Below are positions 1 to 64,000 of a stretch of 64,000 bases of DNA, in pieces. The notes under the pieces are model-generated. The model did no database searches, had not been told where the DNA came from, and saw nothing but the letters and a program-made list of their open reading frames with translations. The stretch is from NCBI GenBank assembly GCA_904830895.1, contig LR882958.1, positions 986,001 to 1,050,000 of the forward strand. Reading direction: 5' to 3'. Both the position numbers and the translations under genes were made by a program. Within the stretch, counting starts at the first letter, position 1; every line of letters begins with the position of its first letter. Origin of the DNA: Planktothrix rubescens CCAP 1459/22. Lineage in GTDB: Bacteria > Cyanobacteriota > Cyanobacteriia > Cyanobacteriales > Microcoleaceae.

Positions 1-771
1 GTGATGCACTTTTCTGCTTATGCTTATGTGGGGGAATCTGTTACTAATCCTGATAAATATTATCGCAATAATGTGGTCGGAACTTTAACGTTATTGGAAG
101 CAATGAAAGAGGCGGGAATTAATAAGTTTGTATTCTCCTCAACCTGCGCCACTTATGGGGTTCCTGATATTGTTCCCACTCCTGAAGAGCATCCCCAAAA
201 TCCGATTAATCCCTACGGGGCGACTAAATTAATGGTAGAAAGAATTTTATCGGATTTTGATGTCGCCTATGATTTTAAATCGGTACGTTTCCGTTATTTT
301 AATGCCGCCGGAGCCGACCCAGAAGGGTTATTAGGGGAAGATCATAATCCCGAAACCCATTTAATTCCTTTAATTTTATTAGCAGCATTAGGAAAACGAG
401 ATTCTATTTCTATTTTTGGAACCGATTATCCCACACTTGATGGTACTTGTATTAGAGATTATATTCACGTTACGGACTTAGCAACCGCCCATATTTTAGG
501 GTTAGAATATTTATTAAATGGTGGAAAAACGGATGTTTTTAATTTAGGAAATGGGAAAGGATTTTCTGTTAAAGAGGTGATAGAAACCGCTAGAGAAATT
601 ACGGGAAAAGAGATTAAAGCGATTGAATGCGATCGCCGCCCCGGAGATCCACCAAGTTTAGTTGGAAGTGGAGAAAAAGCCCGATCAATATTAGGTTGGA
701 ATCCTGAATATCCCGATCTTCAAAATATTATCACCCATGCTTGGAATTGGCATCAAAAACGACACACCTAA
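1..771 (+). CDS. galE: UDP-glucose 4-epimerase (5' end outside window)
   Basis: Interconverts UDP-glucose and UDP-galactose, supplying precursors for surface polysaccharide. The reading frame is open from base 1, and the first codons (V-M-H-F-S-A) match the internal strand that normally lies about 75 residues into the family, so the Rossmann GxxGxxG start is missing from the window. Visible hallmarks are the SSTCATYG segment with the catalytic Ser/Thr, the YGATK catalytic Tyr-Lys pair, the FRYFNAAGA segment, and the RDYIHVTDLA motif near the nucleotide-sugar site. The C-terminus ends normally at a TAA. This is an extended SDR enzyme; GalE is strongly favoured over other sugar epimerases by the RYFNAAGADPEG and RDYIHV blocks. 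It fits the sugar-nucleotide theme of the later cluster but is separated from it by the GTPase and restriction-modification genes. Confidence 0.93.
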   Translation: MMHFSAYAYVGESVTNPDKYYRNNVVGTLTLLEAMKEAGINKFVFSSTCATYGVPDIVPTPEEHPQNPINPYGATKLMVERILSDFDVAYDFKSVRFRYFNAAGADPEGLLGEDHNPETHLIPLILLAALGKRDSISIFGTDYPTLDGTCIRDYIHVTDLATAHILGLEYLLNGGKTDVFNLGNGKGFSVKEVIETAREITGKEIKAIECDRRPGDPPSLVGSGEKARSILGWNPEYPDLQNIITHAWNWHQKRHT

Positions 772-780
772 CCCCGTAGT

Positions 781-796
781 AAGCCCTTCAGGGCTT
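781..796. repeat. Short palindrome downstream of galE
   Basis: AAGCCCTTCAGGGCTT has 7-bp arms around a 2-base loop, and a partial echo (GAAGCCCTAAAG) follows about 40 bases on. It lies between galE and the convergent gene that ends at 874. There is no T-run, so a classical terminator is not supported; it more likely belongs to a family of small dispersed palindromes. Confidence 0.5.
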
Positions 797-873
797 AATC
801 CCCAGATTAGTAACTAGGATGGATTGAAGCCCTAAAGAGATTACCACGATTTATTTTTGATCAGGATAAAAGA

Positions 874-1149
874 TTATTCACCCTTGATTTCCTTCAACCT
901 TTTTAACAAGTCATTCAGAATTTTTTCAACTGAGTCTAATAACTGATTATCTTCAGGAGTTAACTGTTTTTTTAATTCGTTATCGAGAATTAAAAACTTA
1001 CCTAGTTTAAACCAATCATTTCGTTGTTCTTCTAATAATTTGTCTTCAAAATCTAATCGTTCTTCTATCGGAGAACGATATTTTTCTTCTGGGATTAATT
1101 TAACAAAAGAACGTACAATTTTGATCCAATCTTTATCTTTATTTTCCAT
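874..1149 (-). CDS. Small charged protein of the GTPase operon
   Basis: This 91-residue protein is very rich in Lys, Glu and Asp and is predicted to be largely helical. I see no signal peptide, membrane segment or known motif. It starts 8 bases after the stop of the membrane-protein gene and is the last gene of the four-gene operon, so it is probably co-translated with it. Its likely role is as an accessory or partner of the GTPases, which is inference from position only. I do not recognise the family. Confidence 0.7.
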   Translation of the reverse strand: MENKDKDWIKIVRSFVKLIPEEKYRSPIEERLDFEDKLLEEQRNDWFKLGKFLILDNELKKQLTPEDNQLLDSVEKILNDLLKRLKEIKGE

Positions 1150-1157
1150 AGGTTGAT

Positions 1158-2168
1158 CTATCTTAGATTTACCGGAACTGGCGGTTTGGGAGTTACCAAA
1201 CTTTGCGGAATCGGTATTTTCTCCGGCTTCTCTTTCTTGTTCTCCATCACCTTTAACGTCACTATCATTGAACTTAATATTGTTATGATTATTAAGATTA
1301 CCGCTACCACTTTTATGTTTAACCTGAATCTTGGGGACTTTCCCATTGGTAAATCCCCCTTCTCCTCAGTTTTTTCAGGTTCTATTGAAGGAGATGACAA
1401 TTTTTCAACTTGATTATCCGTAGGTATTTCAGGCTTAAGATCAAGATCAATAGATGAAACCGAGACTGTATTCTTATCAACCTTACTGATTAAAATTGCT
1501 AAATCATCTTCCGGTAATCCGGTGTTGATGATTTTCTCAGCCAAACTAATAATTTCTTGCTCATTACCTATTTTTTCATCTTTTTTGTACCAATTTTGTT
1601 GATCACCTTCAGCTTTATCTAAATTTGAAAGTAATTGTTTGAGCTTATCTGCTGAATTTTCAGTTAATTGATTGATTTTATCGAGATTAACCTCAAATTC
1701 CTCTAATCCTTTAAAATTAATTGCCTCATTGATTGTATTAATAAACTCTGGATCTTTACCTACAAAGCTTAATAATGCGCGTGCTGCTAAATGTCGTAAC
1801 ATTAATTCGTTTTTAGGTGAAATACTGTTACTTTCATCAGGATCAACAACCCATGCAACTGCATTATATACTTCGGTTTCTATTGTACTTCCAAATTTGT
1901 TAGTTTGTTTGTTTACAAACTCAATTCCTGAAACCATGAATAATAATTGTTCAGAATAACGCATGAGAACAAGCGAAGGATTTTGATAATTTATCAAATA
2001 TCCAATTGTTCCTAAATCCCCTGTTTTTTTCTTAACCAACCTTTCTTTAAGCATATTAGGAGATTCTGAGATATACTGGATATTTTCATTTTCAATCTTG
2101 CGCCAATGAATTCCAGTTTTACCTAGGGCATAACTTCTCACATAAACCTCTGGCTCTAGCTCTTTCAT
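1158..2168 (-). CDS. C-terminally membrane-anchored protein of the GTPase operon
   Basis: This 336-residue protein has a soluble N-terminal domain of about 130 residues (start MKELEPEVYVRSYALGKTG), a charged helical middle (about 130-235), a Pro/Glu-rich linker, and one strong hydrophobic segment near residues 288-308. A short Lys/Pro-rich tail follows. There is no signal peptide, so the bulk is probably cytoplasmic with a tail anchor. It lies 19 bases downstream of the second GTPase gene and 8 bases upstream of the small charged protein, so the operon is clear. A membrane anchor or effector coupled to the GTPases is plausible but inferred. The N-terminal domain may be one of the GTPase-associated domains of bacterial conflict systems; I cannot confirm this by eye. 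Confidence 0.75.
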   Translation of the reverse strand: MKELEPEVYVRSYALGKTGIHWRKIENENIQYISESPNMLKERLVKKKTGDLGTIGYLINYQNPSLVLMRYSEQLLFMVSGIEFVNKQTNKFGSTIETEVYNAVAWVVDPDESNSISPKNELMLRHLAARALLSFVGKDPEFINTINEAINFKGLEEFEVNLDKINQLTENSADKLKQLLSNLDKAEGDQQNWYKKDEKIGNEQEIISLAEKIINTGLPEDDLAILISKVDKNTVSVSSIDLDLKPEIPTDNQVEKLSSPSIEPEKTEEKGDLPMGKSPRFRLNIKVVAVILIIITILSSMIVTLKVMENKKEKPEKIPIPQSLVTPKPPVPVNLR

Positions 2169-2187
2169 GTTTCAATCTCCTTGTCTA

Positions 2188-3465
2188 TTAATTATGGGGA
2201 ATAGGCAACAATTTAGCACCTTGCAAAATAGCAAAACCATCACTATTTTTACAGCCAATGGCAAAAGCAAAAACAGCATTGTTAAAAATCTTAATTTCCT
2301 CCTGCGTAGCTTGAACTTGGGTTTTAGACTTCTGAACTTTAGTTTGAATGTCTTGAACTGTTTTTTCCGTTGATTTAAGGTTTTCTTGCGCTGTTTTATA
2401 AGCTCCGTACTTATCATCAAATAATTTGTCTATAGATCTGAAGGGAAACCAAAGTTGCTGTTGTTCTCTAAATGCTTTCTGTCGTTGAGCAACTTTTTGT
2501 TTAACTTCATCAAGTTTATCTTTTTCTGTGGATAGACTTTTTTCAAGTTCAGCTAGTTCTCTTTGATCTTGCTCTAACTGACGTTTTTTTTCCTCATTAG
2601 AAAGATTTAGCAAAAACCGTAAAACATATCTCAGGGGTTGATCTCCATCTTTTGGAGCATAGGGAGCTTTCATTTCTGTTTTATTAAAGTAAAATTTTGT
2701 AAAACCCTGATCATCAGTTTTGTGGTAAGCAAAAACAGCATTACCAACGGTTTGAACGGGTGTCACCACAACTGCCACTTTACCAAATAACCCATCGGAT
2801 TTTAAAAAATTTAACAGTTTTTGATATCCGATTTGAACGTGCTGGAGTAAGTTGTCAGCATCTTGGGAAGTTCTCATGTAAGTTTCGCATTTAACAGGAG
2901 CTAAAATGACTAATCTGGGAACGGATCTGGGATCGGTCAAACCTGCATAGGCAGATTTTAACAGGGTTGTGATCCGTTCAGGATCGTTTTTTTCTTCATG
3001 CCAAGTTCCCACTTCGCTATGGTTGACCCTTCCTGTCTTTTTTTCCATTAATGCAGTAGCATCAATGGGAATAATTACAGCATCACATTTTAATAATTTT
3101 TCCTTCACATACTCTTTCTCTGTTTGTATTGAATCTGTTGCAAAATAATCACCTGATGGGTCAGTAAATCTAAGTTTCATAAATTTTCTGCCACCACTCC
3201 CAAGCTCAAAAACAAAACCTTTATCATCCCAAAGATCATCAAAGATGTCAGTTCTTTTTACGGATTTTTGAAATTTAGGATCTATAGTTCTTAAAACTAT
3301 CTTGCATTCGGTTATAGCTTGTAATGTTCTAGTATCATCAGTCCACGTTTGAAGATTAGCTTGTTCAAACGTTTTATCGAATTCTTCGTGCATGGCTGCT
3401 AACAGACTGGTTTTACCAATCTGTCTAGGAGCAACCATGATAATATTTAACTCATTAGTTAGCAT
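2188..3465 (-). CDS. P-loop GTPase-like protein with coiled-coil C-terminus
   Basis: A 425-residue P-loop NTPase. The Walker A/G1 loop APRQIGKTS lies at residues 12-20, very close to the N-terminus. A G3-like DPSG follows at 102-105, and a hydrophobic strand ending in LAPVKCE (about 188-194) occupies the G4 position, where NKxD is expected but degenerate. Residues about 275-385 form a long charged coiled coil with many Gln, Glu and Lys, and the last 40 residues are more hydrophobic. The layout (P-loop at the N-terminus, degenerate G4) resembles the 'double-GTPase' type partners described in predicted bacterial conflict systems; that family link is my recollection, not a search result. It starts 16 bases after the stop of the dynamin-like gene and is in the same operon. 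Confidence 0.78.
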   Translation of the reverse strand: MLTNELNIIMVAPRQIGKTSLLAAMHEEFDKTFEQANLQTWTDDTRTLQAITECKIVLRTIDPKFQKSVKRTDIFDDLWDDKGFVFELGSGGRKFMKLRFTDPSGDYFATDSIQTEKEYVKEKLLKCDAVIIPIDATALMEKKTGRVNHSEVGTWHEEKNDPERITTLLKSAYAGLTDPRSVPRLVILAPVKCETYMRTSQDADNLLQHVQIGYQKLLNFLKSDGLFGKVAVVVTPVQTVGNAVFAYHKTDDQGFTKFYFNKTEMKAPYAPKDGDQPLRYVLRFLLNLSNEEKKRQLEQDQRELAELEKSLSTEKDKLDEVKQKVAQRQKAFREQQQLWFPFRSIDKLFDDKYGAYKTAQENLKSTEKTVQDIQTKVQKSKTQVQATQEEIKIFNNAVFAFAIGCKNSDGFAILQGAKLLPIPHN

Positions 3466-3481
3466 GAAAATTTTCTCCGAT

Positions 3482-5785
3482 TTAAACGTTTAAAAACTGC
3501 AATAATTCAGGCTGATTAGCACTTTCTACATTCTTAACTAATTGCAGCCAATGATCACGAAGTTCGTGATTATTTTCGAGTTGACCCAGTTGTTCTGGCC
3601 AAACTTGCGATCGCACTTCCCGCAAGAAATTTTTCCATTCTTCCTGAACATCTTCTTGACGGATAATATTATCAACAAATTCTTCAACCATGGCATAAGC
3701 GGCTTGATTTGGTTCCCAGAGCAATTCTTCCAAAGCAGGTTGAATACGATGCACCGCAGTATCATATTTAATCTCTAGTGCAGTTAGAATTTCTTGTGCC
3801 GTAGTTGAAGCATCAGGACGCAATATTTCATCTTTATCCAGTAATTGTCCCGTTGAATTATTCGACGGTAAAACATTCGTGAGTTGATCTAAATGCTTCC
3901 GAATTCGGTGTTGTACCAATCCTCGATAGGACAGTTCAAAATCAATAAAAATTCTCAATCCTTGTTTTAAATTAGGAGAATAGTCTTGATCTTCATCTGC
4001 TAAATCGATCCTTTTTTCTAATTCTCGGATAAATTCCGATCCTCTCGCATTTGTTAAGACTCCCAAGCGACCTTTTTCAATCAAAACTTCAGCGACCTGC
4101 TTTTTGGTATCTTCTATCATTTTTTTTAGTCCATCATCTAAGGTAATAAAATGATGGGATAATAACACCCGCAACTTATCTTGATAATCTGCATAGGTTA
4201 TCAACGCACCACTGGTTCTGATTCGTTCATTAATTTCTTCTAAGGGATTTTCCGAGGACAAAACACCTTTGTTTTTGTTACAATTTTGAATCGCTTCAGT
4301 GACCTTATCCTCTAAATTTTTATCTGGATTATCCCGATATAACCACAGGTCTGAGCGCAAGTTTTCTAAACCGAGTACAACATCTTTCCACCAACCTTTT
4401 GTATTATTTCCAAATAACTTACTAAACTCTTGTTCCATAAATTTATAAAAATTTTCTCCCGTTCCACCAAGGGCATTTTTTGCATGATCTAACTCAGTTT
4501 TTAATTGTTCATGAAGTTGAATCAAACACTCTTGATTAGATTTTGCATATCGCGCATCTAATTCAATGACTTGAGTTTCTAAATAATCTAAAACTTGATC
4601 TAAGACTTGATTTGCTTGTTCTGGATTACGACAGTCAGCAATCAGGCATTCAACCACCTTAATTTGAACTATTTGTTGATCAATATCAGCTTTAAGATCT
4701 TGACAGCTTTTTAAGTTACCACTGTCATCACCATTAACTTTATTGTTAAGAACAAAAAATGATCTGGCTGATAATTCATTTAAAGCTTGACTGGCTGTAT
4801 TATAAAGTTCTGTGTCGTTAATTGTCCACACAGAACCATTCTCATTGGGTTTAAGAATAAATAAAACTACGTCAACTTCTTCCCCTAAAGTTGTCAACAT
4901 TAATTTTTCATCACCCAGTTTAAAATCTCCTAACCCTGGTAAATCAACTAATGCAATTTTTCCGATTTCATTGGCATTAGGAAAAGAGCAGGAAATTTCT
5001 ACTTTCCTAACCGCTAAATGTTTGCTATCGGTGAGTTTTCCATTTTCTTCTTTCTGAGCAACATATTCTCGGATTTTTTCTTTGGTTATCCGTATCGGTT
5101 GTTTACCAATAAACGGGGAATAATCGTTAAAATTGAAGTGATAATCATCACAAAGACGTTTATAGATTGTTTTAGTGGTGGCATCATTTCCTTGCAGTAA
5201 ATCCTGTGATGGAAGTTGGATTTTGTGAAAATCATCTAGGCTCTGAGGTGGGGTTTTAGGTAAAATATTAGCCAATTTTTCATGGTCAAAGTAGGGAAGA
5301 ATTACCTCTTGTAAAAATGATTCTTCAGTATGAAATGTAACTAACGCTTCAGTTAGATTTTCCGGTTGATGATAGATTGTGCTACGAACCGCAGTACAGG
5401 CTTTTCCTGAACGGGCTGGAATTTCATCATTAGAGAGTCCACTGAGGGTTTGTAGTAGGGTACTTTTCCCTTGTTTCATTTGTCCAACCACGCCGATATT
5501 GAGGGTTTGACGAGCGAAACGAATCCTTAACTTATGTAGTTCTCGTAATTCTTTTTCTATTTTTGATAAAATTGAAGAAAAATCAATTTTATTTAACTTA
5601 TCAACAATCTTAGCCTCGTTTGGCCATTGGTTAAGTTGTTGCTTTCGGTCACTTTCTAAAATTTGAATTGCATTTTGCAGATTCTTTAAATTAGATTCTA
5701 CACTGATGATCCTCTGAGCTAGGGGCTGGCGTTTTTGAATAATTTCAGTAATTCGCGCAGATCTGTTAGCTGTTGTCATGTTCAT
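3482..5785 (-). CDS. Dynamin-like GTPase, first gene of a four-gene operon
   Basis: A large GTPase of 767 residues with G1 GQMKQGKS at about 101-108, G3 DLPG at 281-284 and an NKVN in the G4 position at 348-351, followed by about 400 mostly helical residues. That layout is typical of bacterial dynamin-like or LeoA-like proteins, which act on membranes. I place the start at the ATG of MNMTTANRS. The frame stays open to 5920, but the segment beyond 5900 is unique flanking sequence and the outer duplicated copy does not continue there, so the extra 45 residues look accidental. The gene heads a tight operon (gaps 16, 19 and 8 bases) with a second GTPase, a membrane protein and a small protein. 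Its first 131 codons are duplicated at 8785-9292 beyond the restriction-modification genes. Confidence 0.82.
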   Translation of the reverse strand: MNMTTANRSARITEIIQKRQPLAQRIISVESNLKNLQNAIQILESDRKQQLNQWPNEAKIVDKLNKIDFSSILSKIEKELRELHKLRIRFARQTLNIGVVGQMKQGKSTLLQTLSGLSNDEIPARSGKACTAVRSTIYHQPENLTEALVTFHTEESFLQEVILPYFDHEKLANILPKTPPQSLDDFHKIQLPSQDLLQGNDATTKTIYKRLCDDYHFNFNDYSPFIGKQPIRITKEKIREYVAQKEENGKLTDSKHLAVRKVEISCSFPNANEIGKIALVDLPGLGDFKLGDEKLMLTTLGEEVDVVLFILKPNENGSVWTINDTELYNTASQALNELSARSFFVLNNKVNGDDSGNLKSCQDLKADIDQQIVQIKVVECLIADCRNPEQANQVLDQVLDYLETQVIELDARYAKSNQECLIQLHEQLKTELDHAKNALGGTGENFYKFMEQEFSKLFGNNTKGWWKDVVLGLENLRSDLWLYRDNPDKNLEDKVTEAIQNCNKNKGVLSSENPLEEINERIRTSGALITYADYQDKLRVLLSHHFITLDDGLKKMIEDTKKQVAEVLIEKGRLGVLTNARGSEFIRELEKRIDLADEDQDYSPNLKQGLRIFIDFELSYRGLVQHRIRKHLDQLTNVLPSNNSTGQLLDKDEILRPDASTTAQEILTALEIKYDTAVHRIQPALEELLWEPNQAAYAMVEEFVDNIIRQEDVQEEWKNFLREVRSQVWPEQLGQLENNHELRDHWLQLVKNVESANQPELLQFLNV

Positions 5786-5900
5786 TTTAACCTGGCTGAC
5801 TGGTCTTTGATGAAGTCTCCCAATTTTATCATGAGTCCGTAAAAAATAACCTCTGTGTACTAATATTTTTTGCTTCGCCTCTGGTTCCCTGGTTATACCT
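5393..5900. repeat. 508-bp direct repeat, inner copy
   Basis: This stretch, covering the first 131 codons of the dynamin-like gene plus 115 bases upstream, recurs at 8785-9292 with the same length, no indels that I can see, and few substitutions. The two copies enclose the restriction-modification pair. Confidence 0.95.
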
Positions 5901-6040
5901 TGCTCGTCTTTACGGTACATTTTCCCCGACTCATCATGCCAGCTTTTTGGACTATTTTACACCTTGTCCTTGCACCTGTTCCGGTTTTTATTGCTGAAAC
6001 ATCCTTACACTGTCCCTTTTTCAATCTTCTTCAGCAAACC

Positions 6041-7147
6041 CTACTTAACAACAAATATAACATCTGTATAGCTTTTATATTGTTGGTTATTAAATGACCA
6101 GTCAAGTTTGAGTTTTTCCCAATCAAAGAACTGATTATTAAGATAATTATCAATCTCTGATTTTAATAGTTGATAATCTCTCTTGATCTTCCAACTGTTT
6201 TCAAGATGATTAAGATCAATAACTATTAAAAATAGTCGATTACTAGCATCAAATCTTTGAGTGCCTTGTTGTTCATATAACCATTTAAGAAGGTTTCGAG
6301 GTTGTTGTATGGTTTCGGTAATAATTTCACGTCTTGTTGAAATAAATTGATGGTAAAAATCTTGTACTTTTGTTTGTGAATTTTCTGAAAAAGCAGCAAT
6401 TAAATCTAATAATAGATCCTGATCGCTTCTGTTTTTATCAAATGGAATTTCAAAGGAATTAGCTGCTTTTTTTAATTCAGACACTTCTTTAACTGTTAAC
6501 CCTCTCTCTTTTCTTTTTTTCTCCATGAATCCTATAGGAAAATAGGTCATTTTGAGATCAAAAGGAACTTGATCTATAAAAAAATCTACTTGCTTGATTT
6601 TACCAATGGTTGGTAAAACACGAGGATGATCTTTAAAAATATCTTCGATAATAATAGATGTCCAATTATTATACCATGAACAAAGAATAAAACCTTTTAA
6701 ACTATTTAATATTTCGTTTTCAATCTTTTCAACTAAGGAATCATAGTTATTTATTTTTTTAATATAATTATTGACTAAGTGTTTATTAATATCATTTTGA
6801 TGAATACCGCCCCAATCAAAGACTCGCAACTTATAAAGTTCTGCCAAAATTTGACGCTCTAAATTCTTTCTTTCTATTCGTTCTTGAGTATAAATTTCAC
6901 GGATAGTCATTTCAATAATAGAAGTAGAAACTTGTGCCTCAAAAGATTTTTTTAATAGTTCTTTAGCTGGAAGTTTGTCTACATAAATTTTACTTTTTTC
7001 CAACAAATAAAGTAAATATTCTTTTCGAGCTAAAGAACGAAGTTTGAGAAAATATAAACCATCTTCAGAGTTAGTTAGTTCATAAAAATTACCCTGATTA
7101 TATAAAGATTCAAGATGAAAAAATGTATTTAAGTTATTATTAGACAT
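6041..7147 (-). CDS. Probable type II restriction endonuclease (PD-(D/E)XK-like)
   Basis: A 368-residue protein with no family I can name by sight, but its position (24 bases downstream of a DNA methyltransferase on the same strand) and a candidate nuclease core support a restriction enzyme. In the middle (about residues 195-215) the strand KQVDFFIDQVPFDLKMTYF offers an acidic residue on one strand and D-L-K on the next, which fits the D...(D/E)xK pattern. It is strongly A/T-rich with many Ile, Asn and Lys codons, unlike the surrounding genes, suggesting transfer with the methyltransferase. It ends about 120 bases from the dynamin-like gene. The cut site cannot be predicted from sequence alone. 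Confidence 0.65.
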   Translation of the reverse strand: MSNNNLNTFFHLESLYNQGNFYELTNSEDGLYFLKLRSLARKEYLLYLLEKSKIYVDKLPAKELLKKSFEAQVSTSIIEMTIREIYTQERIERKNLERQILAELYKLRVFDWGGIHQNDINKHLVNNYIKKINNYDSLVEKIENEILNSLKGFILCSWYNNWTSIIIEDIFKDHPRVLPTIGKIKQVDFFIDQVPFDLKMTYFPIGFMEKKRKERGLTVKEVSELKKAANSFEIPFDKNRSDQDLLLDLIAAFSENSQTKVQDFYHQFISTRREIITETIQQPRNLLKWLYEQQGTQRFDASNRLFLIVIDLNHLENSWKIKRDYQLLKSEIDNYLNNQFFDWEKLKLDWSFNNQQYKSYTDVIFVVK

Positions 7148-7171
7148 GATTCATACCTCAATCTATAAAAA

Positions 7172-8677
7172 TTAGTTAAGTTTTAAAAAATCTTCAGGAA
7201 ACTCTACAGACCATTCAGGAATTTCCAATAAAGGCTTTAATTTTTCTAAATCATCAATCCCTGATTTTTGATAGATTAAAATAAAATCACTTTTTAAACT
7301 TCCTTCTCTATTATCTTGGATCACAGATTGGGCTGAATAATTCATAGGAAAATACCCTCTAAATTTAAGATATTGTAAAGATGTAAGATGTTGTTTTAAA
7401 AATTTCCAACTATCTTTATCTTTAGCATTAAAGAACAAAGCTAGTATTCCACTTGGTTTTAAAATACGACTCGCTGTTTTTAAAAAAATACTCATATTAT
7501 GGGTATAATCTTCTTTATTTTTTTCTCTATTTTTTGCATTAGAAATTACAATTTCCTCAGTAAAATTTGGGATTTTACCCAATAAAGAGTTCCACATTTC
7601 ACTCAATTCTAAATAAGGAATTCTATCGCCATGAGGAGGATCAGTTATAATTAAAGATACAACTTCATCAGGACATTCTTTTAAAACAGTAAGATTATTA
7701 CCTAAAATCAAAGCCAATTGATTATTTTTATTGATAACAGGTTCTAGCCTTGTAGAAACTAAGTATCTTTCTTTTTCTTTGTTATCAATAACACTTTTAA
7801 TTAAATTATTTACTTTATTTTCAAAACAGTTCCAAACATTAATCTCAAAATGAAGTTTAGGTCTCCAATATCCCACTACCCAACTTCCTACTTCTATTTT
7901 ATTAGTTATTTTGTTCTGATTCTTACCTCGGCTTGTGATAGCGAAAACCATTTTTGACATTTGACCAGAAGCAGCTGTTAGCGAAAGTAACAAGGGTTTT
8001 TGGATATTCTGAGGTAAATGGTTAATTTCTTCTCTTAAAATGTCAATATTATACAAAGCGCGGCCAGTAAATATATCATTTAGGGTTAACAGATTAGTGG
8101 TATTAATTCGACTATTATTAAAAAGCTGAATTTTACGCAAACTTTTGGATATATAATTTTCATATTGATTGATTAAAATACAATCATAATCTGTTGGTTG
8201 TCTTTCTTCACGAGTTTTTTTAAAGTTTGATATATTCCAAGTTGAAATTAATTCTTCCCCATTCCATAGATAGTGACTTGCTATTTTATCGTCTTCTAAA
8301 ATGTAGGTTTTATATATTTTATGCTTAATTTTTTGATCTAAATTATTGATGGCTTCTTGAAGTTGAAAAGAACAAGGAAGATTGACCATAAGATTTGATA
8401 GTTCAATAGCTATGGGATTAATATCAATCCCGATAAATCTTCTTTTTTTCAGAAGTGCTTCCCTTGCCACTAAACCTGAACCCAAGAAAGGATCAAGAAT
8501 GAGATCATCTTTTTGGGTTAAAGCGTCAATCAGAAATGATAAAGACTCAATTGGTTTTTTTCCCCAGTATTTGTGAAATCTTGCTAACCCTTTATAGCCT
8601 TTAGGATATTTTAAATTGTTGTAATTAATTGAATTCTGACTATGATTAAATAAGTTAAGTTGATAGTAATTTTCCAT
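7172..8677 (-). CDS. DNA methyltransferase of a type II restriction-modification system
   Basis: A 501-residue SAM-dependent DNA methyltransferase that protects host DNA from the adjacent endonuclease. Near the N-terminus it has FHKYWGKKP (about 34-42) followed by the SAM-binding motif I LDPFLGSG at about 61-68, then FIGIDINPIA. The catalytic motif IV appears late, about residue 345, as TDPPHGD, so the DPPY consensus has His in place of Tyr. The large region between them (about 100-330) probably includes target recognition. The DPP(Y/H) class points to amino (N6-adenine or N4-cytosine) methylation; which one is not decidable here. Base composition is as A/T-rich as the endonuclease gene and unlike the flanks, so the two genes probably moved together. 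Confidence 0.85.
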   Translation of the reverse strand: MENYYQLNLFNHSQNSINYNNLKYPKGYKGLARFHKYWGKKPIESLSFLIDALTQKDDLILDPFLGSGLVAREALLKKRRFIGIDINPIAIELSNLMVNLPCSFQLQEAINNLDQKIKHKIYKTYILEDDKIASHYLWNGEELISTWNISNFKKTREERQPTDYDCILINQYENYISKSLRKIQLFNNSRINTTNLLTLNDIFTGRALYNIDILREEINHLPQNIQKPLLLSLTAASGQMSKMVFAITSRGKNQNKITNKIEVGSWVVGYWRPKLHFEINVWNCFENKVNNLIKSVIDNKEKERYLVSTRLEPVINKNNQLALILGNNLTVLKECPDEVVSLIITDPPHGDRIPYLELSEMWNSLLGKIPNFTEEIVISNAKNREKNKEDYTHNMSIFLKTASRILKPSGILALFFNAKDKDSWKFLKQHLTSLQYLKFRGYFPMNYSAQSVIQDNREGSLKSDFILIYQKSGIDDLEKLKPLLEIPEWSVEFPEDFLKLN

Positions 8678-8784
8678 TTTTACTTTAATCCTAATTAAAC
8701 AAATTAATTTTTTAGTTGACTATTGTAATTATTATAACAGTTCAATTTCAATAGAAACCCCTGTTTTTTTAGGATCTGGTCAAA

Positions 8785-9292
8785 AGTACAGGCTTTTCCT
8801 GAACGGGCTGGAATTTCATCATCAGACAGTCCACTCAGGGTTTGTAGTAGGGTACTTTTCCCTTGTTTCATTCGTCCAACCACGCCGATATTGAGGGTTT
8901 GACGAGCGAAACAAATCCTTAACTTATGTAGTTCTCGTAATTCTTTTTCTATTTTTGATAAGATTGAAGAAAAATCAATTTTATTTAACTTATCAACAAT
9001 TTTAGCCTCGTTTGGCTATTGGTTAAGTTGTTGCTTTCGGTCACTTTCTAAAATTTGAATTGCATTTTGCAGATTCTTTAAATTAGATTCTACACTGATG
9101 ATCCTCTGAGCTAGGGGCTGGCGTTTTTGAATAATTTCAGTAATTCGCGCAGATCTGTTAGCTGTTGTTATGTTCATTTTAACCTGGCTGACTGGTCTTT
9201 GATGAAGTCTCCCAATTTTATCATGAGTCCGAATAAAATAACCTCTGTGTACTAATATTTTTTGCTTCGCCTCTGGTTCCCTGGTTATACCT
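8785..9292 (-). pseudogene. Duplicated 5' fragment of the dynamin-like gene (508-bp repeat, outer copy)
   Basis: This is a second copy of codons 1-131 and the 115-base leader of the dynamin-like gene, without the rest of the gene. It is dead: the codon for Trp54 (TGG) is TAG, the second in-frame Met is lost, and in the P-loop GQMKQG reads GRMKQG. It is oriented as the intact copy and marks the far edge of the restriction-modification insertion. The 107 bases between the methyltransferase start and this copy are A/T-rich and hold no gene that I can see. Confidence 0.93.
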
Positions 9293-9389
9293 GGGAACCA
9301 AATCCAGTTGTTCCAACGTTGTTGCGCTTGCTGCGCATTCTTTTCTGATGCTATACTACAACGAATAAGATGCGCTAAAGCGCAACAAC
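9274..9389. repeat. Two nested-style palindromes between pseudogene and glycosyltransferase
   Basis: The first is TGGTTCCC (9274-9281) facing GGGAACCA (9293-9300); it straddles the exact edge of the 508-bp copy. The second has 12-bp arms, GTTGTTGCGCTT (9318-9329) facing AAGCGCAACAAC (9378-9389), around a 48-base loop containing a weaker inverted repeat. Both resemble REP-like elements. The inner copy at 5900 lacks the right half of the first palindrome, which shows that the outer junction is the ancestral one. Confidence 0.7.
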
Positions 9390-9397
9390 GGGATGAT

Positions 9398-10471
9398 TTA
9401 TAGGTGATTTTGGATGATTTTTGCTGTTTCTTTTCCGGTTTTTTCCCAACTAAATTGTTTAACTTGTGCTAATCCTAATTGTCTTAAATGCGATCGCATT
9501 TCCATATTATTTGCTAGGGTTTCCATTGCTTCTGTAATTTCTTCTACTTGATAAGGATTAACATATAATGCCGCATTTCCCCCCACTTCGGGTAAGGAAG
9601 ATAGGTTAGAGGTAATAACGGGAGTTCCGCAAGCCATCGCTTCTAAAACCGGGAAACCAAACCCCTCCCAAAGACTGGGAAAAACAACAGCAATGGCTTG
9701 ATTAATTATTGTAGTTAATTCATCGGTTGGAACATAATTTAAAAACTTTACTTGTTGAGTTAATTCTAACTTTTGAACTTGCCTTTTGAGTTCGGGGGTA
9801 TAGGTTTCATCCGTTGGGCCGGCTAACCATAATTCATAGTCTGATGGTTTTTTTAACCCGGCAAAAGCATTAATTAATCGGGACACATTTTTATGAGCAT
9901 CATGACGACCAATATAGAGAAAATAATTGTCGGTTGGTAGGTCTAAAAATTGGAATTGTTGAGGGTTGTAGGCGAGGGGAATTGGTGTAATTTTGTGTTC
10001 TGGAATGTTAAAAAACGCGATTAAATCTTCAGCCGTTGCGATAGAATTACAGATAATATGTTCGGCTTGAGATAATACCAAGGGAATATAATATTTAAAA
10101 TACGCTGTTAACCGAGAACCCCGCCTCGGAAACCTTAACGGAATTAAATCATGAGCCATTACAATTGACCGACATCCTGAATATAAAGGGGCTTCTGGAA
10201 CTGGAGAAAATATCAAATTCCCCTTTAATTGCTGATATATTTTAGGGAGTTTAAACTGTGTCCAAAGTAACCGCCTAAGATGTCCCTTTGTTCCTTGGTC
10301 GGGGGTCATATTATTGGGAACGGAATAACAAGAATAATCGGGGTTTTCTTGAGCGGTTAATAAGGTAGGTTGCAGAGGTTTTAAAGCGGGTAAAATATGA
10401 CTAGCATAAATAGATATTCCTGTGGGTTCAGGAATTAAAAATGATAAATTAATCAAGAGTGATTTACTCAT
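9398..10471 (-). CDS. Glycosyltransferase, GT4/GT1 family
   Basis: A GT-B-fold glycosyltransferase of 357 residues. The C-terminal nucleotide-sugar domain starts at about [17 protein letters not shown] and carries the family hallmark [19 protein letters not shown], whose Glu residues contact the donor. I start at the ATG of [11 protein letters not shown] because the 31 extra upstream codons lie in a dispersed repeat (10482-10617) and are not protein-like. It is the last gene of the rhamnose cluster transcribed on the minus strand. The mannosyl/rhamnosyl-type transferase role is inferred from family and context; donor and acceptor are unknown. Confidence 0.9.
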
Positions 10472-10481
10472 AAAAAATCTA

Positions 10482-10617
10482 TATAGCAGGGAACAGGGAA
10501 CAGCCCCCCCAAACCCCCCGTGCACGAGGGCTAGGGGGGAGGGAACAGGGGGGAAATACTTCACCGTCTGGGTTCTAAGATCCGTCTGGTGTCCTAACTG
10601 CCTTGGCGGTTGCTATA
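10482..10617. repeat. MITE-like dispersed repeat, copy A
   Basis: A 136-bp non-coding element ending in TATAGCA ... TGCTATA. It contains a G/C-rich hairpin around CCCCGTGCAC and the conserved segment CTAACTGCCTTGGCGGTTGC. The same element occurs inverted at 56520-56666, and its hairpin core occurs in tandem at 43040-43168. It lies just upstream of the glycosyltransferase start. Confidence 0.85.
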
Positions 10618-10636
10618 ATTAAAAATATTACTAGAT

Positions 10637-11518
10637 CTATAATAGCTTATTGCTGATATTTTTAACAATAAAATTTATAACTCCTTTGAGTTTATACCAA
10701 GATTTTTTAGGAGTAATTAAGATTGTAATTAAACCAATAAAACTAATTCTAAATAACCAGTAGAGCAAAACAGCTTTAGAAGTATGTTTATCAAGACTGA
10801 GAAGATAACTGTAAATACTATATTGAAGTTTGAGGTTAGGGTTTCTCTGGGTAATGGATGAAGTTTGATGAAATACTTGAATTTGTGCAGTAATCCCAAT
10901 TTTATGTCCTTGATTTCGATACCTTAAACAGAAATCAAAATCTTCATAATAGAGAAAATAGTTAGGATCAAATTGAGGACATTCTTTAAAGTTTTTCAAA
11001 TTAATTAATAGACTGCATCCCGATACCCATTCTGTTAATTGGTAAGGTTGATTTTGCAAAAATTCTGATAGTTGATTACAGACTTTAATTATACCAGTTT
11101 TTCGGTTAAATTGACCTTCTGTAAACTCTAATTCTCCTTTGTTATTATAAATAACTGTTCCTAAAATAGATAATTCTGGGTAAGATTTAAAGACATCAAT
11201 TGCTTGAGATAGCACATTTTTAGATAAATAAGCATCGGGATTAATTAACCAAACAAGGGCTTGAGAATCTTGTTGATAAACCCAATTTAACCCAATATTA
11301 CAAGCTCGACCAAACCCAATATTTTCGGGTGCGTCAAATACCAGAATATACGGAGATTTTAACCGATGAATAGAAAGATCATCGGGGGAATTATTAATAA
11401 TAATAATTTGATAATTAATTCCCTGTAGAGACGCGCCATGGCACGTCTCTACGAGAGAATTAATTAACCGTTTAATCAGTTCGGTAGAGTAATAATTAAC
11501 CGTTATCCAGTAAATCAC
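10637..11518 (-). CDS. Glycosyltransferase family 2, rhamnosyltransferase-like
   Basis: A GT-A-fold inverting transferase of 293 residues. It shows the N-terminal strand of the fold, ENIGFGRACNIG, the DXD-equivalent INPDAYL (about 92-98), and the acceptor-side EDFDFCLR, all typical of WbbL-like rhamnosyltransferases. The C-terminal 60 residues are hydrophobic and basic and may contact the membrane. It overlaps rfbA by 4 bases, so it is translationally coupled to dTDP-rhamnose synthesis, which supports rhamnose as donor. Residues VETCHGASLQ near the N-terminus are encoded by an inserted hairpin repeat (11425-11452) that kept the frame, between helix and strand of the first Rossmann unit. Confidence 0.9.
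   Translation of the reverse strand: MIYWITVNYYSTELIKRLINSLVETCHGASLQGINYQIIIINNSPDDLSIHRLKSPYILVFDAPENIGFGRACNIGLNWVYQQDSQALVWLINPDAYLSKNVLSQAIDVFKSYPELSILGTVIYNNKGELEFTEGQFNRKTGIIKVCNQLSEFLQNQPYQLTEWVSGCSLLINLKNFKECPQFDPNYFLYYEDFDFCLRYRNQGHKIGITAQIQVFHQTSSITQRNPNLKLQYSIYSYLLSLDKHTSKAVLLYWLFRISFIGLITILITPKKSWYKLKGVINFIVKNISNKLL
11425..11452. repeat. GAGACG hairpin repeat inside a coding region
   Basis: A 28-bp near-perfect palindrome with arms GTAGAGACG and CGTCTCTAC around GCCATGGC. The same sequence occurs at 12618 and 16032, and a variant at 27488. Here it lies within the glycosyltransferase gene and is translated. Confidence 0.9.
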
Positions 11519-12588
11519 GCTAATTCAACTTGACTATCATCTCCAATCATAAAACGTAGGGCTTTGGGTCGTTGAGGGGCGGTACTTAAACTAGCCCGAC
11601 GACCAATAACCGTATCTACAATGCGTTGATTAATCCCAATAATTTTAGCTTCACTTAAGATGACACTATGTTCGATTTCAGCATCAATTAAAGTGACTTT
11701 ATTCGCAACACTACTATAGGGGCCAACAAAGCAATTTTCTAAATGGCAATTTTCCCCAATAATCACTGGCCCCCGTATACTACAGTTGACTAATTTTGTA
11801 CCTTTACCAATTTTAACCCGGCCTAAAATTTGACTCTTTTCGTCTATTTCTACTGCTACATCGTAGGTAATACAGGAATCTAAAATAATTTGATTTGCAC
11901 TGAGTAAATCATCTTTTTTTCCTGTATCTAACCACCAACCTTCTAAGGTACAAGCCTCAACACTTTTATGATCATCAATCAGTTGTTGAATAGCGTCGGT
12001 AATTTCGAGTTCTCCCCTAGCGGAAGGTTGGATTTTAGCGATCGCTTCATGAATAGTTTTATCAAAAAAATAAACCCCGACTAAAGCCAAATTAGAGGGG
12101 GGAACTTTGGGCTTTTCAATTAACTTTAATACCCGTCCTTGATCATCAACAACGGCTACCCCAAAAGCACTGGGATTAGTTACAGTTCTTAGTAGAATTA
12201 ACGCATCTAGTTTTTGCTGTTTAAACCTCTCGGAAAACTGACTTAGTTGACTTTCAATTAAGTTATCTCCCAAGTACATAATAAAGGGAGAATCTCCTAA
12301 AAATGGTTGACCCACTTTCACCGCATGGGCGAGTCCGGCTGGTTGTTCTTGTAAAATATAGGTGATTTTTGCGCCAAAGCGATCGCCATTCCCCGTTAAA
12401 TTTTTAACTTCTTCTCCGGTTTCTGGACTAATAATAATCCCAATTTCTGTAATTCCAGCCGCTACAATTCCTTCAATTCCATACCATAAAATCGGTTTAT
12501 TAGCGACGGGAACTAATTGTTTTGCACCTGTGTATGTCAAGGGGCGTAAACGAGTTCCTTTTCCACCTGAAAGAATTAGTGCTTTCAT
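11515..12588 (-). CDS. rfbA: Glucose-1-phosphate thymidylyltransferase (long form)
   Basis: Makes dTDP-glucose from dTTP and glucose-1-phosphate, the first step to dTDP-rhamnose. The N-terminus has the nucleotidyltransferase signature GGKGTRLRPLTYTGAKQLVP (residues 7-26) and the KPILWYGIE segment; the product-site loops IEKPKVPPSNLALVGVYFF and GELEITDAIQ follow. At 357 residues it is longer than the approximately 290-residue E. coli enzyme, because residues about 245-340 form a left-handed beta-helix tail (repeated hexapeptides, e.g. GRVKIGKGTKL). That is the 'long' class common in cyanobacteria and archaea. It lies between rfbD and the GT2 gene and overlaps the latter by 4 bases. Confidence 0.94.
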   Translation of the reverse strand: MKALILSGGKGTRLRPLTYTGAKQLVPVANKPILWYGIEGIVAAGITEIGIIISPETGEEVKNLTGNGDRFGAKITYILQEQPAGLAHAVKVGQPFLGDSPFIMYLGDNLIESQLSQFSERFKQQKLDALILLRTVTNPSAFGVAVVDDQGRVLKLIEKPKVPPSNLALVGVYFFDKTIHEAIAKIQPSARGELEITDAIQQLIDDHKSVEACTLEGWWLDTGKKDDLLSANQIILDSCITYDVAVEIDEKSQILGRVKIGKGTKLVNCSIRGPVIIGENCHLENCFVGPYSSVANKVTLIDAEIEHSVILSEAKIIGINQRIVDTVIGRRASLSTAPQRPKALRFMIGDDSQVELA

Positions 12589-12617
12589 AATTAATAATTA
12601 AGGGTTAGTAGAGCAAC

Positions 12618-12641
12618 AGAGACGCGCCGTGGCACGTCTCT
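12618..12641. repeat. GAGACG hairpin repeat between rfbD and rfbA
   Basis: Another copy of the palindrome AGAGACG...CGTCTCT. It supplies the first two bases of the complement of the rfbD TAG stop, so the rfbD end was shaped by the insertion. As a stem-loop in the operon mRNA it could affect stability or processing between the two cistrons. Confidence 0.88.
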
Positions 12642-13515
12642 ACGGTTTTAATTGTTGTAGCATTTTCCTCAGTCCTTGTCGCCATTGGGGAGTATGATTT
12701 CCCACAATATTAGCTAACTTTTTCCCGCTTAAAACTGAATAGGCGGGACGAGTTGCTGGCGTTGGATATTCGGCGGTTGTAATGGGAATTACCCGTTCAA
12801 TTTTGAGGGGAAAACCTAATAGTTGGGCTTCTTCAAAAATTGCGATCGCAAAATCATACCAACTGGTAACACCGCTATTTGTACAGTGATAAATTCCGTA
12901 GTTTTGATCATTCAAAAGGGGCATTAATTGCACAATAGATTGTGCTAAATCTCCCGTCCAAGTCGGACTCCCAACTTGATCACTAACAACGCGAATTTCT
13001 TCCCGTTCTTTCCCTAAACGTAACATTGTTTTGACAAAATTTCCGGTTCCACCCACACCATAAACCCAAGCTGTTCTGAGGATTGCAAATTTAGCTTGGG
13101 ATGCTTGAATTGCCATTTCTCCTAATAATTTTGATTCTCCATAAACACCTAAAGGGTGAGTCGGATCGGTTTCAAGATAAGGATGGCTTTGGGTTCCATC
13201 AAACACATAATCCGTGGAAATGTGAATCAATGTTGCATCTAATTGCTGACAGGTTTTAGCTAAAATACCGGGTGCAATTCCGTTAATTTTTAGGGCTAAC
13301 TCCGGTTCACTTTCTGCCTTATCTACTGCGGTATAAGCGGCGGCATTAATCACCCATTCCGGTTTGATTTCCTCAATTAGCCTTTCAATTTCTTGGGTTT
13401 GGGATAAATCCAGGGTGTCTCGTCCGACACTGACTAATGAACCCAGAGAGGCGAGGAAAGGCTGTAATTCTTGACCGAGTTGACCATCTTTTCCGATCAA
13501 TAAAATTCGTTTCAT
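12640..13515 (-). CDS. rfbD: dTDP-4-dehydrorhamnose reductase
   Basis: Last step of dTDP-L-rhamnose synthesis: NAD(P)H-dependent reduction of dTDP-4-keto-rhamnose. The Rossmann motif is GKDGQLGQEL (about residues 8-17), and the catalytic YGESK lies at about 126-130, with INAAAYTAVDKAE and ISTDYVFDG as family signatures. I start at the ATG of MKRILLIG; this ATG overlaps the rfbC stop (ATGA), showing translational coupling. An upstream extension of 27 codons runs back through rfbC in another frame and is rejected. Length is normal at 291 residues. Confidence 0.95.
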   Translation of the reverse strand: MKRILLIGKDGQLGQELQPFLASLGSLVSVGRDTLDLSQTQEIERLIEEIKPEWVINAAAYTAVDKAESEPELALKINGIAPGILAKTCQQLDATLIHISTDYVFDGTQSHPYLETDPTHPLGVYGESKLLGEMAIQASQAKFAILRTAWVYGVGGTGNFVKTMLRLGKEREEIRVVSDQVGSPTWTGDLAQSIVQLMPLLNDQNYGIYHCTNSGVTSWYDFAIAIFEEAQLLGFPLKIERVIPITTAEYPTPATRPAYSVLSGKKLANIVGNHTPQWRQGLRKMLQQLKP

Positions 13516-14060
13516 GAGAAAAAATCCGCCGTTTTTAAAGGTTGACCTGCTTGATCTTTTACTGACAAAATTGGGGTGATTCCTTCTAATGGCCAATCAA
13601 TGCCTAAATCGGGATCATTCCAGAGCAAAGAACGCTCATATTCCGGGGCATAATAGTCGGTGGTTTTATATAACACTTCAGCAATATCTGAAATCACGAC
13701 AAAGCCATGGGCAAATCCTGGGGGAATCCAAAATTGTCGCTTATTTTCTGCACTGAGAATGCAACCCACCCACTCTCCAAAATTCGGAGAACTTTTTCTC
13801 ATATCCACCGCCACATCAAAGATTTCGCCTGCAATAACGCGCAATAATTTGCCCTGGGTTTGTTGTATTTGATAATGTAAACCTCTTAAAACCCCTTTAA
13901 CAGAACGGGAATGATTGTCTTGTACAAACTCCGAGGTAATTCCTGTTTTTTCGGTAAAATTTTTCTGGTTAAAACTTTCAAAGAAAAAGCCTCTCTCATC
14001 TCCAAATACTTTGGGCTCGATGATGAAAACATCTGGAATTTTTGTAGGAGTAATAGTCAT
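13512..14060 (-). CDS. rfbC: dTDP-4-dehydrorhamnose 3,5-epimerase
   Basis: Epimerises C3 and C5 of dTDP-4-keto-6-deoxyglucose. The 182-residue cupin has the expected order: EPKVFGDERGFFFESF near the N-terminus, RGLHYQ with the catalytic His (about 60), VAVDMRKSSPNFG, and PPGFAHGF about 112-119. It heads the rhamnose operon rfbC-rfbD-rfbA-GT2-GT4. No rfbB (dTDP-glucose 4,6-dehydratase) is present here, so that step must be encoded elsewhere. A promoter in the 74 bases upstream (14061-14134) is likely, but I cannot define it. Confidence 0.95.
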   Translation of the reverse strand: MTITPTKIPDVFIIEPKVFGDERGFFFESFNQKNFTEKTGITSEFVQDNHSRSVKGVLRGLHYQIQQTQGKLLRVIAGEIFDVAVDMRKSSPNFGEWVGCILSAENKRQFWIPPGFAHGFVVISDIAEVLYKTTDYYAPEYERSLLWNDPDLGIDWPLEGITPILSVKDQAGQPLKTADFFS

Positions 14061-14134
14061 TTTTAGATGGAATTGTGGTCAGCGACTAAACATTGTACCA
14101 AATTATTGCTACTTGATCAGAACTGAATTAAAGG

Positions 14135-16009
14135 TTAATTTTTTTCAAGAATAATATTGACTTCTCCCTTTAACGGGATAAATTCATTCCCATCAGGATT
14201 ATAGACCCAAGCTTTAACCCTTGTGTTTCCCAAATCATTATGCAATTGTACAGTAGGAATTGTAACTTCCCATCGCGCATAATTATAGAGGGGAGAATTC
14301 AATACTTGAGCAATATCTGGACTATTTAAACCAATATTAGCATTGGCAAAAAAGGTTTGTTGATTTCCCCTGCTGAAAAAGACGAGTTGGGGCTGATTTT
14401 GTTGCTGGGGAAAAATTGCCCATCCTTTTAATGTCAGGTCATCTTTTGGCTTTAATTTTAATGGTTGATCACCAAAAAGAGGAAAATCAATATAACCATA
14501 AAGTTGTTCTGATTCGGTTTTGAATGTGATATTATTTGCCCAATTTCTAAGATTAACGCCCTGAAGTTGTTTAACCCCATCTTGAATCCACCAAGTTGTT
14601 TTACTTAATCTTAATAAGCAACGTTCAGGATGGGTTTTAAAGAATTGAGAGTCTTCTAAATAGTTAATTAGTTCTAAGCAGGTTTCCCCCCGTTGTTTAT
14701 TGATGACATCCGTTTGAGCTTGAGCGATCGCTATTTCTGATTTTACCGCTATTAAACAGACTAAAATTCCCCCGATAAAACTATAAATCAGTTTAGGGTA
14801 ATAATTTTTTAAATAGAAATTACCTTCTGAAATCATTATAAACCAAAGTTGAATAACGGCAATAATTAATAGTAAAGAATGAGTTGTATATCGAGAGGTA
14901 TAAATAGCATAATTCGCTCCATAATCATAACGACCTAATGTAATTACAATCGAGCATAGGATAGAAAATATTCCAATCGAAAACCAAGGAGAACATAATT
15001 TTATTAAATATTTTTTGTTTTTTAGATTAATCAGACAGTAACTTCCTAAAACAATAAAATTTAAGATAATAATTATTCCGATCCAAATACTAAAATTTTG
15101 AGAATTTGTCACGGGCGCAGCAATTACATTAAAAAAGAATTGAATAAAAGTAAATAACTTTTCAAGGAGAGAGAGATTAATTATTTTCGGTTCTTGAGTG
15201 TATCCAATTGAATAAATTAAACTTGAACTTAAAAATAAAGTCATCCAAAAAATTAGGTATTTTCTTCTTTGATAACCTGATTCTGAAATCATGATAATTC
15301 CAGGTATTAAAGCCAACCAAGTCATTAAACCTTGAGCAGATGAAAAACTGGCAATCAAACAAAGAATCGCAGCCAATAATAGCTTCGTTTTAGGTTTAAT
15401 TTGATTTTGAGTTAGACCAATTATAATTAATAATATTACAGACTTAACCCCCCCTTGCCCCCCCTTGCTAATGGGGGAGACTAGAAGTGTTGAGTTTTTA
15501 TCTGGAATTGGGATTAAAATAAAACAACTTAAAATTACGCAAAAGTTGATTAAAAATATAGCAATTTGAAATCCCCAAAGCCAGTTTTCTGATTGAGCTA
15601 AGGAGAAAAATATTAAAGCTGTTAATAAATTAGTAAAATGAAAGAAATAATTTTGATTTTTTGAGGTATTAGCAGAAATTTTATATAACAATATAAAGGT
15701 TAATATTGCCAATCCTAAACTCAAAAAAAGCTCTAATTTAATATTCCAACTTGAAATAAATCCTAAAGCAATAAAAATTAATCGCGGAAATAGAATACGA
15801 TGATTATTATGCAGTTCAAATAAGTCTTTAAATTGTAATGTTCCCGTGGCTGTTTTTTCAAATAAAGCAGGTACAACCCACTGATCATAAAAGGGAATAT
15901 TCACACCAAAGCAAATAATAAATCCCGTTACTCCCAAAATAGGGATTAAATATATCAGCCATAAAATAACAGCAGGAAAAGTGATAATAGAGGAGGATTT
16001 TTGAGCCAT
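14135..16009 (-). CDS. Polytopic membrane protein, probable GT-C-type glycosyltransferase
   Basis: A 624-residue protein with about eleven or twelve hydrophobic segments over residues 10-450 and a soluble, beta-rich C-terminal domain (about 450-624), probably periplasmic. The first loop holds an acidic residue in NIPFYDQWVVPALF followed by ELHNNHRILFPR, an arrangement typical of GT-C lipid-linked-sugar transferases with a catalytic Asp in the first outer loop. I know related cyanobacterial hypothetical proteins of this kind but no assigned substrate. The gene is on the strand of the rhamnose genes and downstream of the secretion operon, separated from hlyD by a hairpin repeat. A polysaccharide or lipid glycosylation role is inference. 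Confidence 0.75.
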   Translation of the reverse strand: MAQKSSSIITFPAVILWLIYLIPILGVTGFIICFGVNIPFYDQWVVPALFEKTATGTLQFKDLFELHNNHRILFPRLIFIALGFISSWNIKLELFLSLGLAILTFILLYKISANTSKNQNYFFHFTNLLTALIFFSLAQSENWLWGFQIAIFLINFCVILSCFILIPIPDKNSTLLVSPISKGGQGGVKSVILLIIIGLTQNQIKPKTKLLLAAILCLIASFSSAQGLMTWLALIPGIIMISESGYQRRKYLIFWMTLFLSSSLIYSIGYTQEPKIINLSLLEKLFTFIQFFFNVIAAPVTNSQNFSIWIGIIIILNFIVLGSYCLINLKNKKYLIKLCSPWFSIGIFSILCSIVITLGRYDYGANYAIYTSRYTTHSLLLIIAVIQLWFIMISEGNFYLKNYYPKLIYSFIGGILVCLIAVKSEIAIAQAQTDVINKQRGETCLELINYLEDSQFFKTHPERCLLRLSKTTWWIQDGVKQLQGVNLRNWANNITFKTESEQLYGYIDFPLFGDQPLKLKPKDDLTLKGWAIFPQQQNQPQLVFFSRGNQQTFFANANIGLNSPDIAQVLNSPLYNYARWEVTIPTVQLHNDLGNTRVKAWVYNPDGNEFIPLKGEVNIILEKN

Positions 16010-16031
16010 TAACTATCAATTCAATAACTGC

Positions 16032-16057
16032 TAGAGACGCGCCATGGCACGTCTCTA
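16032..16057. repeat. GAGACG hairpin repeat between membrane protein and HlyD genes
   Basis: TAGAGACG...CGTCTCTA palindrome, identical in its arms to the copies at 11425 and 12618. It sits in the 58-base gap between two same-strand genes and could terminate or attenuate read-through from the secretion operon, although no T-run follows. Confidence 0.88.
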
Positions 16058-16067
16058 CTGATTAAAA

Positions 16068-17942
16068 CTACTTCAAGTTTGTAATACTGTTGATCCGACC
16101 AGTAAAGCGGTTTAAGAAGATATCTAAGACCGAACGTTTACCGACATTAATCTTAGTATTTACCGACATCCCCGACTGCAAACCAATCTTAATATTTTTA
16201 TCCTCGTCTAAAACAAAGCTTTGTTTATCCAATTTCACTTTTCCTTTAAACGAAAAATACTGACGGCCTTTTTCGGGATCAGGTTTAATCGCGTCTTGAC
16301 TCAGCCATTTTAACTGTCCAGAAACCATCCCAAATTGATCATTGGGAAAAGCATCAATGGTTACTTCCACCGGAACACAATCTAGATCAGCAATCCCAAT
16401 TTCTGCTCGAGCTTCTGGAGAATCTGGACAAATACAATCCTTTTCTGCTTTACATTCAATCACTTCTCCAGCCACGGTTTTTCCATCATAGGGCTGTAGG
16501 AATTTACGTTTGACCCGTAGGGCATTTAAAACTAAAGCCAGATCCGTATTTTTAATAAAAATTGTGCCTTCTAATCCTTTATCATCGGCTAAAATTTGCA
16601 TCAATTTTTCGGTTTGTTGGGCTTCATAATAAGCCTCATTACAACGCTTCATTTTCGGATCGCCGGATTTTAACACTTGCTGATTCACATAATTGCAAAT
16701 TTCATCCTTATTCATATCGACTTCTGAATCCTGTTTGGTTGAGGGTTGTAAATCATAAATCACTCCCGCCACAGGAGAACGTAAAACTTGAGTATCGCGC
16801 TGTTCTTCAACTTTTTCCAGTTGAGCCGTAACATCCCCTAATCGTTTCTCATTTTCCAGTTTATATCGACTCAGTTGAGAGTCAATACTAGCAATCTGTT
16901 TTTTGTTTTCTTCAATGCGAAGATATAAGTCTTTTGCCCAAGCATCTTTCGTATTTTGCAATTCTTGTTGAGTTCTCTCAATAGAGGCTAGAACTTTTTG
17001 TTTTTCATCTTCTAGGCGTTTAATTTCAGATTGCTGTTTTTCAACATCACCTTTACGCGCATTAATTTCACTTTGACGGGTGGTGATTTGATCCTCTTGT
17101 CGTAAAAATTCATTTTGACTTCTCAAAACCTCCTGTTCTTGACGTTTTTTATTGAGGTCAGACATGGCGCCTTCATCAACTAAAGGGGCAATTTGACCCA
17201 AAATAGATTGGTTTAGATCTAAACCTTCTTGAGACTTATTAAGTTGATCCCTGGCTGAATTTAATTGTTCTTCGGAATAGCGAATTTGATTGGTTGCGTA
17301 TTGCACCTGTTCTCTCGTTGCCCGAATCAAATTTGCTGTCTGTTCCAGTTGTTTATTAAATTCAATAATTCGCCCTTCCACCGCAGACACCCGGGATTGA
17401 TATTCGGCTCGGTAATTAGTTACTAAACCTGACTGAGCAGAACTATAGTTAACCGTTCGACCTTGATTATTATAAAGTTCATTAATCAAAGAACTTAAAA
17501 CGTTATTTTCTTGGATTCGGGTATCTCGATCTTTAACCATTGTTTCCCATTCAGGCGGTAAAGTTCCTCGACCATTCCCCTGAATAATATTCTTATAGAA
17601 TTCGTTTTCTTGATTAAGAGTCCCTTGCAAATTAGCTAAAGATTTAATATCCGCGCTGGGGTTTGTCTGACTAAAGGTTAAAAGCGGTTGGTTTTTCTGA
17701 ACCCGATCTCCATTTTCAACGTGCAATCTAACCACGGCTCCGGTTATTGGGGCTTGAATTTCTCTAGCACCTTCTTTATATTCGAGTTCGCCCGCGGCGG
17801 GAACTGTTTGTTCAACCCGAGAAAAATAAGCCCAAACAACGCCTGATGTGGTGATTAACATAATCAACCAGAGAAACAGATGAGACCACATTGCAGGTTT
17901 CTCAAGAATAACCGGTTGATCAACAAGTGATACAGATTTCAT
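16068..17942 (-). CDS. HlyD-family membrane fusion protein with Cys-rich insert
   Basis: The periplasmic adaptor of a type I secretion system, linking the inner-membrane ABC exporter to an outer-membrane channel. Residues 1-20 are cytoplasmic, one membrane segment spans about 22-40, and a biotinyl-lipoyl half-motif follows (EIQAPITGAVVRLHVENGD). A long coiled coil runs about 100-370, and the second lipoyl half is VLRSPVAGVIYDLQP. Between this and the C-terminal beta domain lies an unusual insert of about 120 residues with six cysteines (NKDEIC, MKRC, IECKAEKDCIC, DLDC). At 624 residues it is longer than typical HlyD (about 480). It lies 52 bases downstream of the exporter gene and is the last gene of the secretion operon. 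Confidence 0.9.
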   Translation of the reverse strand: MKSVSLVDQPVILEKPAMWSHLFLWLIMLITTSGVVWAYFSRVEQTVPAAGELEYKEGAREIQAPITGAVVRLHVENGDRVQKNQPLLTFSQTNPSADIKSLANLQGTLNQENEFYKNIIQGNGRGTLPPEWETMVKDRDTRIQENNVLSSLINELYNNQGRTVNYSSAQSGLVTNYRAEYQSRVSAVEGRIIEFNKQLEQTANLIRATREQVQYATNQIRYSEEQLNSARDQLNKSQEGLDLNQSILGQIAPLVDEGAMSDLNKKRQEQEVLRSQNEFLRQEDQITTRQSEINARKGDVEKQQSEIKRLEDEKQKVLASIERTQQELQNTKDAWAKDLYLRIEENKKQIASIDSQLSRYKLENEKRLGDVTAQLEKVEEQRDTQVLRSPVAGVIYDLQPSTKQDSEVDMNKDEICNYVNQQVLKSGDPKMKRCNEAYYEAQQTEKLMQILADDKGLEGTIFIKNTDLALVLNALRVKRKFLQPYDGKTVAGEVIECKAEKDCICPDSPEARAEIGIADLDCVPVEVTIDAFPNDQFGMVSGQLKWLSQDAIKPDPEKGRQYFSFKGKVKLDKQSFVLDEDKNIKIGLQSGMSVNTKINVGKRSVLDIFLNRFTGRINSITNLK

Positions 17943-17994
17943 AAATATTAATTGGTAAACAGCAACTAGAAACAGGATTTCTAAGGTTTTTTAA

Positions 17995-20900
17995 TTAAGT
18001 AGGAGCTTCCTGTTGTTGATACAGGCAGTAATAACGTCCTTTCAGGGCAACTAACTGATCATGATTTCCCTGCTCAACCACAGACCCTTGATCCATCATA
18101 ATAATTACATCCGCGTTTTTGACGGCGCTCAGACGGTGAGTAATAAAAAACACCGTGCGATCGTGAAATGCTTCCATCAAATGATTAATTACAGCCCGCT
18201 CCGATTGATAGTCTAGGGCACTGGTGGCTTCATCCAAAATTAACAGTTTAGGATTTTGTAATACCGTGCGGGCGATGGCCACCCGTTGTCGTTGTCCCCC
18301 CGATAAAGCCGATCCCCTTTCCCCGACCTGGGTATTGTAACCACTGGGAAGACCCATAATAAAATCATGGGCCGCGGCAATTTTAGCCGCCCGAATAATT
18401 TCGTCGCTACTGGCTTCGGGGTTACTCAAGCCAATATTATCCTGAACCGTTCCGTTAAATAGGAGGGTATCCTGCAATACCACCCCCAATTGACGGCGGA
18501 CAGAATAGAGTTCCACTTTATTAATATCGTAGCCATCAATTAAAATTCGTCCCGATAGGGGAGCATATAGACGCTGCAATAACTTCATCAGGGTACTTTT
18601 ACCCGATCCACTCAACCCCACAATCGCCACAAACGACCCAGAGGGAAAATCTAAATTGATGTTAGCCAGTTGCAGGGGCCCTGTGGGATTAAATCGGAAA
18701 GACACCTCCTCAAAGGTAACTGACCCTTCAATTTCAGGTAAGGGAATATTATTGCGATCGGCTTCATCGGCTTCGGGAAGGGTATCAATAATATCCCGCA
18801 ACCGTTCCACCGAAATCGACACCTCTTGGATCTGTTGATAAACACTAATAAACCGTAATAACGATCCTGTGACGTTTCCAGAGATAATCCGAAAGGCAAT
18901 TAATCCCCCGATGGTCAACTGCTGTTCAATCACCAGATAAGCTCCCACCCATAACAGGGCAATCCCCCCAATTTTATTCAGGAAGTCACTCATGGTTCCC
19001 GCGGCCGTTTGGGTGAGAGTGGTTTGTAAACTCGCACTCATGAAACGGGCATACATTCCTTGCCACCGCCAACGGGCTGTTAGTTCAATGGTTTGGGATT
19101 TAATGGTTTGAATCCCACTAATCACTTCCACAATATAGGCCATCGAAGCCCCCGCCAAACCTGCCCGTTTGCGGATTAACCGCATAATCACCGGGGAGAA
19201 GAGAAAGATAATTCCAGCAAACAGGGGTAGGGGAGCTAAAGCCACCAGGGTCAGAGTTGGACTTAGGGCAACCATCACGGCGATGTAGACCACCGAGAAT
19301 ATCGCATCCAAAACCACCGTTAAAGCTGTCCCCGTTAGGAAGTTACGGATATTTCCTAACTCATTAAAACGGCTCATCAAGTCCCCGACCTGGCGGCTAT
19401 CAAAGTATCCCAAAGGTAGCCGTAACATATGGTCGATAATTTCCGCCGTCAGTTTGATATCAACGCGGTTGGAGCTATCCACAAACAGATAGGTTCGTAA
19501 CGCCGTTAATAAACCTTCAAACAGAGCAAACCCTAACAGTAGAATCCCCAGGACGTTCAGAGCATCCATGTTCTGTTGTGCGATCACCGCGTCGATGATC
19601 ACCATACTCACCAAGGGGTTGACCAAACCAAACACTTGGATGAAAAACGAAGACAGCAACACCTCAACAAATGTTGCTCGATGCTCCATCAAGGCTGGGA
19701 AAAACCACCAGAAACTAAATTGTTCTTTTTGGTCAACTCGGGGCGCTTGTAACAGCAGTACCTGCCCTTCCTCACCCCAAATTTCGGCAAACTGCCCTGG
19801 ACGCATCCGGGCTAAACCCTTTTCCGGGGATGCCAGAATGATTTCCCGTTCGGTAATGCTATAGAGAATAGCAAAGCTATCTTTCCAGACCACCATGGCT
19901 GGGGCCTTGAGGCGATTAATAGCTTTGGATGGTACCTGGACTAACTGAGCATTGATTCCCAACATTTGGGTCACGGCCCCGCAAGCCTGCAAACTAATAT
20001 TACCGACCGTTGCTAACTGATTATCTAAAACTCGACGAACAATATCTTTTTTAAAGCTAATCCCGAAGAACTTAGCAATCATATTGAAGCAGGCGAGGGG
20101 CGCGTCAATTTTGCCCTTACCCCGAACCACGGGAAACTTCATGGCCGATTTAGGGACATTAGTTTCCGGGGTCGGGGGTACTTCCGGGGCTGAAGTTACT
20201 GCCGATAGGTCGATTCTGCGATTGCCGTTGCCATTATTGGAGTCTTGAACACTTACCTCTCCATCGGAGGTTTCTACGGAAGTTTCGACTTCATAAACAG
20301 GTTCTCGCAACCCCACTAACCGAACCCCACCGGGCCCCTCCACCTTATAGGATGGATTACTTTCTTCTAATAAAACCCGACTACCTGGGGGAAAACCACC
20401 CAAAGTCCCACTACTGACTAACCAAATCCGTTTGGGATCAAGTAGGCTGGTTAATTCTTTGGTTTTCTTATTACCTGCGGCCAGGTTCAGCACAACGGCA
20501 TCCTGCCCTAGATCAACCGCTAAATTCTTGATATTGTTAACCGGAACAGCCTGGGCCTGTAGATGTTGGCTTAACAGGTCAAAAACTTCACTCAAGCCAG
20601 CTTGATCTCGGAATGCTTCTCCAAAAGCCGGTTCTTTTACCACCCATTGCAAAAAATCCGCGGCCGACAAGGTAATACAAATTGTGTCGGTTGAAGCGAT
20701 CGCGGTTTCACAAGGGACTCCTCGAATTAAGCCCCCCGCACCAATGATTTCTCTGGCTCCGAGCAAGCCCAAACTAACATGGCGTTGGGCTCTAGGATCA
20801 AAACCCAGTAATCGAGCCTGTCCTTGATAAATAATCGTGATTTGAGTCGGCAATTTATCCCGCTCAAATATCGGTTGTCCGGTACGGTAGCCCAGGAGTT

Positions 20901-21009
20901 GACATTTTGGCAACAGGTTCTGAAGTGCCTTTTCCGAAAGCCGATCAAAGGGGCTGGTTTCGGCCAGGAAAGTCTGAATTTGGGATTGAGAAACGGCGGA
21001 TGTTGTCAT
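17995..21009 (-). CDS. Type I secretion ABC exporter with cNMP-like and degenerate C39 domains
   Basis: Inner-membrane ATPase/permease for unfolded protein export. The order is a cyclic-nucleotide-binding-like fold (about 10-140), a linker, a C39-peptidase-like domain (about 310-440), six membrane helices (about 460-750), and an ATPase domain with GLSGSGKS (Walker A), ALSGGQRQRVAIAR and LLILDEATSALD. In the C39-like domain the position of the catalytic Cys is Ala (KIDAPLACFNMI) and the catalytic His region (WKDSFAILYS) has no His, so it should bind but not cleave substrate, as in HlyB-type exporters of RTX proteins. I start at MTTSAVSQ, whose ATG overlaps the parvulin stop (ATGA). The 23-codon upstream extension lies within the parvulin gene in another frame. 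The fused cNMP-like domain suggests regulation by a ligand or by structure; binding is unproven. Confidence 0.92.
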   Translation of the reverse strand: MTTSAVSQSQIQTFLAETSPFDRLSEKALQNLLPKCQLLGYRTGQPIFERDKLPTQITIIYQGQARLLGFDPRAQRHVSLGLLGAREIIGAGGLIRGVPCETAIASTDTICITLSAADFLQWVVKEPAFGEAFRDQAGLSEVFDLLSQHLQAQAVPVNNIKNLAVDLGQDAVVLNLAAGNKKTKELTSLLDPKRIWLVSSGTLGGFPPGSRVLLEESNPSYKVEGPGGVRLVGLREPVYEVETSVETSDGEVSVQDSNNGNGNRRIDLSAVTSAPEVPPTPETNVPKSAMKFPVVRGKGKIDAPLACFNMIAKFFGISFKKDIVRRVLDNQLATVGNISLQACGAVTQMLGINAQLVQVPSKAINRLKAPAMVVWKDSFAILYSITEREIILASPEKGLARMRPGQFAEIWGEEGQVLLLQAPRVDQKEQFSFWWFFPALMEHRATFVEVLLSSFFIQVFGLVNPLVSMVIIDAVIAQQNMDALNVLGILLLGFALFEGLLTALRTYLFVDSSNRVDIKLTAEIIDHMLRLPLGYFDSRQVGDLMSRFNELGNIRNFLTGTALTVVLDAIFSVVYIAVMVALSPTLTLVALAPLPLFAGIIFLFSPVIMRLIRKRAGLAGASMAYIVEVISGIQTIKSQTIELTARWRWQGMYARFMSASLQTTLTQTAAGTMSDFLNKIGGIALLWVGAYLVIEQQLTIGGLIAFRIISGNVTGSLLRFISVYQQIQEVSISVERLRDIIDTLPEADEADRNNIPLPEIEGSVTFEEVSFRFNPTGPLQLANINLDFPSGSFVAIVGLSGSGKSTLMKLLQRLYAPLSGRILIDGYDINKVELYSVRRQLGVVLQDTLLFNGTVQDNIGLSNPEASSDEIIRAAKIAAAHDFIMGLPSGYNTQVGERGSALSGGQRQRVAIARTVLQNPKLLILDEATSALDYQSERAVINHLMEAFHDRTVFFITHRLSAVKNADVIIMMDQGSVVEQGNHDQLVALKGRYYCLYQQQEAPT

Positions 21010-21758
21010 GACACAGAAGACACTGAAGTGCGAACAGGTTGTAGTGAGCCAACTTGAGCCATTTGCTCTCGTAGCCAAGTTTCAAACATTTCTTCGATCA
21101 TACGGCGACGCATGGATTCGTCTAACTGGGCGGGAAGGAATTTTTCTAACCGAATAATCACGAACCATTCTGCCAAGGGGCGCGGTGCCCACAGTTGACC
21201 GGGTTGACTCACCGATAACAGTTTACTAATCGCCGGGTGAGGTTGGGATACGGGAACTGGCCCCAAGACCCCCCCAGATCGAGATTCTGGCCCTTCGGAA
21301 TGATCATGGGCTACCTCAGCAAAGGAATTTTCTCCCTCCGAAATTCTGAAATAGAGTTCTTGAGCCAAGCCAGGATTTTTCGTCCGAATTAAAGAATATA
21401 CAACTTGATCTAAACCACCTTTGCGAGTCAAAAAATAATTCTCGACTCGACCACCCCAAGTTTCTTGTTTAAATTTTTCAACTTTTACCGGGCGTTCTGC
21501 CATTTCCACAAGTTGTTCTGGGGTCATATCATAGGCCGCTAACCAAGCCGATTTTGCTTCCGGGGACGTGAGTTGGTGTTGACTTTCAAATCGTTCGATG
21601 GCCGCCGCCTGTTCTGCTTCTGTACAAGTGATCTTAGCGATCGCTTGCTCCAAAATCACTTCTCGCAGAAATAATGGCATTAACTGATAACGCTTGAGCA
21701 GAGATGGCAAGTCCTCTGCTGTGATAATAGTGTCTCCGACTTTGAACAATCCTGTCAT
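21006..21758 (-). CDS. Parvulin-type peptidyl-prolyl isomerase (PpiC/SurA-like)
   Basis: Prolyl isomerase/chaperone. After an N-terminal helical segment (about 1-115) the parvulin domain follows: ELYFRISEGENSFAEVA, then SRSGGVLGPVPVSQPHP and ISKLLSVSQPGQLWAP, all characteristic blocks. No signal peptide is evident, so it may act in the cytoplasm on the export substrate. I place the start at the ATG of MTGLFKVGD, which has GGAGAG 4-5 bases upstream, rather than at a TTG four codons earlier. It is the first gene of the operon parvulin-ABC-HlyD and overlaps the exporter start by 4 bases. Parvulins beside HlyB/HlyD genes are common in cyanobacteria. Confidence 0.88.
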   Translation of the reverse strand: MTGLFKVGDTIITAEDLPSLLKRYQLMPLFLREVILEQAIAKITCTEAEQAAAIERFESQHQLTSPEAKSAWLAAYDMTPEQLVEMAERPVKVEKFKQETWGGRVENYFLTRKGGLDQVVYSLIRTKNPGLAQELYFRISEGENSFAEVAHDHSEGPESRSGGVLGPVPVSQPHPAISKLLSVSQPGQLWAPRPLAEWFVIIRLEKFLPAQLDESMRRRMIEEMFETWLREQMAQVGSLQPVRTSVSSVS

Positions 21759-22018
21759 TGAACTCTCCAACCCACTTTCACTACCCCTTTCAAATTTACC
21801 CTTGCTAGTCCTAAATTGACTACTGTATCCAATCTACATTGTCCAAATAATAGCAGACCGTCTACTCCTTACCTTAAATTGATGATCTTTAAATTACCTC
21901 AACTTTCGGGAAACTGCTCAAAAAAATTGCTTTTGCCTAAAATGACGCGGATCAATGGTTTCAAGTTCCGGTGTTCGGCTGATCGAACCCTAGTATTGTT
22001 ATCGTTGATTCAGACTGG

Positions 22019-24613
22019 CTATCGGTTCAGAACATTGTCCCTTGAATTCAATGCTAAAAAATCAATCATTTTTTTCCTGTAATCATAAATCCTCTGGAGA
22101 TTAATTTCGGCGAAACCCTCAAAATTCAACTGAGAATATTTAAGATAACACTGGGCGACATAGATCCACAAATCACAAAAAGATGAATCCGTATTTAAGT
22201 TTTGAATAATATAAGCCAATAAATTCTCCTGAAAATTAATATATTTTAATCTGTCTTCTGAACACCGAAAACATTGAACTGGAGCAAACAGCCAACTGAT
22301 AAATTCAGGGAAAAAATATTTAGGAATGATCGCATTTTCGTATATAAAATCAATATCATAAGCTCTTTGATATAACATCAATCCCATCAACCCAGGAATT
22401 AAATCACAGGAATACAGACCTTGAGAAAGTTTTTTTCTGATTGATTCAACCCATGATTGTTCAGTCTCACCGACTCCTTGATCAATAATATTACTATTCA
22501 ATAAATGCTGATAAATTGGACGAATTTCGCTAGAATATCGAGTTTCTAAATCCCCAGGAGTTAAACTTAACCAATATTTAACTAGGGTTTGACGAACTAA
22601 TTTCAGACACTCTATGACTCTCTCCGTAGGGTTTTCTTGGTATTGATTCAGTAAATTAGTGATTAAATTGAGATAAAATTGCGAGTTAAATAAAGTTTTT
22701 TGTAAAACCATCTGTTTAAAAGATTGATTCAAAAAACTATAGCGAGAATCTAGCAAGAGTTTTAAATAAAGTCTTTCATAATCTTTATAATTTTCTTTTT
22801 GAACAATATTAACTTGAGTTTGTTGTTTTTTATGAATTAGGAGAGCAGATAATATTTTATCTACAAAAGCAATTTTATAACGTCCCATAATCCTAAACCA
22901 CATATCAACATCCAAAAGTTGCTGAAGTGTAGAATCAAATTCTCCTAATTCTTCAAAAACTTGTTTAGAAATTAATACCGTTGTCGGTTCTCCAATTTTA
23001 TTTAATCCTCCGATTAGACAATTAGGATTGGACAATAGATCTTGACCTGATTGTATTGGTTTTAAATCAGACCATTTTTGATGTAAATTAATCGCCCCAT
23101 TATAAGCAGATTTACAGGTTAAATCAGATTTTGAATCAGGGTCAATCAAAACTTGACGGGGTGAGAAAACCAATCCTATTTCTGGATCTTGTTCTGCTAA
23201 ATTGACCATTTCTTCAATACAATTAGGTTCTAACCAATCATCTTGAAAAATAAATTTGATATACTTACCTTGAGCTTGTTGAATACAAAAATTTAGATTT
23301 TTGACTAATCCATAGTTAGAATGAGTTATAATCCGATAAGGAATAGAACAATTATCTTTAAAAGATTCGGCAATTTTTACAGTTTCATCTGTTGACCCAT
23401 CATCAGAAATAATAATTTCTAGGTTAGAATAGGTTTGATCTAAAGCACTTTGAATCGCTTTAGATAAAAATTGTTCTCCATTATAAGTCGGAATTAATAT
23501 ACTAACTAGCGGTTGAGATTCAGTTTCACTATGTATATCTAGTTTTTGTTGTAAAATTAGATTCTGATTTTGTACTGCTTCTAGTTGCTTTTTGGTTTGA
23601 TCAATATCTTGCTGTAATTTCCTATAACTGATAATTTTAAAAATATCATGAGTTCCAGTAAGATGAATTAGATCAGTATATTTAAAGGAATACTGTTTTT
23701 CAATATATTCAGCCGATTCAGGATTATTCATCAACCGATATAAGGTAAAAATCCCAAAATATTGATGACTGGGACGGTGAATTTTTAAAGCCAATTTTGC
23801 AATTAAAAAATTAAGATCATCAAGGGTAATCGGGGTATTAATCCGTTGCTGTTGAGGAAAAATATTATAAAAATTTTGGCTAACCTCTGGACAGAGATAA
23901 TGCTCAAGCACTTGAGGGATTCCCCAAGTATGTCGAATCATATTTTCAGCCGTTACACCACTAATATTGCGATCATGAAATCGAAATAAAAGCAAAGGTT
24001 CGGGTAGAATATAAATTTCTGATTTCAGACATAAACGTATCCAAAAATCTAAATCATGAATTTGATGTAATCGCGGATCATATAGTCCTACCTGATCATA
24101 GCATTTTTTCTTAATTAAAACGCTGGTATTACATAAGGAATTATCAGAGTAAAAAAAAGAATTTAACCACTGAAAACGATTTTTATTTTCTTGAGCAAAT
24201 AACTGTTGAAAGGAGGATTCTTTACCCTGGTGAAAATCACCATTTTTATCAATAATAATAGCATGGGTAAAAACCGCATCAAATCCGGGGTTTTTATCTA
24301 AAAAACTAACTTGCTTTTCAAGTTTATCTGGTAAAAAAATATTGTCAGAATCTAAAATAGCAATTAGTTCTCCCCTCGCCTGACGAATACAATGGTTAGC
24401 TGCTGTACTCACTCCTTGATTCTGATCAAAAGAAAAATAGCGAATTCTAGGATCTTTTTTTTCTCGAATAATTTGCAATGTTTGATCCGTAGAACCATCA
24501 TTAGTGATCACAATTTCAAAATCTTGATAGGTTTGGTTTAAAACACTATCAATTGCTTCAGAAATGTAGGAATCTTGGTTATAAGTTGGAATAATAACGG
24601 TGACTCTAGCCAT
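22019..24613 (-). CDS. Two-domain family 2 glycosyltransferase
   Basis: An 864-residue protein with two GT-A domains in tandem. Domain 1 (about 3-230) starts VTVIIPTYNQDSYISEAIDS and has ITNDGSTDQT and the DXD-like ILDSDNIFLPDKL. Domain 2 (about 370-600) starts PLVSILIPTYNGEQFLSKAI, with ISDDGSTDET and KFIFQDDWLEPNC. The linker (about 320-365) is Gln-rich coiled coil; the C-terminal 230 residues are helical and unassigned. Two domains could add alternating sugars to one chain, which is inference. It faces the divergent gene at 24721 across about 107 A/T-rich bases that must hold both promoters. The 260 bases between its stop and the parvulin start hold no gene that I can see. Confidence 0.9.
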   Translation of the reverse strand: MARVTVIIPTYNQDSYISEAIDSVLNQTYQDFEIVITNDGSTDQTLQIIREKKDPRIRYFSFDQNQGVSTAANHCIRQARGELIAILDSDNIFLPDKLEKQVSFLDKNPGFDAVFTHAIIIDKNGDFHQGKESSFQQLFAQENKNRFQWLNSFFYSDNSLCNTSVLIKKKCYDQVGLYDPRLHQIHDLDFWIRLCLKSEIYILPEPLLLFRFHDRNISGVTAENMIRHTWGIPQVLEHYLCPEVSQNFYNIFPQQQRINTPITLDDLNFLIAKLALKIHRPSHQYFGIFTLYRLMNNPESAEYIEKQYSFKYTDLIHLTGTHDIFKIISYRKLQQDIDQTKKQLEAVQNQNLILQQKLDIHSETESQPLVSILIPTYNGEQFLSKAIQSALDQTYSNLEIIISDDGSTDETVKIAESFKDNCSIPYRIITHSNYGLVKNLNFCIQQAQGKYIKFIFQDDWLEPNCIEEMVNLAEQDPEIGLVFSPRQVLIDPDSKSDLTCKSAYNGAINLHQKWSDLKPIQSGQDLLSNPNCLIGGLNKIGEPTTVLISKQVFEELGEFDSTLQQLLDVDMWFRIMGRYKIAFVDKILSALLIHKKQQTQVNIVQKENYKDYERLYLKLLLDSRYSFLNQSFKQMVLQKTLFNSQFYLNLITNLLNQYQENPTERVIECLKLVRQTLVKYWLSLTPGDLETRYSSEIRPIYQHLLNSNIIDQGVGETEQSWVESIRKKLSQGLYSCDLIPGLMGLMLYQRAYDIDFIYENAIIPKYFFPEFISWLFAPVQCFRCSEDRLKYINFQENLLAYIIQNLNTDSSFCDLWIYVAQCYLKYSQLNFEGFAEINLQRIYDYRKKMIDFLALNSRDNVLNR

Positions 24614-24720
24614 AAAATTTAGGGTGAAAATATGATCAAAAGTTTTTAATTCTAAAATTAACTTGCCAGTGTGACCTAAAACCTGTTATTTATAAAATAG
24701 CTCTAGTTTTACTAAAGGTT

Positions 24721-26424
24721 ATGAATAGAGATACTATAGATCAGGTCAATGATCATAATTTGAACCGGAAACCCTCAGAGTTATTGGACTTTTTACCCGC
24801 TAATGCTCAAGTCCTGATCGACGTAGGTTGTCGAAATGGAAGTACAGGTTATCATTATAAACGAATTAATCCCCAAAGTTTTTATTGGGGAATTTTAATT
24901 GATTCTGAGTTAAGTTCAGAAATAACTCAAGGTCTAGATCAGATTACTCTGAGTTCGATTGATCAATTAGAAACAATCCGGTTAGAACTAGAAGAACAAA
25001 CCGTAGATTGTTTAATTTATGATGGGATTTTACCCCAAATCAGAAACCCCCTCAAGGTTTTACAATATCACACTCGATGGTTAAAAGATCAAGGTCAGGT
25101 TTTAGCTTATATTCCTAATAGTCAGTATTGGCGGAATATTATTGATTTGTTACAGGGAAAATCAGAGATTTCAATTACAGAAAATATAGATTATAGCGGA
25201 TTAACTTTAGAAGCTATTCAAAAAATATTCTGGGAAGCTGGATTATATATTTATGAAATTCAAACTCGGGGAAAAAAAGATGATCAGTTTCAAAATTTTC
25301 TGCAATTAGTGGAACCGCTTAGGAATACTTTGGGTTTAGATCCCAATCGTTTTGCGACTCAAACCGCGGCTGAATTTTATATTGTGCGGGCGATTAAATC
25401 ATTACAACCTCCCCGTCGTTTGTTGATTCAAACAGCGATTATGGCTCCTACAGGGTGCGATCGCCTGCGGGTATTGGAACCCGATCAATTGAGTGCGACC
25501 ATACCCGGAACCCGCACCATTTCAGCGTCTAAATCAATTCCAAATGGTTCTATTTTACCCGAAGAAGAAAAGGTTTTTATTTGGCAACGGACAATTTTAT
25601 CCTATGATCATCACTTAGAAATATTAAGAAATTTGTTACAACAGGATTATTTAATTATTGCTGAAATTGACGATAATCCGTTACGAAGGAAGGAGTATGC
25701 AGATAATCGTTATCTCAGCTATCGTGGTTGTCATGGTGTACAGACTTCAACCGCGCCTTTAGGGGAATTTTTACAACAATTTAATCCCCATATTGCTATC
25801 TTTAAAAATCATTTATTGACTTTACCTCCCCCGCGAAATTATTCTGATTCAAAAGTTACTTTATTTTTTGGAGCATTAAATCGAGAACAGGATTGGCAAC
25901 CTATTATGGAAACCTTAAACCGGGTTTTAATTCGTCATCAAAATTTAGTTAAGGTTAAGGTAATTCATGATCGACGTTTTTTTGATCATTTGGCAATATC
26001 TGATAAAGAATTTGAACCCTTTTGCAGTTATAATAAATATCATCAGATTCTGCAAACCTGTGATATTGGTTTGTTACCCTTAACCCCCACACCTGTTAAT
26101 CTGATGAAATCGGATTTAAAGTTTTTAGAATGTGCGGGTCATGGGGTTGCGGTTTTAGCTAGTCCAACGGTCTATGAACAATCGGTGATTCATGAAAAAA
26201 CAGGTTTAATTTATCGCAGTATTCAACAGTTTGAAATGTATTTGAATGAATTAATTATTAATACCTCCCTTCGGCAAAAAATCGCCAATAATGCCTATCT
26301 TTGGGTACGAGATCATCGTTTACTATGTCAACATTATCAACAGCGACGAGAATGGTATTTAAAAATGCGAGATAATTTACCCAGTTTAAATCAAGAATTG
26401 CGTCAACGAGTTCCAGAATTATGA
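24721..26424 (+). CDS. Methyltransferase-like plus GT-B glycosyltransferase fusion
   Basis: A 567-residue protein. The N-terminal 220 residues resemble a class I SAM methyltransferase: VLIDVGCRNGSTGYHYKR is a degenerate motif I, followed by a LIYDG strand and LKDQGQVLAYIPN. The C-terminal part (about 235-550) resembles a GT-B donor domain: NRVLIRHQNLVKVKVIHDR, CDIGLLPL, LKFLECAGHGVAVLAS and EKTGLIYRS. Both units look real but are not closely matched to a family I can name. It is divergent from the two-domain GT gene and upstream of another probable transferase, so it belongs to the surface-polysaccharide genes. The methyltransferase half may be catalytic or only structural. Confidence 0.75.
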   Translation: MNRDTIDQVNDHNLNRKPSELLDFLPANAQVLIDVGCRNGSTGYHYKRINPQSFYWGILIDSELSSEITQGLDQITLSSIDQLETIRLELEEQTVDCLIYDGILPQIRNPLKVLQYHTRWLKDQGQVLAYIPNSQYWRNIIDLLQGKSEISITENIDYSGLTLEAIQKIFWEAGLYIYEIQTRGKKDDQFQNFLQLVEPLRNTLGLDPNRFATQTAAEFYIVRAIKSLQPPRRLLIQTAIMAPTGCDRLRVLEPDQLSATIPGTRTISASKSIPNGSILPEEEKVFIWQRTILSYDHHLEILRNLLQQDYLIIAEIDDNPLRRKEYADNRYLSYRGCHGVQTSTAPLGEFLQQFNPHIAIFKNHLLTLPPPRNYSDSKVTLFFGALNREQDWQPIMETLNRVLIRHQNLVKVKVIHDRRFFDHLAISDKEFEPFCSYNKYHQILQTCDIGLLPLTPTPVNLMKSDLKFLECAGHGVAVLASPTVYEQSVIHEKTGLIYRSIQQFEMYLNELIINTSLRQKIANNAYLWVRDHRLLCQHYQQRREWYLKMRDNLPSLNQELRQRVPEL

Positions 26425-26433
26425 GCAAGGATT

Positions 26434-26478
26434 GCACAAATTAGATGGCGGCTGCCTTTAATTTCTTCTAATTTGTGC
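26434..26478. repeat. 12-bp inverted repeat between two glycosyltransferase-like genes
   Basis: GCACAAATTAGA faces TCTAATTTGTGC around a 21-base loop, beginning 9 bases after the preceding stop. The stem is perfect but A/T-rich and has no T-run, so terminator function is uncertain. Confidence 0.6.
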
Positions 26479-26523
26479 TATGGGATATTAAACAATTAAT
26501 GTTAAAAGGTTCAGTTATAAATT

Positions 26524-27390
26524 ATGCAGATTTTATTTACAATTCCTCACTTTTTTAACCCGGATGGAGATGGAAAACACGCATCTTTAAGTAAAGATCC
26601 ACGCCCTCGAATTACGGGGTTAGTATTTGCTTTAACTGCTTTGCGGGAACTTTATAGTCAGTCTCAGTGCATGATTGATATTGCTCAATGTCAGACTATT
26701 CCTGTGAATCAGGAACAAAATTATCAAGTTGATATTGTTATTTGTACAACTCAAGATTATCATTTACTGGCCCAAATTCCCTTACCTTCCTGGTTTTGTA
26801 AACATTATCCTACCCAGGTAGAACCGATGTTACTGGGATTTCAATGTCATCAAGTTTTGCGTGAATATTTGGGTCAATATGATTATTATTGTTATTTAGA
26901 AGATGATTTAATTTTGCGTGATCCCTGGTTATTTACTAAGTTAAATTGGTTTAATCGTCATGCTGGAAATAGTTGTCTATTACAGCCCAACCGTTATGAA
27001 GTTTCTCCCCATAGCCAAGCAATTAAAGCCTATATTGATGGAGACATTTTACCCCATGTCACGGCTAATTATCAAAATATTCAAGATCAGCCACAATTTA
27101 TTGGGAAAGTGATGGAACAGGCGGTTTCATTTAAACGCCCCTTGAATCCCCATTCCGGTTGTTTCTTTTTGAATGCTGAACAGATGGAATATTGGGCTAA
27201 ACAACCCTATTTTTTAGATCGAGATTGTGGTTTTATTGGGCCATTAGAAAGTGCCGCAACTTTAGGAATTATGAAAACATTTAAAGTTTATAAACCTACG
27301 GCTTCCCATGCTAATTTCTTGGAAATTCAGCATTTTGGTTCTGGTTTTATTAATTTAATTGGGCGACAAGTTAAGTATGGCGGGGAATAG
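26524..27390 (+). CDS. Probable GT-A glycosyltransferase
   Basis: A 288-residue protein, start MQILFTIPHFFNPDGDGKHA. A central YCYLEDDLILRDPWLF gives the acidic DXD-type metal/nucleotide-sugar site of GT-A enzymes, and an earlier VDIVICTTQDYHLL supplies a fold strand. The C-terminus (GFIGPLESAATLGIMKTF, HFGSGFINLIG) is conserved-looking but unassigned. There is no signal peptide or membrane helix. It follows the methyltransferase/GT fusion by 99 bases on the same strand and may be co-transcribed with it. Glycosyltransferase identity rests mainly on the DXD segment and context. Confidence 0.65.
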   Translation: MQILFTIPHFFNPDGDGKHASLSKDPRPRITGLVFALTALRELYSQSQCMIDIAQCQTIPVNQEQNYQVDIVICTTQDYHLLAQIPLPSWFCKHYPTQVEPMLLGFQCHQVLREYLGQYDYYCYLEDDLILRDPWLFTKLNWFNRHAGNSCLLQPNRYEVSPHSQAIKAYIDGDILPHVTANYQNIQDQPQFIGKVMEQAVSFKRPLNPHSGCFFLNAEQMEYWAKQPYFLDRDCGFIGPLESAATLGIMKTFKVYKPTASHANFLEIQHFGSGFINLIGRQVKYGGE

Positions 27391-27420
27391 GTAATAGGTA
27401 ATAGGTAATAGGTAATAGGG
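27384..27420. repeat. Heptanucleotide tandem repeat (GGTAATA)
   Basis: About four to five tandem copies of GGTAATA run directly from the stop codon of the preceding gene. This is the short tandemly repeated repetitive (STRR) type known from filamentous cyanobacteria. Confidence 0.85.
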
Positions 27421-27428
27421 AAAAAAAA

Positions 27429-27456
27429 ACCGAGAAACAATTTCTCGGTCTTTTTT
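27429..27456. terminator. Bidirectional rho-independent terminator
   Basis: A 9-bp perfect stem ACCGAGAAA / TTTCTCGGT with a 3-base loop, followed by a T-run on the plus strand and preceded by nine A's, so it can work in both directions. It lies between the convergent glycosyltransferase and RTX genes. Confidence 0.88.
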
Positions 27457-27487
27457 ATATTTGAATCTATTGAAATCCCGAAAGTTG

Positions 27488-27517
27488 AGTAGAGACGTTG
27501 CACGCAACGTCTCTACT
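27488..27517. repeat. GAGACG hairpin repeat, variant with 14-bp stem
   Basis: AGTAGAGACGTTGC faces GCAACGTCTCTACT around a 2-base loop. It shares the outer arms of the GAGACG palindromes but has a different centre. It lies just downstream of the RTX gene stop. Confidence 0.88.
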
Positions 27518-27531
27518 GGTGTTAACCCAAA

Positions 27532-29526
27532 CTAGAGAACGATCACAATATCAGTTCGGGTTATGGTCGGAATTGTGTTGTTCGGTTGTGCCATGAATGC
27601 AACGATATCGGCTGGGTTAGAGCCACCACCATCGGAGTCATACCATAGGACTCCACTGGCTTTCTCGTACACTAATACAGGGCCAACACTGGTTGGGGCT
27701 TGAGTATTTGCACCACCGCCATCGTAACTGCCTTTATCGAGAACAATAAATTGCTCAAAGGAAATTTCAGTGGTCGGGACACCTGGGCGCAATTCAAAGG
27801 CAAAGCCTCCAGGCCCACGGGAGAAGAATAGTTTATCTTCACCAGATTTAAAGTCAGTAATGATGTCAGCAATAGTACCGCTAAGATCGGATTTGAACTG
27901 ATACAGGAAGGCATCAGAACCTTCACCGCCGACTAATGTATCTCGTTGAGTACCACCTTGCAGGGTATCGTTACCCGCTTCACCGAACAGGACATCACTG
28001 CCCGAACCGCCAAACAGGTAGTCATTACCACCACCAGCAATTAGGGTGTCATCTCCGAAACCAACATCCAATTGCGCAGATGCGGCAACGCTGCCCCCTT
28101 GCAGGAAGTCAGCCCCACTACCAGTAACGATGCTGTCGTTGCCATCACTACCGGAAATGGTGTTGTTGCCGAGGGTGTCAAACAAGACAAAGCTGACTCC
28201 GGTGCCTCCCTTGGCTAAACCACCCACAAAGGAAATTTTGTCGTTCCCTTCGACGGAACCTTCACCTAAGAGGCTATCGTTGGTTGTGGTAAAGATAATA
28301 GTGTCATCACCGAGACCACCATTATAAATATTAGCCACTGACCCTAAGGCACCGTAGATATAGTCGCTACCCGAACCACCGGATAAGGTAACAGCAGGTA
28401 CTTTAGTAGCTCCTGGGATATCTAATGTCCAATTTCCGCCATAGAGGGTATCGTTACCATCGCCACCGTCTAATAGGGAGAATTTTCCACTCAGGCTGTC
28501 ATTTCCGGCATCACCATAGAGGAAATCTGTACTAAAGCCGGCTAGTAAGGTATCATTGCCACCACCACCGTACAGGGTGCTTTCACCGGCAAAGCCCGGT
28601 TGACTGGTGCTACCTTGAATGGTCAGAACATTAGGATTGGCTGTAACGATCAAGTCATTGCCTTCATCCCCATACAGGGCGTCTTGAAGGGCAAAGCCTC
28701 GGATGGTATCGTTACCCTCTCCAGCCTTAAAGTAGTTCTGGCCTTCTCCAAAGCGACCCACACCACCGTAAAGGGAATCGTCACCGCCTCCACCCAGTAG
28801 GGTAGTTTGGCTTACGCCAACAATGGCCAAATTCGTTGAGAATTGTTGGGTTGAGAGAGGGTTTTGGATTCTTACGGTGTCATTCCCACTGCCACCATCA
28901 AGTAAGTTAAGACTGCCTACACCAACGATGGAGTCGTTATCGTCACCACCGAGGAGGCTATCTCCAGTGTTAATCCCTACAAGAGTATCTGTGCCCTTAT
29001 CCCCAAATGCAGAGTTGTTTCCTTGGTTCAGGCCACCGATAGCCCCACTCACAGCAACTCCCGTGAGGTTACTTTGACCATTGGTACCAACAAACCCTAT
29101 TAGGTCTGCTCCTTGACCCCCATACAGGAAATCTCCACCTTGAATACCGCCCAGTAGGGTATCTTCATCTTTATTACCAAAGAGGTAGTTACTGGCAGCC
29201 TGACCTATGAGAAAATCTCGGTCTACCCCCCCATAAAGGCTGGCGGTTAAATCTGCCGATAGGGTGTCCCGGCCTGGGCCACCGAGCAGAAGGGTACGAA
29301 GTTGTTGAGACCGGATGGAATCATTCCCCTCATTCCCGAAAATTGTGTCGCCAGGGCCTCTGGATGTGAGGATATCATTATCTGTACCGCCTTGTACCTG
29401 ACTTCCACCGAGGGTAGAAGAAAGGATTGTGTCATTTCCTGCTTCACCCAGAATAGTATCGGGTCTGGGGGCGAAGCCCACATCCTGATCGTAAAATTGT
29501 GGCCCCGCGCCTAAAGCTGTTACCAT
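27532..29526 (-). CDS. RTX-type calcium-binding repeat protein, likely type I secretion substrate
   Basis: A 664-residue acidic protein built almost entirely of GGxGxDxxx nonapeptide repeats (e.g. GGEGSDAFLY, LFGEAGNDTLQGG), which coil around calcium ions in beta-rolls. Many repeats are irregularly spaced, with longer strands between them. There is no N-terminal signal peptide. The last 110 residues (DIITDFKSGEDKLFFS, then YEKASGVLWYDSDG) form the usual C-terminal cap and secretion region of cyanobacterial RTX proteins. Start ATG with AGGAG 8-9 bases upstream (a strong ribosome site, suggesting high expression). The nearby parvulin/ABC/HlyD operon, with a non-cleaving C39-like domain, is the obvious exporter. 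Cell-surface or motility-sheath function is possible but not shown. Confidence 0.9.
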   Translation of the reverse strand: MVTALGAGPQFYDQDVGFAPRPDTILGEAGNDTILSSTLGGSQVQGGTDNDILTSRGPGDTIFGNEGNDSIRSQQLRTLLLGGPGRDTLSADLTASLYGGVDRDFLIGQAASNYLFGNKDEDTLLGGIQGGDFLYGGQGADLIGFVGTNGQSNLTGVAVSGAIGGLNQGNNSAFGDKGTDTLVGINTGDSLLGGDDNDSIVGVGSLNLLDGGSGNDTVRIQNPLSTQQFSTNLAIVGVSQTTLLGGGGDDSLYGGVGRFGEGQNYFKAGEGNDTIRGFALQDALYGDEGNDLIVTANPNVLTIQGSTSQPGFAGESTLYGGGGNDTLLAGFSTDFLYGDAGNDSLSGKFSLLDGGDGNDTLYGGNWTLDIPGATKVPAVTLSGGSGSDYIYGALGSVANIYNGGLGDDTIIFTTTNDSLLGEGSVEGNDKISFVGGLAKGGTGVSFVLFDTLGNNTISGSDGNDSIVTGSGADFLQGGSVAASAQLDVGFGDDTLIAGGGNDYLFGGSGSDVLFGEAGNDTLQGGTQRDTLVGGEGSDAFLYQFKSDLSGTIADIITDFKSGEDKLFFSRGPGGFAFELRPGVPTTEISFEQFIVLDKGSYDGGGANTQAPTSVGPVLVYEKASGVLWYDSDGGGSNPADIVAFMAQPNNTIPTITRTDIVIVL

Positions 29527-29705
29527 TTGATTTCACTCCTCTGCAATAATGTCATTAGCTCTGTTGGGATGACAGACACTGCCTAAAACACCATAACTTG
29601 TTCGGCAGTAGTTTAACCTGTTTGTCTCCAGCAAGTCTAGTCCTTTGTGATCCTTCTTGTCTAGTTGATAGATATGGCAGTTTCGATGGCTGGATTTTAT
29701 TATCA

Positions 29706-29733
29706 ATTATGTATTGAAAATTTTCATCCTCAA
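29706..29733 (-). promoter_or_regulatory. Candidate promoter of the RTX gene
   Basis: On the minus strand TTGAGG and CATAAT are spaced by 16 bases, a fair sigma-70 match, giving a leader of about 170 bases before the ATG at 29526. The stretch 29527-29899 contains no gene that I can see, only this candidate promoter, the leader and a small palindrome around CCGTCAGACGG. Confidence 0.4.
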
Positions 29734-29899
29734 CTGGTCTTGAAGCCATCACTCTTAACTCATAAAAGGCACTTTATCTTAACTTGCTTACCTCCGTCAG
29801 ACGGGTTTATAGACAACAATGTTCCTCATTGACCATTTATTATCTTCTAATCAAAATATCTTCCCGGTGGACGAACGGAACTCAGATCAAGTTCCCACT

Positions 29900-31162
29900 C
29901 TACCCCAAAACCATTGCCGACTCAACCCGGCCAACGGTGGCGGGGAGGGAACGATTGGCGACTTGGGTAATCAGTTGCAGATGTTTCGAGAGGAGTTTAC
30001 TCAGATCATAACGTTCTAAGGCTGTTTCACGCGCTTTAACTCGCAATTCAGCCATTCGATCAGGATGATCCAAGACTTCATCGACTCGATCCGCAATCTG
30101 TTTGGGAGAGAAAAAGTCCACCAGCAAGCCGTTTACCCCATCTTGAATCACTTCCCGCACGGGAGCGGTATCTGAACCCAGGACCAAACAACCTGTTGAC
30201 ATGGATTCAATCATTGACCAGGATAGAACAAAAGGCCGCGTTAAATAAATATGAACATCTGAAGCCTGGATCACTTGCAGATATTGGCCATAAGCTAGAG
30301 GCCCAACGAAATGAATTCGGGAAAGATCCAAGGGGATTTTCTTGAGCATATAGTCTTTATAGCTCATGCCGTTGGGTAAAGGTTTACCATAACAAACTCG
30401 TTCCGATCCCACAACTACAACATGGCATTTGGGTCTACGTTCCTGAATATAGGCCACGGCTTCGATAAATTCGGGAAATCCCCGATAGGGTTCCATTCCC
30501 CGCCCCACATAGGTTACAAGTTCTTCTACACCGGATAAATCCAAATTTGGTAACACTAATTTAGCACCGGGATTCGGTTTAAAATAGCTAGTATCAACTC
30601 CATCATGAAGCACAGAAATTTTTTCGCGCAGTTCCGGGGGAAATTGGGATTGTTGCCAATGGGTGGGTGAAAGTCCCCAATCACAGGAATATAAATCAAT
30701 TAAAATTGGGGTATTTTTAACCCGAATTCGGGCTTTATCATCAATGCTCAGGGGGTCGGCCGGATCGAAGTCCGCATCTGAACCTTCTGCATGATAGAAC
30801 CACTCGAAATAACATAATAATGGGGTATTTGGAAAGGCTTCTTTGACAAATAAAGTTGGCCCCCAACCGGAATGACCGCAAATTATATCGGGGACAAATC
30901 CTTTGGCTTTGAGTTGTTCAGCCATTCTAAATACTGCTTGTCCTTGTAATACTGCACTTTCTAAAACCCGGACATATTGATGGGTGTCTGCACTGGGTTC
31001 TCGACTAGGATTAAATACGGCTTTTTCAACTCCGGGAATACTCCATTCAGGACGTTCGTTTTTTGTCCCAAATACAATTTGATTATTGGGATCTGCACCT
31101 AAAGTTGTAATAATATGGCGATATTGGGCGGGAAAGTTAGGGTGTAAAAATAATGCTTTCAT
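29900..31162 (-). CDS. Glycosyltransferase family 4
   Basis: A GT-B retaining glycosyltransferase of 420 residues. The N-terminal domain starts MKALFLHPNFPAQYRHI; the donor domain shows VTYVGRGMEPYRGFPEFIEA, VVVGSERVCYG and the sugar-nucleotide site LTRPFVLSWSMIESMSTG, with SWSMIESM carrying the conserved Glu. I chose this ATG because the 53 codons upstream in the same frame translate heptanucleotide repeats (VISDQLSVIS) and overlap the neighbouring gene. It is on the same strand as, and just downstream of, the sulfotransferase fusion gene. Acceptor unknown. Confidence 0.9.
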   Translation of the reverse strand: MKALFLHPNFPAQYRHIITTLGADPNNQIVFGTKNERPEWSIPGVEKAVFNPSREPSADTHQYVRVLESAVLQGQAVFRMAEQLKAKGFVPDIICGHSGWGPTLFVKEAFPNTPLLCYFEWFYHAEGSDADFDPADPLSIDDKARIRVKNTPILIDLYSCDWGLSPTHWQQSQFPPELREKISVLHDGVDTSYFKPNPGAKLVLPNLDLSGVEELVTYVGRGMEPYRGFPEFIEAVAYIQERRPKCHVVVVGSERVCYGKPLPNGMSYKDYMLKKIPLDLSRIHFVGPLAYGQYLQVIQASDVHIYLTRPFVLSWSMIESMSTGCLVLGSDTAPVREVIQDGVNGLLVDFFSPKQIADRVDEVLDHPDRMAELRVKARETALERYDLSKLLSKHLQLITQVANRSLPATVGRVESAMVLG

Positions 31163-31254
31163 AGGAATAGGGAATAGGGAATAGGAAATTTTAATTCTTA
31201 AACTGATAACTCTTAAACTGATAACTGATAACTGATCACTGATAACTGATAACT
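31163..31254. repeat. Two heptanucleotide tandem arrays (GGGAATA and CTGATAA)
   Basis: 31163-31185 holds copies of GGGAATA; about 31195-31254 holds CTGATAA/CTGATCA units. The second array runs into the 3' end of the sulfotransferase gene and encodes its last residues (VISYQ) and stop. Confidence 0.85.
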
Positions 31255-32822
31255 TCGGGTGCTTTACAAACCCAAACGCAGTCTCTGGGTACAGACTCAT
31301 TATCTTTTCGGATAATTTCATAGTTAAGATGGGTTAAAAATTTCTCCATAATGGTATCAGTCATTAAGGAAAAAGCGGTTCCATGTCGGTTTCCCAATAG
31401 GTTTTTATCCCAATCCTGTAAGAATTTTTCCCAGCCTAATTCACTTAATAGATTGGTATGGTGAAAAATACAGAGGCGATCGCCTTTTAATAAAGCGGGG
31501 ATTCGAGTTAAATAGTTAAAAATATCTCGTGGTTCTATGTGTACCAGGGTGTCATAACAAAAACAAACATCTAGGGAGTTAGGTGCAATTCCATCTAAGG
31601 TTAAACCATCTAATTTAACATATCTAACCCGTTCATCTCCCAGACGTTTGTGGGTGGCATTCAGGAGTTCTTTGGAAATATCAGCACAGACCAGACGATC
31701 GCAATATTTCAGGAGCAAAGCTGCCGTTTTTCCTCCCCCCACACCAATTTCTAAAACCTGATGGTGTTTCTGAATATAAGGGGCAATAAATTGGTTTTCA
31801 ATTAGGGCTTCATATTCCGCTAAGGAAGTCGCTGCACCCGCAGCAAATCCAATCCATTCATCTCCTCTATAAACTTCTTCAGATCTGACACTTTGCCAAT
31901 TTTTAGCATAGTCATCCCAGGCGGATTCATAATCAACTTTTTTCATGATTTTAACTGAGTTTAAGATGGGTTGAGAACTTGTATTTTCAGATAAATCTGG
32001 TAATTTAGGCGTTGAATTAGAGAAATTATTGGGGATTTCCCAACTCCAATCTTGACCTAAAAAATCTGTTAATTTTTGGTTAAACGGCTGAAAATAATCT
32101 TGTAACTGCTGACGAATAATTGGGTCAATATTGGGATAACTATTAACATTGTATTTATCATAACTCAATAATTGATAATTTGGTAGTCCTAAAAAATCAA
32201 AAACTTGATTTACCCCTTTTTCGGAATCTGAATATAAATCTTCACTCCTCAGAATCAAAAATTGTTCCCTGGGAAAAAACTTCATCCATCTTTGCAGTTG
32301 ATCAATATATATTCCCCTGGAAAGGTAGGAATAATGTTGATGGTTAAAACTAAAATAAGTCGGATCTGAACCCATTTTTTCGGCTTCTCCTTGTAGCCGT
32401 TGAGTTTCTTGGGCGATCGCATCTTCCAAAGAGAGAGATTCATACCCCAGTTTCACTTCCCAATAATAATGGGAAATCGCCCGATCTACCGGATTTCTCA
32501 ATAATACAATAAACCGAGTTTTAGGAAAAAATTCATAAATTCGCTGGGGTACTAAGGGATGAAAGAAATAATAGGGAGAACCTTCCCCAGTAATCAATTG
32601 CTTGCCATCAGCTTCCGGGGAAAACTGGGATTCATACCATTCTAAACCCTGCTGATAATTTAGCGTAAAAAAATGGATTTCCTTTTGGGTTGCCGATACA
32701 ATTTGAGGGTGTTGACATAGATACTGATAGAGGGAATTGGTTCCCCCCTTTTGTACCCCAAGAATGATAAACTGGGGTGCAGTGATCGGTTTTGAATCAA
32801 TTGTCTTTGCTTGTTGAATCAA
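31236..32822 (-). CDS. Sulfotransferase-methyltransferase fusion
   Basis: A 528-residue bifunctional protein. The N-terminal domain (about 15-260) is a PAPS-dependent sulfotransferase with the 5'-phosphosulfate loop LGVQKGGTNSLYQYL and the 3'-phosphate motif LLRNPVDRAISHYYWE. The C-terminal domain (about 340-520) is a class I SAM methyltransferase with VLEIGVGGGKTAALLL, VCADISKELL and YVKLDGLTLDG. No signal or membrane segment; cytoplasmic. The start codon is TTG, supported by a clear GGAGG 10 bases upstream (minus strand 32833-32837) and by the lack of any early Met. The fusion implies that sulfation and methylation of the same sugar are coupled. It neighbours further sulfo/methyl genes and the Wzm/Wzt exporter. 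Confidence 0.88.
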   Translation of the reverse strand: MIQQAKTIDSKPITAPQFIILGVQKGGTNSLYQYLCQHPQIVSATQKEIHFFTLNYQQGLEWYESQFSPEADGKQLITGEGSPYYFFHPLVPQRIYEFFPKTRFIVLLRNPVDRAISHYYWEVKLGYESLSLEDAIAQETQRLQGEAEKMGSDPTYFSFNHQHYSYLSRGIYIDQLQRWMKFFPREQFLILRSEDLYSDSEKGVNQVFDFLGLPNYQLLSYDKYNVNSYPNIDPIIRQQLQDYFQPFNQKLTDFLGQDWSWEIPNNFSNSTPKLPDLSENTSSQPILNSVKIMKKVDYESAWDDYAKNWQSVRSEEVYRGDEWIGFAAGAATSLAEYEALIENQFIAPYIQKHHQVLEIGVGGGKTAALLLKYCDRLVCADISKELLNATHKRLGDERVRYVKLDGLTLDGIAPNSLDVCFCYDTLVHIEPRDIFNYLTRIPALLKGDRLCIFHHTNLLSELGWEKFLQDWDKNLLGNRHGTAFSLMTDTIMEKFLTHLNYEIIRKDNESVPRDCVWVCKAPEVISYQ

Positions 32823-33050
32823 CTGTGATATGCCTCCAGATTGAGAGTTAAATCATCAACGGGAATGATTCCCATTCGTTCAATTTTCCGCCTGTCCAAA
32901 TCAAGATAACTCCGCACCGCAGGAACTGAACAAAATTGAATAAATTTTCAACTCAATTTAGGATTATACTCTAAATGGTTAACTGTTTCGGTTATGAATT
33001 GACTGAAAATTAAATGTAAATTAAGAATGAACTGCTGAGGACATTAAATT

Positions 33051-33758
33051 ATGACACTCACGGCTGATGCTGAAACACTTTCTCCAATTTATACGTTTCG
33101 TCGTTTTTTTGCCAACCGATATTTACAGGGAAATGGCATTGAAGTTGGAGCATTAAATCATCCTCTGGAGGTTCCTTTATCCGCTCATGTTCAATATGTG
33201 GATCGGATGAGTGTTCCTGATTTAAGAAAACATTATCCTGAGTTAGCTGATGTTAATTTAGTTCCTGTCGATATTATTGATAATGGTGAATTCCTAAAAA
33301 CAGTTGAGAATGAAACCCAGGATTTTGTGATTGCAAATCATTTTATTGAACATTGCCAAAACCCGATCCTGACGATTGAAAATTTATTACGGGTGATTAA
33401 GAAAGACGGGATTTTATATTTAGCTGTTCCCGAAAAACGAACTTGTTTTGATTGCGATCGCCCAGTCACTTCTATTGAACATTTATTAAAAGATTACCAA
33501 CAGGGCGCGGAATGGTCTCGACAAAATCATTATGAAGAATGGATTGAATTAGTAGAAAAAGAAACAGATGAAACCAAAGCAGAATGGATGGTTAAAGAAT
33601 TGATGAGGCGAGATTTTAGTATCCATTTTCATGTTTGGACAACTGCCGATTTTGTGGATTTTCTGCTCACCTTAAAACACCAACTTGGGTTTCCTTTTAC
33701 TTTGGAAAAGATTTTTGATAATTGGAATGAACTGATCACTATCATCAGAAAAGTATAG
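33051..33758 (+). CDS. Methyltransferase-like protein (class I SAM fold)
   Basis: A 235-residue protein. NGIEVGALNHPLEVPLSAHV resembles the family of polysaccharide-linked methyltransferases with an N-terminal GIEIGAxxxP motif. Later strands are DFVIANHFIEHCQNPILTIEN and RVIKKDGILYLAVPEKR, typical of SAM enzymes (the conserved HFIEHC-NP block). It stands alone on the plus strand between two minus-strand sulfotransferase-containing genes. Probably modifies a sugar of the surface polymer; inferred from context. The approximately 230-base upstream region (32823-33050) holds the divergent promoters but no gene. Confidence 0.8.
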   Translation: MTLTADAETLSPIYTFRRFFANRYLQGNGIEVGALNHPLEVPLSAHVQYVDRMSVPDLRKHYPELADVNLVPVDIIDNGEFLKTVENETQDFVIANHFIEHCQNPILTIENLLRVIKKDGILYLAVPEKRTCFDCDRPVTSIEHLLKDYQQGAEWSRQNHYEEWIELVEKETDETKAEWMVKELMRRDFSIHFHVWTTADFVDFLLTLKHQLGFPFTLEKIFDNWNELITIIRKV

Positions 33759-33828
33759 TAGGGAACAGGGAACAGGTAACACCGAAAGAGTTGTAGCTGG
33801 AATTTATTCGTAAAAGCTTAACTCTTTC

Positions 33829-33862
33829 ACTGATAACTGATGACTGATGACTGATAACTGAT
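33829..33862. repeat. Heptanucleotide tandem repeat (CTGATAA/CTGATGA)
   Basis: About five CTGATNA units directly abut the stop codon of the giant gene that follows. Shorter GGGAACA units lie at 33760-33774 after the methyltransferase stop. Confidence 0.85.
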
Positions 33863-36800
33863 TTAAAAGCGTTTAGGACGCAATACACACAAACAGAAAT
33901 CCGATTCTAAACCCCCAGGAATTTCCATTAATATTTGTTCAAATTCCAACAAAAGTTTAATTAGTGTTTCTCCTTTCGGATCACCGGGTAAAAACTGATT
34001 ATGATCTAATAAAGGATACAGAGGATGAAGAATTGCGCCCCCAAACGGATTGAATAGTTCAATATCAAAATAATACTCAATAAAGGGTAAAATCAGTTGA
34101 GAACGAACCGCTTCTGAGGGGTCAGTGGCAAAGACTTGATGAATACTGGGATTAATAAATTTATTTTCCATAATCCCAGAACGAATTAATTTATGGAAAC
34201 ATTGGTATAGGCGGTTGATTAGTTCCACCTGGCGTTTATTGTAGATGCAATAATTAGCCCCAACATATTCATTAATAATGAAATAGCCCTGGGGATGTAA
34301 CGCCTTATGAACCATTTCTAAAAATCGTTCTAGTTCCCGAACGTGATGCAGAGAACCCGAACAAAATGCTACATCATATTTAACCTCTGGATTCAGGTTA
34401 AAGGTATTAAAATCTTCCTGATAAAAATTAACCTTAACTCCAGCTTTTTTAGCGTCTTTTCGGGCAATTTCTAAGGAAGATTCCGAAAAGTCAAAGGCAT
34501 CAATGTGTTGAGCAAATTCCAATTCCGCCATCAAAATTTCATGATTCCCAATCCCACATCCCAAGGAAATCAGATGATTAAATTTTTGACCGACAAAATA
34601 ATCTTCAATTAACCACCGTAACCAATATTTTTGGGTTTGACCTCCAGACATTCTTTGATGGATGGTATCCCCAATAATCGGATTAGAAACCCATTGACTG
34701 GCGGCGGCATTAGGATTTGTTTCCCAATAATTTTTCGCTTGAGGTTCGGCAATTTCAGGTTCAGGATGATTGACTTCGACGGCGGAAATCGTGACCGCAG
34801 AAGGGGGGTTAATCTGAATCTCTAAGGATTCAACGGATTGGGAAGAAAAGAAGGAATTAGAAGCCGGATAGGGATTAATAAAATAGGCTTCTTGGAAGAT
34901 TTCTAAATAACTTTGAGTCATTTCCTCAAAGGTATTCAGAGACTCCAAAACATACTGGGAATTTTGAGCAAATTCCTGTCTTAAATCCGGGTTTTCTAAT
35001 AGCGATGTTAAACATTTGGCTAATTCTTCCGGTTGGTGGGGCGTGTAAAATAAACCATTAATTTCAGGACGCACCTGTTCAGGAATTCCAAATACGGGAG
35101 TGGTGATAATCGGTAGGTTATATCCCATGGCTTCCATAATCACTCTGGGATAACTTTCCACGCGAGAGGTACAGACGAAAATATCCGCAGCCAGGAAATA
35201 TTGGGCGGTTTCTGGAGTTTCGGGAACCAGGGTTAATCGCTGTTTTAAAGTATCGGGAAGTTGGGTTTTTAATCGAGCTAATTCGGTGCTATAAATACTG
35301 GGGCGATCGCCAACAATAAAACAACGAATTTTGTGATGATATTCCGTTGATAATAGGGGTAACGCTTCGAGCAAATCCTTTTGTCCTTTGCGTTCACAAA
35401 CCGTTCCTAGTAACAGAATCACAATTTCATCTTCTGCTATTGATAACGCGGTTCTGGCTGCAATTCGAGTTAGCTGTTCCGATGTTTTCAGTAACCTTTG
35501 AATATCTAAACCATTATGAATCACCGTAAAGTTATGATGACTATTTAAAGATTGATAAAGATTTCGGGTTGCATCGGCAACAAATATCACCCGATAGGGG
35601 AATTGAAAACACTCTAAGGCTCGGGCTGAAATTTCCGAACCCAATCCATTAAAATAGGTTTGCCAAGCCTGACTTTCATGGATATTCCACACACAAGGAA
35701 TTGATTTTTGTTTAGCACAATCCACCATAAAAAAGGTTTCTAAAGTATTAGCATAAACTAGATCAAATTGTTCTATTTGTAGTTCATTTGCTAATCTTTC
35801 AATGACAGTATTATAGGCTTCCCGTTGATAAATATTAGCTAGGGGATGTTCTCGAACAATTACTCTAATTCCCTGCTGTTCATAGGCATAGCGTAACGGC
35901 CCATCATCAACACAGAAAATCGTCGGTTCTAGTTTTCCTTCTGAGACTAACTTAACGACAATTTCAAATTGATGCAACGGTGCGCCCGTATATTCTAAGG
36001 CATTACTGCACATTAAAATTTTAGGAATCGGGGCAGAATTAACCGTTGATTTCAATTGATAGCGTCGAGGTTGAATTTGAAACCATTCATTATCTAAGGA
36101 TAAATTAGGGTTATAAAACGGATCAATTTTATCGGCATATTGGCGACGGAATTTTGCCACTTCTTTCGGGTCATCTTTATAACCCCGACTGGTTCCTTCT
36201 CGGTGAATTAATTCCGCTTCCGGGCAATAAACCGATTGATAACCCTGTTCAAATAATCTATATCCATAATCCACATCATTGTAAGCAACGGCAAAATCAA
36301 CTTGATTAAATCCCCCTAAATCTAAGAACAATTGACGAGGAGTTAATAAACAAGCCGCCGTCACCGCCGAATAATTTCTGACGACTTTAGAATAGGCTAA
36401 ATAACCGAAATCTTGACGGTGGGTTAACTTAAAAGCATGACCCGCCAAACCATGATGGAGTCCATGTAATATTCCAGCGTGTTGAATCCGGTCATCGGGA
36501 TAAATTAACCGCGCCCCAACTGCCCCTACGCCTCGGATGTGAGCATAACCCATCATCTGAGTTAACCAATGGGAATTAATCACTTCCGTGTCATTATTCA
36601 GGAATAATACATAATCCGTATTCACCTGTTCCACCGCCCGATTATTAATCGCAGCAAAGTTGAATTTTCCTTGATTAGCTATTTTTAAAACTGATATTTT
36701 TTCGGTGTCGCTGATTTTCTTGAAATACTCTAGGGTTTTGGGGTCGTCGCTTTCGTTATCAATAATCACAACCTGATAATTTTGATAGGTTGTTTTTTTA

Positions 36801-39800
36801 ATTGATTCGACACAAGCCTGGAGTAATTTAAGTTGATTTTTAGTCGGAATAATAATCGTTACGGACGGCCCTTGGTCGGGAAATTGATGATAAAAAATTC
36901 CTAGATTCAGTTCACTGGCCCAATTCGGTTGATAAACTTTTCCTGAACTTTGAAGACGGGTTAAGGCTTCTTGAATCGCGTGTTTTCCGGCATCAAAACT
37001 CGCGGGTTTTGCCGCTCCAGAAACGGCCGTTGAGCCGGGGGCGGTGCGCCAATGATAGAGAACTAAAGGAATATGACCAATCTGGCGAGAAATTTCCGTT
37101 GCTCGCAGGGCAAAATCATAATCCTGTGACCCTTCAAATCCAATTCTAAATCCGTCTAATTTCTCAAAAATCCCTCGTCTAACTACTAATAAATGCCCCA
37201 TATACATATAGGAAAGCAAGAGTTGGGGCGACCAATCGGGCTTAAATTGGGGGGCAAATCTTTTGCCATCGGGGTCAATTTTATCGTCGTCGGAATAGAG
37301 AAAATCGGTTTCGGGATATTGGATTAAATATAATGCCATTTCCCCTAACGCATCGGGGGTTAATTCGTCATCGTTATCTAAAAAGGCAATAAATTCCCCT
37401 GTAGCTTGACTGGCTGCACTATTAGTAGCCACGCTAATATTACCATTTTCGGTGCGTAAATAGACTTTAATTCGAGCATCTTTTGCTGCATATTCAGTTA
37501 ATAATTCTATGACTTGGGTATTGGTACTACAATCATCGGCAATACATAATTCCCAATTAGTATAAACTTGGTTAATTACACTTTGAATCGCTTTTTCCAA
37601 GAATTCAATCGGGGGGTTATAAACGGGCATAACCACAGAAATTTTAGGCAATATTTCTGGCGAATAAACTGTTAATCGAGTTTTTAAAGACTCTAAACTG
37701 CGTTCTGTCCATTGATTAGCAACTAACCAAGCCTGATAGGGTTCAATTGGTTGCAGTAATTCAAAGCCTTGGGGGGGTAAAAAATCCCCCTGGGGAACGG
37801 TTGTTTGCCGATACATCAGGTTCATTTGCCGCAGAATTGCTGGAATTTCCCAAGGCATCGGTAAGAGACGGCCTAAACGTTGTTTTCGTTCTCCTATTCG
37901 TTTTTGAATGGCTGCCGTATAACGAGAAACTTGTTTGACTTTTGCGGTGCTTTTTTCTAATAATCCATAACGATAAATTTGGAGAGTTTGAGGACAGTTA
38001 TAAATCAGAATTTCGCCATTTTCTAAATGGGCTTCTAAACTAATTTCCCAAGTTCCTGGGGGTAAATCAATTAATGCTTCAAACCCACTTTCGGCGCTTC
38101 CTATCCACTTAGGAAAAACCTGCCCTACATCGACACGACGTAACCCATAGGCACAAATTACCCATTGATTACCATAGATTAATTTTAATTGTGTAATTCG
38201 CTGATTAGGATGGCAACACCAGCCCGCAAATAGGATTTGTCCCTGTCGTTGTTCCCACTGTGACGGCACATCAAAGGAGGCTCTTAAGCTAGAAGCCGTT
38301 AGGGGATAACGGGCAAATACCGTCCATTTTCCATTACTATCTTGGGCTTCTAATTCTACTAAGGAATTGCCTTGAGGAACGCGAATTTGCAAATAAAATC
38401 CTGATGATTTTGCCTGAGAATAAACTGAATGAATATCCGCCACATCTTGACGTTCAATTCCATATTCTCCGGCAAAAATATCCTTGCCTATTCTAGCTCT
38501 CACCGCTTTTAGTTGTTGATTTCCAGTATAAAAACACCAACCGGAAATATTCAAAAATTTCTCCGTAAATCCAATTAATTCCCAATTCAGGGGAAAATCC
38601 AGCGAGTAAATAAATCGACGGCGAAATTGTTTTAAACGTCGTTTAGCACCCAGCCATTTTCCTCGCAGTTTCCAAAATTTGGAGGACTTCATAGCGACAA
38701 TTTCCTGTTGGGCTTTACCCAGTTCATCTTCTAAACTGAATATTTTATTTAAGGCTTGTTCAAATTGAGATTCTGCTCCCAACAATTTCATTTGAGTTCG
38801 ACCTAGTTCATCTTCTAAGGTTAAAAGTTTGGTCAGTCCATCTTGATATTGAATACTTAAATCTTGGAATTGAAATTGAGTAATTCCCAGTTCCGTTTCT
38901 GATTGAAGGCAGCGCCTTAATATTTCTTGATATTTGGCATCTACAGCTTGTAATTGCCCCTGGGTTTGACCTAATTCTATTTCTGTGGTGACGAGTTTAT
39001 CTACCGCCTGCTCAAATCGGGTTTTAAACCCTTCTAATTCCCCTTGGGTTTTGCCTAATTCTGCTTCTGTAGAGATTAACTTAGTTATAGCTTCCTCGGC
39101 TTTAACTTCTATACCATTGAGTTTTAATTGAGTTTCACCCAGGAGATTTTCAGTTTTAATTAAACGTTCAACGGCATCGTCAAAACGTTCTTGCCATTCT
39201 TGAATATCTTTTTGTAAAATATCTCTATCTTTGAGCAAAATATCTAAGTCTTTTGCTAGAACAGACTGATTTTTTTCTAATTTTCTGAGTTTTGCCCAAT
39301 CTTCAAACACCCAATCGGCTGATAAAGGTTGATTTAAACTCTCTAATTCCAATGCCGTTAAATGGCTATTTAATGGATAAGCATTGTTTTCTAAGGTCTG
39401 ATATAGTTCGATGGATTCAGGAAAATAGGCTTTAATAAATAGGGGTTTTGGAGTCGCTAAAATCCGATTTACTAATAGGGACGGTTCAAATTGATTGGAA
39501 AATTCACCCTGTAAATTAAGATTAAATTTATGATTGATTTGTTTGATAAAATCAGCCGTTTGATTGCCAACAGTATAAACATTTGCTAATAGGCAATTAT
39601 CGGGATATTTATGATAAAATTCTAAAATTTTGCGGTTATAATTGCTCCACATTTGGATAGCAATTTCGGGATGGTCTAGTAAGATAGCATCCGTCGCCCG
39701 ACGATATAAAGAGTCGATAACTTCCCAGGGAGAACGATAGACAAAAATAAACTTAGCCTGGGGTAATAATTGATGCCAAAAGTCTAAAAATAAAGTAGTT

Positions 39801-40132
39801 CTAGGATCTTTCCATCCCCAGGCTGAAGAAGAATCTTGATTAATTTCAATCAGTTTTTTAGCGGATTCTATCTCTTGTTCTGTGAGAGAGATTTCCCCTG
39901 AGAATACACACCCCAGTTCATCAATATCATGGCTTTTAAAAACAGATTTGTGAAAGTCTACAAAATCAACATTTTCAAAATGACCTTTAATATTCCCATA
40001 GTCTACACCGACTAACTGTTTACCAATATTAACCCCTAGATTTTGCAGTAGGGAAGCGGTTAAAGAGGTTCCTGAACGGTGCATTCCAGCAATAATAATA
40101 ACGGGAGAGGTGGTGTTAGTTGTATCCATCAT
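33863..40132 (-). CDS. Giant sulfotransferase / glycosyltransferase / methyltransferase polyprotein enzyme
   Basis: A 2089-residue cytoplasmic multidomain enzyme. Order: sulfotransferase-type domain (about 10-270; phosphate loop GMHRSGTSL at 16-24, VYRSPWEVIDSLYRR at 131-145), coiled coil of six 28-residue units (322-489), beta-rich region (about 500-740), GT2 domain 1 (from about 829, ISVVMPVYNPPIEFLEKA, with EFIAFLDNDDELTPDAL), GT2 domain 2 (from about 1090, VTIIIPTKNQLKLLQACV, with YVLFLNNDTEVINSHW), GT4 domain (from about 1369; VESYPRVIMEAMGYNLPIIT), and a C-terminal SAM methyltransferase (about 1800-2080; LISLGCGIGNHEI). It would assemble several sugars and modify the chain. It lies 92 bases downstream of the Wzt gene on the same strand. 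The combination recalls chain-terminating rulers such as WbdD; that is inference. Confidence 0.9.
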   Translation of the reverse strand: MMDTTNTTSPVIIIAGMHRSGTSLTASLLQNLGVNIGKQLVGVDYGNIKGHFENVDFVDFHKSVFKSHDIDELGCVFSGEISLTEQEIESAKKLIEINQDSSSAWGWKDPRTTLFLDFWHQLLPQAKFIFVYRSPWEVIDSLYRRATDAILLDHPEIAIQMWSNYNRKILEFYHKYPDNCLLANVYTVGNQTADFIKQINHKFNLNLQGEFSNQFEPSLLVNRILATPKPLFIKAYFPESIELYQTLENNAYPLNSHLTALELESLNQPLSADWVFEDWAKLRKLEKNQSVLAKDLDILLKDRDILQKDIQEWQERFDDAVERLIKTENLLGETQLKLNGIEVKAEEAITKLISTEAELGKTQGELEGFKTRFEQAVDKLVTTEIELGQTQGQLQAVDAKYQEILRRCLQSETELGITQFQFQDLSIQYQDGLTKLLTLEDELGRTQMKLLGAESQFEQALNKIFSLEDELGKAQQEIVAMKSSKFWKLRGKWLGAKRRLKQFRRRFIYSLDFPLNWELIGFTEKFLNISGWCFYTGNQQLKAVRARIGKDIFAGEYGIERQDVADIHSVYSQAKSSGFYLQIRVPQGNSLVELEAQDSNGKWTVFARYPLTASSLRASFDVPSQWEQRQGQILFAGWCCHPNQRITQLKLIYGNQWVICAYGLRRVDVGQVFPKWIGSAESGFEALIDLPPGTWEISLEAHLENGEILIYNCPQTLQIYRYGLLEKSTAKVKQVSRYTAAIQKRIGERKQRLGRLLPMPWEIPAILRQMNLMYRQTTVPQGDFLPPQGFELLQPIEPYQAWLVANQWTERSLESLKTRLTVYSPEILPKISVVMPVYNPPIEFLEKAIQSVINQVYTNWELCIADDCSTNTQVIELLTEYAAKDARIKVYLRTENGNISVATNSAASQATGEFIAFLDNDDELTPDALGEMALYLIQYPETDFLYSDDDKIDPDGKRFAPQFKPDWSPQLLLSYMYMGHLLVVRRGIFEKLDGFRIGFEGSQDYDFALRATEISRQIGHIPLVLYHWRTAPGSTAVSGAAKPASFDAGKHAIQEALTRLQSSGKVYQPNWASELNLGIFYHQFPDQGPSVTIIIPTKNQLKLLQACVESIKKTTYQNYQVVIIDNESDDPKTLEYFKKISDTEKISVLKIANQGKFNFAAINNRAVEQVNTDYVLFLNNDTEVINSHWLTQMMGYAHIRGVGAVGARLIYPDDRIQHAGILHGLHHGLAGHAFKLTHRQDFGYLAYSKVVRNYSAVTAACLLTPRQLFLDLGGFNQVDFAVAYNDVDYGYRLFEQGYQSVYCPEAELIHREGTSRGYKDDPKEVAKFRRQYADKIDPFYNPNLSLDNEWFQIQPRRYQLKSTVNSAPIPKILMCSNALEYTGAPLHQFEIVVKLVSEGKLEPTIFCVDDGPLRYAYEQQGIRVIVREHPLANIYQREAYNTVIERLANELQIEQFDLVYANTLETFFMVDCAKQKSIPCVWNIHESQAWQTYFNGLGSEISARALECFQFPYRVIFVADATRNLYQSLNSHHNFTVIHNGLDIQRLLKTSEQLTRIAARTALSIAEDEIVILLLGTVCERKGQKDLLEALPLLSTEYHHKIRCFIVGDRPSIYSTELARLKTQLPDTLKQRLTLVPETPETAQYFLAADIFVCTSRVESYPRVIMEAMGYNLPIITTPVFGIPEQVRPEINGLFYTPHQPEELAKCLTSLLENPDLRQEFAQNSQYVLESLNTFEEMTQSYLEIFQEAYFINPYPASNSFFSSQSVESLEIQINPPSAVTISAVEVNHPEPEIAEPQAKNYWETNPNAAASQWVSNPIIGDTIHQRMSGGQTQKYWLRWLIEDYFVGQKFNHLISLGCGIGNHEILMAELEFAQHIDAFDFSESSLEIARKDAKKAGVKVNFYQEDFNTFNLNPEVKYDVAFCSGSLHHVRELERFLEMVHKALHPQGYFIINEYVGANYCIYNKRQVELINRLYQCFHKLIRSGIMENKFINPSIHQVFATDPSEAVRSQLILPFIEYYFDIELFNPFGGAILHPLYPLLDHNQFLPGDPKGETLIKLLLEFEQILMEIPGGLESDFCLCVLRPKRF
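38666..39169 (-). repeat. Six 84-bp repeats encoding a 28-residue coiled-coil unit
   Basis: Within the giant gene, residues 322-489 divide into six units of exactly 28 residues (four heptads). Units 2 to 6 begin TKLISTEAELG, DKLVTTEIELG, RRCLQSETELG, TKLLTLEDELG and NKIFSLEDELG. Unit length is invariant, as expected for a rigid coiled-coil spacer that grows by duplication. Confidence 0.92.
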
Positions 40133-40224
40133 GTTCTTGTGTTTGGTTTCTATTTCAGCGTTTTAATCACAAAAAGGGGAATAGGGAATACCAGATAATA
40201 TTCTTACAACCTCGGTGCGGATTG

Positions 40225-41637
40225 CTATAGTTCCGATGCTGTTTTTACTAAACCGGACTTGATTTTTAAACTGGGTTCAATCAACAAGTCCACTACCCCA
40301 GTGCTACAGGAATCTTCATAGGGTTGAACTCGGAACATCCCAACATCAATACAGCGATCTAAATAAGTGAATTCACCCTCTACAATACCAGAAACTCCCG
40401 CATTCAGGAAATAAACATCCGGTGATAATTGACATTCAAACTTAAATTTGATGGCAATGGTTGTTCCGGGTTCAATCTGTTTAATCGACTGAGATGTGGC
40501 TAAAAAGGAAGCTCCCGCTAATTCAAATCCACTCACGGTTTTAATTAACATTCCAAAGCGAACATGGGAGGCGAGTTTATCAAATTTCACGGAATAGGTG
40601 TAAATATAACTATTTCGAGCGACTAAATGATTAACCGTTTCACCCCCTAAAGTAATAATATGGGGTTCTAAAATTTCAGCCCCACGGGAAGGATATTTAA
40701 TCGGATGATCAGGAACTAATTTGGGATCAAAATAATCTTTGTAATGTCCATTTTTTGAGCTAAAACTAGGTAAAACTGATGGAGATGCGGGATTTTCAGG
40801 GTGCAGATTATTTGGTTTAGAAGGTTCCGAAGGCTGTTCGGAAGACTGGGAAGATTTCTGGTTTAAATGTCTAATTTCCTCTCGAATCATTGCCATTTGA
40901 TCGGTATCGGCATAGATCATTTTTTGATATTTAGAAATGATCATTTTAGGAGTATGTTCGAGTAACAATTCTCCCCGATCCATTAATACAGCCGAGTCAC
41001 AGAGTTGAATAATTGAAGGGGCTGAATGGGAGACAAATAAAATGGTTCCACCCCGATCTTTGATTTCATGAATTCGACTAAAACATTTACGTTGAAAGGC
41101 TTCATCCCCAACGGATAAGGCTTCATCAACAATTAAAATATCAGGATCAACACTGGTAGCTACCGCAAATCCTAAACGCACATACATTCCACTGGAATAG
41201 GTTTTGACAGGTTGATCAATAAAATCTCCAATATCAGCAAAAGCAGCAATACTATCAAATTTGGCTTCAATTTCATGGGTTTTTAATCCCAATAATTGAC
41301 CATTAAAAAATACATTTTGTCGCCCAGTAAATTCAGGATTAAAACCACTACCGAGTTCTAATAATGCTGAAACTCGACCATTAACTTGCACATCTCCTTG
41401 AGTTGGGGTTAAAGTTCCAACAATTATTTGTAATAGGGTACTTTTTCCCGAACCATTGCGCCCAACAACCCCTAAAGTTTGGCCTTTCCAAACTTCTAAA
41501 TTAATATCTTGCAATGCCCAAAAATTATGAGCCAGACTCTTTCCAGGCACAAAAATTTCCTTCAATCTATCCACCGGATGGCGATAACGTTTGAAGCATT
41601 TAGAGACGTGATTAACAGATATAGCAATTTCGGTCAT
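40225..41637 (-). CDS. wzt: O-antigen-type ABC exporter ATPase with carbohydrate-binding C-terminus
   Basis: ATPase of a polysaccharide exporter. The N-terminal ABC domain (about 1-240) has Walker A VGRNGSGKS at about 57-65, the signature YSSGMYVRLG, and ILIVDEALSVGDEAF. A Ser/Pro-rich linker (about 255-295) leads to a beta-sandwich C-terminal domain (about 310-450) of the Wzt-C type, which in characterised systems reads the capped non-reducing end of the polymer. At 470 residues it matches such two-domain Wzt proteins. It follows the permease gene by 67 bases and precedes the giant enzyme, so the three genes probably form one unit. Confidence 0.92.
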   Translation of the reverse strand: MTEIAISVNHVSKCFKRYRHPVDRLKEIFVPGKSLAHNFWALQDINLEVWKGQTLGVVGRNGSGKSTLLQIIVGTLTPTQGDVQVNGRVSALLELGSGFNPEFTGRQNVFFNGQLLGLKTHEIEAKFDSIAAFADIGDFIDQPVKTYSSGMYVRLGFAVATSVDPDILIVDEALSVGDEAFQRKCFSRIHEIKDRGGTILFVSHSAPSIIQLCDSAVLMDRGELLLEHTPKMIISKYQKMIYADTDQMAMIREEIRHLNQKSSQSSEQPSEPSKPNNLHPENPASPSVLPSFSSKNGHYKDYFDPKLVPDHPIKYPSRGAEILEPHIITLGGETVNHLVARNSYIYTYSVKFDKLASHVRFGMLIKTVSGFELAGASFLATSQSIKQIEPGTTIAIKFKFECQLSPDVYFLNAGVSGIVEGEFTYLDRCIDVGMFRVQPYEDSCSTGVVDLLIEPSLKIKSGLVKTASEL

Positions 41638-41704
41638 TCGATGTTGATTTCGGTGGTTTATCAGTGATCAGTTTGTGTGTGAGTTGTGTGAGGAACTGTC
41701 ACCG

Positions 41705-42562
41705 CTACAAAACGTCAGCAAAGGCTGGACGCAACCGTCTATAAACCCATAGGCCTAAACAAAACATAACCAGGGCGAATATTGAGGACATGGCTAATTC
41801 TCCCCAATGTCTCATTTCCCCGACTAAAACTAAATCTCGATAGCTTTCTGAAAGTCCAGTAATGGGATTACACCAAACAATCCAAAATTGCCAGGATTCA
41901 GGAACTTTAGCGACGGGATATAAAATCGGCGTCACATAAAACCAAAGGTTCAAAATTACGCCTAAACTCTGGGGAATATCGCGTAGAAATACGGTTAATC
42001 CGGCTGTTAAGTAGCCTAACCCGGCGGTTAATAGGACTTGGGGTATCCAAACTAACGGCAGTAACCAAAGGGTAGGGTGGAGGATTTGAGAAGACAAGGC
42101 GGTTAAGCCAATTAAGGCCACTAAGCCAAAGGAGCTTTCAATAAAGGCGGAGAAAATCGGTACCAGGGGCAATAGTCCCAGGGGAAAAACCACCTTTTTG
42201 ACTAAGTTCGGCTGTCCGACAACGGAACTGGCTGCTTGAATTAATCCATTTGTGAAGGCAAACCAAGGAATTAAACCCGCAAATAGCCACAGGCCAAAGG
42301 CTAATTCGTTATCGGGAAAACCCTCAAGATTGAGTTTGACCTTGAGAACAATGGAAAAAACATAGGTATAAATCAGCAGTTGGGACAACTGATTCAATAA
42401 AGGCCAGAGGTTGCCGAGAATCGAACCTTTGTATCGTGCCTCTAAGTCCCTTCGGACTAATGTACTGAGCAGATTCAGTTTGAGGGATAATTTGCTATCG
42501 ACAAGCGACCACTGACTCCCACGCCCCGAACTTCTGACAAAACCCTTGATTGACCGCAGCAA
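41705..42562 (-). CDS. wzm: O-antigen-type ABC exporter permease
   Basis: A 285-residue inner-membrane permease with six hydrophobic segments, of the ABC-2/Wzm type. The N-terminal LVRRDLEARYKGSILG and the sequence GLIPWFAFTNGLIQAASSVV are characteristic, as is ITGLSESYRDLVL late in the protein. The start codon is TTG with GAGGA about 8 bases upstream; no ATG or GTG lies early enough. It pairs with the downstream ATPase for export of the surface polymer. The stretch 42563-42815 has no gene that I can see; it holds the leader and heptanucleotide repeats. Confidence 0.92.
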   Translation of the reverse strand: MLRSIKGFVRSSGRGSQWSLVDSKLSLKLNLLSTLVRRDLEARYKGSILGNLWPLLNQLSQLLIYTYVFSIVLKVKLNLEGFPDNELAFGLWLFAGLIPWFAFTNGLIQAASSVVGQPNLVKKVVFPLGLLPLVPIFSAFIESSFGLVALIGLTALSSQILHPTLWLLPLVWIPQVLLTAGLGYLTAGLTVFLRDIPQSLGVILNLWFYVTPILYPVAKVPESWQFWIVWCNPITGLSESYRDLVLVGEMRHWGELAMSSIFALVMFCLGLWVYRRLRPAFADVL

Positions 42563-42753
42563 TTTTTTCGTCCTCGTTCACTACACACACCATGATTTCA
42601 AGCTCACCACCGGACACAAAGGGCGAAGAAGACCTCAACCCTAGAGTCAACAGTGTTATCAGATATCCCGGCCAGAGGATTATTACTCCCAGATCTTGAT
42701 CTTAGTCAATTCAGTGTGCCATATAAGGTGTCCAGAAAGCTAGTCCAAGAGGT

Positions 42754-42777
42754 AATTACGAATTACGAATTACGAAT
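42754..42777. repeat. Heptanucleotide tandem repeat (ATTACGA)
   Basis: Three ATTACGA units; the same short array occurs at 58576-58598. Confidence 0.85.
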
Positions 42778-42815
42778 GGGCAAGAGGCAAGAGTTTACTC
42801 CCCCTGCCCCTCTAA

Positions 42816-42938
42816 TTAATGAGCGGAACCGTTACCATGGTAATCGTCGCTGTTATAGAAGCCGTTTTTGGTTCCAAAGAACAGACAGCCCAAGGTAAAG
42901 AACACCGTTAATACGGTCAGGATTAATTTAATATCCAT
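42816..42938 (-). CDS. 40-residue single-span membrane protein
   Basis: A complete frame from ATG to TAA. It starts MDIKLILTVLTVFFTLGCLF and ends NSDDYHGNGSAH. A single hydrophobic helix (about 3-22) is followed by FGTKNGFYN and a polar Asp/Gly/His tail. The size and the helix-plus-KNGF layout are those of small thylakoid subunits (a loose likeness to PetN-type proteins), and I believe similar 40-residue proteins occur in other cyanobacteria, but I cannot name it. GGAG lies 13 bases upstream. It lies between the divergent UPF0182 gene and wzm, in a repeat-rich region where random open frames of this quality are unlikely. Confidence 0.7.
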   Translation of the reverse strand: MDIKLILTVLTVFFTLGCLFFGTKNGFYNSDDYHGNGSAH

Positions 42939-43039
42939 TTTTGGTAATCAACTCCACTGAATACGCTTTTGATTGTAGACGTTTCTGAGTTGGCCGGGGT
43001 ATAAGTACCTAAACAAAATTAATTACACATCCTCTACCC

Positions 43040-43168
43040 AGATCCGGCGTTCCCTCCCCCCCCTAGCCCCCCGTGCACGGGGGGTTTGGGGGGGCTGTTC
43101 CCAGATCCGGCGTTCCCTCCCCCCTACTAGCCCCCTGTGCACGGGGGGTTTGGGGGGCTATTCCCTGT
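43040..43168. repeat. MITE-like repeat core, copies C1 and C2 in tandem
   Basis: Two successive copies of the hairpin core (CAGATCCGGCGTTCCCTCC ... CCCCCTGTGCACGGGGGG) seen in the full elements at 10482 and 56520. The TATAGCA ends are absent, so this is an internal fragment that duplicated. It lies upstream of the UPF0182 gene and may form strong secondary structure. Confidence 0.85.
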
Positions 43169-43233
43169 CTCAACATCTAGGCTTGATCGGTTACAATAAA
43201 ACCCAAGAGTTTCTCATCGCTTAATTGAATCTC

Positions 43234-46200
43234 ATGTCGAGAAAAAATCTGTTTTTTAAAGTGATTTTAGTGGGATTGAGTTTGGGCTTTATCCTCGATT
43301 TCACCGCTAAGTTTTGGGGTGAATTTCTTTGGTTTGAAGAAGTCGATTATTTGTCGGTTTTTAAAGGAAGATTATGGATAGAAGTTGGGTTAGCGCTATT
43401 GGGTTTATTAATCACTGTAGCTTGGTTAATGGGAAATTTAGTTATAGCTCGACGCCATCGATATTTACCTCAACATTTACAAAATAAACCTCCCGATCAT
43501 CTTTTTGATTTATCTCATCAGAATTTACCTCGATTTTCCTTGGGATTACCTTCGCTTTTAATGCTGGTGATGGGTTTATCCCTATTACTAGGTTTGATTA
43601 TTATTCATTATAGCCAGATTTTTATTAGTTATTGGCATTGGGATGCGAGTCAACCTCTATTTTCTAATCTACCCGCCCAGTTTGAACCTAATATTTTCGA
43701 GAAATGGATTAAAAATTTTAAAGATTACAGTTGGAAAATCCCTGTTTTATTAATTTTAGTAATTTCTATTCTCTGGAATCCTCTGATTATTTTTAGTTTT
43801 ATTGCTTTAATTTTTGGCTTTGGTTTTAGCCTATTATTATCAAGTCATTGGGCAAGTTTCTTGCAATATTTTCATCCCACTTCTTTTAACCAAATTGAAC
43901 CATTATTAAATAGAGATATTAGCTTTTATATTTTTAGTCTCCCCATTGCTCACTTGTTAGAATTTTGGTTAATTGGATTGTTTTCAGTTAGTTTTATTAC
44001 TTGTAGTTTAATCTATTTACTCTCTGGAAATAGTATCAGTCAAGGACGATTCCCAAGTTTTTCTCACCCTCAGCAACGTCACCTGCACGGATTAGCAGGG
44101 CTTCTGATGTTCAGTTGTGCGATGCGGTATTGGTTAGCCCGTTATGAACTTTTATACTCCACTCAGGGGGTAGTATTTGGGGCAGATTTTACTGATGTCA
44201 ATATCTTAAAACCCAGTTATTTATTGTTATCTATAATTGCTATATTTCTTTCTATTTTTCTGATTTGGCAATCTCTTTTTTCGGTTAAAAAAGTTAGACC
44301 ATATATTGATATTTTTTTAAGAAAAATAGGGGTACTATCTCTAATTAAAAACCGAAATTCACGCCGAGATAAATTATTCGCAGATAGCTATTCCCTTAGA
44401 GTAATATTTACTTGGTATTTAGGATTTGCGATTCTGGTAGTAAGTATTATACCAAATTTAGTTCAACAGTTAATTGTTCAACCTAATGAATTAGAACGAG
44501 AATTACCTTATATTAAATACAGTATTAAATATACTCGCCAAGGATTTAATTTAGATAAAATTAATGTTGAAACTTTTGATCCAAATGCTAAACTAAGTTA
44601 TACCGATATTCAAAATAATAATTTAACGATCAATAATATTCGTCTTTGGGATAAACGACCGTTATTACAAACTAATCGTCAATTACAACAAATTCGCCTC
44701 TATTATGAATTTTCCGACGCCGATTATGATCGCTATTCTATTCTACCCGATAAGTTTTTAGGAAAGTTCAACACAGGTTTACAAAAACAACAGGTACTCA
44801 TTTCTCCCAGGGAATTAAACTATGAATTAGTCCCAGAAAAAGCCAAAACTTGGGTTAACGAACATTTGGTTTATACCCATGGTTATGGTTTTACTCTCTC
44901 CCCAGTTAATCGGGTTGCGGAGGGTGGTCTTCCTGAATTTTTTGTGAAAAATATTGGTGCTGATCCACGATTAGATCAAGATACAACCTTAGAAGTTTCT
45001 CCCCGTATTAAAAATATAATTCCTATTGGTAAACCTCGACTTTATTACGGGTTACTTACCAATACTCAAATAATGACTTCAACTAAAGTAAAAGAACTCG
45101 ATTTTCCCCTGGGAAATGAGAATGTTTATAACATCTACAATGGCGAGGGCGGAATTGTGATTGGAACTGGATGGAAACGGTTGTTATTTGCCTATTATTT
45201 AAAAAATTGGCAAATGTTATTTACGGATAACTTCACCCCCGAAACTAAATTACTTTTTCGGCGCAATATTTTAGAAAGGGTAAAAGCGATCGCCCCTTTT
45301 CTACATTATGATAGTAACCCCTATCTAGTAGTTGCTGATTCTAACTCGCCATCCATTGACCATAACTATTTATATTGGATGATTGATGCTTATACTACCA
45401 GTAATATGTACCCCTATTCCGATCCTGAAGGAGCCGGATTTAACTATATTAGAAATTCGGTGAAAGTGATTATTGATGCTTATAACGGTAAGGTTAAATT
45501 CTATTCATTAGAGGAAGATCAAGATCCGATCATATCCACACTGAAACAGGTTTTTCCCGATTTATTTAATTCTATTGAAGAAATGCCCCTCACCCTGCGT
45601 CAACATATTCGCTATCCCGTTGATTTATTTAGTGTTCAATCTCAACATTTACTAACTTATCACATGAGTGATCCGATTGTTTTTTATAATCGGGAAGACC
45701 TCTGGCGGGTTCCAGTAGAAATTTATGCGAGTAAACAACAACCCATGGAACCCTATTATTTAATCATGCGATTACCGACGGAAAAAACCGAGGAATTCAT
45801 GCTGATGCTTCCCTTTACTCCTGCTAGTCGGAATAACTTAGTCGCCTGGTTAGCGGCTCGTTCTGATCTCGAACATTATGGGAGTTTACTATTATATCGT
45901 TTCCCGAAACAACGCCTAATTTTTGGCCCGGAACAGGTAGAAGCTTTAATTAATCAAGAACCCGAAATTTCCGAGCAGATTTCCCTCTGGAGTCGTCAAG
46001 GATCACGGGTAATTCAAGGGAATTTATTAGTGATTCCCATTGAACAATCCCTACTTTATGTTGAACCTTTATATTTAGAAGCAGAGGAAAATAGTTTACC
46101 CACCTTAGTTCGAGTAATTGTTGCTAGTGAAAACCGGATTGTGATGCGACCAACCTTAGAAGAAGCATTAAGAGATGTCTTTCAAGCCCCACCGATTCAA

Positions 46201-46242
46201 CCGGATCTTCCCCTAACTTTACCAACTCCAGAAGCCAGTTAA
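43234..46242 (+). CDS. UPF0182 family membrane protein
   Basis: A 1002-residue membrane protein of a family common in cyanobacteria and actinobacteria and without established function. Seven hydrophobic segments lie in about residues 8-420 (e.g. LLMLVMGLSLLLGLIIIHYS); the rest is a large, probably extracytoplasmic domain with NPYLVVADSNSP, YWMIDAYTTSNMYPYSDP and GFNYIRNSVKVIIDAYNGKV, all family signatures. I start at the ATG (MSRKNLFFKV) rather than the TTG three codons earlier. It stands alone on the plus strand. The last 10 residues are Pro-rich. Confidence 0.9.
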   Translation: MSRKNLFFKVILVGLSLGFILDFTAKFWGEFLWFEEVDYLSVFKGRLWIEVGLALLGLLITVAWLMGNLVIARRHRYLPQHLQNKPPDHLFDLSHQNLPRFSLGLPSLLMLVMGLSLLLGLIIIHYSQIFISYWHWDASQPLFSNLPAQFEPNIFEKWIKNFKDYSWKIPVLLILVISILWNPLIIFSFIALIFGFGFSLLLSSHWASFLQYFHPTSFNQIEPLLNRDISFYIFSLPIAHLLEFWLIGLFSVSFITCSLIYLLSGNSISQGRFPSFSHPQQRHLHGLAGLLMFSCAMRYWLARYELLYSTQGVVFGADFTDVNILKPSYLLLSIIAIFLSIFLIWQSLFSVKKVRPYIDIFLRKIGVLSLIKNRNSRRDKLFADSYSLRVIFTWYLGFAILVVSIIPNLVQQLIVQPNELERELPYIKYSIKYTRQGFNLDKINVETFDPNAKLSYTDIQNNNLTINNIRLWDKRPLLQTNRQLQQIRLYYEFSDADYDRYSILPDKFLGKFNTGLQKQQVLISPRELNYELVPEKAKTWVNEHLVYTHGYGFTLSPVNRVAEGGLPEFFVKNIGADPRLDQDTTLEVSPRIKNIIPIGKPRLYYGLLTNTQIMTSTKVKELDFPLGNENVYNIYNGEGGIVIGTGWKRLLFAYYLKNWQMLFTDNFTPETKLLFRRNILERVKAIAPFLHYDSNPYLVVADSNSPSIDHNYLYWMIDAYTTSNMYPYSDPEGAGFNYIRNSVKVIIDAYNGKVKFYSLEEDQDPIISTLKQVFPDLFNSIEEMPLTLRQHIRYPVDLFSVQSQHLLTYHMSDPIVFYNREDLWRVPVEIYASKQQPMEPYYLIMRLPTEKTEEFMLMLPFTPASRNNLVAWLAARSDLEHYGSLLLYRFPKQRLIFGPEQVEALINQEPEISEQISLWSRQGSRVIQGNLLVIPIEQSLLYVEPLYLEAEENSLPTLVRVIVASENRIVMRPTLEEALRDVFQAPPIQPDLPLTLPTPEAS

Positions 46243-46261
46243 ATATAAATGAACCATTCCC

Positions 46262-46297
46262 CCTGTTGCCTGTTGCTTGTTGCCTGTTGCCTGTTTC
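46262..46297. repeat. Heptanucleotide tandem repeat (CTGTTGC)
   Basis: Five CTGTTGC-type units fill the 66-base gap between the convergent UPF0182 and trpD genes. Confidence 0.85.
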
Positions 46298-46308
46298 GTG
46301 CGTTAACA

Positions 46309-47388
46309 TTAATCCTGAAGAAATTTAACCAATTCTTCCAGTTTTGACCAAGCCGCACCACTGTGTAAAATCTCTTGGGCTAAACGAATTCCGTGCTGAT
46401 GGTCGCCCATAGGTACAACACCCGCAACCTGTAAGGCTAAAGACCCATTCAGGGCTACCACATCTTTTTGGGCCTGTGTACCTTTTCCCTGCAATAAATT
46501 TCTTAGAATCTCCGAATTTTCCTGCACTTCTCCCCCTTTCAGGGCTGTTAGGGGAGCGAAAGTTAACCCCAATTCCTGGGGGTTGAGAGTGGCTACTTTA
46601 ACCTCTCCTTGGGATAAAATTGCTAAGTCGGTAATATCTCCTAATCCCGCTTCATCAAGTCTTTCTCGTCCATGTAAAACAATCGCAACCTCCGTACCTA
46701 ATTGGTTTAAGGCTTGGGCAATAATTGGGAGCATTTTAGGATCAAAAACCCCAATAATTTGTCCGGTTGGATATAGGGGATTCACCAATGGCCCTAATAA
46801 ATTAAATACGGTTCGGACTTTCAGAGTTTGACGTAGTTGGGCCACGGCTTTGAGGGCGGGATGCCAACCTGGGGCAAATAAAAAGGTGATTCCGACAGTT
46901 GATAATGCCTGTTTGACTTTTTCCGAAGGTGCTTTTAAGTTAATCCCCAAGGCTTCTAATACGTCCGCAGAGCCAACTTTACTCGATGCCGAACGATTTC
47001 CATGTTTTGCTACGGGAACCCCGGCTGCGGCCGCAATAAAGGCAACGGTGGTGGAAATATTGAAGGTGGAAGCTCCATCGCCCCCGGTGCCGCAGGTATC
47101 AATCACACGGTAGTTAGAAATGATGCCGGAATTGCTTTTGGTGAGGGTATCCGAGGAGCCAAAGGATTGTAAAACCGAGGCCATTCCGGTTAATTCCGTC
47201 GCTGATACTCCTTTGGCTTGTATTGCCGCCAAAATCGCCCCAGAAAGGACGGGAGGAATTGTTTCTAAGAGCCATCCCTGCATTAATTGTGAGGCTTGGG
47301 TGATAGAAAGGGATTGGCGGTCTAACAGTTGTTGTAATAATTGCGGCCAAAGATTGGGATTAGTTTGGGATGGATCAGGATTTGTCAT
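46309..47388 (-). CDS. trpD: Anthranilate phosphoribosyltransferase
   Basis: Transfers phosphoribose from PRPP to anthranilate in tryptophan synthesis. The 359 residues include the glycine-rich [19 protein letters not shown] (about 91-109), which holds PRPP, and the [20 protein letters not shown] block that binds anthranilate. [16 protein letters not shown] and [13 protein letters not shown] follow in the usual order. Length and ends are normal. It is monocistronic here, since trp genes are scattered in cyanobacteria. Its upstream region includes the first GGATTA hairpin (47452-47580), so its promoter must lie within or before that repeat. Confidence 0.96.
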
Positions 47389-47451
47389 GAAAAGTGGAGC
47401 TTATATTAACCATTGTTCAGTTTACCGTATTTTTTGAGAGGAGTTGAACAA

Positions 47452-47580
47452 GGATTAAGAGGATTACACGGATTTCGCGGATTTTTTGGATTAAGAGTGA
47501 TTAAGGGATTTTCTTTGTTGAAAGCTATATGATAAAAATAAGTAAAATCCGTGAAATCCTTTAATCCGCATAATCCGTGA
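47452..47580. repeat. GGATTA-type imperfect hairpin, element 1
   Basis: Left arm with periodic GGATT units (AGGATTAAGAGGATTACACG from 47451); right arm with AATCC units ending CATAATCCGTG near 47579. Arms are about 40 bases, separated by about 50 bases. It sits between trpD and the type IIG gene; two related elements follow at 51327 and 53193. Confidence 0.8.
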
Positions 47581-47598
47581 TTGTGGCTTTGTTTTGAT

Positions 47599-50500
47599 AT
47601 GAAACTCACTATTTTTAATGAATTAGACTTTTTGCCTGCTTTACGGGCTTTTTTTGCGGAGTTGCAAGTACCGATCGCTTCTGTAACGGATGCGCCAATT
47701 CCTGCTAGGGAAATTCTGGAAAATAGTTATAAAGATCGGGAATCTTTTCGTCTCATTGATGATGTTTATTTTTTGGGGATGGTTGATGATGCAGCATTCA
47801 AGGGTGGTAAGAGTTTAGCAATTGATAAAATTAAGTCGGATGATGATGGGATATTGATTTTTGGGATAACTTTGCGGGGGTGTGATGATAGTTTATTGCC
47901 AACGCGATCGCAGTTAGCAGAAATATCACGGGCTTTTAATCGGGAGTTTTGCTATACACCTGTGGTAGTTGTGTTTAAGTATGGTGAATATCTGGCGTTT
48001 GCCAATACGGAGAGATTGAAATATAAGGATAATCGTGAAGGTGAGAAGGCAGGAAAGGTGACACTCTTAAGGGATATTGATATTAGGCAGCCCCATACGG
48101 GACATGAAAGAATTTTAGCGGATCTCAAGATTCCAACTGTGGGTAAAGATCGGGTAGATTCCTTTGAGAAGTTATATAAATATTGGCGGAAGGTTCTTGA
48201 TGTTAATCTGTTAAATAAAAAGTTTTATCAAGAGGTTTCAGCTTGGTATTTTCATGCTTGTAAGCAGGTGGTTTTCCCCAAGGATGCTAAGGACAATCAA
48301 GAGAGTTTAATTAGGTTAATTACACGGTTAATGTTTGTATGGTTTTTGAAGGAAAAGGGCTTAGTTCCTGATGCTTTGTTTGATCACGAAGATATGCGAT
48401 CGCTTCTCAAGAGTTTAGAACCGCAGGAAAGCACCTATTACAAGGCAATTTTGCAGAATTTATTCTTTGCAACCCTGAATACGGAAAAAGATCGGGCGTT
48501 TATTAAGCGTTCTGGTAGTCAGAGTCATCAGTACATGGTGCATAATGTATTTCGCTATGAAGACTATTTTCAGGAGCCTGATCAAGTAATTAATCGCTAT
48601 TTTGCTGAGATTCCATTTTTAAATGGTGGTTTATTTGAGTGTTTGGATATTCCGTCGCAGAAGAATACAACTGAGCCAGAGATTAGAATTGACGGGTTTA
48701 GTGATAATTCTAAAAATCCTTTATCGGTTCCCAATGAGTTATTTTTTGGGGATTTTCAAGATGTGGATTTGAATGCGGATTTTGGTACGAGTCGCAAGAA
48801 ATATCAGGTTCGTGGCTTAATTGAAATCTTTAATAGCTATAAGTTTACGATCGCTGAAAATACACCTTTTGAGGAAGATGTGGCGCTTGATCCTGAATTA
48901 TTAGGTCAAGTTTTTGAGAATTTATTGGCGGCTTATAATCCAGAAACTCAGACGACGGCGAGGAAACAAACAGGTTCTTTTTATACGCCCCGTGAGATTG
49001 TGAATTACATGGTGGATGAGAGTTTAATTGCTTATCTTAAGAATTATTTGCCCTCACCCCCAGCCCCTCTCCCCCAGGGAGAGGGGGGTAAGAAGCAAGA
49101 GGAGGGTAAGAAGCAAGAGGAGAGTAAGAAGCAAGAGGAGGGTAAGAAGCAAGAGGAGGGTAAGAAGCAAGAGGAGGGTAAGAAGCAAGAGGAGAGCCAG
49201 AGTCTTACTCCCCCTTCTCCCTGGGGAGAAGGGGGCCGGGGGGATGAGGGCAGACTTCGCCACTTACTCTCCTATACCGATGAGCCACACCAGTTTACAG
49301 ATGCCGAAGTAGAGCGTTTAATTCAGGCTTTGGATAATTGTAAGATTCTCGATCCGGCTTGTGGATCGGGGGCTTTTCCAATGGGTATTTTACAGAAGAT
49401 GGTGCATATTTTAAGCAAGCTTGATCGCCATAATGAGCGTTGGAAACATCAACAAAAGGAACGGGAAATTTTGCCTGTGTTGGAGGATTTACGGCAGGCG
49501 CAAAAGATTAGTTATGAGCAAGCAAGGGAGGCGGCAGTTAGACAATTAGAGGAGCGTTTGGGGCAGATTGAGGATGATTTTGCGAGTAATGAAAAGGATT
49601 ATCCCCGGAAGTTGTTTTTGATTGAAAATTGCATTTATGGGGTGGATATTCAGCCGATCGCCCTCCAGATTGCCAAATTACGCTGTTTTATTTCGCTAAT
49701 TGTTGAGCAGAAAGTTGATAATAGCCAACCTAATCGGGGTATTTTGCCTTTGCCAAATTTGGAAACTAAATTTGTGGCGGCGAATAGTTTGATTAGATTT
49801 AACGATCAGATGAGTTTGCGGAGTCCTGCGGTTCAGGAAAGGGAAAAGGAGTTAAAGGAGGTGCGGCAAAAGCATTTTACCGCGCGGTCTAAGGCGACTA
49901 AGGATAAGTATCGCAATCGTGATCAGGAGTTGCGTAATGCGATCGGGGATTTGTTGAAGGGGACGGGGTTGGAGATGGCTCTGGCTGATAGTTTGGCAAC
50001 CTGGAATCCATACAATCAAAATACTTCGGCGGATTTTTTCGATCCTGAATGGATGTTTGGGATTGCTGATGGTTTTGATATTGTGATTGGGAATCCGCCT
50101 TATGTGCGACAGGAGCAAATTAAGGAATTTAAGCCAATTTTACAAAAGCAATTTGATTGTTATACAGGCGTTGCTGATTTATTTGTTTATTTCTTTGAAC
50201 GGGGTTATCAGTTACTAAATACTGGCGGCGTTTTGAGTTATATTTGCTCGAATAAATATTTCCGTTCGGGTTATGGGGAAAAGTTACGGGATTTTCTGGG
50301 TAAAAATACAACAATTCAGCAGCTTATTGATTTTGGGGATACGGATGTTTTTACAGCGATCGCCTATCCCAGTATTATTTTATTTAGCAAAGAAAAAGCT
50401 AGTAAGGATGCACAGTTAAAGGCTCTTTCTTGGCAACAAACGGAAGATTTAAAAGATTTTCCAAGTGTTTTTGATGCTCAAAATTTCTTAATGCCACAAT

Positions 50501-51339
50501 CTGCACTTAAAGCTGATGGTTGGCGGTTGGAAAATACACAAGTTTTAGATTTATTGGCAAAGTTGCGAAATGCTGGTAAACCTTTGGGGGAATATGTAAA
50601 CGGTAAATTTTATCGTGGTATTTTGACAGGATTTAATGAGGCTTTTGTGATCGATCGAGCAACAAGAGATAAATTAATCGCTGAACATTCATCATCTGCT
50701 GAAGTTATTAAACCTTTACTTCGTTGTCGTGATGTCAAAAGATGGCGTGTTGATTATCAGGATCTATGGCTGATTTTTACAAGGCGTGGCACTGATATTA
50801 AAAAATATCCAGCGATTGAAAAATATCTCGGTCAGTACAGAAATAGACTAACTGCTGGTGTAGAAGGTGGACGTAAAGCAGGTAGTTATCAATGGTATGA
50901 TATTCAAGATAATGTTGCATATTGGCAAGAATTTGAACAAATTCAAATTGTTTGGGGAAATTTGGCAACATCACCACAATTTGCTATAGCTTCAAGTGGT
51001 TTTTATATATGTGCTCCTGCTAATTTAATTGTTTCAGAACATGAAAAATACTTTTTGTTAGCGATTCTCAACTCTCAAATTACACAATATATAGTTTCCC
51101 AAAATGCCGCAGTCAGACAAGGTGGATTCTTAGAATTTAAACCAATGTACGTTTCTCAAATTCCGATCGCCACCGCTACCAAAGCAGAACAAAAAGCAAT
51201 AGAAACCCTAGTCCAGAAATGCCTTGAAGCTAAAGGTCAAAATGTCGGGCAATGGGAACAGGAAATAGATGAAATTGTAGCGCGGCTGTATGGGTTGAGT
51301 GACGAAGATATGCAGATAATCAGAGGGAACACGGATTAA
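47599..51339 (+). CDS. Type IIG-like restriction-modification protein (Eco57I-type methylase domain)
   Basis: A single-chain DNA methyltransferase, probably with nuclease activity, of 1246 residues. The N-terminal 480 residues are a nuclease/helical part not resolved by eye. SAM motif I is ILDPACGSGAFPMGIL (about 583-598); the catalytic NPPY lies in IVIGNPPYVRQEQ (about 828-840), so it is an amino-methyltransferase. The C-terminal 350 residues (with YRGILTGFNEAFVID, LLRCRDVKRW) form a TaqI-like specificity domain. I start at the ATG of MKLTIFNEL, 6 codons inside the TTG-led frame. Residues about 485-551 are an in-frame repeat insertion. The last residues (GNTD) and stop are contributed by hairpin element 2. 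No BREX or DISARM partner genes are nearby, so it acts alone. Confidence 0.85.
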   Translation: MKLTIFNELDFLPALRAFFAELQVPIASVTDAPIPAREILENSYKDRESFRLIDDVYFLGMVDDAAFKGGKSLAIDKIKSDDDGILIFGITLRGCDDSLLPTRSQLAEISRAFNREFCYTPVVVVFKYGEYLAFANTERLKYKDNREGEKAGKVTLLRDIDIRQPHTGHERILADLKIPTVGKDRVDSFEKLYKYWRKVLDVNLLNKKFYQEVSAWYFHACKQVVFPKDAKDNQESLIRLITRLMFVWFLKEKGLVPDALFDHEDMRSLLKSLEPQESTYYKAILQNLFFATLNTEKDRAFIKRSGSQSHQYMVHNVFRYEDYFQEPDQVINRYFAEIPFLNGGLFECLDIPSQKNTTEPEIRIDGFSDNSKNPLSVPNELFFGDFQDVDLNADFGTSRKKYQVRGLIEIFNSYKFTIAENTPFEEDVALDPELLGQVFENLLAAYNPETQTTARKQTGSFYTPREIVNYMVDESLIAYLKNYLPSPPAPLPQGEGGKKQEEGKKQEESKKQEEGKKQEEGKKQEEGKKQEESQSLTPPSPWGEGGRGDEGRLRHLLSYTDEPHQFTDAEVERLIQALDNCKILDPACGSGAFPMGILQKMVHILSKLDRHNERWKHQQKEREILPVLEDLRQAQKISYEQAREAAVRQLEERLGQIEDDFASNEKDYPRKLFLIENCIYGVDIQPIALQIAKLRCFISLIVEQKVDNSQPNRGILPLPNLETKFVAANSLIRFNDQMSLRSPAVQEREKELKEVRQKHFTARSKATKDKYRNRDQELRNAIGDLLKGTGLEMALADSLATWNPYNQNTSADFFDPEWMFGIADGFDIVIGNPPYVRQEQIKEFKPILQKQFDCYTGVADLFVYFFERGYQLLNTGGVLSYICSNKYFRSGYGEKLRDFLGKNTTIQQLIDFGDTDVFTAIAYPSIILFSKEKASKDAQLKALSWQQTEDLKDFPSVFDAQNFLMPQSALKADGWRLENTQVLDLLAKLRNAGKPLGEYVNGKFYRGILTGFNEAFVIDRATRDKLIAEHSSSAEVIKPLLRCRDVKRWRVDYQDLWLIFTRRGTDIKKYPAIEKYLGQYRNRLTAGVEGGRKAGSYQWYDIQDNVAYWQEFEQIQIVWGNLATSPQFAIASSGFYICAPANLIVSEHEKYFLLAILNSQITQYIVSQNAAVRQGGFLEFKPMYVSQIPIATATKAEQKAIETLVQKCLEAKGQNVGQWEQEIDEIVARLYGLSDEDMQIIRGNTD
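49051..49250. repeat. In-frame REP pair with an 18-bp tandem array inside the type IIG gene
   Basis: A palindromic unit (CCCCTCTCCCCCAGGGAGAG) and a similar one near 49206-49250 (CTCCCTGGGGAGAAGGG) bracket six copies of an 18-base unit, GGTAAGAAGCAAGAGGAG. Translated it gives PSPPAPLPQGEGG, six KKQEE(G/S) units and PPSPWGEGGRGDEG. The total length keeps the frame, so the protein gains about 66 residues. Confidence 0.92.
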
Positions 51340-51433
51340 GGGGATTACACAGATTGCACGGATTTTTTTAGATTTTGGAAAATTAAATGAATTAAAATCA
51401 GCGAAATCAGCGTAATCCGTTAAATCCGTGTTC
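51327..51433. repeat. GGATTA-type imperfect hairpin, element 2
   Basis: Left arm GAACACGGATTAAGGGGATT..., right arm ...GTAATCCGTTAAATCCGTGTTC, about 40 bases each and imperfectly complementary. It overlaps the stop of the type IIG gene and ends 11 bases before the GxxExxY start. Confidence 0.85.
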
Positions 51434-51679
51434 AGAATTTAATTATGACCTTCAAACACGAAGACATCACGAAAAAGATCATCGGCGCATCCTTTGAAGT
51501 CCATAAATTTCTCGGTAACGGCTTCCAAGAAGTAATCTATCAACGCGCCCTAGCTTACGAATTTCATCAAGCAGGGTTAACATTTGCTAGAGAAATTGAA
51601 CAGCATATTTATTACAAAAACCTACCCGAACCAATTGGTACACGCCGCGCTGATTTTGTTGTCGAAGATAAAATATTAG

Positions 51680-53039
51680 TGGGACTTAAACAAAAATAAG
51701 GGAAGAAATAGATGATAATGATTATGTAGCAAGCACATAACATTCAAGAATAACGAATGAAAGAGACAACCCCGGCAGCGATGCCCCCCTGCTTTGACCG
51801 ATGGTGTCAAAGATTTGACGATATATTTGGTCATCTTGCCCAAAAACGGGAATTTAGGAACTATTTAGGGGGATTATTGGGAGAAAGTGAGCGAAAAAAC
51901 CTGTCGCAAATGGCGAATAACTCCGTAGGAGTAGCTTACCACCGATTACACCACTTTTTAACCGAAGCTCCCTGGTTAGCAATGAAACTGAATCAGCGTC
52001 GCCTGGAGGTGATGAATCAGTGTAAGCAAACCCAGATTAGTCGGGGATTTGCCCTAATTATTGATGATTCAGGACATCGAAAAAGCGGGAACTTTACTGA
52101 TGGAGTGGGACGACAATACATCGGAGAAATCGGAAAAACCGACAATGGAATCGTAGCAGTAACGAGCCATCTATACGATGGCAAAAAAAGCCTACCATTA
52201 GATATAGAATTATATCAAAAAGCCGAGTCATTACCGTCAGGAAAAGCTGACCCGGAATTTAAAAAGAAACCGGAAATAGCATTAGAATTAATAGAAAGGA
52301 GCTTAGAGAGAGGATATCAACCGGGAATTGTGCTAACAGATGCCGGGTATGGAAATAACACAAATTTTTTACAAGAGTTAGAGAAAAAAAGATTAAAATA
52401 TATAGGGGGAGTCGCCAAGAATCGAAAGGTAATCCTCAAAAAGGGGGAAGATAAAACAGAGGAAACTCGATTAGATAATTTAGCCAAATCGTTGCCCCAA
52501 GGAGCTTTTAGTGAAATTCAACTCCAACTAGAAAAACCCAGAACTGTGTGGGTAGCAACAAAAGAAATTGAATTATCAAAGTATGCAGGGAAGAAAGTAA
52601 TAGCCATCGTCATGAATGCTGCCACTTTCGACCAAGCCAGTGATATTGATTATTTAATGACTAATGTTGAGGCATCAAAAGCCACAGGAGAATGGATAGT
52701 AACGACCTATTCACAAAGAAATTGGATAGAAGTTTTTTACAGGGAAGCTAAGGGTTGGTTGGGGCTGAAAGAATATCAAGTCCGAGATAAAAGAAGTCTA
52801 ATCAGACATTGGATTTTGGTATTTTGTGCCTATACTTTTATTCTCTGGCATAGTTTAACTGGAGGGTTAAGACGTCGATGGGCTAACAAACCTTTAAACA
52901 CATTTGCTGATGCCCTTGAAGCCTTCCGCACAGCGATTTCCTTTCGATTTGTGGAGTGGCTCCAGAATAATAGGGATGTATTTGCAGCCTACAAAGCAAG
53001 TTTAGGCTTGATTTGGGCTTGATTTTTGTTTAAGTCCCA
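51680..53039 (+). mobile_element. IS701-family insertion sequence, complete
   Basis: 1360 bp with 18-bp perfect inverted ends TGGGACTTAAACAAAAAT / ATTTTTGTTTAAGTCCCA. It is flanked by TTAG at 51676-51679 and 53040-53043, which fits the YTAR 4-bp duplication of the IS701 family. Intact ends, clean duplication and an unbroken transposase indicate recent insertion. Confidence 0.92.
51757..53022 (+). CDS. IS701-family transposase
   Basis: A 421-residue DDE transposase that cuts and inserts its own element. The acidic residues are visible at IDDSGHRKSG (about 106), LTDAGYGNN (about 196) and WIEVFYREAKGWLGLKEYQV (about 325-344), with the family-typical YREAK-GL-E signature. The N-terminal LAQKREFRNYLGGLLGESERKN is typical of IS701/IS4-like elements. 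The stop codon abuts the right inverted end. The frame is intact, so the element is probably active. Confidence 0.93.
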   Translation: MKETTPAAMPPCFDRWCQRFDDIFGHLAQKREFRNYLGGLLGESERKNLSQMANNSVGVAYHRLHHFLTEAPWLAMKLNQRRLEVMNQCKQTQISRGFALIIDDSGHRKSGNFTDGVGRQYIGEIGKTDNGIVAVTSHLYDGKKSLPLDIELYQKAESLPSGKADPEFKKKPEIALELIERSLERGYQPGIVLTDAGYGNNTNFLQELEKKRLKYIGGVAKNRKVILKKGEDKTEETRLDNLAKSLPQGAFSEIQLQLEKPRTVWVATKEIELSKYAGKKVIAIVMNAATFDQASDIDYLMTNVEASKATGEWIVTTYSQRNWIEVFYREAKGWLGLKEYQVRDKRSLIRHWILVFCAYTFILWHSLTGGLRRRWANKPLNTFADALEAFRTAISFRFVEWLQNNRDVFAAYKASLGLIWA

Positions 53040-53192
53040 TTAGTCGAACTAAAAGCCACTAAACAAATAGAAGATGTCCACTTTGCCCAAGCCCTAAACT
53101 ATCTTAAAGTATATAAATTAGAAGTTGGATTATTGATTAATTTTGGAAGTAAAAGACTAGAAGTTAAAAGACTAATACGCGGATAAAAGACT

Positions 53193-53328
53193 GAACACGG
53201 ATTAGACGGATTACGCTGATTTCACGGATTTTAATTGTCTATTACTGTAACAAATAACTTAATCTGTGCAATCTGCGTAATCTACCTAATCCGTGTTCTA
53301 ATCTGTGTAATCCCCTTAATCCGTGTTC
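53193..53328. repeat. GGATTA-type imperfect hairpin, element 3
   Basis: Left arm GAACACGGATTAGACGGATT..., then an approximately 30-base spacer and two successive right arms ending in CCGTGTTC. The 18-mer AATCCGTGTTCAGAATTT at its end (53318-53335) is the same as that at 51423-51440, so the GxxExxY gene lies between direct repeats as well. Confidence 0.85.
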
Positions 53329-53336
53329 AGAATTTT

Positions 53337-53704
53337 TTGGATTTTTGAGATTAGAATAGACGGGACTTACGCAAGTCCTGTTAAAGTCAGTGGAAGTCAA
53401 GCCATTTCACCTGAGCGATATTTAGGAAGTTTTGGTTTTTGTGCTATCTGACCCGACTTAAAGGCTTTAAATATTCCCCAAGTCGTTTTTCCTCTAGTGG
53501 GCTAAAGCCACCCAAGTACCCAAACTCCCATGCTATTTATATCAGTGGTATGATTTGTGGTTAGTCCCATGTTAAAATCAAATTCAATACCGATAATTCC
53601 GACCGAATTACATGGGTTAGAAAAAAAGCGGGTTTAACTGGCGGGTTAGCTGTAACTAAAACGCTTAACTCGTAGAGTTTTTTATTGAAATAGGTATCCC
53701 ACGC
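53337..53704. other. Gene-free stretch upstream of sir
   Basis: No coding frame that I trust. It contains the palindrome GGGACTTACGCAAGTCC (53364-53380), of the kind found at cyanobacterial IS ends, and GTGGGCTAAAGCCAC (about 53498-53512), a dispersed small hairpin. The sir promoter should be within the last 200 bases; I could not define an NtcA- or CysR-type operator with confidence. Confidence 0.5.
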
Positions 53705-55705
53705 ATGACTTTATCCACAACACCTCCCAAGGTCAGTAAACCCTCAAAAGTAGAAGGGCTCAAAGAACGCAGTAACAGCTTGCGAGAACCCCTCGCCACA
53801 GAACTTTTAAATGATTTGAACTACTTCTCTGAAGATGCGATTCAGATTCTCAAGTTTCATGGTTCCTACCAACAGGATAACCGAGATAATCGGGTAAAAG
53901 GGCAAGAAAAAGACTATGGAATGATGCTGCGAACCCGCAGTCCTGGGGGTTTTATTCCGCCTCAATTGTATTTAACGATTGATCAGTTATCCGACGAATA
54001 TGGCAACCATACGATTCGGGCTACCACTCGTCAAGGGTTCCAATTACACGGAATTTTAAAGAAAAATCTGAAAACGGTTTTGGCTTCTATTGTTAATAGT
54101 ATGGGGTCAACTTTAGGGGCTTGTGGAGATATTAACCGCAATGTGATGGCGCCGACCGCACCTTATAAAAATCGTTCTGATTATGAATATGCCCGGACTT
54201 ATGCTAATAATATTGCCGATCTATTAACTCCCCAAACCGGAGCTTATTATGAAATTTGGTTAGACGGGGAAAAAGTGATTACCGCCGAAGAACACCCGGA
54301 GGTTAAAGCTGCCCGAATTCGGAATACCAATGGCACGAATTATACCGACTCGGAAGAACCGATCTATGGCACTTATTATCTGCCTCGGAAGTTTAAATGT
54401 GCGGTCACAGTTCCAGGGGATAATTCCATTGATATCTATACCCAAGATTTGGGTTTAGTGGTAATTACAAATGCTGCTGGAGAGTTAGAAGGATTTAATA
54501 TTTTAGCCGGGGGAGGTTTAGGACGAACTCATAATAAGGAAGAAACCTTTGCCCGGGTCGCCGATGAAATTGGCTATGTCGATAAAGCAGATATTTATGA
54601 TGCGGTAAAAGCCATTGTTGCAACTCAACGGGATTATGGCGATCGCAGCAACCGACGTCACGCCCGAATGAAATATTTAATTCATGATTGGGGGGTGGAT
54701 AAATTCAAGGCAAAAGCTGAAGAATATTTTGGCAAAGCCTTTAAACCCTTTAAATCTTTACCTGCTTGGAAATATCAAGATTATTTAGGATGGCATGAAC
54801 AGGGGGATGGTCAATTATTTCTGGGCATTTCGATTGAAAATGGTCGGATCAAAGACGAAGGAAATTTCCGCCTTAAAACAGTTTTACGCCAAATTGTAGA
54901 ACAGTTTGAAATTCCGATATTAGTCACCGGAAACCAAAATGTGATTCTGTATGAAATTTCCCCAGAAGTTCAACCCAAAATTCAAACCCTGCTCAAAGAA
55001 CACGGAATCAAAACCGAAACCGAAATTGATCCCCTAGAACGTTATGCCATGGCTTGTCCGGCATTTCCGACCTGTGGATTGGCGATCACAGAATCAGAAC
55101 GGGTCATCCCTAGTCTATTGGGACGGATTCGGGTATTGTTGGACAATGTAGGTTTGGAACCAGAGCATTTTGTCATTCGGATGACTGGATGCCCCAATGG
55201 TTGCGCTAGACCCTACATGGCGGAGTTAGGCTTTGTTGGCAGCGCCCCCGATGCCTACCAGATTTGGCTGGGGGGCTCTCCGAATCAGACACGATTAGCT
55301 CAAGCTTTTGTTAATCGCTTATCCATTCACGATCTTGAAACTTTTCTGACTCCGATTTTAGTTTATTTTAAACAGGATCGGAAAGTTGGGGAGAGTTTTG
55401 GTGATTTTTGTGATCGTGTCGGCTTTGACGAGCTTCGCAAATTTATGACCTCTTACTCAACGACTGCCTCAATGAATATTGAAACTCAAGAAGCACCCGT
55501 TTTTACAGGTAGCCAGACCCTACCAGAGATGATTGATGCTGATTCTGATAACCCGGTTGATCCGAGCAAAATTCGGCATCGGGTCAGTGTGCGCGATTCT
55601 GTTTATAATCAGTTGAAAGCTGAATCTAAACGTTTGGGAAAACCAGTGGTTGAGTTAGCCACCCAAGCGATTGAAGAATATTTGGAAAAACTGAAAGTAG
55701 AATAG
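53705..55705 (+). CDS. sir: Ferredoxin-dependent assimilatory sulfite reductase with RHH-like tail
   Basis: Reduces sulfite to sulfide with six electrons from ferredoxin, using siroheme and a 4Fe-4S cluster. The cluster Cys residues are [11 protein letters not shown] (about 449-459) and [12 protein letters not shown] (about 493-504); the siroheme/substrate side includes [16 protein letters not shown] and [13 protein letters not shown]. The core (about 30-580) has normal length. A C-terminal extension of about 85 residues ends in [19 protein letters not shown] plus a helix, which resembles the Arc/MetJ ribbon-helix-helix fold. It is monocistronic; rsmE follows 63 bases on. The assignment to sulfite rather than nitrite reductase rests on sequence similarity of the RTRSPGGF region and length. 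Confidence 0.9.
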
Positions 55706-55768
55706 TCCAGTTGAACTGAGGGGGTTTTAGGTTAGAGTATCTAACCAAGAATTTAATCGGTTTTATTC

Positions 55769-56506
55769 ATGGTTCAACTTCAACGGATTGCGATCGCCCC
55801 GGAACAACTTCAAAATGAATACCTATCTTTAACGGCTGAACAACAGCATTATTTGGGTCGGGTGTTACGGTTGAAACAGGGCGATCGCTTTATTATTATT
55901 CAGGGTCAATGGTGGATAGCAGAATTAATCGTTAATTTACCTGCATCTTCTCCCCAGGCTAAATTAATTGAAAAAGTCTCGATTCAAACTGAATTACCGA
56001 TTGAAGTTATATTAATAGTTGCCTTACCAAAAGCCGATGGATTTGAGGAAATTGTGCGTTGTTGTACGGAGTTAGGGGTGACACAATTTATCCCGGTAAT
56101 TAGTAAAAGAACGGTATTAAAACCCAGTCCACAAAAGGTAGAAAGGTGGCGAAAAATTGCTAGAGAAGCCGCCGAACAATCGGAACGTCTGATTATTCCT
56201 AATATTTTTGATCCGGTTTCATTTCAAATAGGATTAGAAAAAAACGATCATTCTTGTGATCAATATATTTGTGAAGGTCGGGGAAATTATCCCTCTTTAA
56301 CCCAAGAATTAATCCCACTAGCAGCAGAAAAAAGACTGAATAAAATTATCCTAGCAACGGGGCCAGAAGGGGGCTGGACGGAGGAGGAAATTCACCGAGG
56401 CATCGCGGTCGGATTTCAACCTATTTCCCTGGGAAAGCGGATATTAAGAGCCGTTACCGCACCCATTGTAGCCGTATCTCAAATTGTAGGAATCATTGAA
56501 AGTTAG
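55769..56506 (+). CDS. rsmE: 16S rRNA (uracil-1498-N3)-methyltransferase
   Basis: Methylates U1498 of 16S rRNA. The 245 residues hold an N-terminal PUA-like domain (YLGRVLRLKQGDRFIII) and the knotted SPOUT domain with LATGPEGGWTEEEI and SLGKRILRAVTAPIVAVS, the RsmE signatures. The middle VRCCTELGVTQFIPVISKR and KIAREAAEQSERLIIPNI are also typical. Normal length; no anomaly. It follows sir and precedes a MITE-like repeat. Confidence 0.95.
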   Translation: MVQLQRIAIAPEQLQNEYLSLTAEQQHYLGRVLRLKQGDRFIIIQGQWWIAELIVNLPASSPQAKLIEKVSIQTELPIEVILIVALPKADGFEEIVRCCTELGVTQFIPVISKRTVLKPSPQKVERWRKIAREAAEQSERLIIPNIFDPVSFQIGLEKNDHSCDQYICEGRGNYPSLTQELIPLAAEKRLNKIILATGPEGGWTEEEIHRGIAVGFQPISLGKRILRAVTAPIVAVSQIVGIIES

Positions 56507-56519
56507 CCTCAAAAACCTA

Positions 56520-56666
56520 TATAGCAACCGCCAAGGCAGTTAGGACACTAGACGGATCTTGGAACCCAGACGGTGAAGTGTTTTCCCCCAGATCCGGCGT
56601 TCCCTCCCTCCCTAGCCCCCCGTGCACGGGGGGTTTGGGGGGGATGTTCCGGTGTTCCCTGCTATA
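56520..56666. repeat. MITE-like dispersed repeat, copy B
   Basis: A 147-bp element with ends TATAGCA / TGCTATA, inverted relative to the copy at 10482-10617. It contains AACCGCCAAGGCAGTTAGGA at its left and the CCCGTGCACGGG hairpin at its right. It lies between rsmE and the ABC exporter gene. Confidence 0.88.
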
Positions 56667-56733
56667 ACGGCAGTTTTACCATCAGGCGTGTTAAACTTTT
56701 GTGAAGTGAAAATCACTTAAATTTTAAGTTAGA

Positions 56734-58566
56734 ATGACTACCCTAATTTCTCCTAACAATTCCCCTCAATCCCGTGAAACAGATTGGCGCTTACTCGGCG
56801 CGGTTGCGGGGTATGCAAAACGGAATCGACGGTTATTAATTTTGTGCTTAATTTTATTAATTCCCCTCTCGGTTTCCGGTGCAGTTCAACCGATTTTAAT
56901 TGGACAAGCGATTTCTTTAATTCGTCAAGAACCGACAGCCCTTCCCTTCCTTAGAGAAATGTCTATATCGGATGGATTGAATGTTTTAGTTATTATTCTT
57001 CTGATTACCATTTTAGTCCGATTTTTATTGCAAGCCATTCAAGGATATTGGGTGCAAAAAATAGGTCAACAAATGACGACCGATATTCGGAATGATTTAT
57101 TTTATCATGTCACTTCTTTAGCTGTAAAATTTTTCGATCGCACTCCCGTCGGACGATTAATTACCCGTTTAACCAGTGATGTTGATGCCTTGGGGGATGT
57201 ATTTTCTACGGGTGCAATTGGGATTGTTAATGATTTATTTTCCATTTTAGTCATTGCTATTTTGATGTTTATGATGGAATGGAAATTAGCATTAATCTTG
57301 GTTTTAATGATGGTTCCGGTAACGGCTGTAATTGTTTATTTTCAACAACAATACCGGAAAGAGAACTATAAATCAAGAGACGAACTTTCTAATCTTAATT
57401 CCCAATTTCAAGAAAATATGGTGGGAATTGGGGTTGTACAATTATTCCGTCGAGAAAAATTTAATTCTGAATTATTTCGGGCTACTAATCTTCGATATAT
57501 TAAAGCAGTTGATAAAACTATTTTTTATGATTCGGCGGTATCCGCAACCTTGGAATGGATTGCCTTAATTGCGATTGGCGTTGTTCTTTGGTTTGGGGGC
57601 CGACAAGTTATAGAAAATGACTTGAGTTTTGGGACGTTATCGGCTTTTATTTTATATGCCCAAAGATTATTTGATCCCCTACGACAATTTGCCGAAAAAT
57701 TCACTGCTATTCAAGCAGGATTAACAGCCATTGAACGGATTAATAATATTCTGAATGAACCCATAGAAATTCAGGATCTTGATCAAATTACCGCCCATCT
57801 TTCCACCTTAGATTCTGATGATCATAACTGGGTACAAATGGGAGAAATTCGGTTTGAAAATGTTTGGTTTGCCTATAAAGATGATGACTATGTGATCAAA
57901 AACCTGAATTTAACTATTCGTCCAGGGGAAAAAGTAGCTTTAGTCGGGCCAACAGGAGCCGGAAAAAGTACGATTATTCGGCTATTGTGTCGATTATATG
58001 AACCCACTCAAGGACGAATTTTAGTTGATGGCATTGATATTCGAGAGTTACGTCAAACCGAACTTAGACGTCATATCGGGGTGATTTTACAGGATGGTTT
58101 TTTATTCGCTGGAGATGTTAAAAGTAATATTACCCTAGGAGAATCCTATAGTTTGGCAGAAATTCAACAGGCGGCGGAAAAAACCAATATAAATCGTTTT
58201 ATTGAACAGTTACCCCAAGGATATAATACCGAATTACGAGAACGGGGAACTAATTTATCCAGTGGTCAAAAACAACTGTTAGCCTTTGCCCGGGCAGCGA
58301 TTCGGAATCCTCAAATTTTAGTTTTAGATGAAGCAACGGCTAATTTAGATGTGGGAACGGAAGTTTTAATTCAAGAAGCCTTAGAACGTCTGTTAAAAGA
58401 ACGTACCGCTATTATTATTGCTCACCGTCTTTCCACGATTAGAAATGTGGATCGAATTTTAGTATTAAAACGGGGGCAATTAGTTGAGTCGGGAAGTCAT
58501 GATGAACTCGTGGCACAAAATGGGTTATATGCCAGTTTATACAGCCTGCAAATGTTAACAATATAG
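56734..58566 (+). CDS. ABC exporter (fused permease-ATPase, MsbA/MdlB type)
   Basis: A 610-residue half-transporter. Six membrane helices lie within about 30-320 (e.g. LLILCLILLIPLSVSGAVQP), and the ATPase follows with GPTGAGKS (about 405-412), the signature NLSSGQKQLLAFARA, and ILVLDEATANLDVGTE. The signature LSSGQ and the helix pattern resemble the lipid/drug exporters of the MdlB subgroup. It is alone on the plus strand between repeats. Substrate unknown. Upstream, the GTGAAGTGAAAATCACTT segment (56701-56718) contains the palindrome AAGTGAAAATCACTT, a candidate operator or hairpin. Confidence 0.9.
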   Translation: MTTLISPNNSPQSRETDWRLLGAVAGYAKRNRRLLILCLILLIPLSVSGAVQPILIGQAISLIRQEPTALPFLREMSISDGLNVLVIILLITILVRFLLQAIQGYWVQKIGQQMTTDIRNDLFYHVTSLAVKFFDRTPVGRLITRLTSDVDALGDVFSTGAIGIVNDLFSILVIAILMFMMEWKLALILVLMMVPVTAVIVYFQQQYRKENYKSRDELSNLNSQFQENMVGIGVVQLFRREKFNSELFRATNLRYIKAVDKTIFYDSAVSATLEWIALIAIGVVLWFGGRQVIENDLSFGTLSAFILYAQRLFDPLRQFAEKFTAIQAGLTAIERINNILNEPIEIQDLDQITAHLSTLDSDDHNWVQMGEIRFENVWFAYKDDDYVIKNLNLTIRPGEKVALVGPTGAGKSTIIRLLCRLYEPTQGRILVDGIDIRELRQTELRRHIGVILQDGFLFAGDVKSNITLGESYSLAEIQQAAEKTNINRFIEQLPQGYNTELRERGTNLSSGQKQLLAFARAAIRNPQILVLDEATANLDVGTEVLIQEALERLLKERTAIIIAHRLSTIRNVDRILVLKRGQLVESGSHDELVAQNGLYASLYSLQMLTI

Positions 58567-58643
58567 GAATAGGTAATTACGAATTACGAATTACGAATGG
58601 GTAATAAACTGATGACTGATAACTGATGACTGATAACTGATTT
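58565..58643. repeat. Heptanucleotide arrays ATTACGA and CTGATNA
   Basis: Three ATTACGA units are followed by CTGATGA/CTGATAA units; the latter supply the stop codon of the minus-strand gene that ends at 58642. Two STRR families are joined head to tail. Confidence 0.85.
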
Positions 58644-60876
58644 ATATGCCTGTTGATGGAGTGGTTAGGGGTTGATTTAACTCAATCGGAGGTTGATTTT
58701 CTCCCTCTGGGGTGGGGGTCGGCTGTGGGGCAGGTTGATCGGGTTCAACGGGGGGTTGTGCCTTTTCTACCGGAGGTTCGTAGGTGTCCACGGGGGGTTG
58801 ATATTCCGGTGGCGGTGCGGGGGGATTTAACCATTCTTGCCAATCTTGGATTTGGGTTTGAGCTTGGGAATAGGCGGTGCTCTGGGGGGGAATTTTCTTT
58901 AAGATCCCAATCGCACCGGGAACATCATAGGTAGATTGATCTAAACCCAGTTGCAATAGATTTTGACCCCATTGATCAATCAGTTGCTCAACCCGACCTC
59001 TTAATTTACTGGAATTGGAGACTTGATTCGCCATTTTGATCGCCGCAGCGTAGGAGTCAGGGGTTCCGGGGGAAGCCAGAACTTCTGAATTGCGGAGATT
59101 TTCGGCATCTCGGAGTTGACTATTCCATTGGCTAATTTTGGTTTTAGCTGTGTTATATAAGACTACACCCGAACTAATTTGTTGAGCTTGAGCGATCGCC
59201 TCGGCATAACTACCTTCGGATGCTAACTGTTCCGCCCGATCTAAGATGGGTTGATATTGTAATCGTTGACTGCGATCTGTCCATTCGCCAATCTGATTTT
59301 GAGCATTTTCATATAATGTCCGGCCGCGACCAATTTTTTGGGCCTGGGCGATCGCTTGTTTTAGGGAATCGGCATCGCCAAAACTGGCCAATTGTTCCGC
59401 AGTGTCTAATAGGGGTCGATCTTCAATTTCTTCGATCCGCCTTGTCCAACTGACCATTTCGGTTTTGGCTTCGGTGCCCCTAGGGTTAGAGGCGGGGATG
59501 GTTTGGACTTGGGCAATGGCCGCCCGCAGGTCACTGACGCCTCCAGGTTGAGCCAATTGTCGCGCCCGTTCTAGGGTAGCAACATCAGCAATTGATTCTT
59601 GCCAATTGCGAATATAGGATTGGGCTTTTTGATAGAGGGGCCGATCTTGTCCGATTTTTTGAGCTTGGGCGATCGCATTTTTTAAGCCCACAACCGTATC
59701 TAATAAAGCCGGAACATTGGCTTTTGCTAAGACAGTAAAATCCTTAACATTTTCTTGTAAATTCGCACTACCCGGAATTTTATTGGCAATATTAATCGCT
59801 TCTTGCCAATTGCCATTTTTTAGGGTTTCTTCGGCTAAAGTCATGATTTTACTACCAATAGTGGTAATTTCTTTTTGTCCGGCATCTTTTAAATAACTCT
59901 CAGGAGAAAGTTTTTCAATTAACCCGGCCGCCTCTATCCAACTATCTAAACTGCTTTGGGCGATCAAAATTCTGGCTTTAGCTAATTTTTGGCTATCTTC
60001 ACGGGTAATGGCAATCAAATCTGTTAGTGTTTGATATTTAGTGGTTGCCCAATAATTATTTCCTAAATTCAATAATAATGTTGCTTCTTTAAACGCCAAA
60101 TTTAACTTTTCTTGGCGCATTAATTCCTCGGATTTTTGATAAGTTTGTTCCGCTTCATCCCAAATTTCACGCCATTGGTCAATGCGTTTGGAAACTTGAG
60201 CCGCAGCCGGGGTATGTTCGGGGGTTTTTTCGGCGGAGGCAATGGCTTCTGAAAGTTGTCCGGCTTGAAACATCTCCTCTGCCAAATTCAAAATATCCAT
60301 TGACCATTTTTCAATTTGGCGATTAATTTCAGGACGTAGGGGATGATCTTTTGATAAACTATTGACTAAATCAATGGCAACCAATAAATCTTGAACAGTT
60401 TGTTTATTGGCGGCGGATTCTGCACAATATAACCGCAGGGAAGCCGAGGCTATGGGCCAGAAAATTTTAGGACAATTGGGTAAAGCGGGCAAACGGAACA
60501 ACAGACTCATCGCTAAAACCCCAATCCCCCCCGGAACTAAAATCAACAGAGCCAAAACCAGGGGAACTAAATTAGCCGGAATGGTTTTGGGTAGAACAAA
60601 GCGTTTGCGTTTTTCGGGTTGAGGAGAAGATGACCCTGGAGATGGCTGATAAAGAACAATCTGGCTGGCTGTTTCCGTTAATTCAGGGGAACTAGGAGTT
60701 TCATCAACCGTTGCTGGTTGGGTATTGCCAGTTTCCAAACTCGTGCAAAGTTCTTTGAGCCATTGGGCACGACTTTTTCTCACCAGGGAACGAATGGGAA
60801 TTTGGGGTGAACTCCCTGAATTAGTTGTGTTAGAAGATTGGCTTTGACTTTGTTCTTGTTGGTTTTCGCTCATCAC
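58642..60876 (-). CDS. Single-span protein with helical repeats and Pro-rich tail
   Basis: A 744-residue protein of unknown function, of a type I associate only with cyanobacteria. Residues 1-95 are cytoplasmic and Ser/Gln/Pro-rich; one membrane segment (LVPLVLALLILVPGGIGVLA) lies at about 103-122. Residues about 150-690 are alpha-helical with a repeated unit of about 60-65 residues whose core is AIAQAQKIGxGRxLYxxAQxxIxxW (x variable), likely a TPR-like solenoid. The last 60 residues are Pro/Glu-rich (YQPPVDTYEPPVEKAQPPVE). There is no enzyme motif. It may be a scaffold with a periplasmic or lumenal repeat domain. The 345 bases upstream (60877-61221) contain only a gene relic. Confidence 0.8.
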   Translation of the reverse strand: MMSENQQEQSQSQSSNTTNSGSSPQIPIRSLVRKSRAQWLKELCTSLETGNTQPATVDETPSSPELTETASQIVLYQPSPGSSSPQPEKRKRFVLPKTIPANLVPLVLALLILVPGGIGVLAMSLLFRLPALPNCPKIFWPIASASLRLYCAESAANKQTVQDLLVAIDLVNSLSKDHPLRPEINRQIEKWSMDILNLAEEMFQAGQLSEAIASAEKTPEHTPAAAQVSKRIDQWREIWDEAEQTYQKSEELMRQEKLNLAFKEATLLLNLGNNYWATTKYQTLTDLIAITREDSQKLAKARILIAQSSLDSWIEAAGLIEKLSPESYLKDAGQKEITTIGSKIMTLAEETLKNGNWQEAINIANKIPGSANLQENVKDFTVLAKANVPALLDTVVGLKNAIAQAQKIGQDRPLYQKAQSYIRNWQESIADVATLERARQLAQPGGVSDLRAAIAQVQTIPASNPRGTEAKTEMVSWTRRIEEIEDRPLLDTAEQLASFGDADSLKQAIAQAQKIGRGRTLYENAQNQIGEWTDRSQRLQYQPILDRAEQLASEGSYAEAIAQAQQISSGVVLYNTAKTKISQWNSQLRDAENLRNSEVLASPGTPDSYAAAIKMANQVSNSSKLRGRVEQLIDQWGQNLLQLGLDQSTYDVPGAIGILKKIPPQSTAYSQAQTQIQDWQEWLNPPAPPPEYQPPVDTYEPPVEKAQPPVEPDQPAPQPTPTPEGENQPPIELNQPLTTPSTGI

Positions 60877-61032
60877 AATTAACTAAAACAGCTTGAAGCA
60901 GACTAAGATTCTAACCCTCATTCAACGCCAGGGGGACACAAGGGGGTTCTTGGGTGTTATAGCATTAGGGAGACTCAAACAGCAAGGGGATCAAGGCAGG
61001 GAAGGATGGCAAGGGCTAGGGGTAAGACTGTT

Positions 61033-61188
61033 TCATTTTACTGAATTATTGCTCAAATTAGATATCTCCGAAAATCCCCAAATGCCATCTATCGCTAATT
61101 TTTGAACCTCTAGCACTCCTGTGCCGGGTTCTCCCAAAGTAACGGATTTATAGGCTTTTTCAGTTACATTAATAATAATTAATGAATT
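61033..61188 (-). pseudogene. Relic of the 3' end of an unknown gene
   Basis: An open stretch of about 51 codons without a start, reading ...NVTEKAYKSVTLGEPGTG, VLEVQKLAIDGIWGFSEI... and a stop. The composition is protein-like, whereas the sequence to its 5' side is a stop-rich A/T stretch leading into the IS5-type transposase. The likely reading is that the insertion or a deletion removed the rest of the gene. I do not recognise the parent. Confidence 0.4.
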
Positions 61189-61221
61189 TTATCTCTGATA
61201 TTCAATCATTTTTTACAAGAA

Positions 61222-62133
61222 TTATGGGCAATTCTTAGATGATAATACAATCGCTCCTATTCGCCATCTTATTAGTCCACATACTGTCAAGATTACTGCT
61301 TCATAATTTTCCCTCTTTAACCGAAATCTTTCTGAAGCAACTCGATAAATTTTTATCAGTCTTATTAAATGTTCGACTACAATCCTTTGTTTGGCTTTTA
61401 ACCGATTTTCTTCTCGATGTTCAAGCGATATTTCTTGATTTCTCGGTTTCTTATGTGGTGTATTAATTGCTGTTTCCCCTACATAAGCTTTATCCCCTCT
61501 GTATTTTTGATTGTTCCCCAATTCCTCGCTTCTTTCTCTCCACAATTTTAGATCGCTTGTTGCTCCGGTATAACCCACTACTACATCCACTATTTCTTTC
61601 CCATTTGGCATGACAATCACTTGATTTTTAAACGTATGTGTTTTTTTCTTTCCTGAGTAATATTTTTTCTGCTCTTCATTGTCTGTTGGTCTTTGCATGG
61701 GCTGTTCATAGCTATCTACTATTAACTCAAATTCCAGCAGAATTTTTTCTACCCACTCCCAATCACTCTCGTTTTTTTTTACTTGCTCAACTAAACTCGC
61801 TGGTAGTAATTCTCTGAAGATTTTTATCCAGTTATGGAAAATATCATTCGCTGTTGATTCACTCACTTCAAACTGTAACCCTAACATTTGAAATGTGGGC
61901 ATCTGATGCAGATAAATTAGAGTTAGTAATATTTGTTCATCCACAGATAATTTCTGGCGACGACCCCCACCTGCTTTAATCAACCTGATTTTAGTTTTTT
62001 CTTGTTCCTGTCGTTTTTCTTGTTCTAATAACTCCGCAGCTTGAATGAGTTCTATCAACTGTTCATATTCCATCCCTAATAGCCTTTTTGCTTGCTGGGG
62101 ATTCTTGTCCAGATACTCTCTTAAGTTACTCAT
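61222..62133 (-). CDS. IS5-family transposase
   Basis: A 303-residue DDE transposase (DDE_Tnp_4-like). The N-terminus has a coiled-coil/HTH region (LSVDEQILLTLIYLHQMPTF, VSESTANDIFHNW), and the acidic residues appear at LIVDSYEQPMQRP (about 138), GDKAYVGE (about 215) and RIVVEHLIRLIKIYR (about 256). The frame is complete. I could not find matching terminal inverted repeats in the flanks; a motif GGAGATGTCTATTGAGTCC (62191-62209) on the far side could be one end, with no partner on the near side, so the element may be truncated. Confidence 0.85.
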   Translation of the reverse strand: MSNLREYLDKNPQQAKRLLGMEYEQLIELIQAAELLEQEKRQEQEKTKIRLIKAGGGRRQKLSVDEQILLTLIYLHQMPTFQMLGLQFEVSESTANDIFHNWIKIFRELLPASLVEQVKKNESDWEWVEKILLEFELIVDSYEQPMQRPTDNEEQKKYYSGKKKTHTFKNQVIVMPNGKEIVDVVVGYTGATSDLKLWRERSEELGNNQKYRGDKAYVGETAINTPHKKPRNQEISLEHREENRLKAKQRIVVEHLIRLIKIYRVASERFRLKRENYEAVILTVCGLIRWRIGAIVLSSKNCP

Positions 62134-62302
62134 CTCTTATTGGGGTAAAATCCAATTTTACCATCTTGCTATCCTTCCCAATTTATATTTTGGAGATGTC
62201 TATTGAGTCCCCAGTGTTCAGAAAGCAATCCCTAAAATTATCTCGATTTTATGGCGGATTTTAGGGAAAAACTTCCGACAGAATCAAAATTTTGTGCCGG
62301 GG

Positions 62303-62331
62303 TTACTTAACCACTGTTATCCTTATATAAT
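62303..62331 (+). promoter_or_regulatory. Candidate promoter of devC
   Basis: A perfect TATAAT (62326-62331) lies 25 bases before the ATG, with only a weak -35 (TTACTT) 17 bases upstream. Transcription would start about 18 bases before the coding sequence. Confidence 0.42.
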
Positions 62332-62355
62332 AGCCCTGTCCCTGCCCTCTAACCT

Positions 62356-63609
62356 ATGGCTTCCCTTGCTCGAAAAAACCTATTTGAAGACATTCCCCGT
62401 TTTTTGGTCGCGCAAGCTGGGATTATGTTTGCTGTTAGTTTAGTAACTATTCAAAATGGAATTTTAACCGGGTTTATTCGGTCTTCTTCTATCTTAATTG
62501 ATCACTCGAAAGCAGATTTTTGGATTGCTTCTAAGGATATGATTCACTTAGAGTTAACCATGCCAATTTCTTTAGAACGGATGACCCAATCCCAGACTGT
62601 TGAGGGCGTTGAACGAGCCGAAGCCTTTATTTTTAGAAATGCCCGTTGGCGTGATCCCCTAGAGAATAAAATTCATGCCGTTACCGTAGTAGGTTCCGAT
62701 CCCGATGGAGAATTATTTTCTCCTTGGAATATTATTCAAGGAGATGCTAATGCTTTAAAAAATCCCTATACAATTATGGTTGATGAGAGCAAATTAAATG
62801 CTCTAAAAATTAAAAATATTGGTGATATTGCTAAACTCGGAGGATTAGAAGTAAAATTAGGAGGAATTACCCAGGGAACCCAATCAATTGTAAGTAATAG
62901 TTTTATCTTTACTTCTTTAAAAAATGCTAATGCTTATGTTAATAGCCCCGTAAAAACTCAAACCCTGTGTCAACTTCAAAATGATGATTTACAATGTACT
63001 CAAAGTTATGAGGATCAATCTTCTACTCAAAAACCCGTTAATTCTCCGCCCCCAAGACCTTTAAATCTAGCTGACCCAATTACTTATGTTTTAATTAAAG
63101 CTAAACCCGATCAAGACTTAACCCAACTCAAGCAAAAACTAAAAGAAACTTTACCCAATGATGTTCAAGTTTTGAGCCGGGAAGAAATGTCAATGGTGAT
63201 GCGAACCTTTTGGCAAAAACGCACAGGAGTCGGATTTGTTCTCAGTTTGGGGGCTGCGATCGGAGTATTAGTCGGGATGGTGGTAGTCGGACAAATTCTT
63301 TATTCTTCTGTCAGTGACCACTTAAAAGAATTTGGGACTCTAAAGGCGATGGGAGCCTCCGACTGGGTGATTTATGGAATTATTTTAGAACAGGCTCTCT
63401 GGATGGCGGTTTTAGGTTATATCCCAGGTATGGCCCTATGTTTTGGTGTTGCGTATTGGGCGGGTGCGACCCAGGGAATTTTGATTTTAATTACCCCGTT
63501 ATCGGCTTTAGGGGTATTCGGGTTAACGGTTGCAATGTGTACCGGGTCGGCGTTTTTTGCTATTCAAAAAGTCACTAAAGTTGATCCGGCGATTGTGTTT
63601 AAAGCTTGA
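62356..63609 (+). CDS. devC: DevC-type ABC transporter permease (FtsX/MacB-like)
   Basis: A 417-residue permease of the DevBCA/MacAB type. One N-terminal membrane segment (about 17-40, AGIMFAVSLVTIQNGILTGF) is followed by a large outer domain (about 45-280) and three C-terminal segments (about 285-310, 340-365 and 380-405). The FtsX core has FVLSLGAAIGVLVGMVVVGQ and KEFGTLKAMGASDWVIYGII. In Anabaena the system exports heterocyst glycolipids; in a non-heterocystous strain it would serve another lipid or surface compound. The partner ATPase gene starts 220 bases downstream. No devB-like adaptor is adjacent in this window. Confidence 0.88.
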   Translation: MASLARKNLFEDIPRFLVAQAGIMFAVSLVTIQNGILTGFIRSSSILIDHSKADFWIASKDMIHLELTMPISLERMTQSQTVEGVERAEAFIFRNARWRDPLENKIHAVTVVGSDPDGELFSPWNIIQGDANALKNPYTIMVDESKLNALKIKNIGDIAKLGGLEVKLGGITQGTQSIVSNSFIFTSLKNANAYVNSPVKTQTLCQLQNDDLQCTQSYEDQSSTQKPVNSPPPRPLNLADPITYVLIKAKPDQDLTQLKQKLKETLPNDVQVLSREEMSMVMRTFWQKRTGVGFVLSLGAAIGVLVGMVVVGQILYSSVSDHLKEFGTLKAMGASDWVIYGIILEQALWMAVLGYIPGMALCFGVAYWAGATQGILILITPLSALGVFGLTVAMCTGSAFFAIQKVTKVDPAIVFKA

Positions 63610-63829
63610 TAGGATTGAGCTTTTGTTGCTCTGTTGAGTCAGATCACAGGCAATTGAGAACATTTAAGTTTAGAATATTAAAACTAAACTGTACAGGATA
63701 GTTAATGTTCAGTCTTCCTTCTCGGACAATCTCTGATTTATTCAGTAAACTGATAATAAGCCCTTGTAATTTAGTTTATTAGATCTGTCAATTTACGTCA
63801 TAAGCCCACATCATAATTAATTTGGAACA

Positions 63830-64000
63830 ATGATACCCACTAAAGTTAACGAGGCAAAATCTACTATATCCCGCAATCAGGCTGCATACTATTCACCGAA
63901 TGCAAAAGTTAAACCGATTGGAATTCAATCTTGCGGTGTGGAAATGGCATATAAATCCGGGCGACAAACTGTTCAAGTCCTGCAAAATATTAATTTTGAA
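63830..64000 (+). CDS. devA: DevA-type ABC ATPase, 5' part (runs off the window)
   Basis: An ATG opens a frame that remains open to the last base (57 codons): MIPTKVNEAKSTISRN..., then VEMAYKSGRQTVQVLQNINF, which is the conserved beginning of a DevA/MacB-type ABC domain just before its Walker A. The product is identified by this segment and by its place after devC. The extra 30 or so N-terminal residues are not conserved in most DevA. The 220-base gap from devC (63610-63829) is A/T-rich and holds no other gene. Confidence 0.75.
   Translation, partial: MIPTKVNEAKSTISRNQAAYYSPNAKVKPIGIQSCGVEMAYKSGRQTVQVLQNINFE

Follow-up and report, generated by a model that had tools for sequence, protein, structure and literature searches.

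One question raised by this locus is why a bacterial dynamin should share a tightly packed operon with a second GTPase of a different kind and a membrane-anchored protein. What does such a combination of genes do, and does it belong to any of the GTPase-based conflict systems already predicted in bacteria? The genes lie within a 64,000-nucleotide stretch of Planktothrix rubescens CCAP 1459/22, referred to here as the window, and a first-pass annotation made from the letters alone had picked them out as the window's best candidate for an undescribed system.

Organisation of the operon

The four genes are all on the minus strand, in the order P4, P3, P2 and P1, and the close packing described earlier is borne out by the coordinates of the open reading frames, with intergenic gaps of 16, 19 and 8 bases.

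P4: 3482..5785, minus strand, dynamin-like GTPase, 767 amino acids from the ATG at 5785
P3: 2188..3465, minus strand, GTPase resembling DO-GTPase2, 425 amino acids
P2: 1158..2168, minus strand, membrane-anchored third component, 336 amino acids
P1: 874..1149, minus strand, charged protein of 91 amino acids, accessory and fast-evolving

The open frame of P4 covers 3482-5920 (812 amino acids) if it is read beyond the ATG at 5785. Since most alignments with homologues begin at residue 44-57 of this longer frame, the shorter product of 767 amino acids fits the homologues of P4.

The dynamin

P4 carries the GTPase domain by which bacterial dynamin-like proteins are recognised (Pfam Dynamin_N, 36.1 bits against a cut-off of 27), and its G1 motif falls where it had first been placed, at about residues 101-108 counted from the ATG at 5785. 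The residues of GxxxxGKS and DxPGLGD are invariant across an alignment of 26 family rows. A search by sequence brought up no close relative of solved structure, and the 60 profile matches listed, out of 100, include neither SynDLP nor the Nostoc BDLP.

Within the defence-system models of PADLOC, P4 alone of the four proteins matches dynamin components, namely LeoBC (3.7e-5) and LeoA (0.0013). In the wider P4 family LeoBC is matched by 13 of 26 rows, the best at 2.5e-12, and LeoA by three, while five further models are each matched by one or two rows. The Eleos system, composed of LeoA and LeoBC, contains two dynamin-like proteins. The present operon shares with Eleos a dynamin-like GTPase encoded in an operon and a partial LeoBC match, but it differs in having one dynamin rather than two: a match to the dynamin family is confined to P4, and P1, P2 and P3 are without a match to Leo components. 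No PADLOC system was matched completely; none of its models matches P1 or P2, and those that match P3 are of the coiled-coil type.

The second GTPase

The earlier description of P3 as an unusual GTPase also stands, in that its P-loop occupies residues 12-19 and VKCE is found where the G4 motif [NT]KxD is expected. Across 34 family rows the motif at this site is PxKCE, in which the C and E are invariant and the K nearly so. In the Walker B region, where DO-GTPases have a conserved glutamate, D102 and G105 are invariant and the next residue is D, E, G or another. To which GTPases, then, is P3 related? The window protein scores below the cut-off of 27 bits against Pfam DO-GTPase2 (19.4 bits, E 9e-4). 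The second P3 copy in the same genome reaches 25.3 bits, or 27 when its neighbours in frame are included, and 33 of 34 family rows match at E 0.01 or better, the best at 3e-11. A profile comparison with genes of the DO-GTPase1 type gives E 4e-5 and a probability of 69%. These profile matches suggest that P3 is related to Pfam DO-GTPase2 but has diverged from it. A coiled-coil extension at about 290-395 is confined to a subgroup of the family; matches to JetC, SMC and similar proteins were set aside as coiled-coil noise, and a predicted structure was discarded at a mean pLDDT of 47.4.

The third and fourth components

The C-terminal anchor proposed for P2 is confirmed as one strong hydrophobic segment at 287-305. 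The family alignment has a constant N-terminal domain, this segment and a short tail, and the segment was found in 33 of the 41 family members scanned; the same scan found no strong hydrophobic segment in P1, P3 or P4. P2 matches no Pfam family even at E 5. Its profile has no match to a Streptomyces third protein, the agreement being in motif, position and anchor only, and P2 has no relation to the third proteins encoded at three loci of the DO-GTPase1 type.

P1 has a counterpart of 98 amino acids in a second genome of the same species. P1 and this sister were compared with a profile of six fourth genes from other loci. Of 3000 shuffles, 4 and 6 reached their full scores and 39 and 8 their best single stretches; in an earlier run of 2000 mixed shuffles one shuffle scored above both. 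This is suggestive of kinship to fourth genes elsewhere and is not counted as homology.

The restriction-modification insertion

The first-pass annotation took a neighbouring restriction-modification unit as the sign of a defence hotspot. It missed that the two genes are located within the 5' part of the dynamin gene and are flanked by direct repeats.

5393..5900: direct repeat of 508 bp, the copy inside the intact dynamin gene, 97.8% identical to 8785-9292
6041..7147, minus strand: probable restriction endonuclease, from PD-(D/E)XK-like residues recognised by eye only
7172..8677, minus strand: DNA methyltransferase (Pfam N6_N4_Mtase 1.9e-20; PADLOC MTase_II 3.1e-42)
8785..9292: direct repeat of 508 bp, an upstream, truncated copy of the 5' end of the dynamin gene

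The protein encoded at 6041..7147 has no significant match in Pfam, NCBIfam or PADLOC. The repeat is present as a single copy at 4374-4880 of locus L151, and the same-species genome has the operon without the restriction-modification pair. The unit has evidently inserted into the dynamin gene in recent times, and its position is therefore poor evidence of a defence hotspot. In its own right it offers a clean case of an insertion that duplicated a long piece of its target and yet left the target gene whole, with the sister genome providing the empty site.

Conservation and spread

How far does this combination of genes recur? Across 98 genomes, the window genome among them, P4 lies within 3 kb of P3, on the same strand and always upstream, for 31 of 38 P3 matches, and with a jackknifed profile a gene of the P2 family is found downstream of P3 at 45 of 48 loci. 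The same P4, P3, P2 layout is present in two actinobacterial records. The gene set is more than chance because order and partners recur and because the same-species genome codes for all four proteins, with amino acid identities over aligned codons of 96% for P4, 84% for P3, 75% for P2 and 60% for P1. On this sequence evidence P4, P3 and P2 form a real module. The idea that the genes do not occur together elsewhere is refuted for these three; the data do not support P1 as a constant member. Protein distances across 37 loci are also correlated (r 0.77 for P4 and P3, 0.70 for P3 and P2, 0.61 for P4 and P2; 0 of 2000 permutations for each pair, host relatedness being uncontrolled).

The dynamin also occurs outside this arrangement. 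In the same 98 genomes 27 of 59 dynamin matches have no P3 close by; some are fragments and some have very different neighbours, and this counts in part against the first interpretation. Three paralogous dynamins have a DO-GTPase1 as the next gene (L120 with 47.7, L122 with 34.9 and L126 with 48.3 bits, cut-off 27).

The distribution is patchy, with P3 detected in 21 of 291 genomes of a phylum sample at E 1e-10 and in none of the listed genomes of genus g11. Operon copies occur on cyanobacterial plasmids as well as chromosomes, contigs of draft genomes being counted without regard to replicon, and the window genome has two diverged copies. Viral contigs, scanned with two short peptide patterns each, gave no alignment of P3 or P4, and phages gave none of P4. 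An empty site for the operon was sought in seven other genomes of the genus, in which the epimerase and glycosyltransferase genes were not found adjacent; they are on different contigs in six, which in draft assemblies may still be neighbours, and 0.5 Mb apart in one.

Around the core are variable attachments: the third protein of L064 has Ig-like repeats, and other loci have a PBP-like gene (L061), an AAA_35 gene (L070) or an AAA_35-VWA gene (L127). A kinase-AAA-GAF-histidine-kinase gene between P4 and P3 in G028 was read as an insertion.

Rates of change

Between the two same-species genomes dN/dS rises along the operon from 0.29 in P4 to 0.34 in P3, 0.61 in P2 and 0.81 in P1; the neighbouring epimerase gives 0.35 on few changes. 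Within P2, aligned codons 210-280 have a dN of 0.376 and a dS of 0.215. The faster change in the linker and tail of P2 may be mere relaxed constraint, and every whole gene remains below 1, which counts against a role in conflict.

Relation to known systems

DO-GTPase systems are predicted conflict systems and, in Kaur et al. 2020 (PMC7159879), DO-GTPase/GAP1 systems are described as nearly completely absent from cyanobacteria. The present operon shares with them a GTPase near DO-GTPase2 and a GTPase core accompanied by membrane components and variable attachments. It differs in that the other GTPase is a dynamin, the third component is the P2 family and GAP1 was not found: GAP1 is not among the 25 of 70 Pfam families listed for 32 third proteins, and GAP1-N2 was found in none of 12 genomes including that of the window, GAP1-N1 being covered only via the Pfam scans. 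The word dynamin does not occur in the main text of PMC7159879, and the literature searched, covering few subscription journals, held no report of a dynamin and a DO-GTPase in one operon.

The cyanobacterial 'HSR1 clade' in the accessible part of PMC5827413 likewise has a dynamin-like gene followed by a gene for a GTP-binding protein, and its loci are possibly in part the same as those considered here. The account there is without a third component, a DO-GTPase assignment or a defence idea, and the extended L/INALL/I P-loop which it gives for nearly all proteins of the clade is missing from P4. Bacillus DynA is a bacterial dynamin for which phage resistance has been reported, with no operon partners like P3 or P2 mentioned in the opening lines of the abstract (PMC8844932). 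The likeness to multi-GTPase conflict systems proposed at the outset holds in so far as P3 is near the DO-GTPases and the three-gene module is conserved, and the P4-P3-P2 operon looks like an undescribed branch of the predicted GTPase-based bacterial immune systems.

What the operon may do

The most likely reading, which we hold tentatively, is that the operon encodes a membrane-associated GTPase-switch module, a dynamin-effector branch of conflict systems acting in defence against phage or mobile elements. It is favoured by the constant core order, the correlated distances, the DO-GTPase kinship and the dynamin/DO-GTPase1 pairs, and also by the variable attachments, the patchy and mobile spread, the gradient of change and the phage resistance reported for DynA (PMC8844932). 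Against it stand the want, in the searches run, of a whole PADLOC match, GAP1 or a viral or phage copy, the recent date of the restriction-modification insertion and the many dynamins without P3 nearby.

A rather unlikely alternative is a module for membrane upkeep or stress, in which P3 and P2 would determine where and when P4 repairs or remodels membranes, with no part in defence. Cyanobacteria commonly have dynamin-like proteins, some of which are encoded in conserved neighbourhoods, and these are discussed in terms of membrane dynamics (PMC5827413); a DO-GTPase family protein accompanies some phage-shock-protein operons with a predicted role in membrane-related stress (PMC11237479); and dN/dS values below 1 in all whole genes would suit such a function. 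Patchiness, carriage on plasmids and the variability of fourth genes and tails fit it poorly. It is improbable that the operon serves GTPase-based positioning or signalling in the manner of MglA with its longin/roadblock partner MglB, so that the dynamin is brought into place for a role in polarity, at the surface or in transport. A function tied to plasmids (in conjugation, exclusion or maintenance) and since spread to chromosomes is very unlikely, for while the L035 and L036 operons follow a TrsK-like transfer gene, with one small opposite-strand gene between, on plasmids typed MPF_T, and further copies are on plasmids, the copies in the window and in the same-species genome are on contigs 5.5 and 4.8 Mb long and the flanks of other loci, as far as seen, are unlike plasmid flanks.

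For the GTPase-switch module, the direct basis is gene order, conservation, GTPase-domain kinship, the anchor and the rates of change; its interactions, topology, trigger and outcome we infer. P2 would be a membrane protein whose constant domain faces the cytosol and whose linker, anchor and tail change fast, and it would bind P3 and control the nucleotide state of P3. P2 or accessory proteins would serve to sense a trigger that switches P3, and P3-GTP would recruit or release P4. The dynamin would then assemble on the membrane and seal, remodel or disrupt it, such that infection or spread is stopped.

More doubtful is the fuller proposal that a Ras-like switch and a membrane-anchored, longin-like regulator direct a dynamin effector onto infected membranes, in a bacterial immune family whose variable outer parts are sensors, whose relatives extend from cyanobacteria to actinobacteria and which forms a prokaryotic counterpart of animal Mx, GBP and IRG. 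Should such a reading hold, bacterial GTPase-switch conflict systems would use dynamins as effectors, which would link them to the dynamin-family immunity of animals. The operon would also make the regulation of bacterial dynamins, a question still open for the Nostoc protein (PMC5827413), readily testable, and cyanobacteria and actinobacteria would share a new membrane partner in the P2 family.

The three-gene core

The operon is built around a real and conserved core of three genes, apparently undescribed, to which the fourth gene is an accessory. Of the candidate four-gene system proposed in the first-pass annotation, the core stands, and the fourth gene is not supported as an integral part. 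An ORF check placed all four genes as described there, in position and in spacing, within the window at 986001-1050000 on contig 1 of a 5.7 Mb genome. They encode, on the minus strand and in this order, a dynamin-like protein (P4, 3482-5785), a DO-GTPase2-like GTPase (P3, 2188-3465), a membrane-anchored protein (P2, 1158-2168) and a small, charged protein of 91 residues (P1, 874-1149). The dynamin reading frame is open as far as 5920, and its start is likely the ATG at 5785 because most homologues start at residue 44-57. P4 has a Dynamin_N match above the Pfam cut-off. P3, whose closest named relatives are cyanobacterial, has a P-loop and an invariant DxxG, and the expected place of its G4 motif is taken by PxKCE; across 34 rows its K is nearly invariant and its P, C and E entirely so. 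The N-terminal domain of P2 has the family consensus IYVxSRG...DYxW, which reads VYVRSYALG...GIHW in the window, and is accompanied by one hydrophobic segment close to the C-terminus, found in 33 of 41 scanned members. The same genome also holds a second, diverged dynamin-GTPase-P2 trio (L053, 6026-10231).

A survey of 98 genomes, that of the window among them, returned 38 P3 hits in 31 genomes. In 31 cases P4 is matched at most 3 kb away on the strand of P3, and upstream each time (31/31); in another three the same contig carries P4 11-16 kb upstream, and the last four have no P4 hit on the contig and strand of P3. The third gene was sought in 48 P3 loci (two duplicates left out, the window excluded) with P2 profiles rebuilt minus the tested locus, its near relatives being kept in. 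In 45 of the 48, P3 is followed by a same-strand P2-family gene no more than 5 kb downstream, in 38 of them no more than 200 bases; the profiles found none in L066, L082 and L085, this last locus being cut off by the end of its contig. The protein distances of P4, P3 and P2 are correlated across 37 loci, with shared host descent uncontrolled. Speaking against a strict unit, 27 of the 59 P4 hits have no P3 close by; some of these are fragments, others paralogues with different partners. In one relative (L128, 3752-6416) the P2-family gene matches as two separate pieces with other ORFs in between, as if interrupted by an insertion.

Subtypes and relatives

The window falls in a subgroup whose P3 has a coiled coil and ~420 residues (also L032, L033, L035, L051, L052, L128-L130 and the same-species L151), with a small fourth gene next in several loci; in most other relatives P3 has ~310-370 residues. 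Elsewhere, an AAA_35 gene adjoins a 1300-residue dynamin (L070), an AAA_35-VWA gene (L127) or a PBP-like gene (L061) is added, and the third protein of L064 carries Ig-like repeats in five stretches (best 385-471) beyond its hydrophobic segment at 270-288. The module order is identical in the actinobacterium Nonomuraea, where the third gene matches the P2 profile (E 1.7e-15). A Streptomyces aurantiacus plasmid has the same order, a dynamin, then a GTPase with PVKCETY, then a 290-residue protein with an RG...DY motif and a C-terminal hydrophobic segment, which gave no match to the P2 profile, followed by a 139-residue gene.

Nine loci around dynamins without a nearby P3 were fetched (L118-L126). 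In L120, L122 and L126 the dynamin is directly followed by a DO-GTPase1 gene, above the Pfam cut-off, and then by a protein of 907-1030 residues. The GTPases of the two kinds of locus are related; no relation of the three large third proteins to P2 was detectable. L156 has a similar layout, its second gene matching the P3 profile at E 0.0046 only. Among the others, L125 has CHAT and nSTAND1 genes as neighbours and L119 a HigB-like toxin gene, L123 has a gene after the dynamin without a GTPase match, and L121 stops at a contig edge; for L118 and L124 the neighbours, one L118 kinase gene excepted, were compared with P1-P6 and the A1-A3 rows only.

The restriction-modification insertion

Upstream of the operon lie a methyltransferase (7172-8677, minus strand) and a probable restriction endonuclease (6041-7147, minus strand), flanked by direct repeats:

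5393-5900: 508-bp direct repeat, dynamin 5' portion, copy in the intact gene
5901-8784: inserted unit between the repeats, methyltransferase and partner
8785-9292: 508-bp direct repeat, upstream copy, truncated dynamin remnant

The copies are 97.8% identical. The same-species locus L151 has a single copy and a complete operon, and the restriction-modification pair is missing at this site; window 1400-5899 aligns with L151 8840-4374, and window 8785-10483 with L151 4880-3181. This indicates that a restriction-modification unit of ~2.9 kb was inserted in the dynamin gene and that a long stretch of the target was duplicated in the process; thanks to the downstream copy the gene is still whole. 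Long target duplication is a term used in the literature together with restriction-modification units, the original report being, reportedly, in Helicobacter. Since the same-species site lacks the unit, the adjacency is a recent, one-strain event, and the defence hotspot earlier read from this neighbour gains little from it.

A dispersed repeat of ~140 bp lies at 10482-10617, with a second copy at 56520-56666. A 1301-base query holding it gave 46 matches in the window genome and 51 in its same-species counterpart; among the matches listed, most are the repeat. Seven other genomes gave 5-47 matches, mostly weaker among those listed. A short repeat adjoining the epimerase gene (768-805) has many copies across genomes of the genus.

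Divergence within the species

Between the window and the same-species genome, dN/dS is 0.29 for P4, 0.34 for P3, 0.61 for P2 and 0.81 for P1, with flanking values of 0.14 for a glycosyltransferase and 0.35, on 9 changes only, for the epimerase. Divergence rises toward the operon end and toward the P2 anchor, with dN 0.376 and dS 0.215 in P2 aligned codons 210-280. In P4, dS varies from 0 to 0.22 along the gene, which suggests recombination. The gradient would fit an arms race and also relaxed constraint.

Relation to known systems

What kind of system might this be? The nearest published kind is the DO-GTPase conflict systems (PMC7159879). P3 fits as a family, the window P3 itself falling below the cut-off. 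The partner GAP1 was not found, whether by P2 against Pfam at E 5, among the 25 families listed of 70 for 32 third proteins, or as GAP1-N2 in 12 genomes including that of the window (0/12). Relative to the scheme in that paper, the dynamin appears new. The paper reports DO-GTPase/GAP1 systems as nearly completely absent in cyanobacteria; L120, L122 and L126 (L156 by layout) combine dynamin and DO-GTPase1 in this phylum. A survey of cyanobacterial dynamins describes one clade with a GTP-binding-protein gene downstream (PMC5827413). This clade may overlap the present module, which would make the pair less novel and leave the novelty of the trio unaffected. Further related literature comprises PMC11237479, PMC10104851, PMC8195603, PMC7016017, PMC8844932 and PMC4159319.

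A role in membrane maintenance is the less likely alternative. The best guess, tentative and a little short of an even chance, is a conflict function in which the module would act through a GTPase switch.
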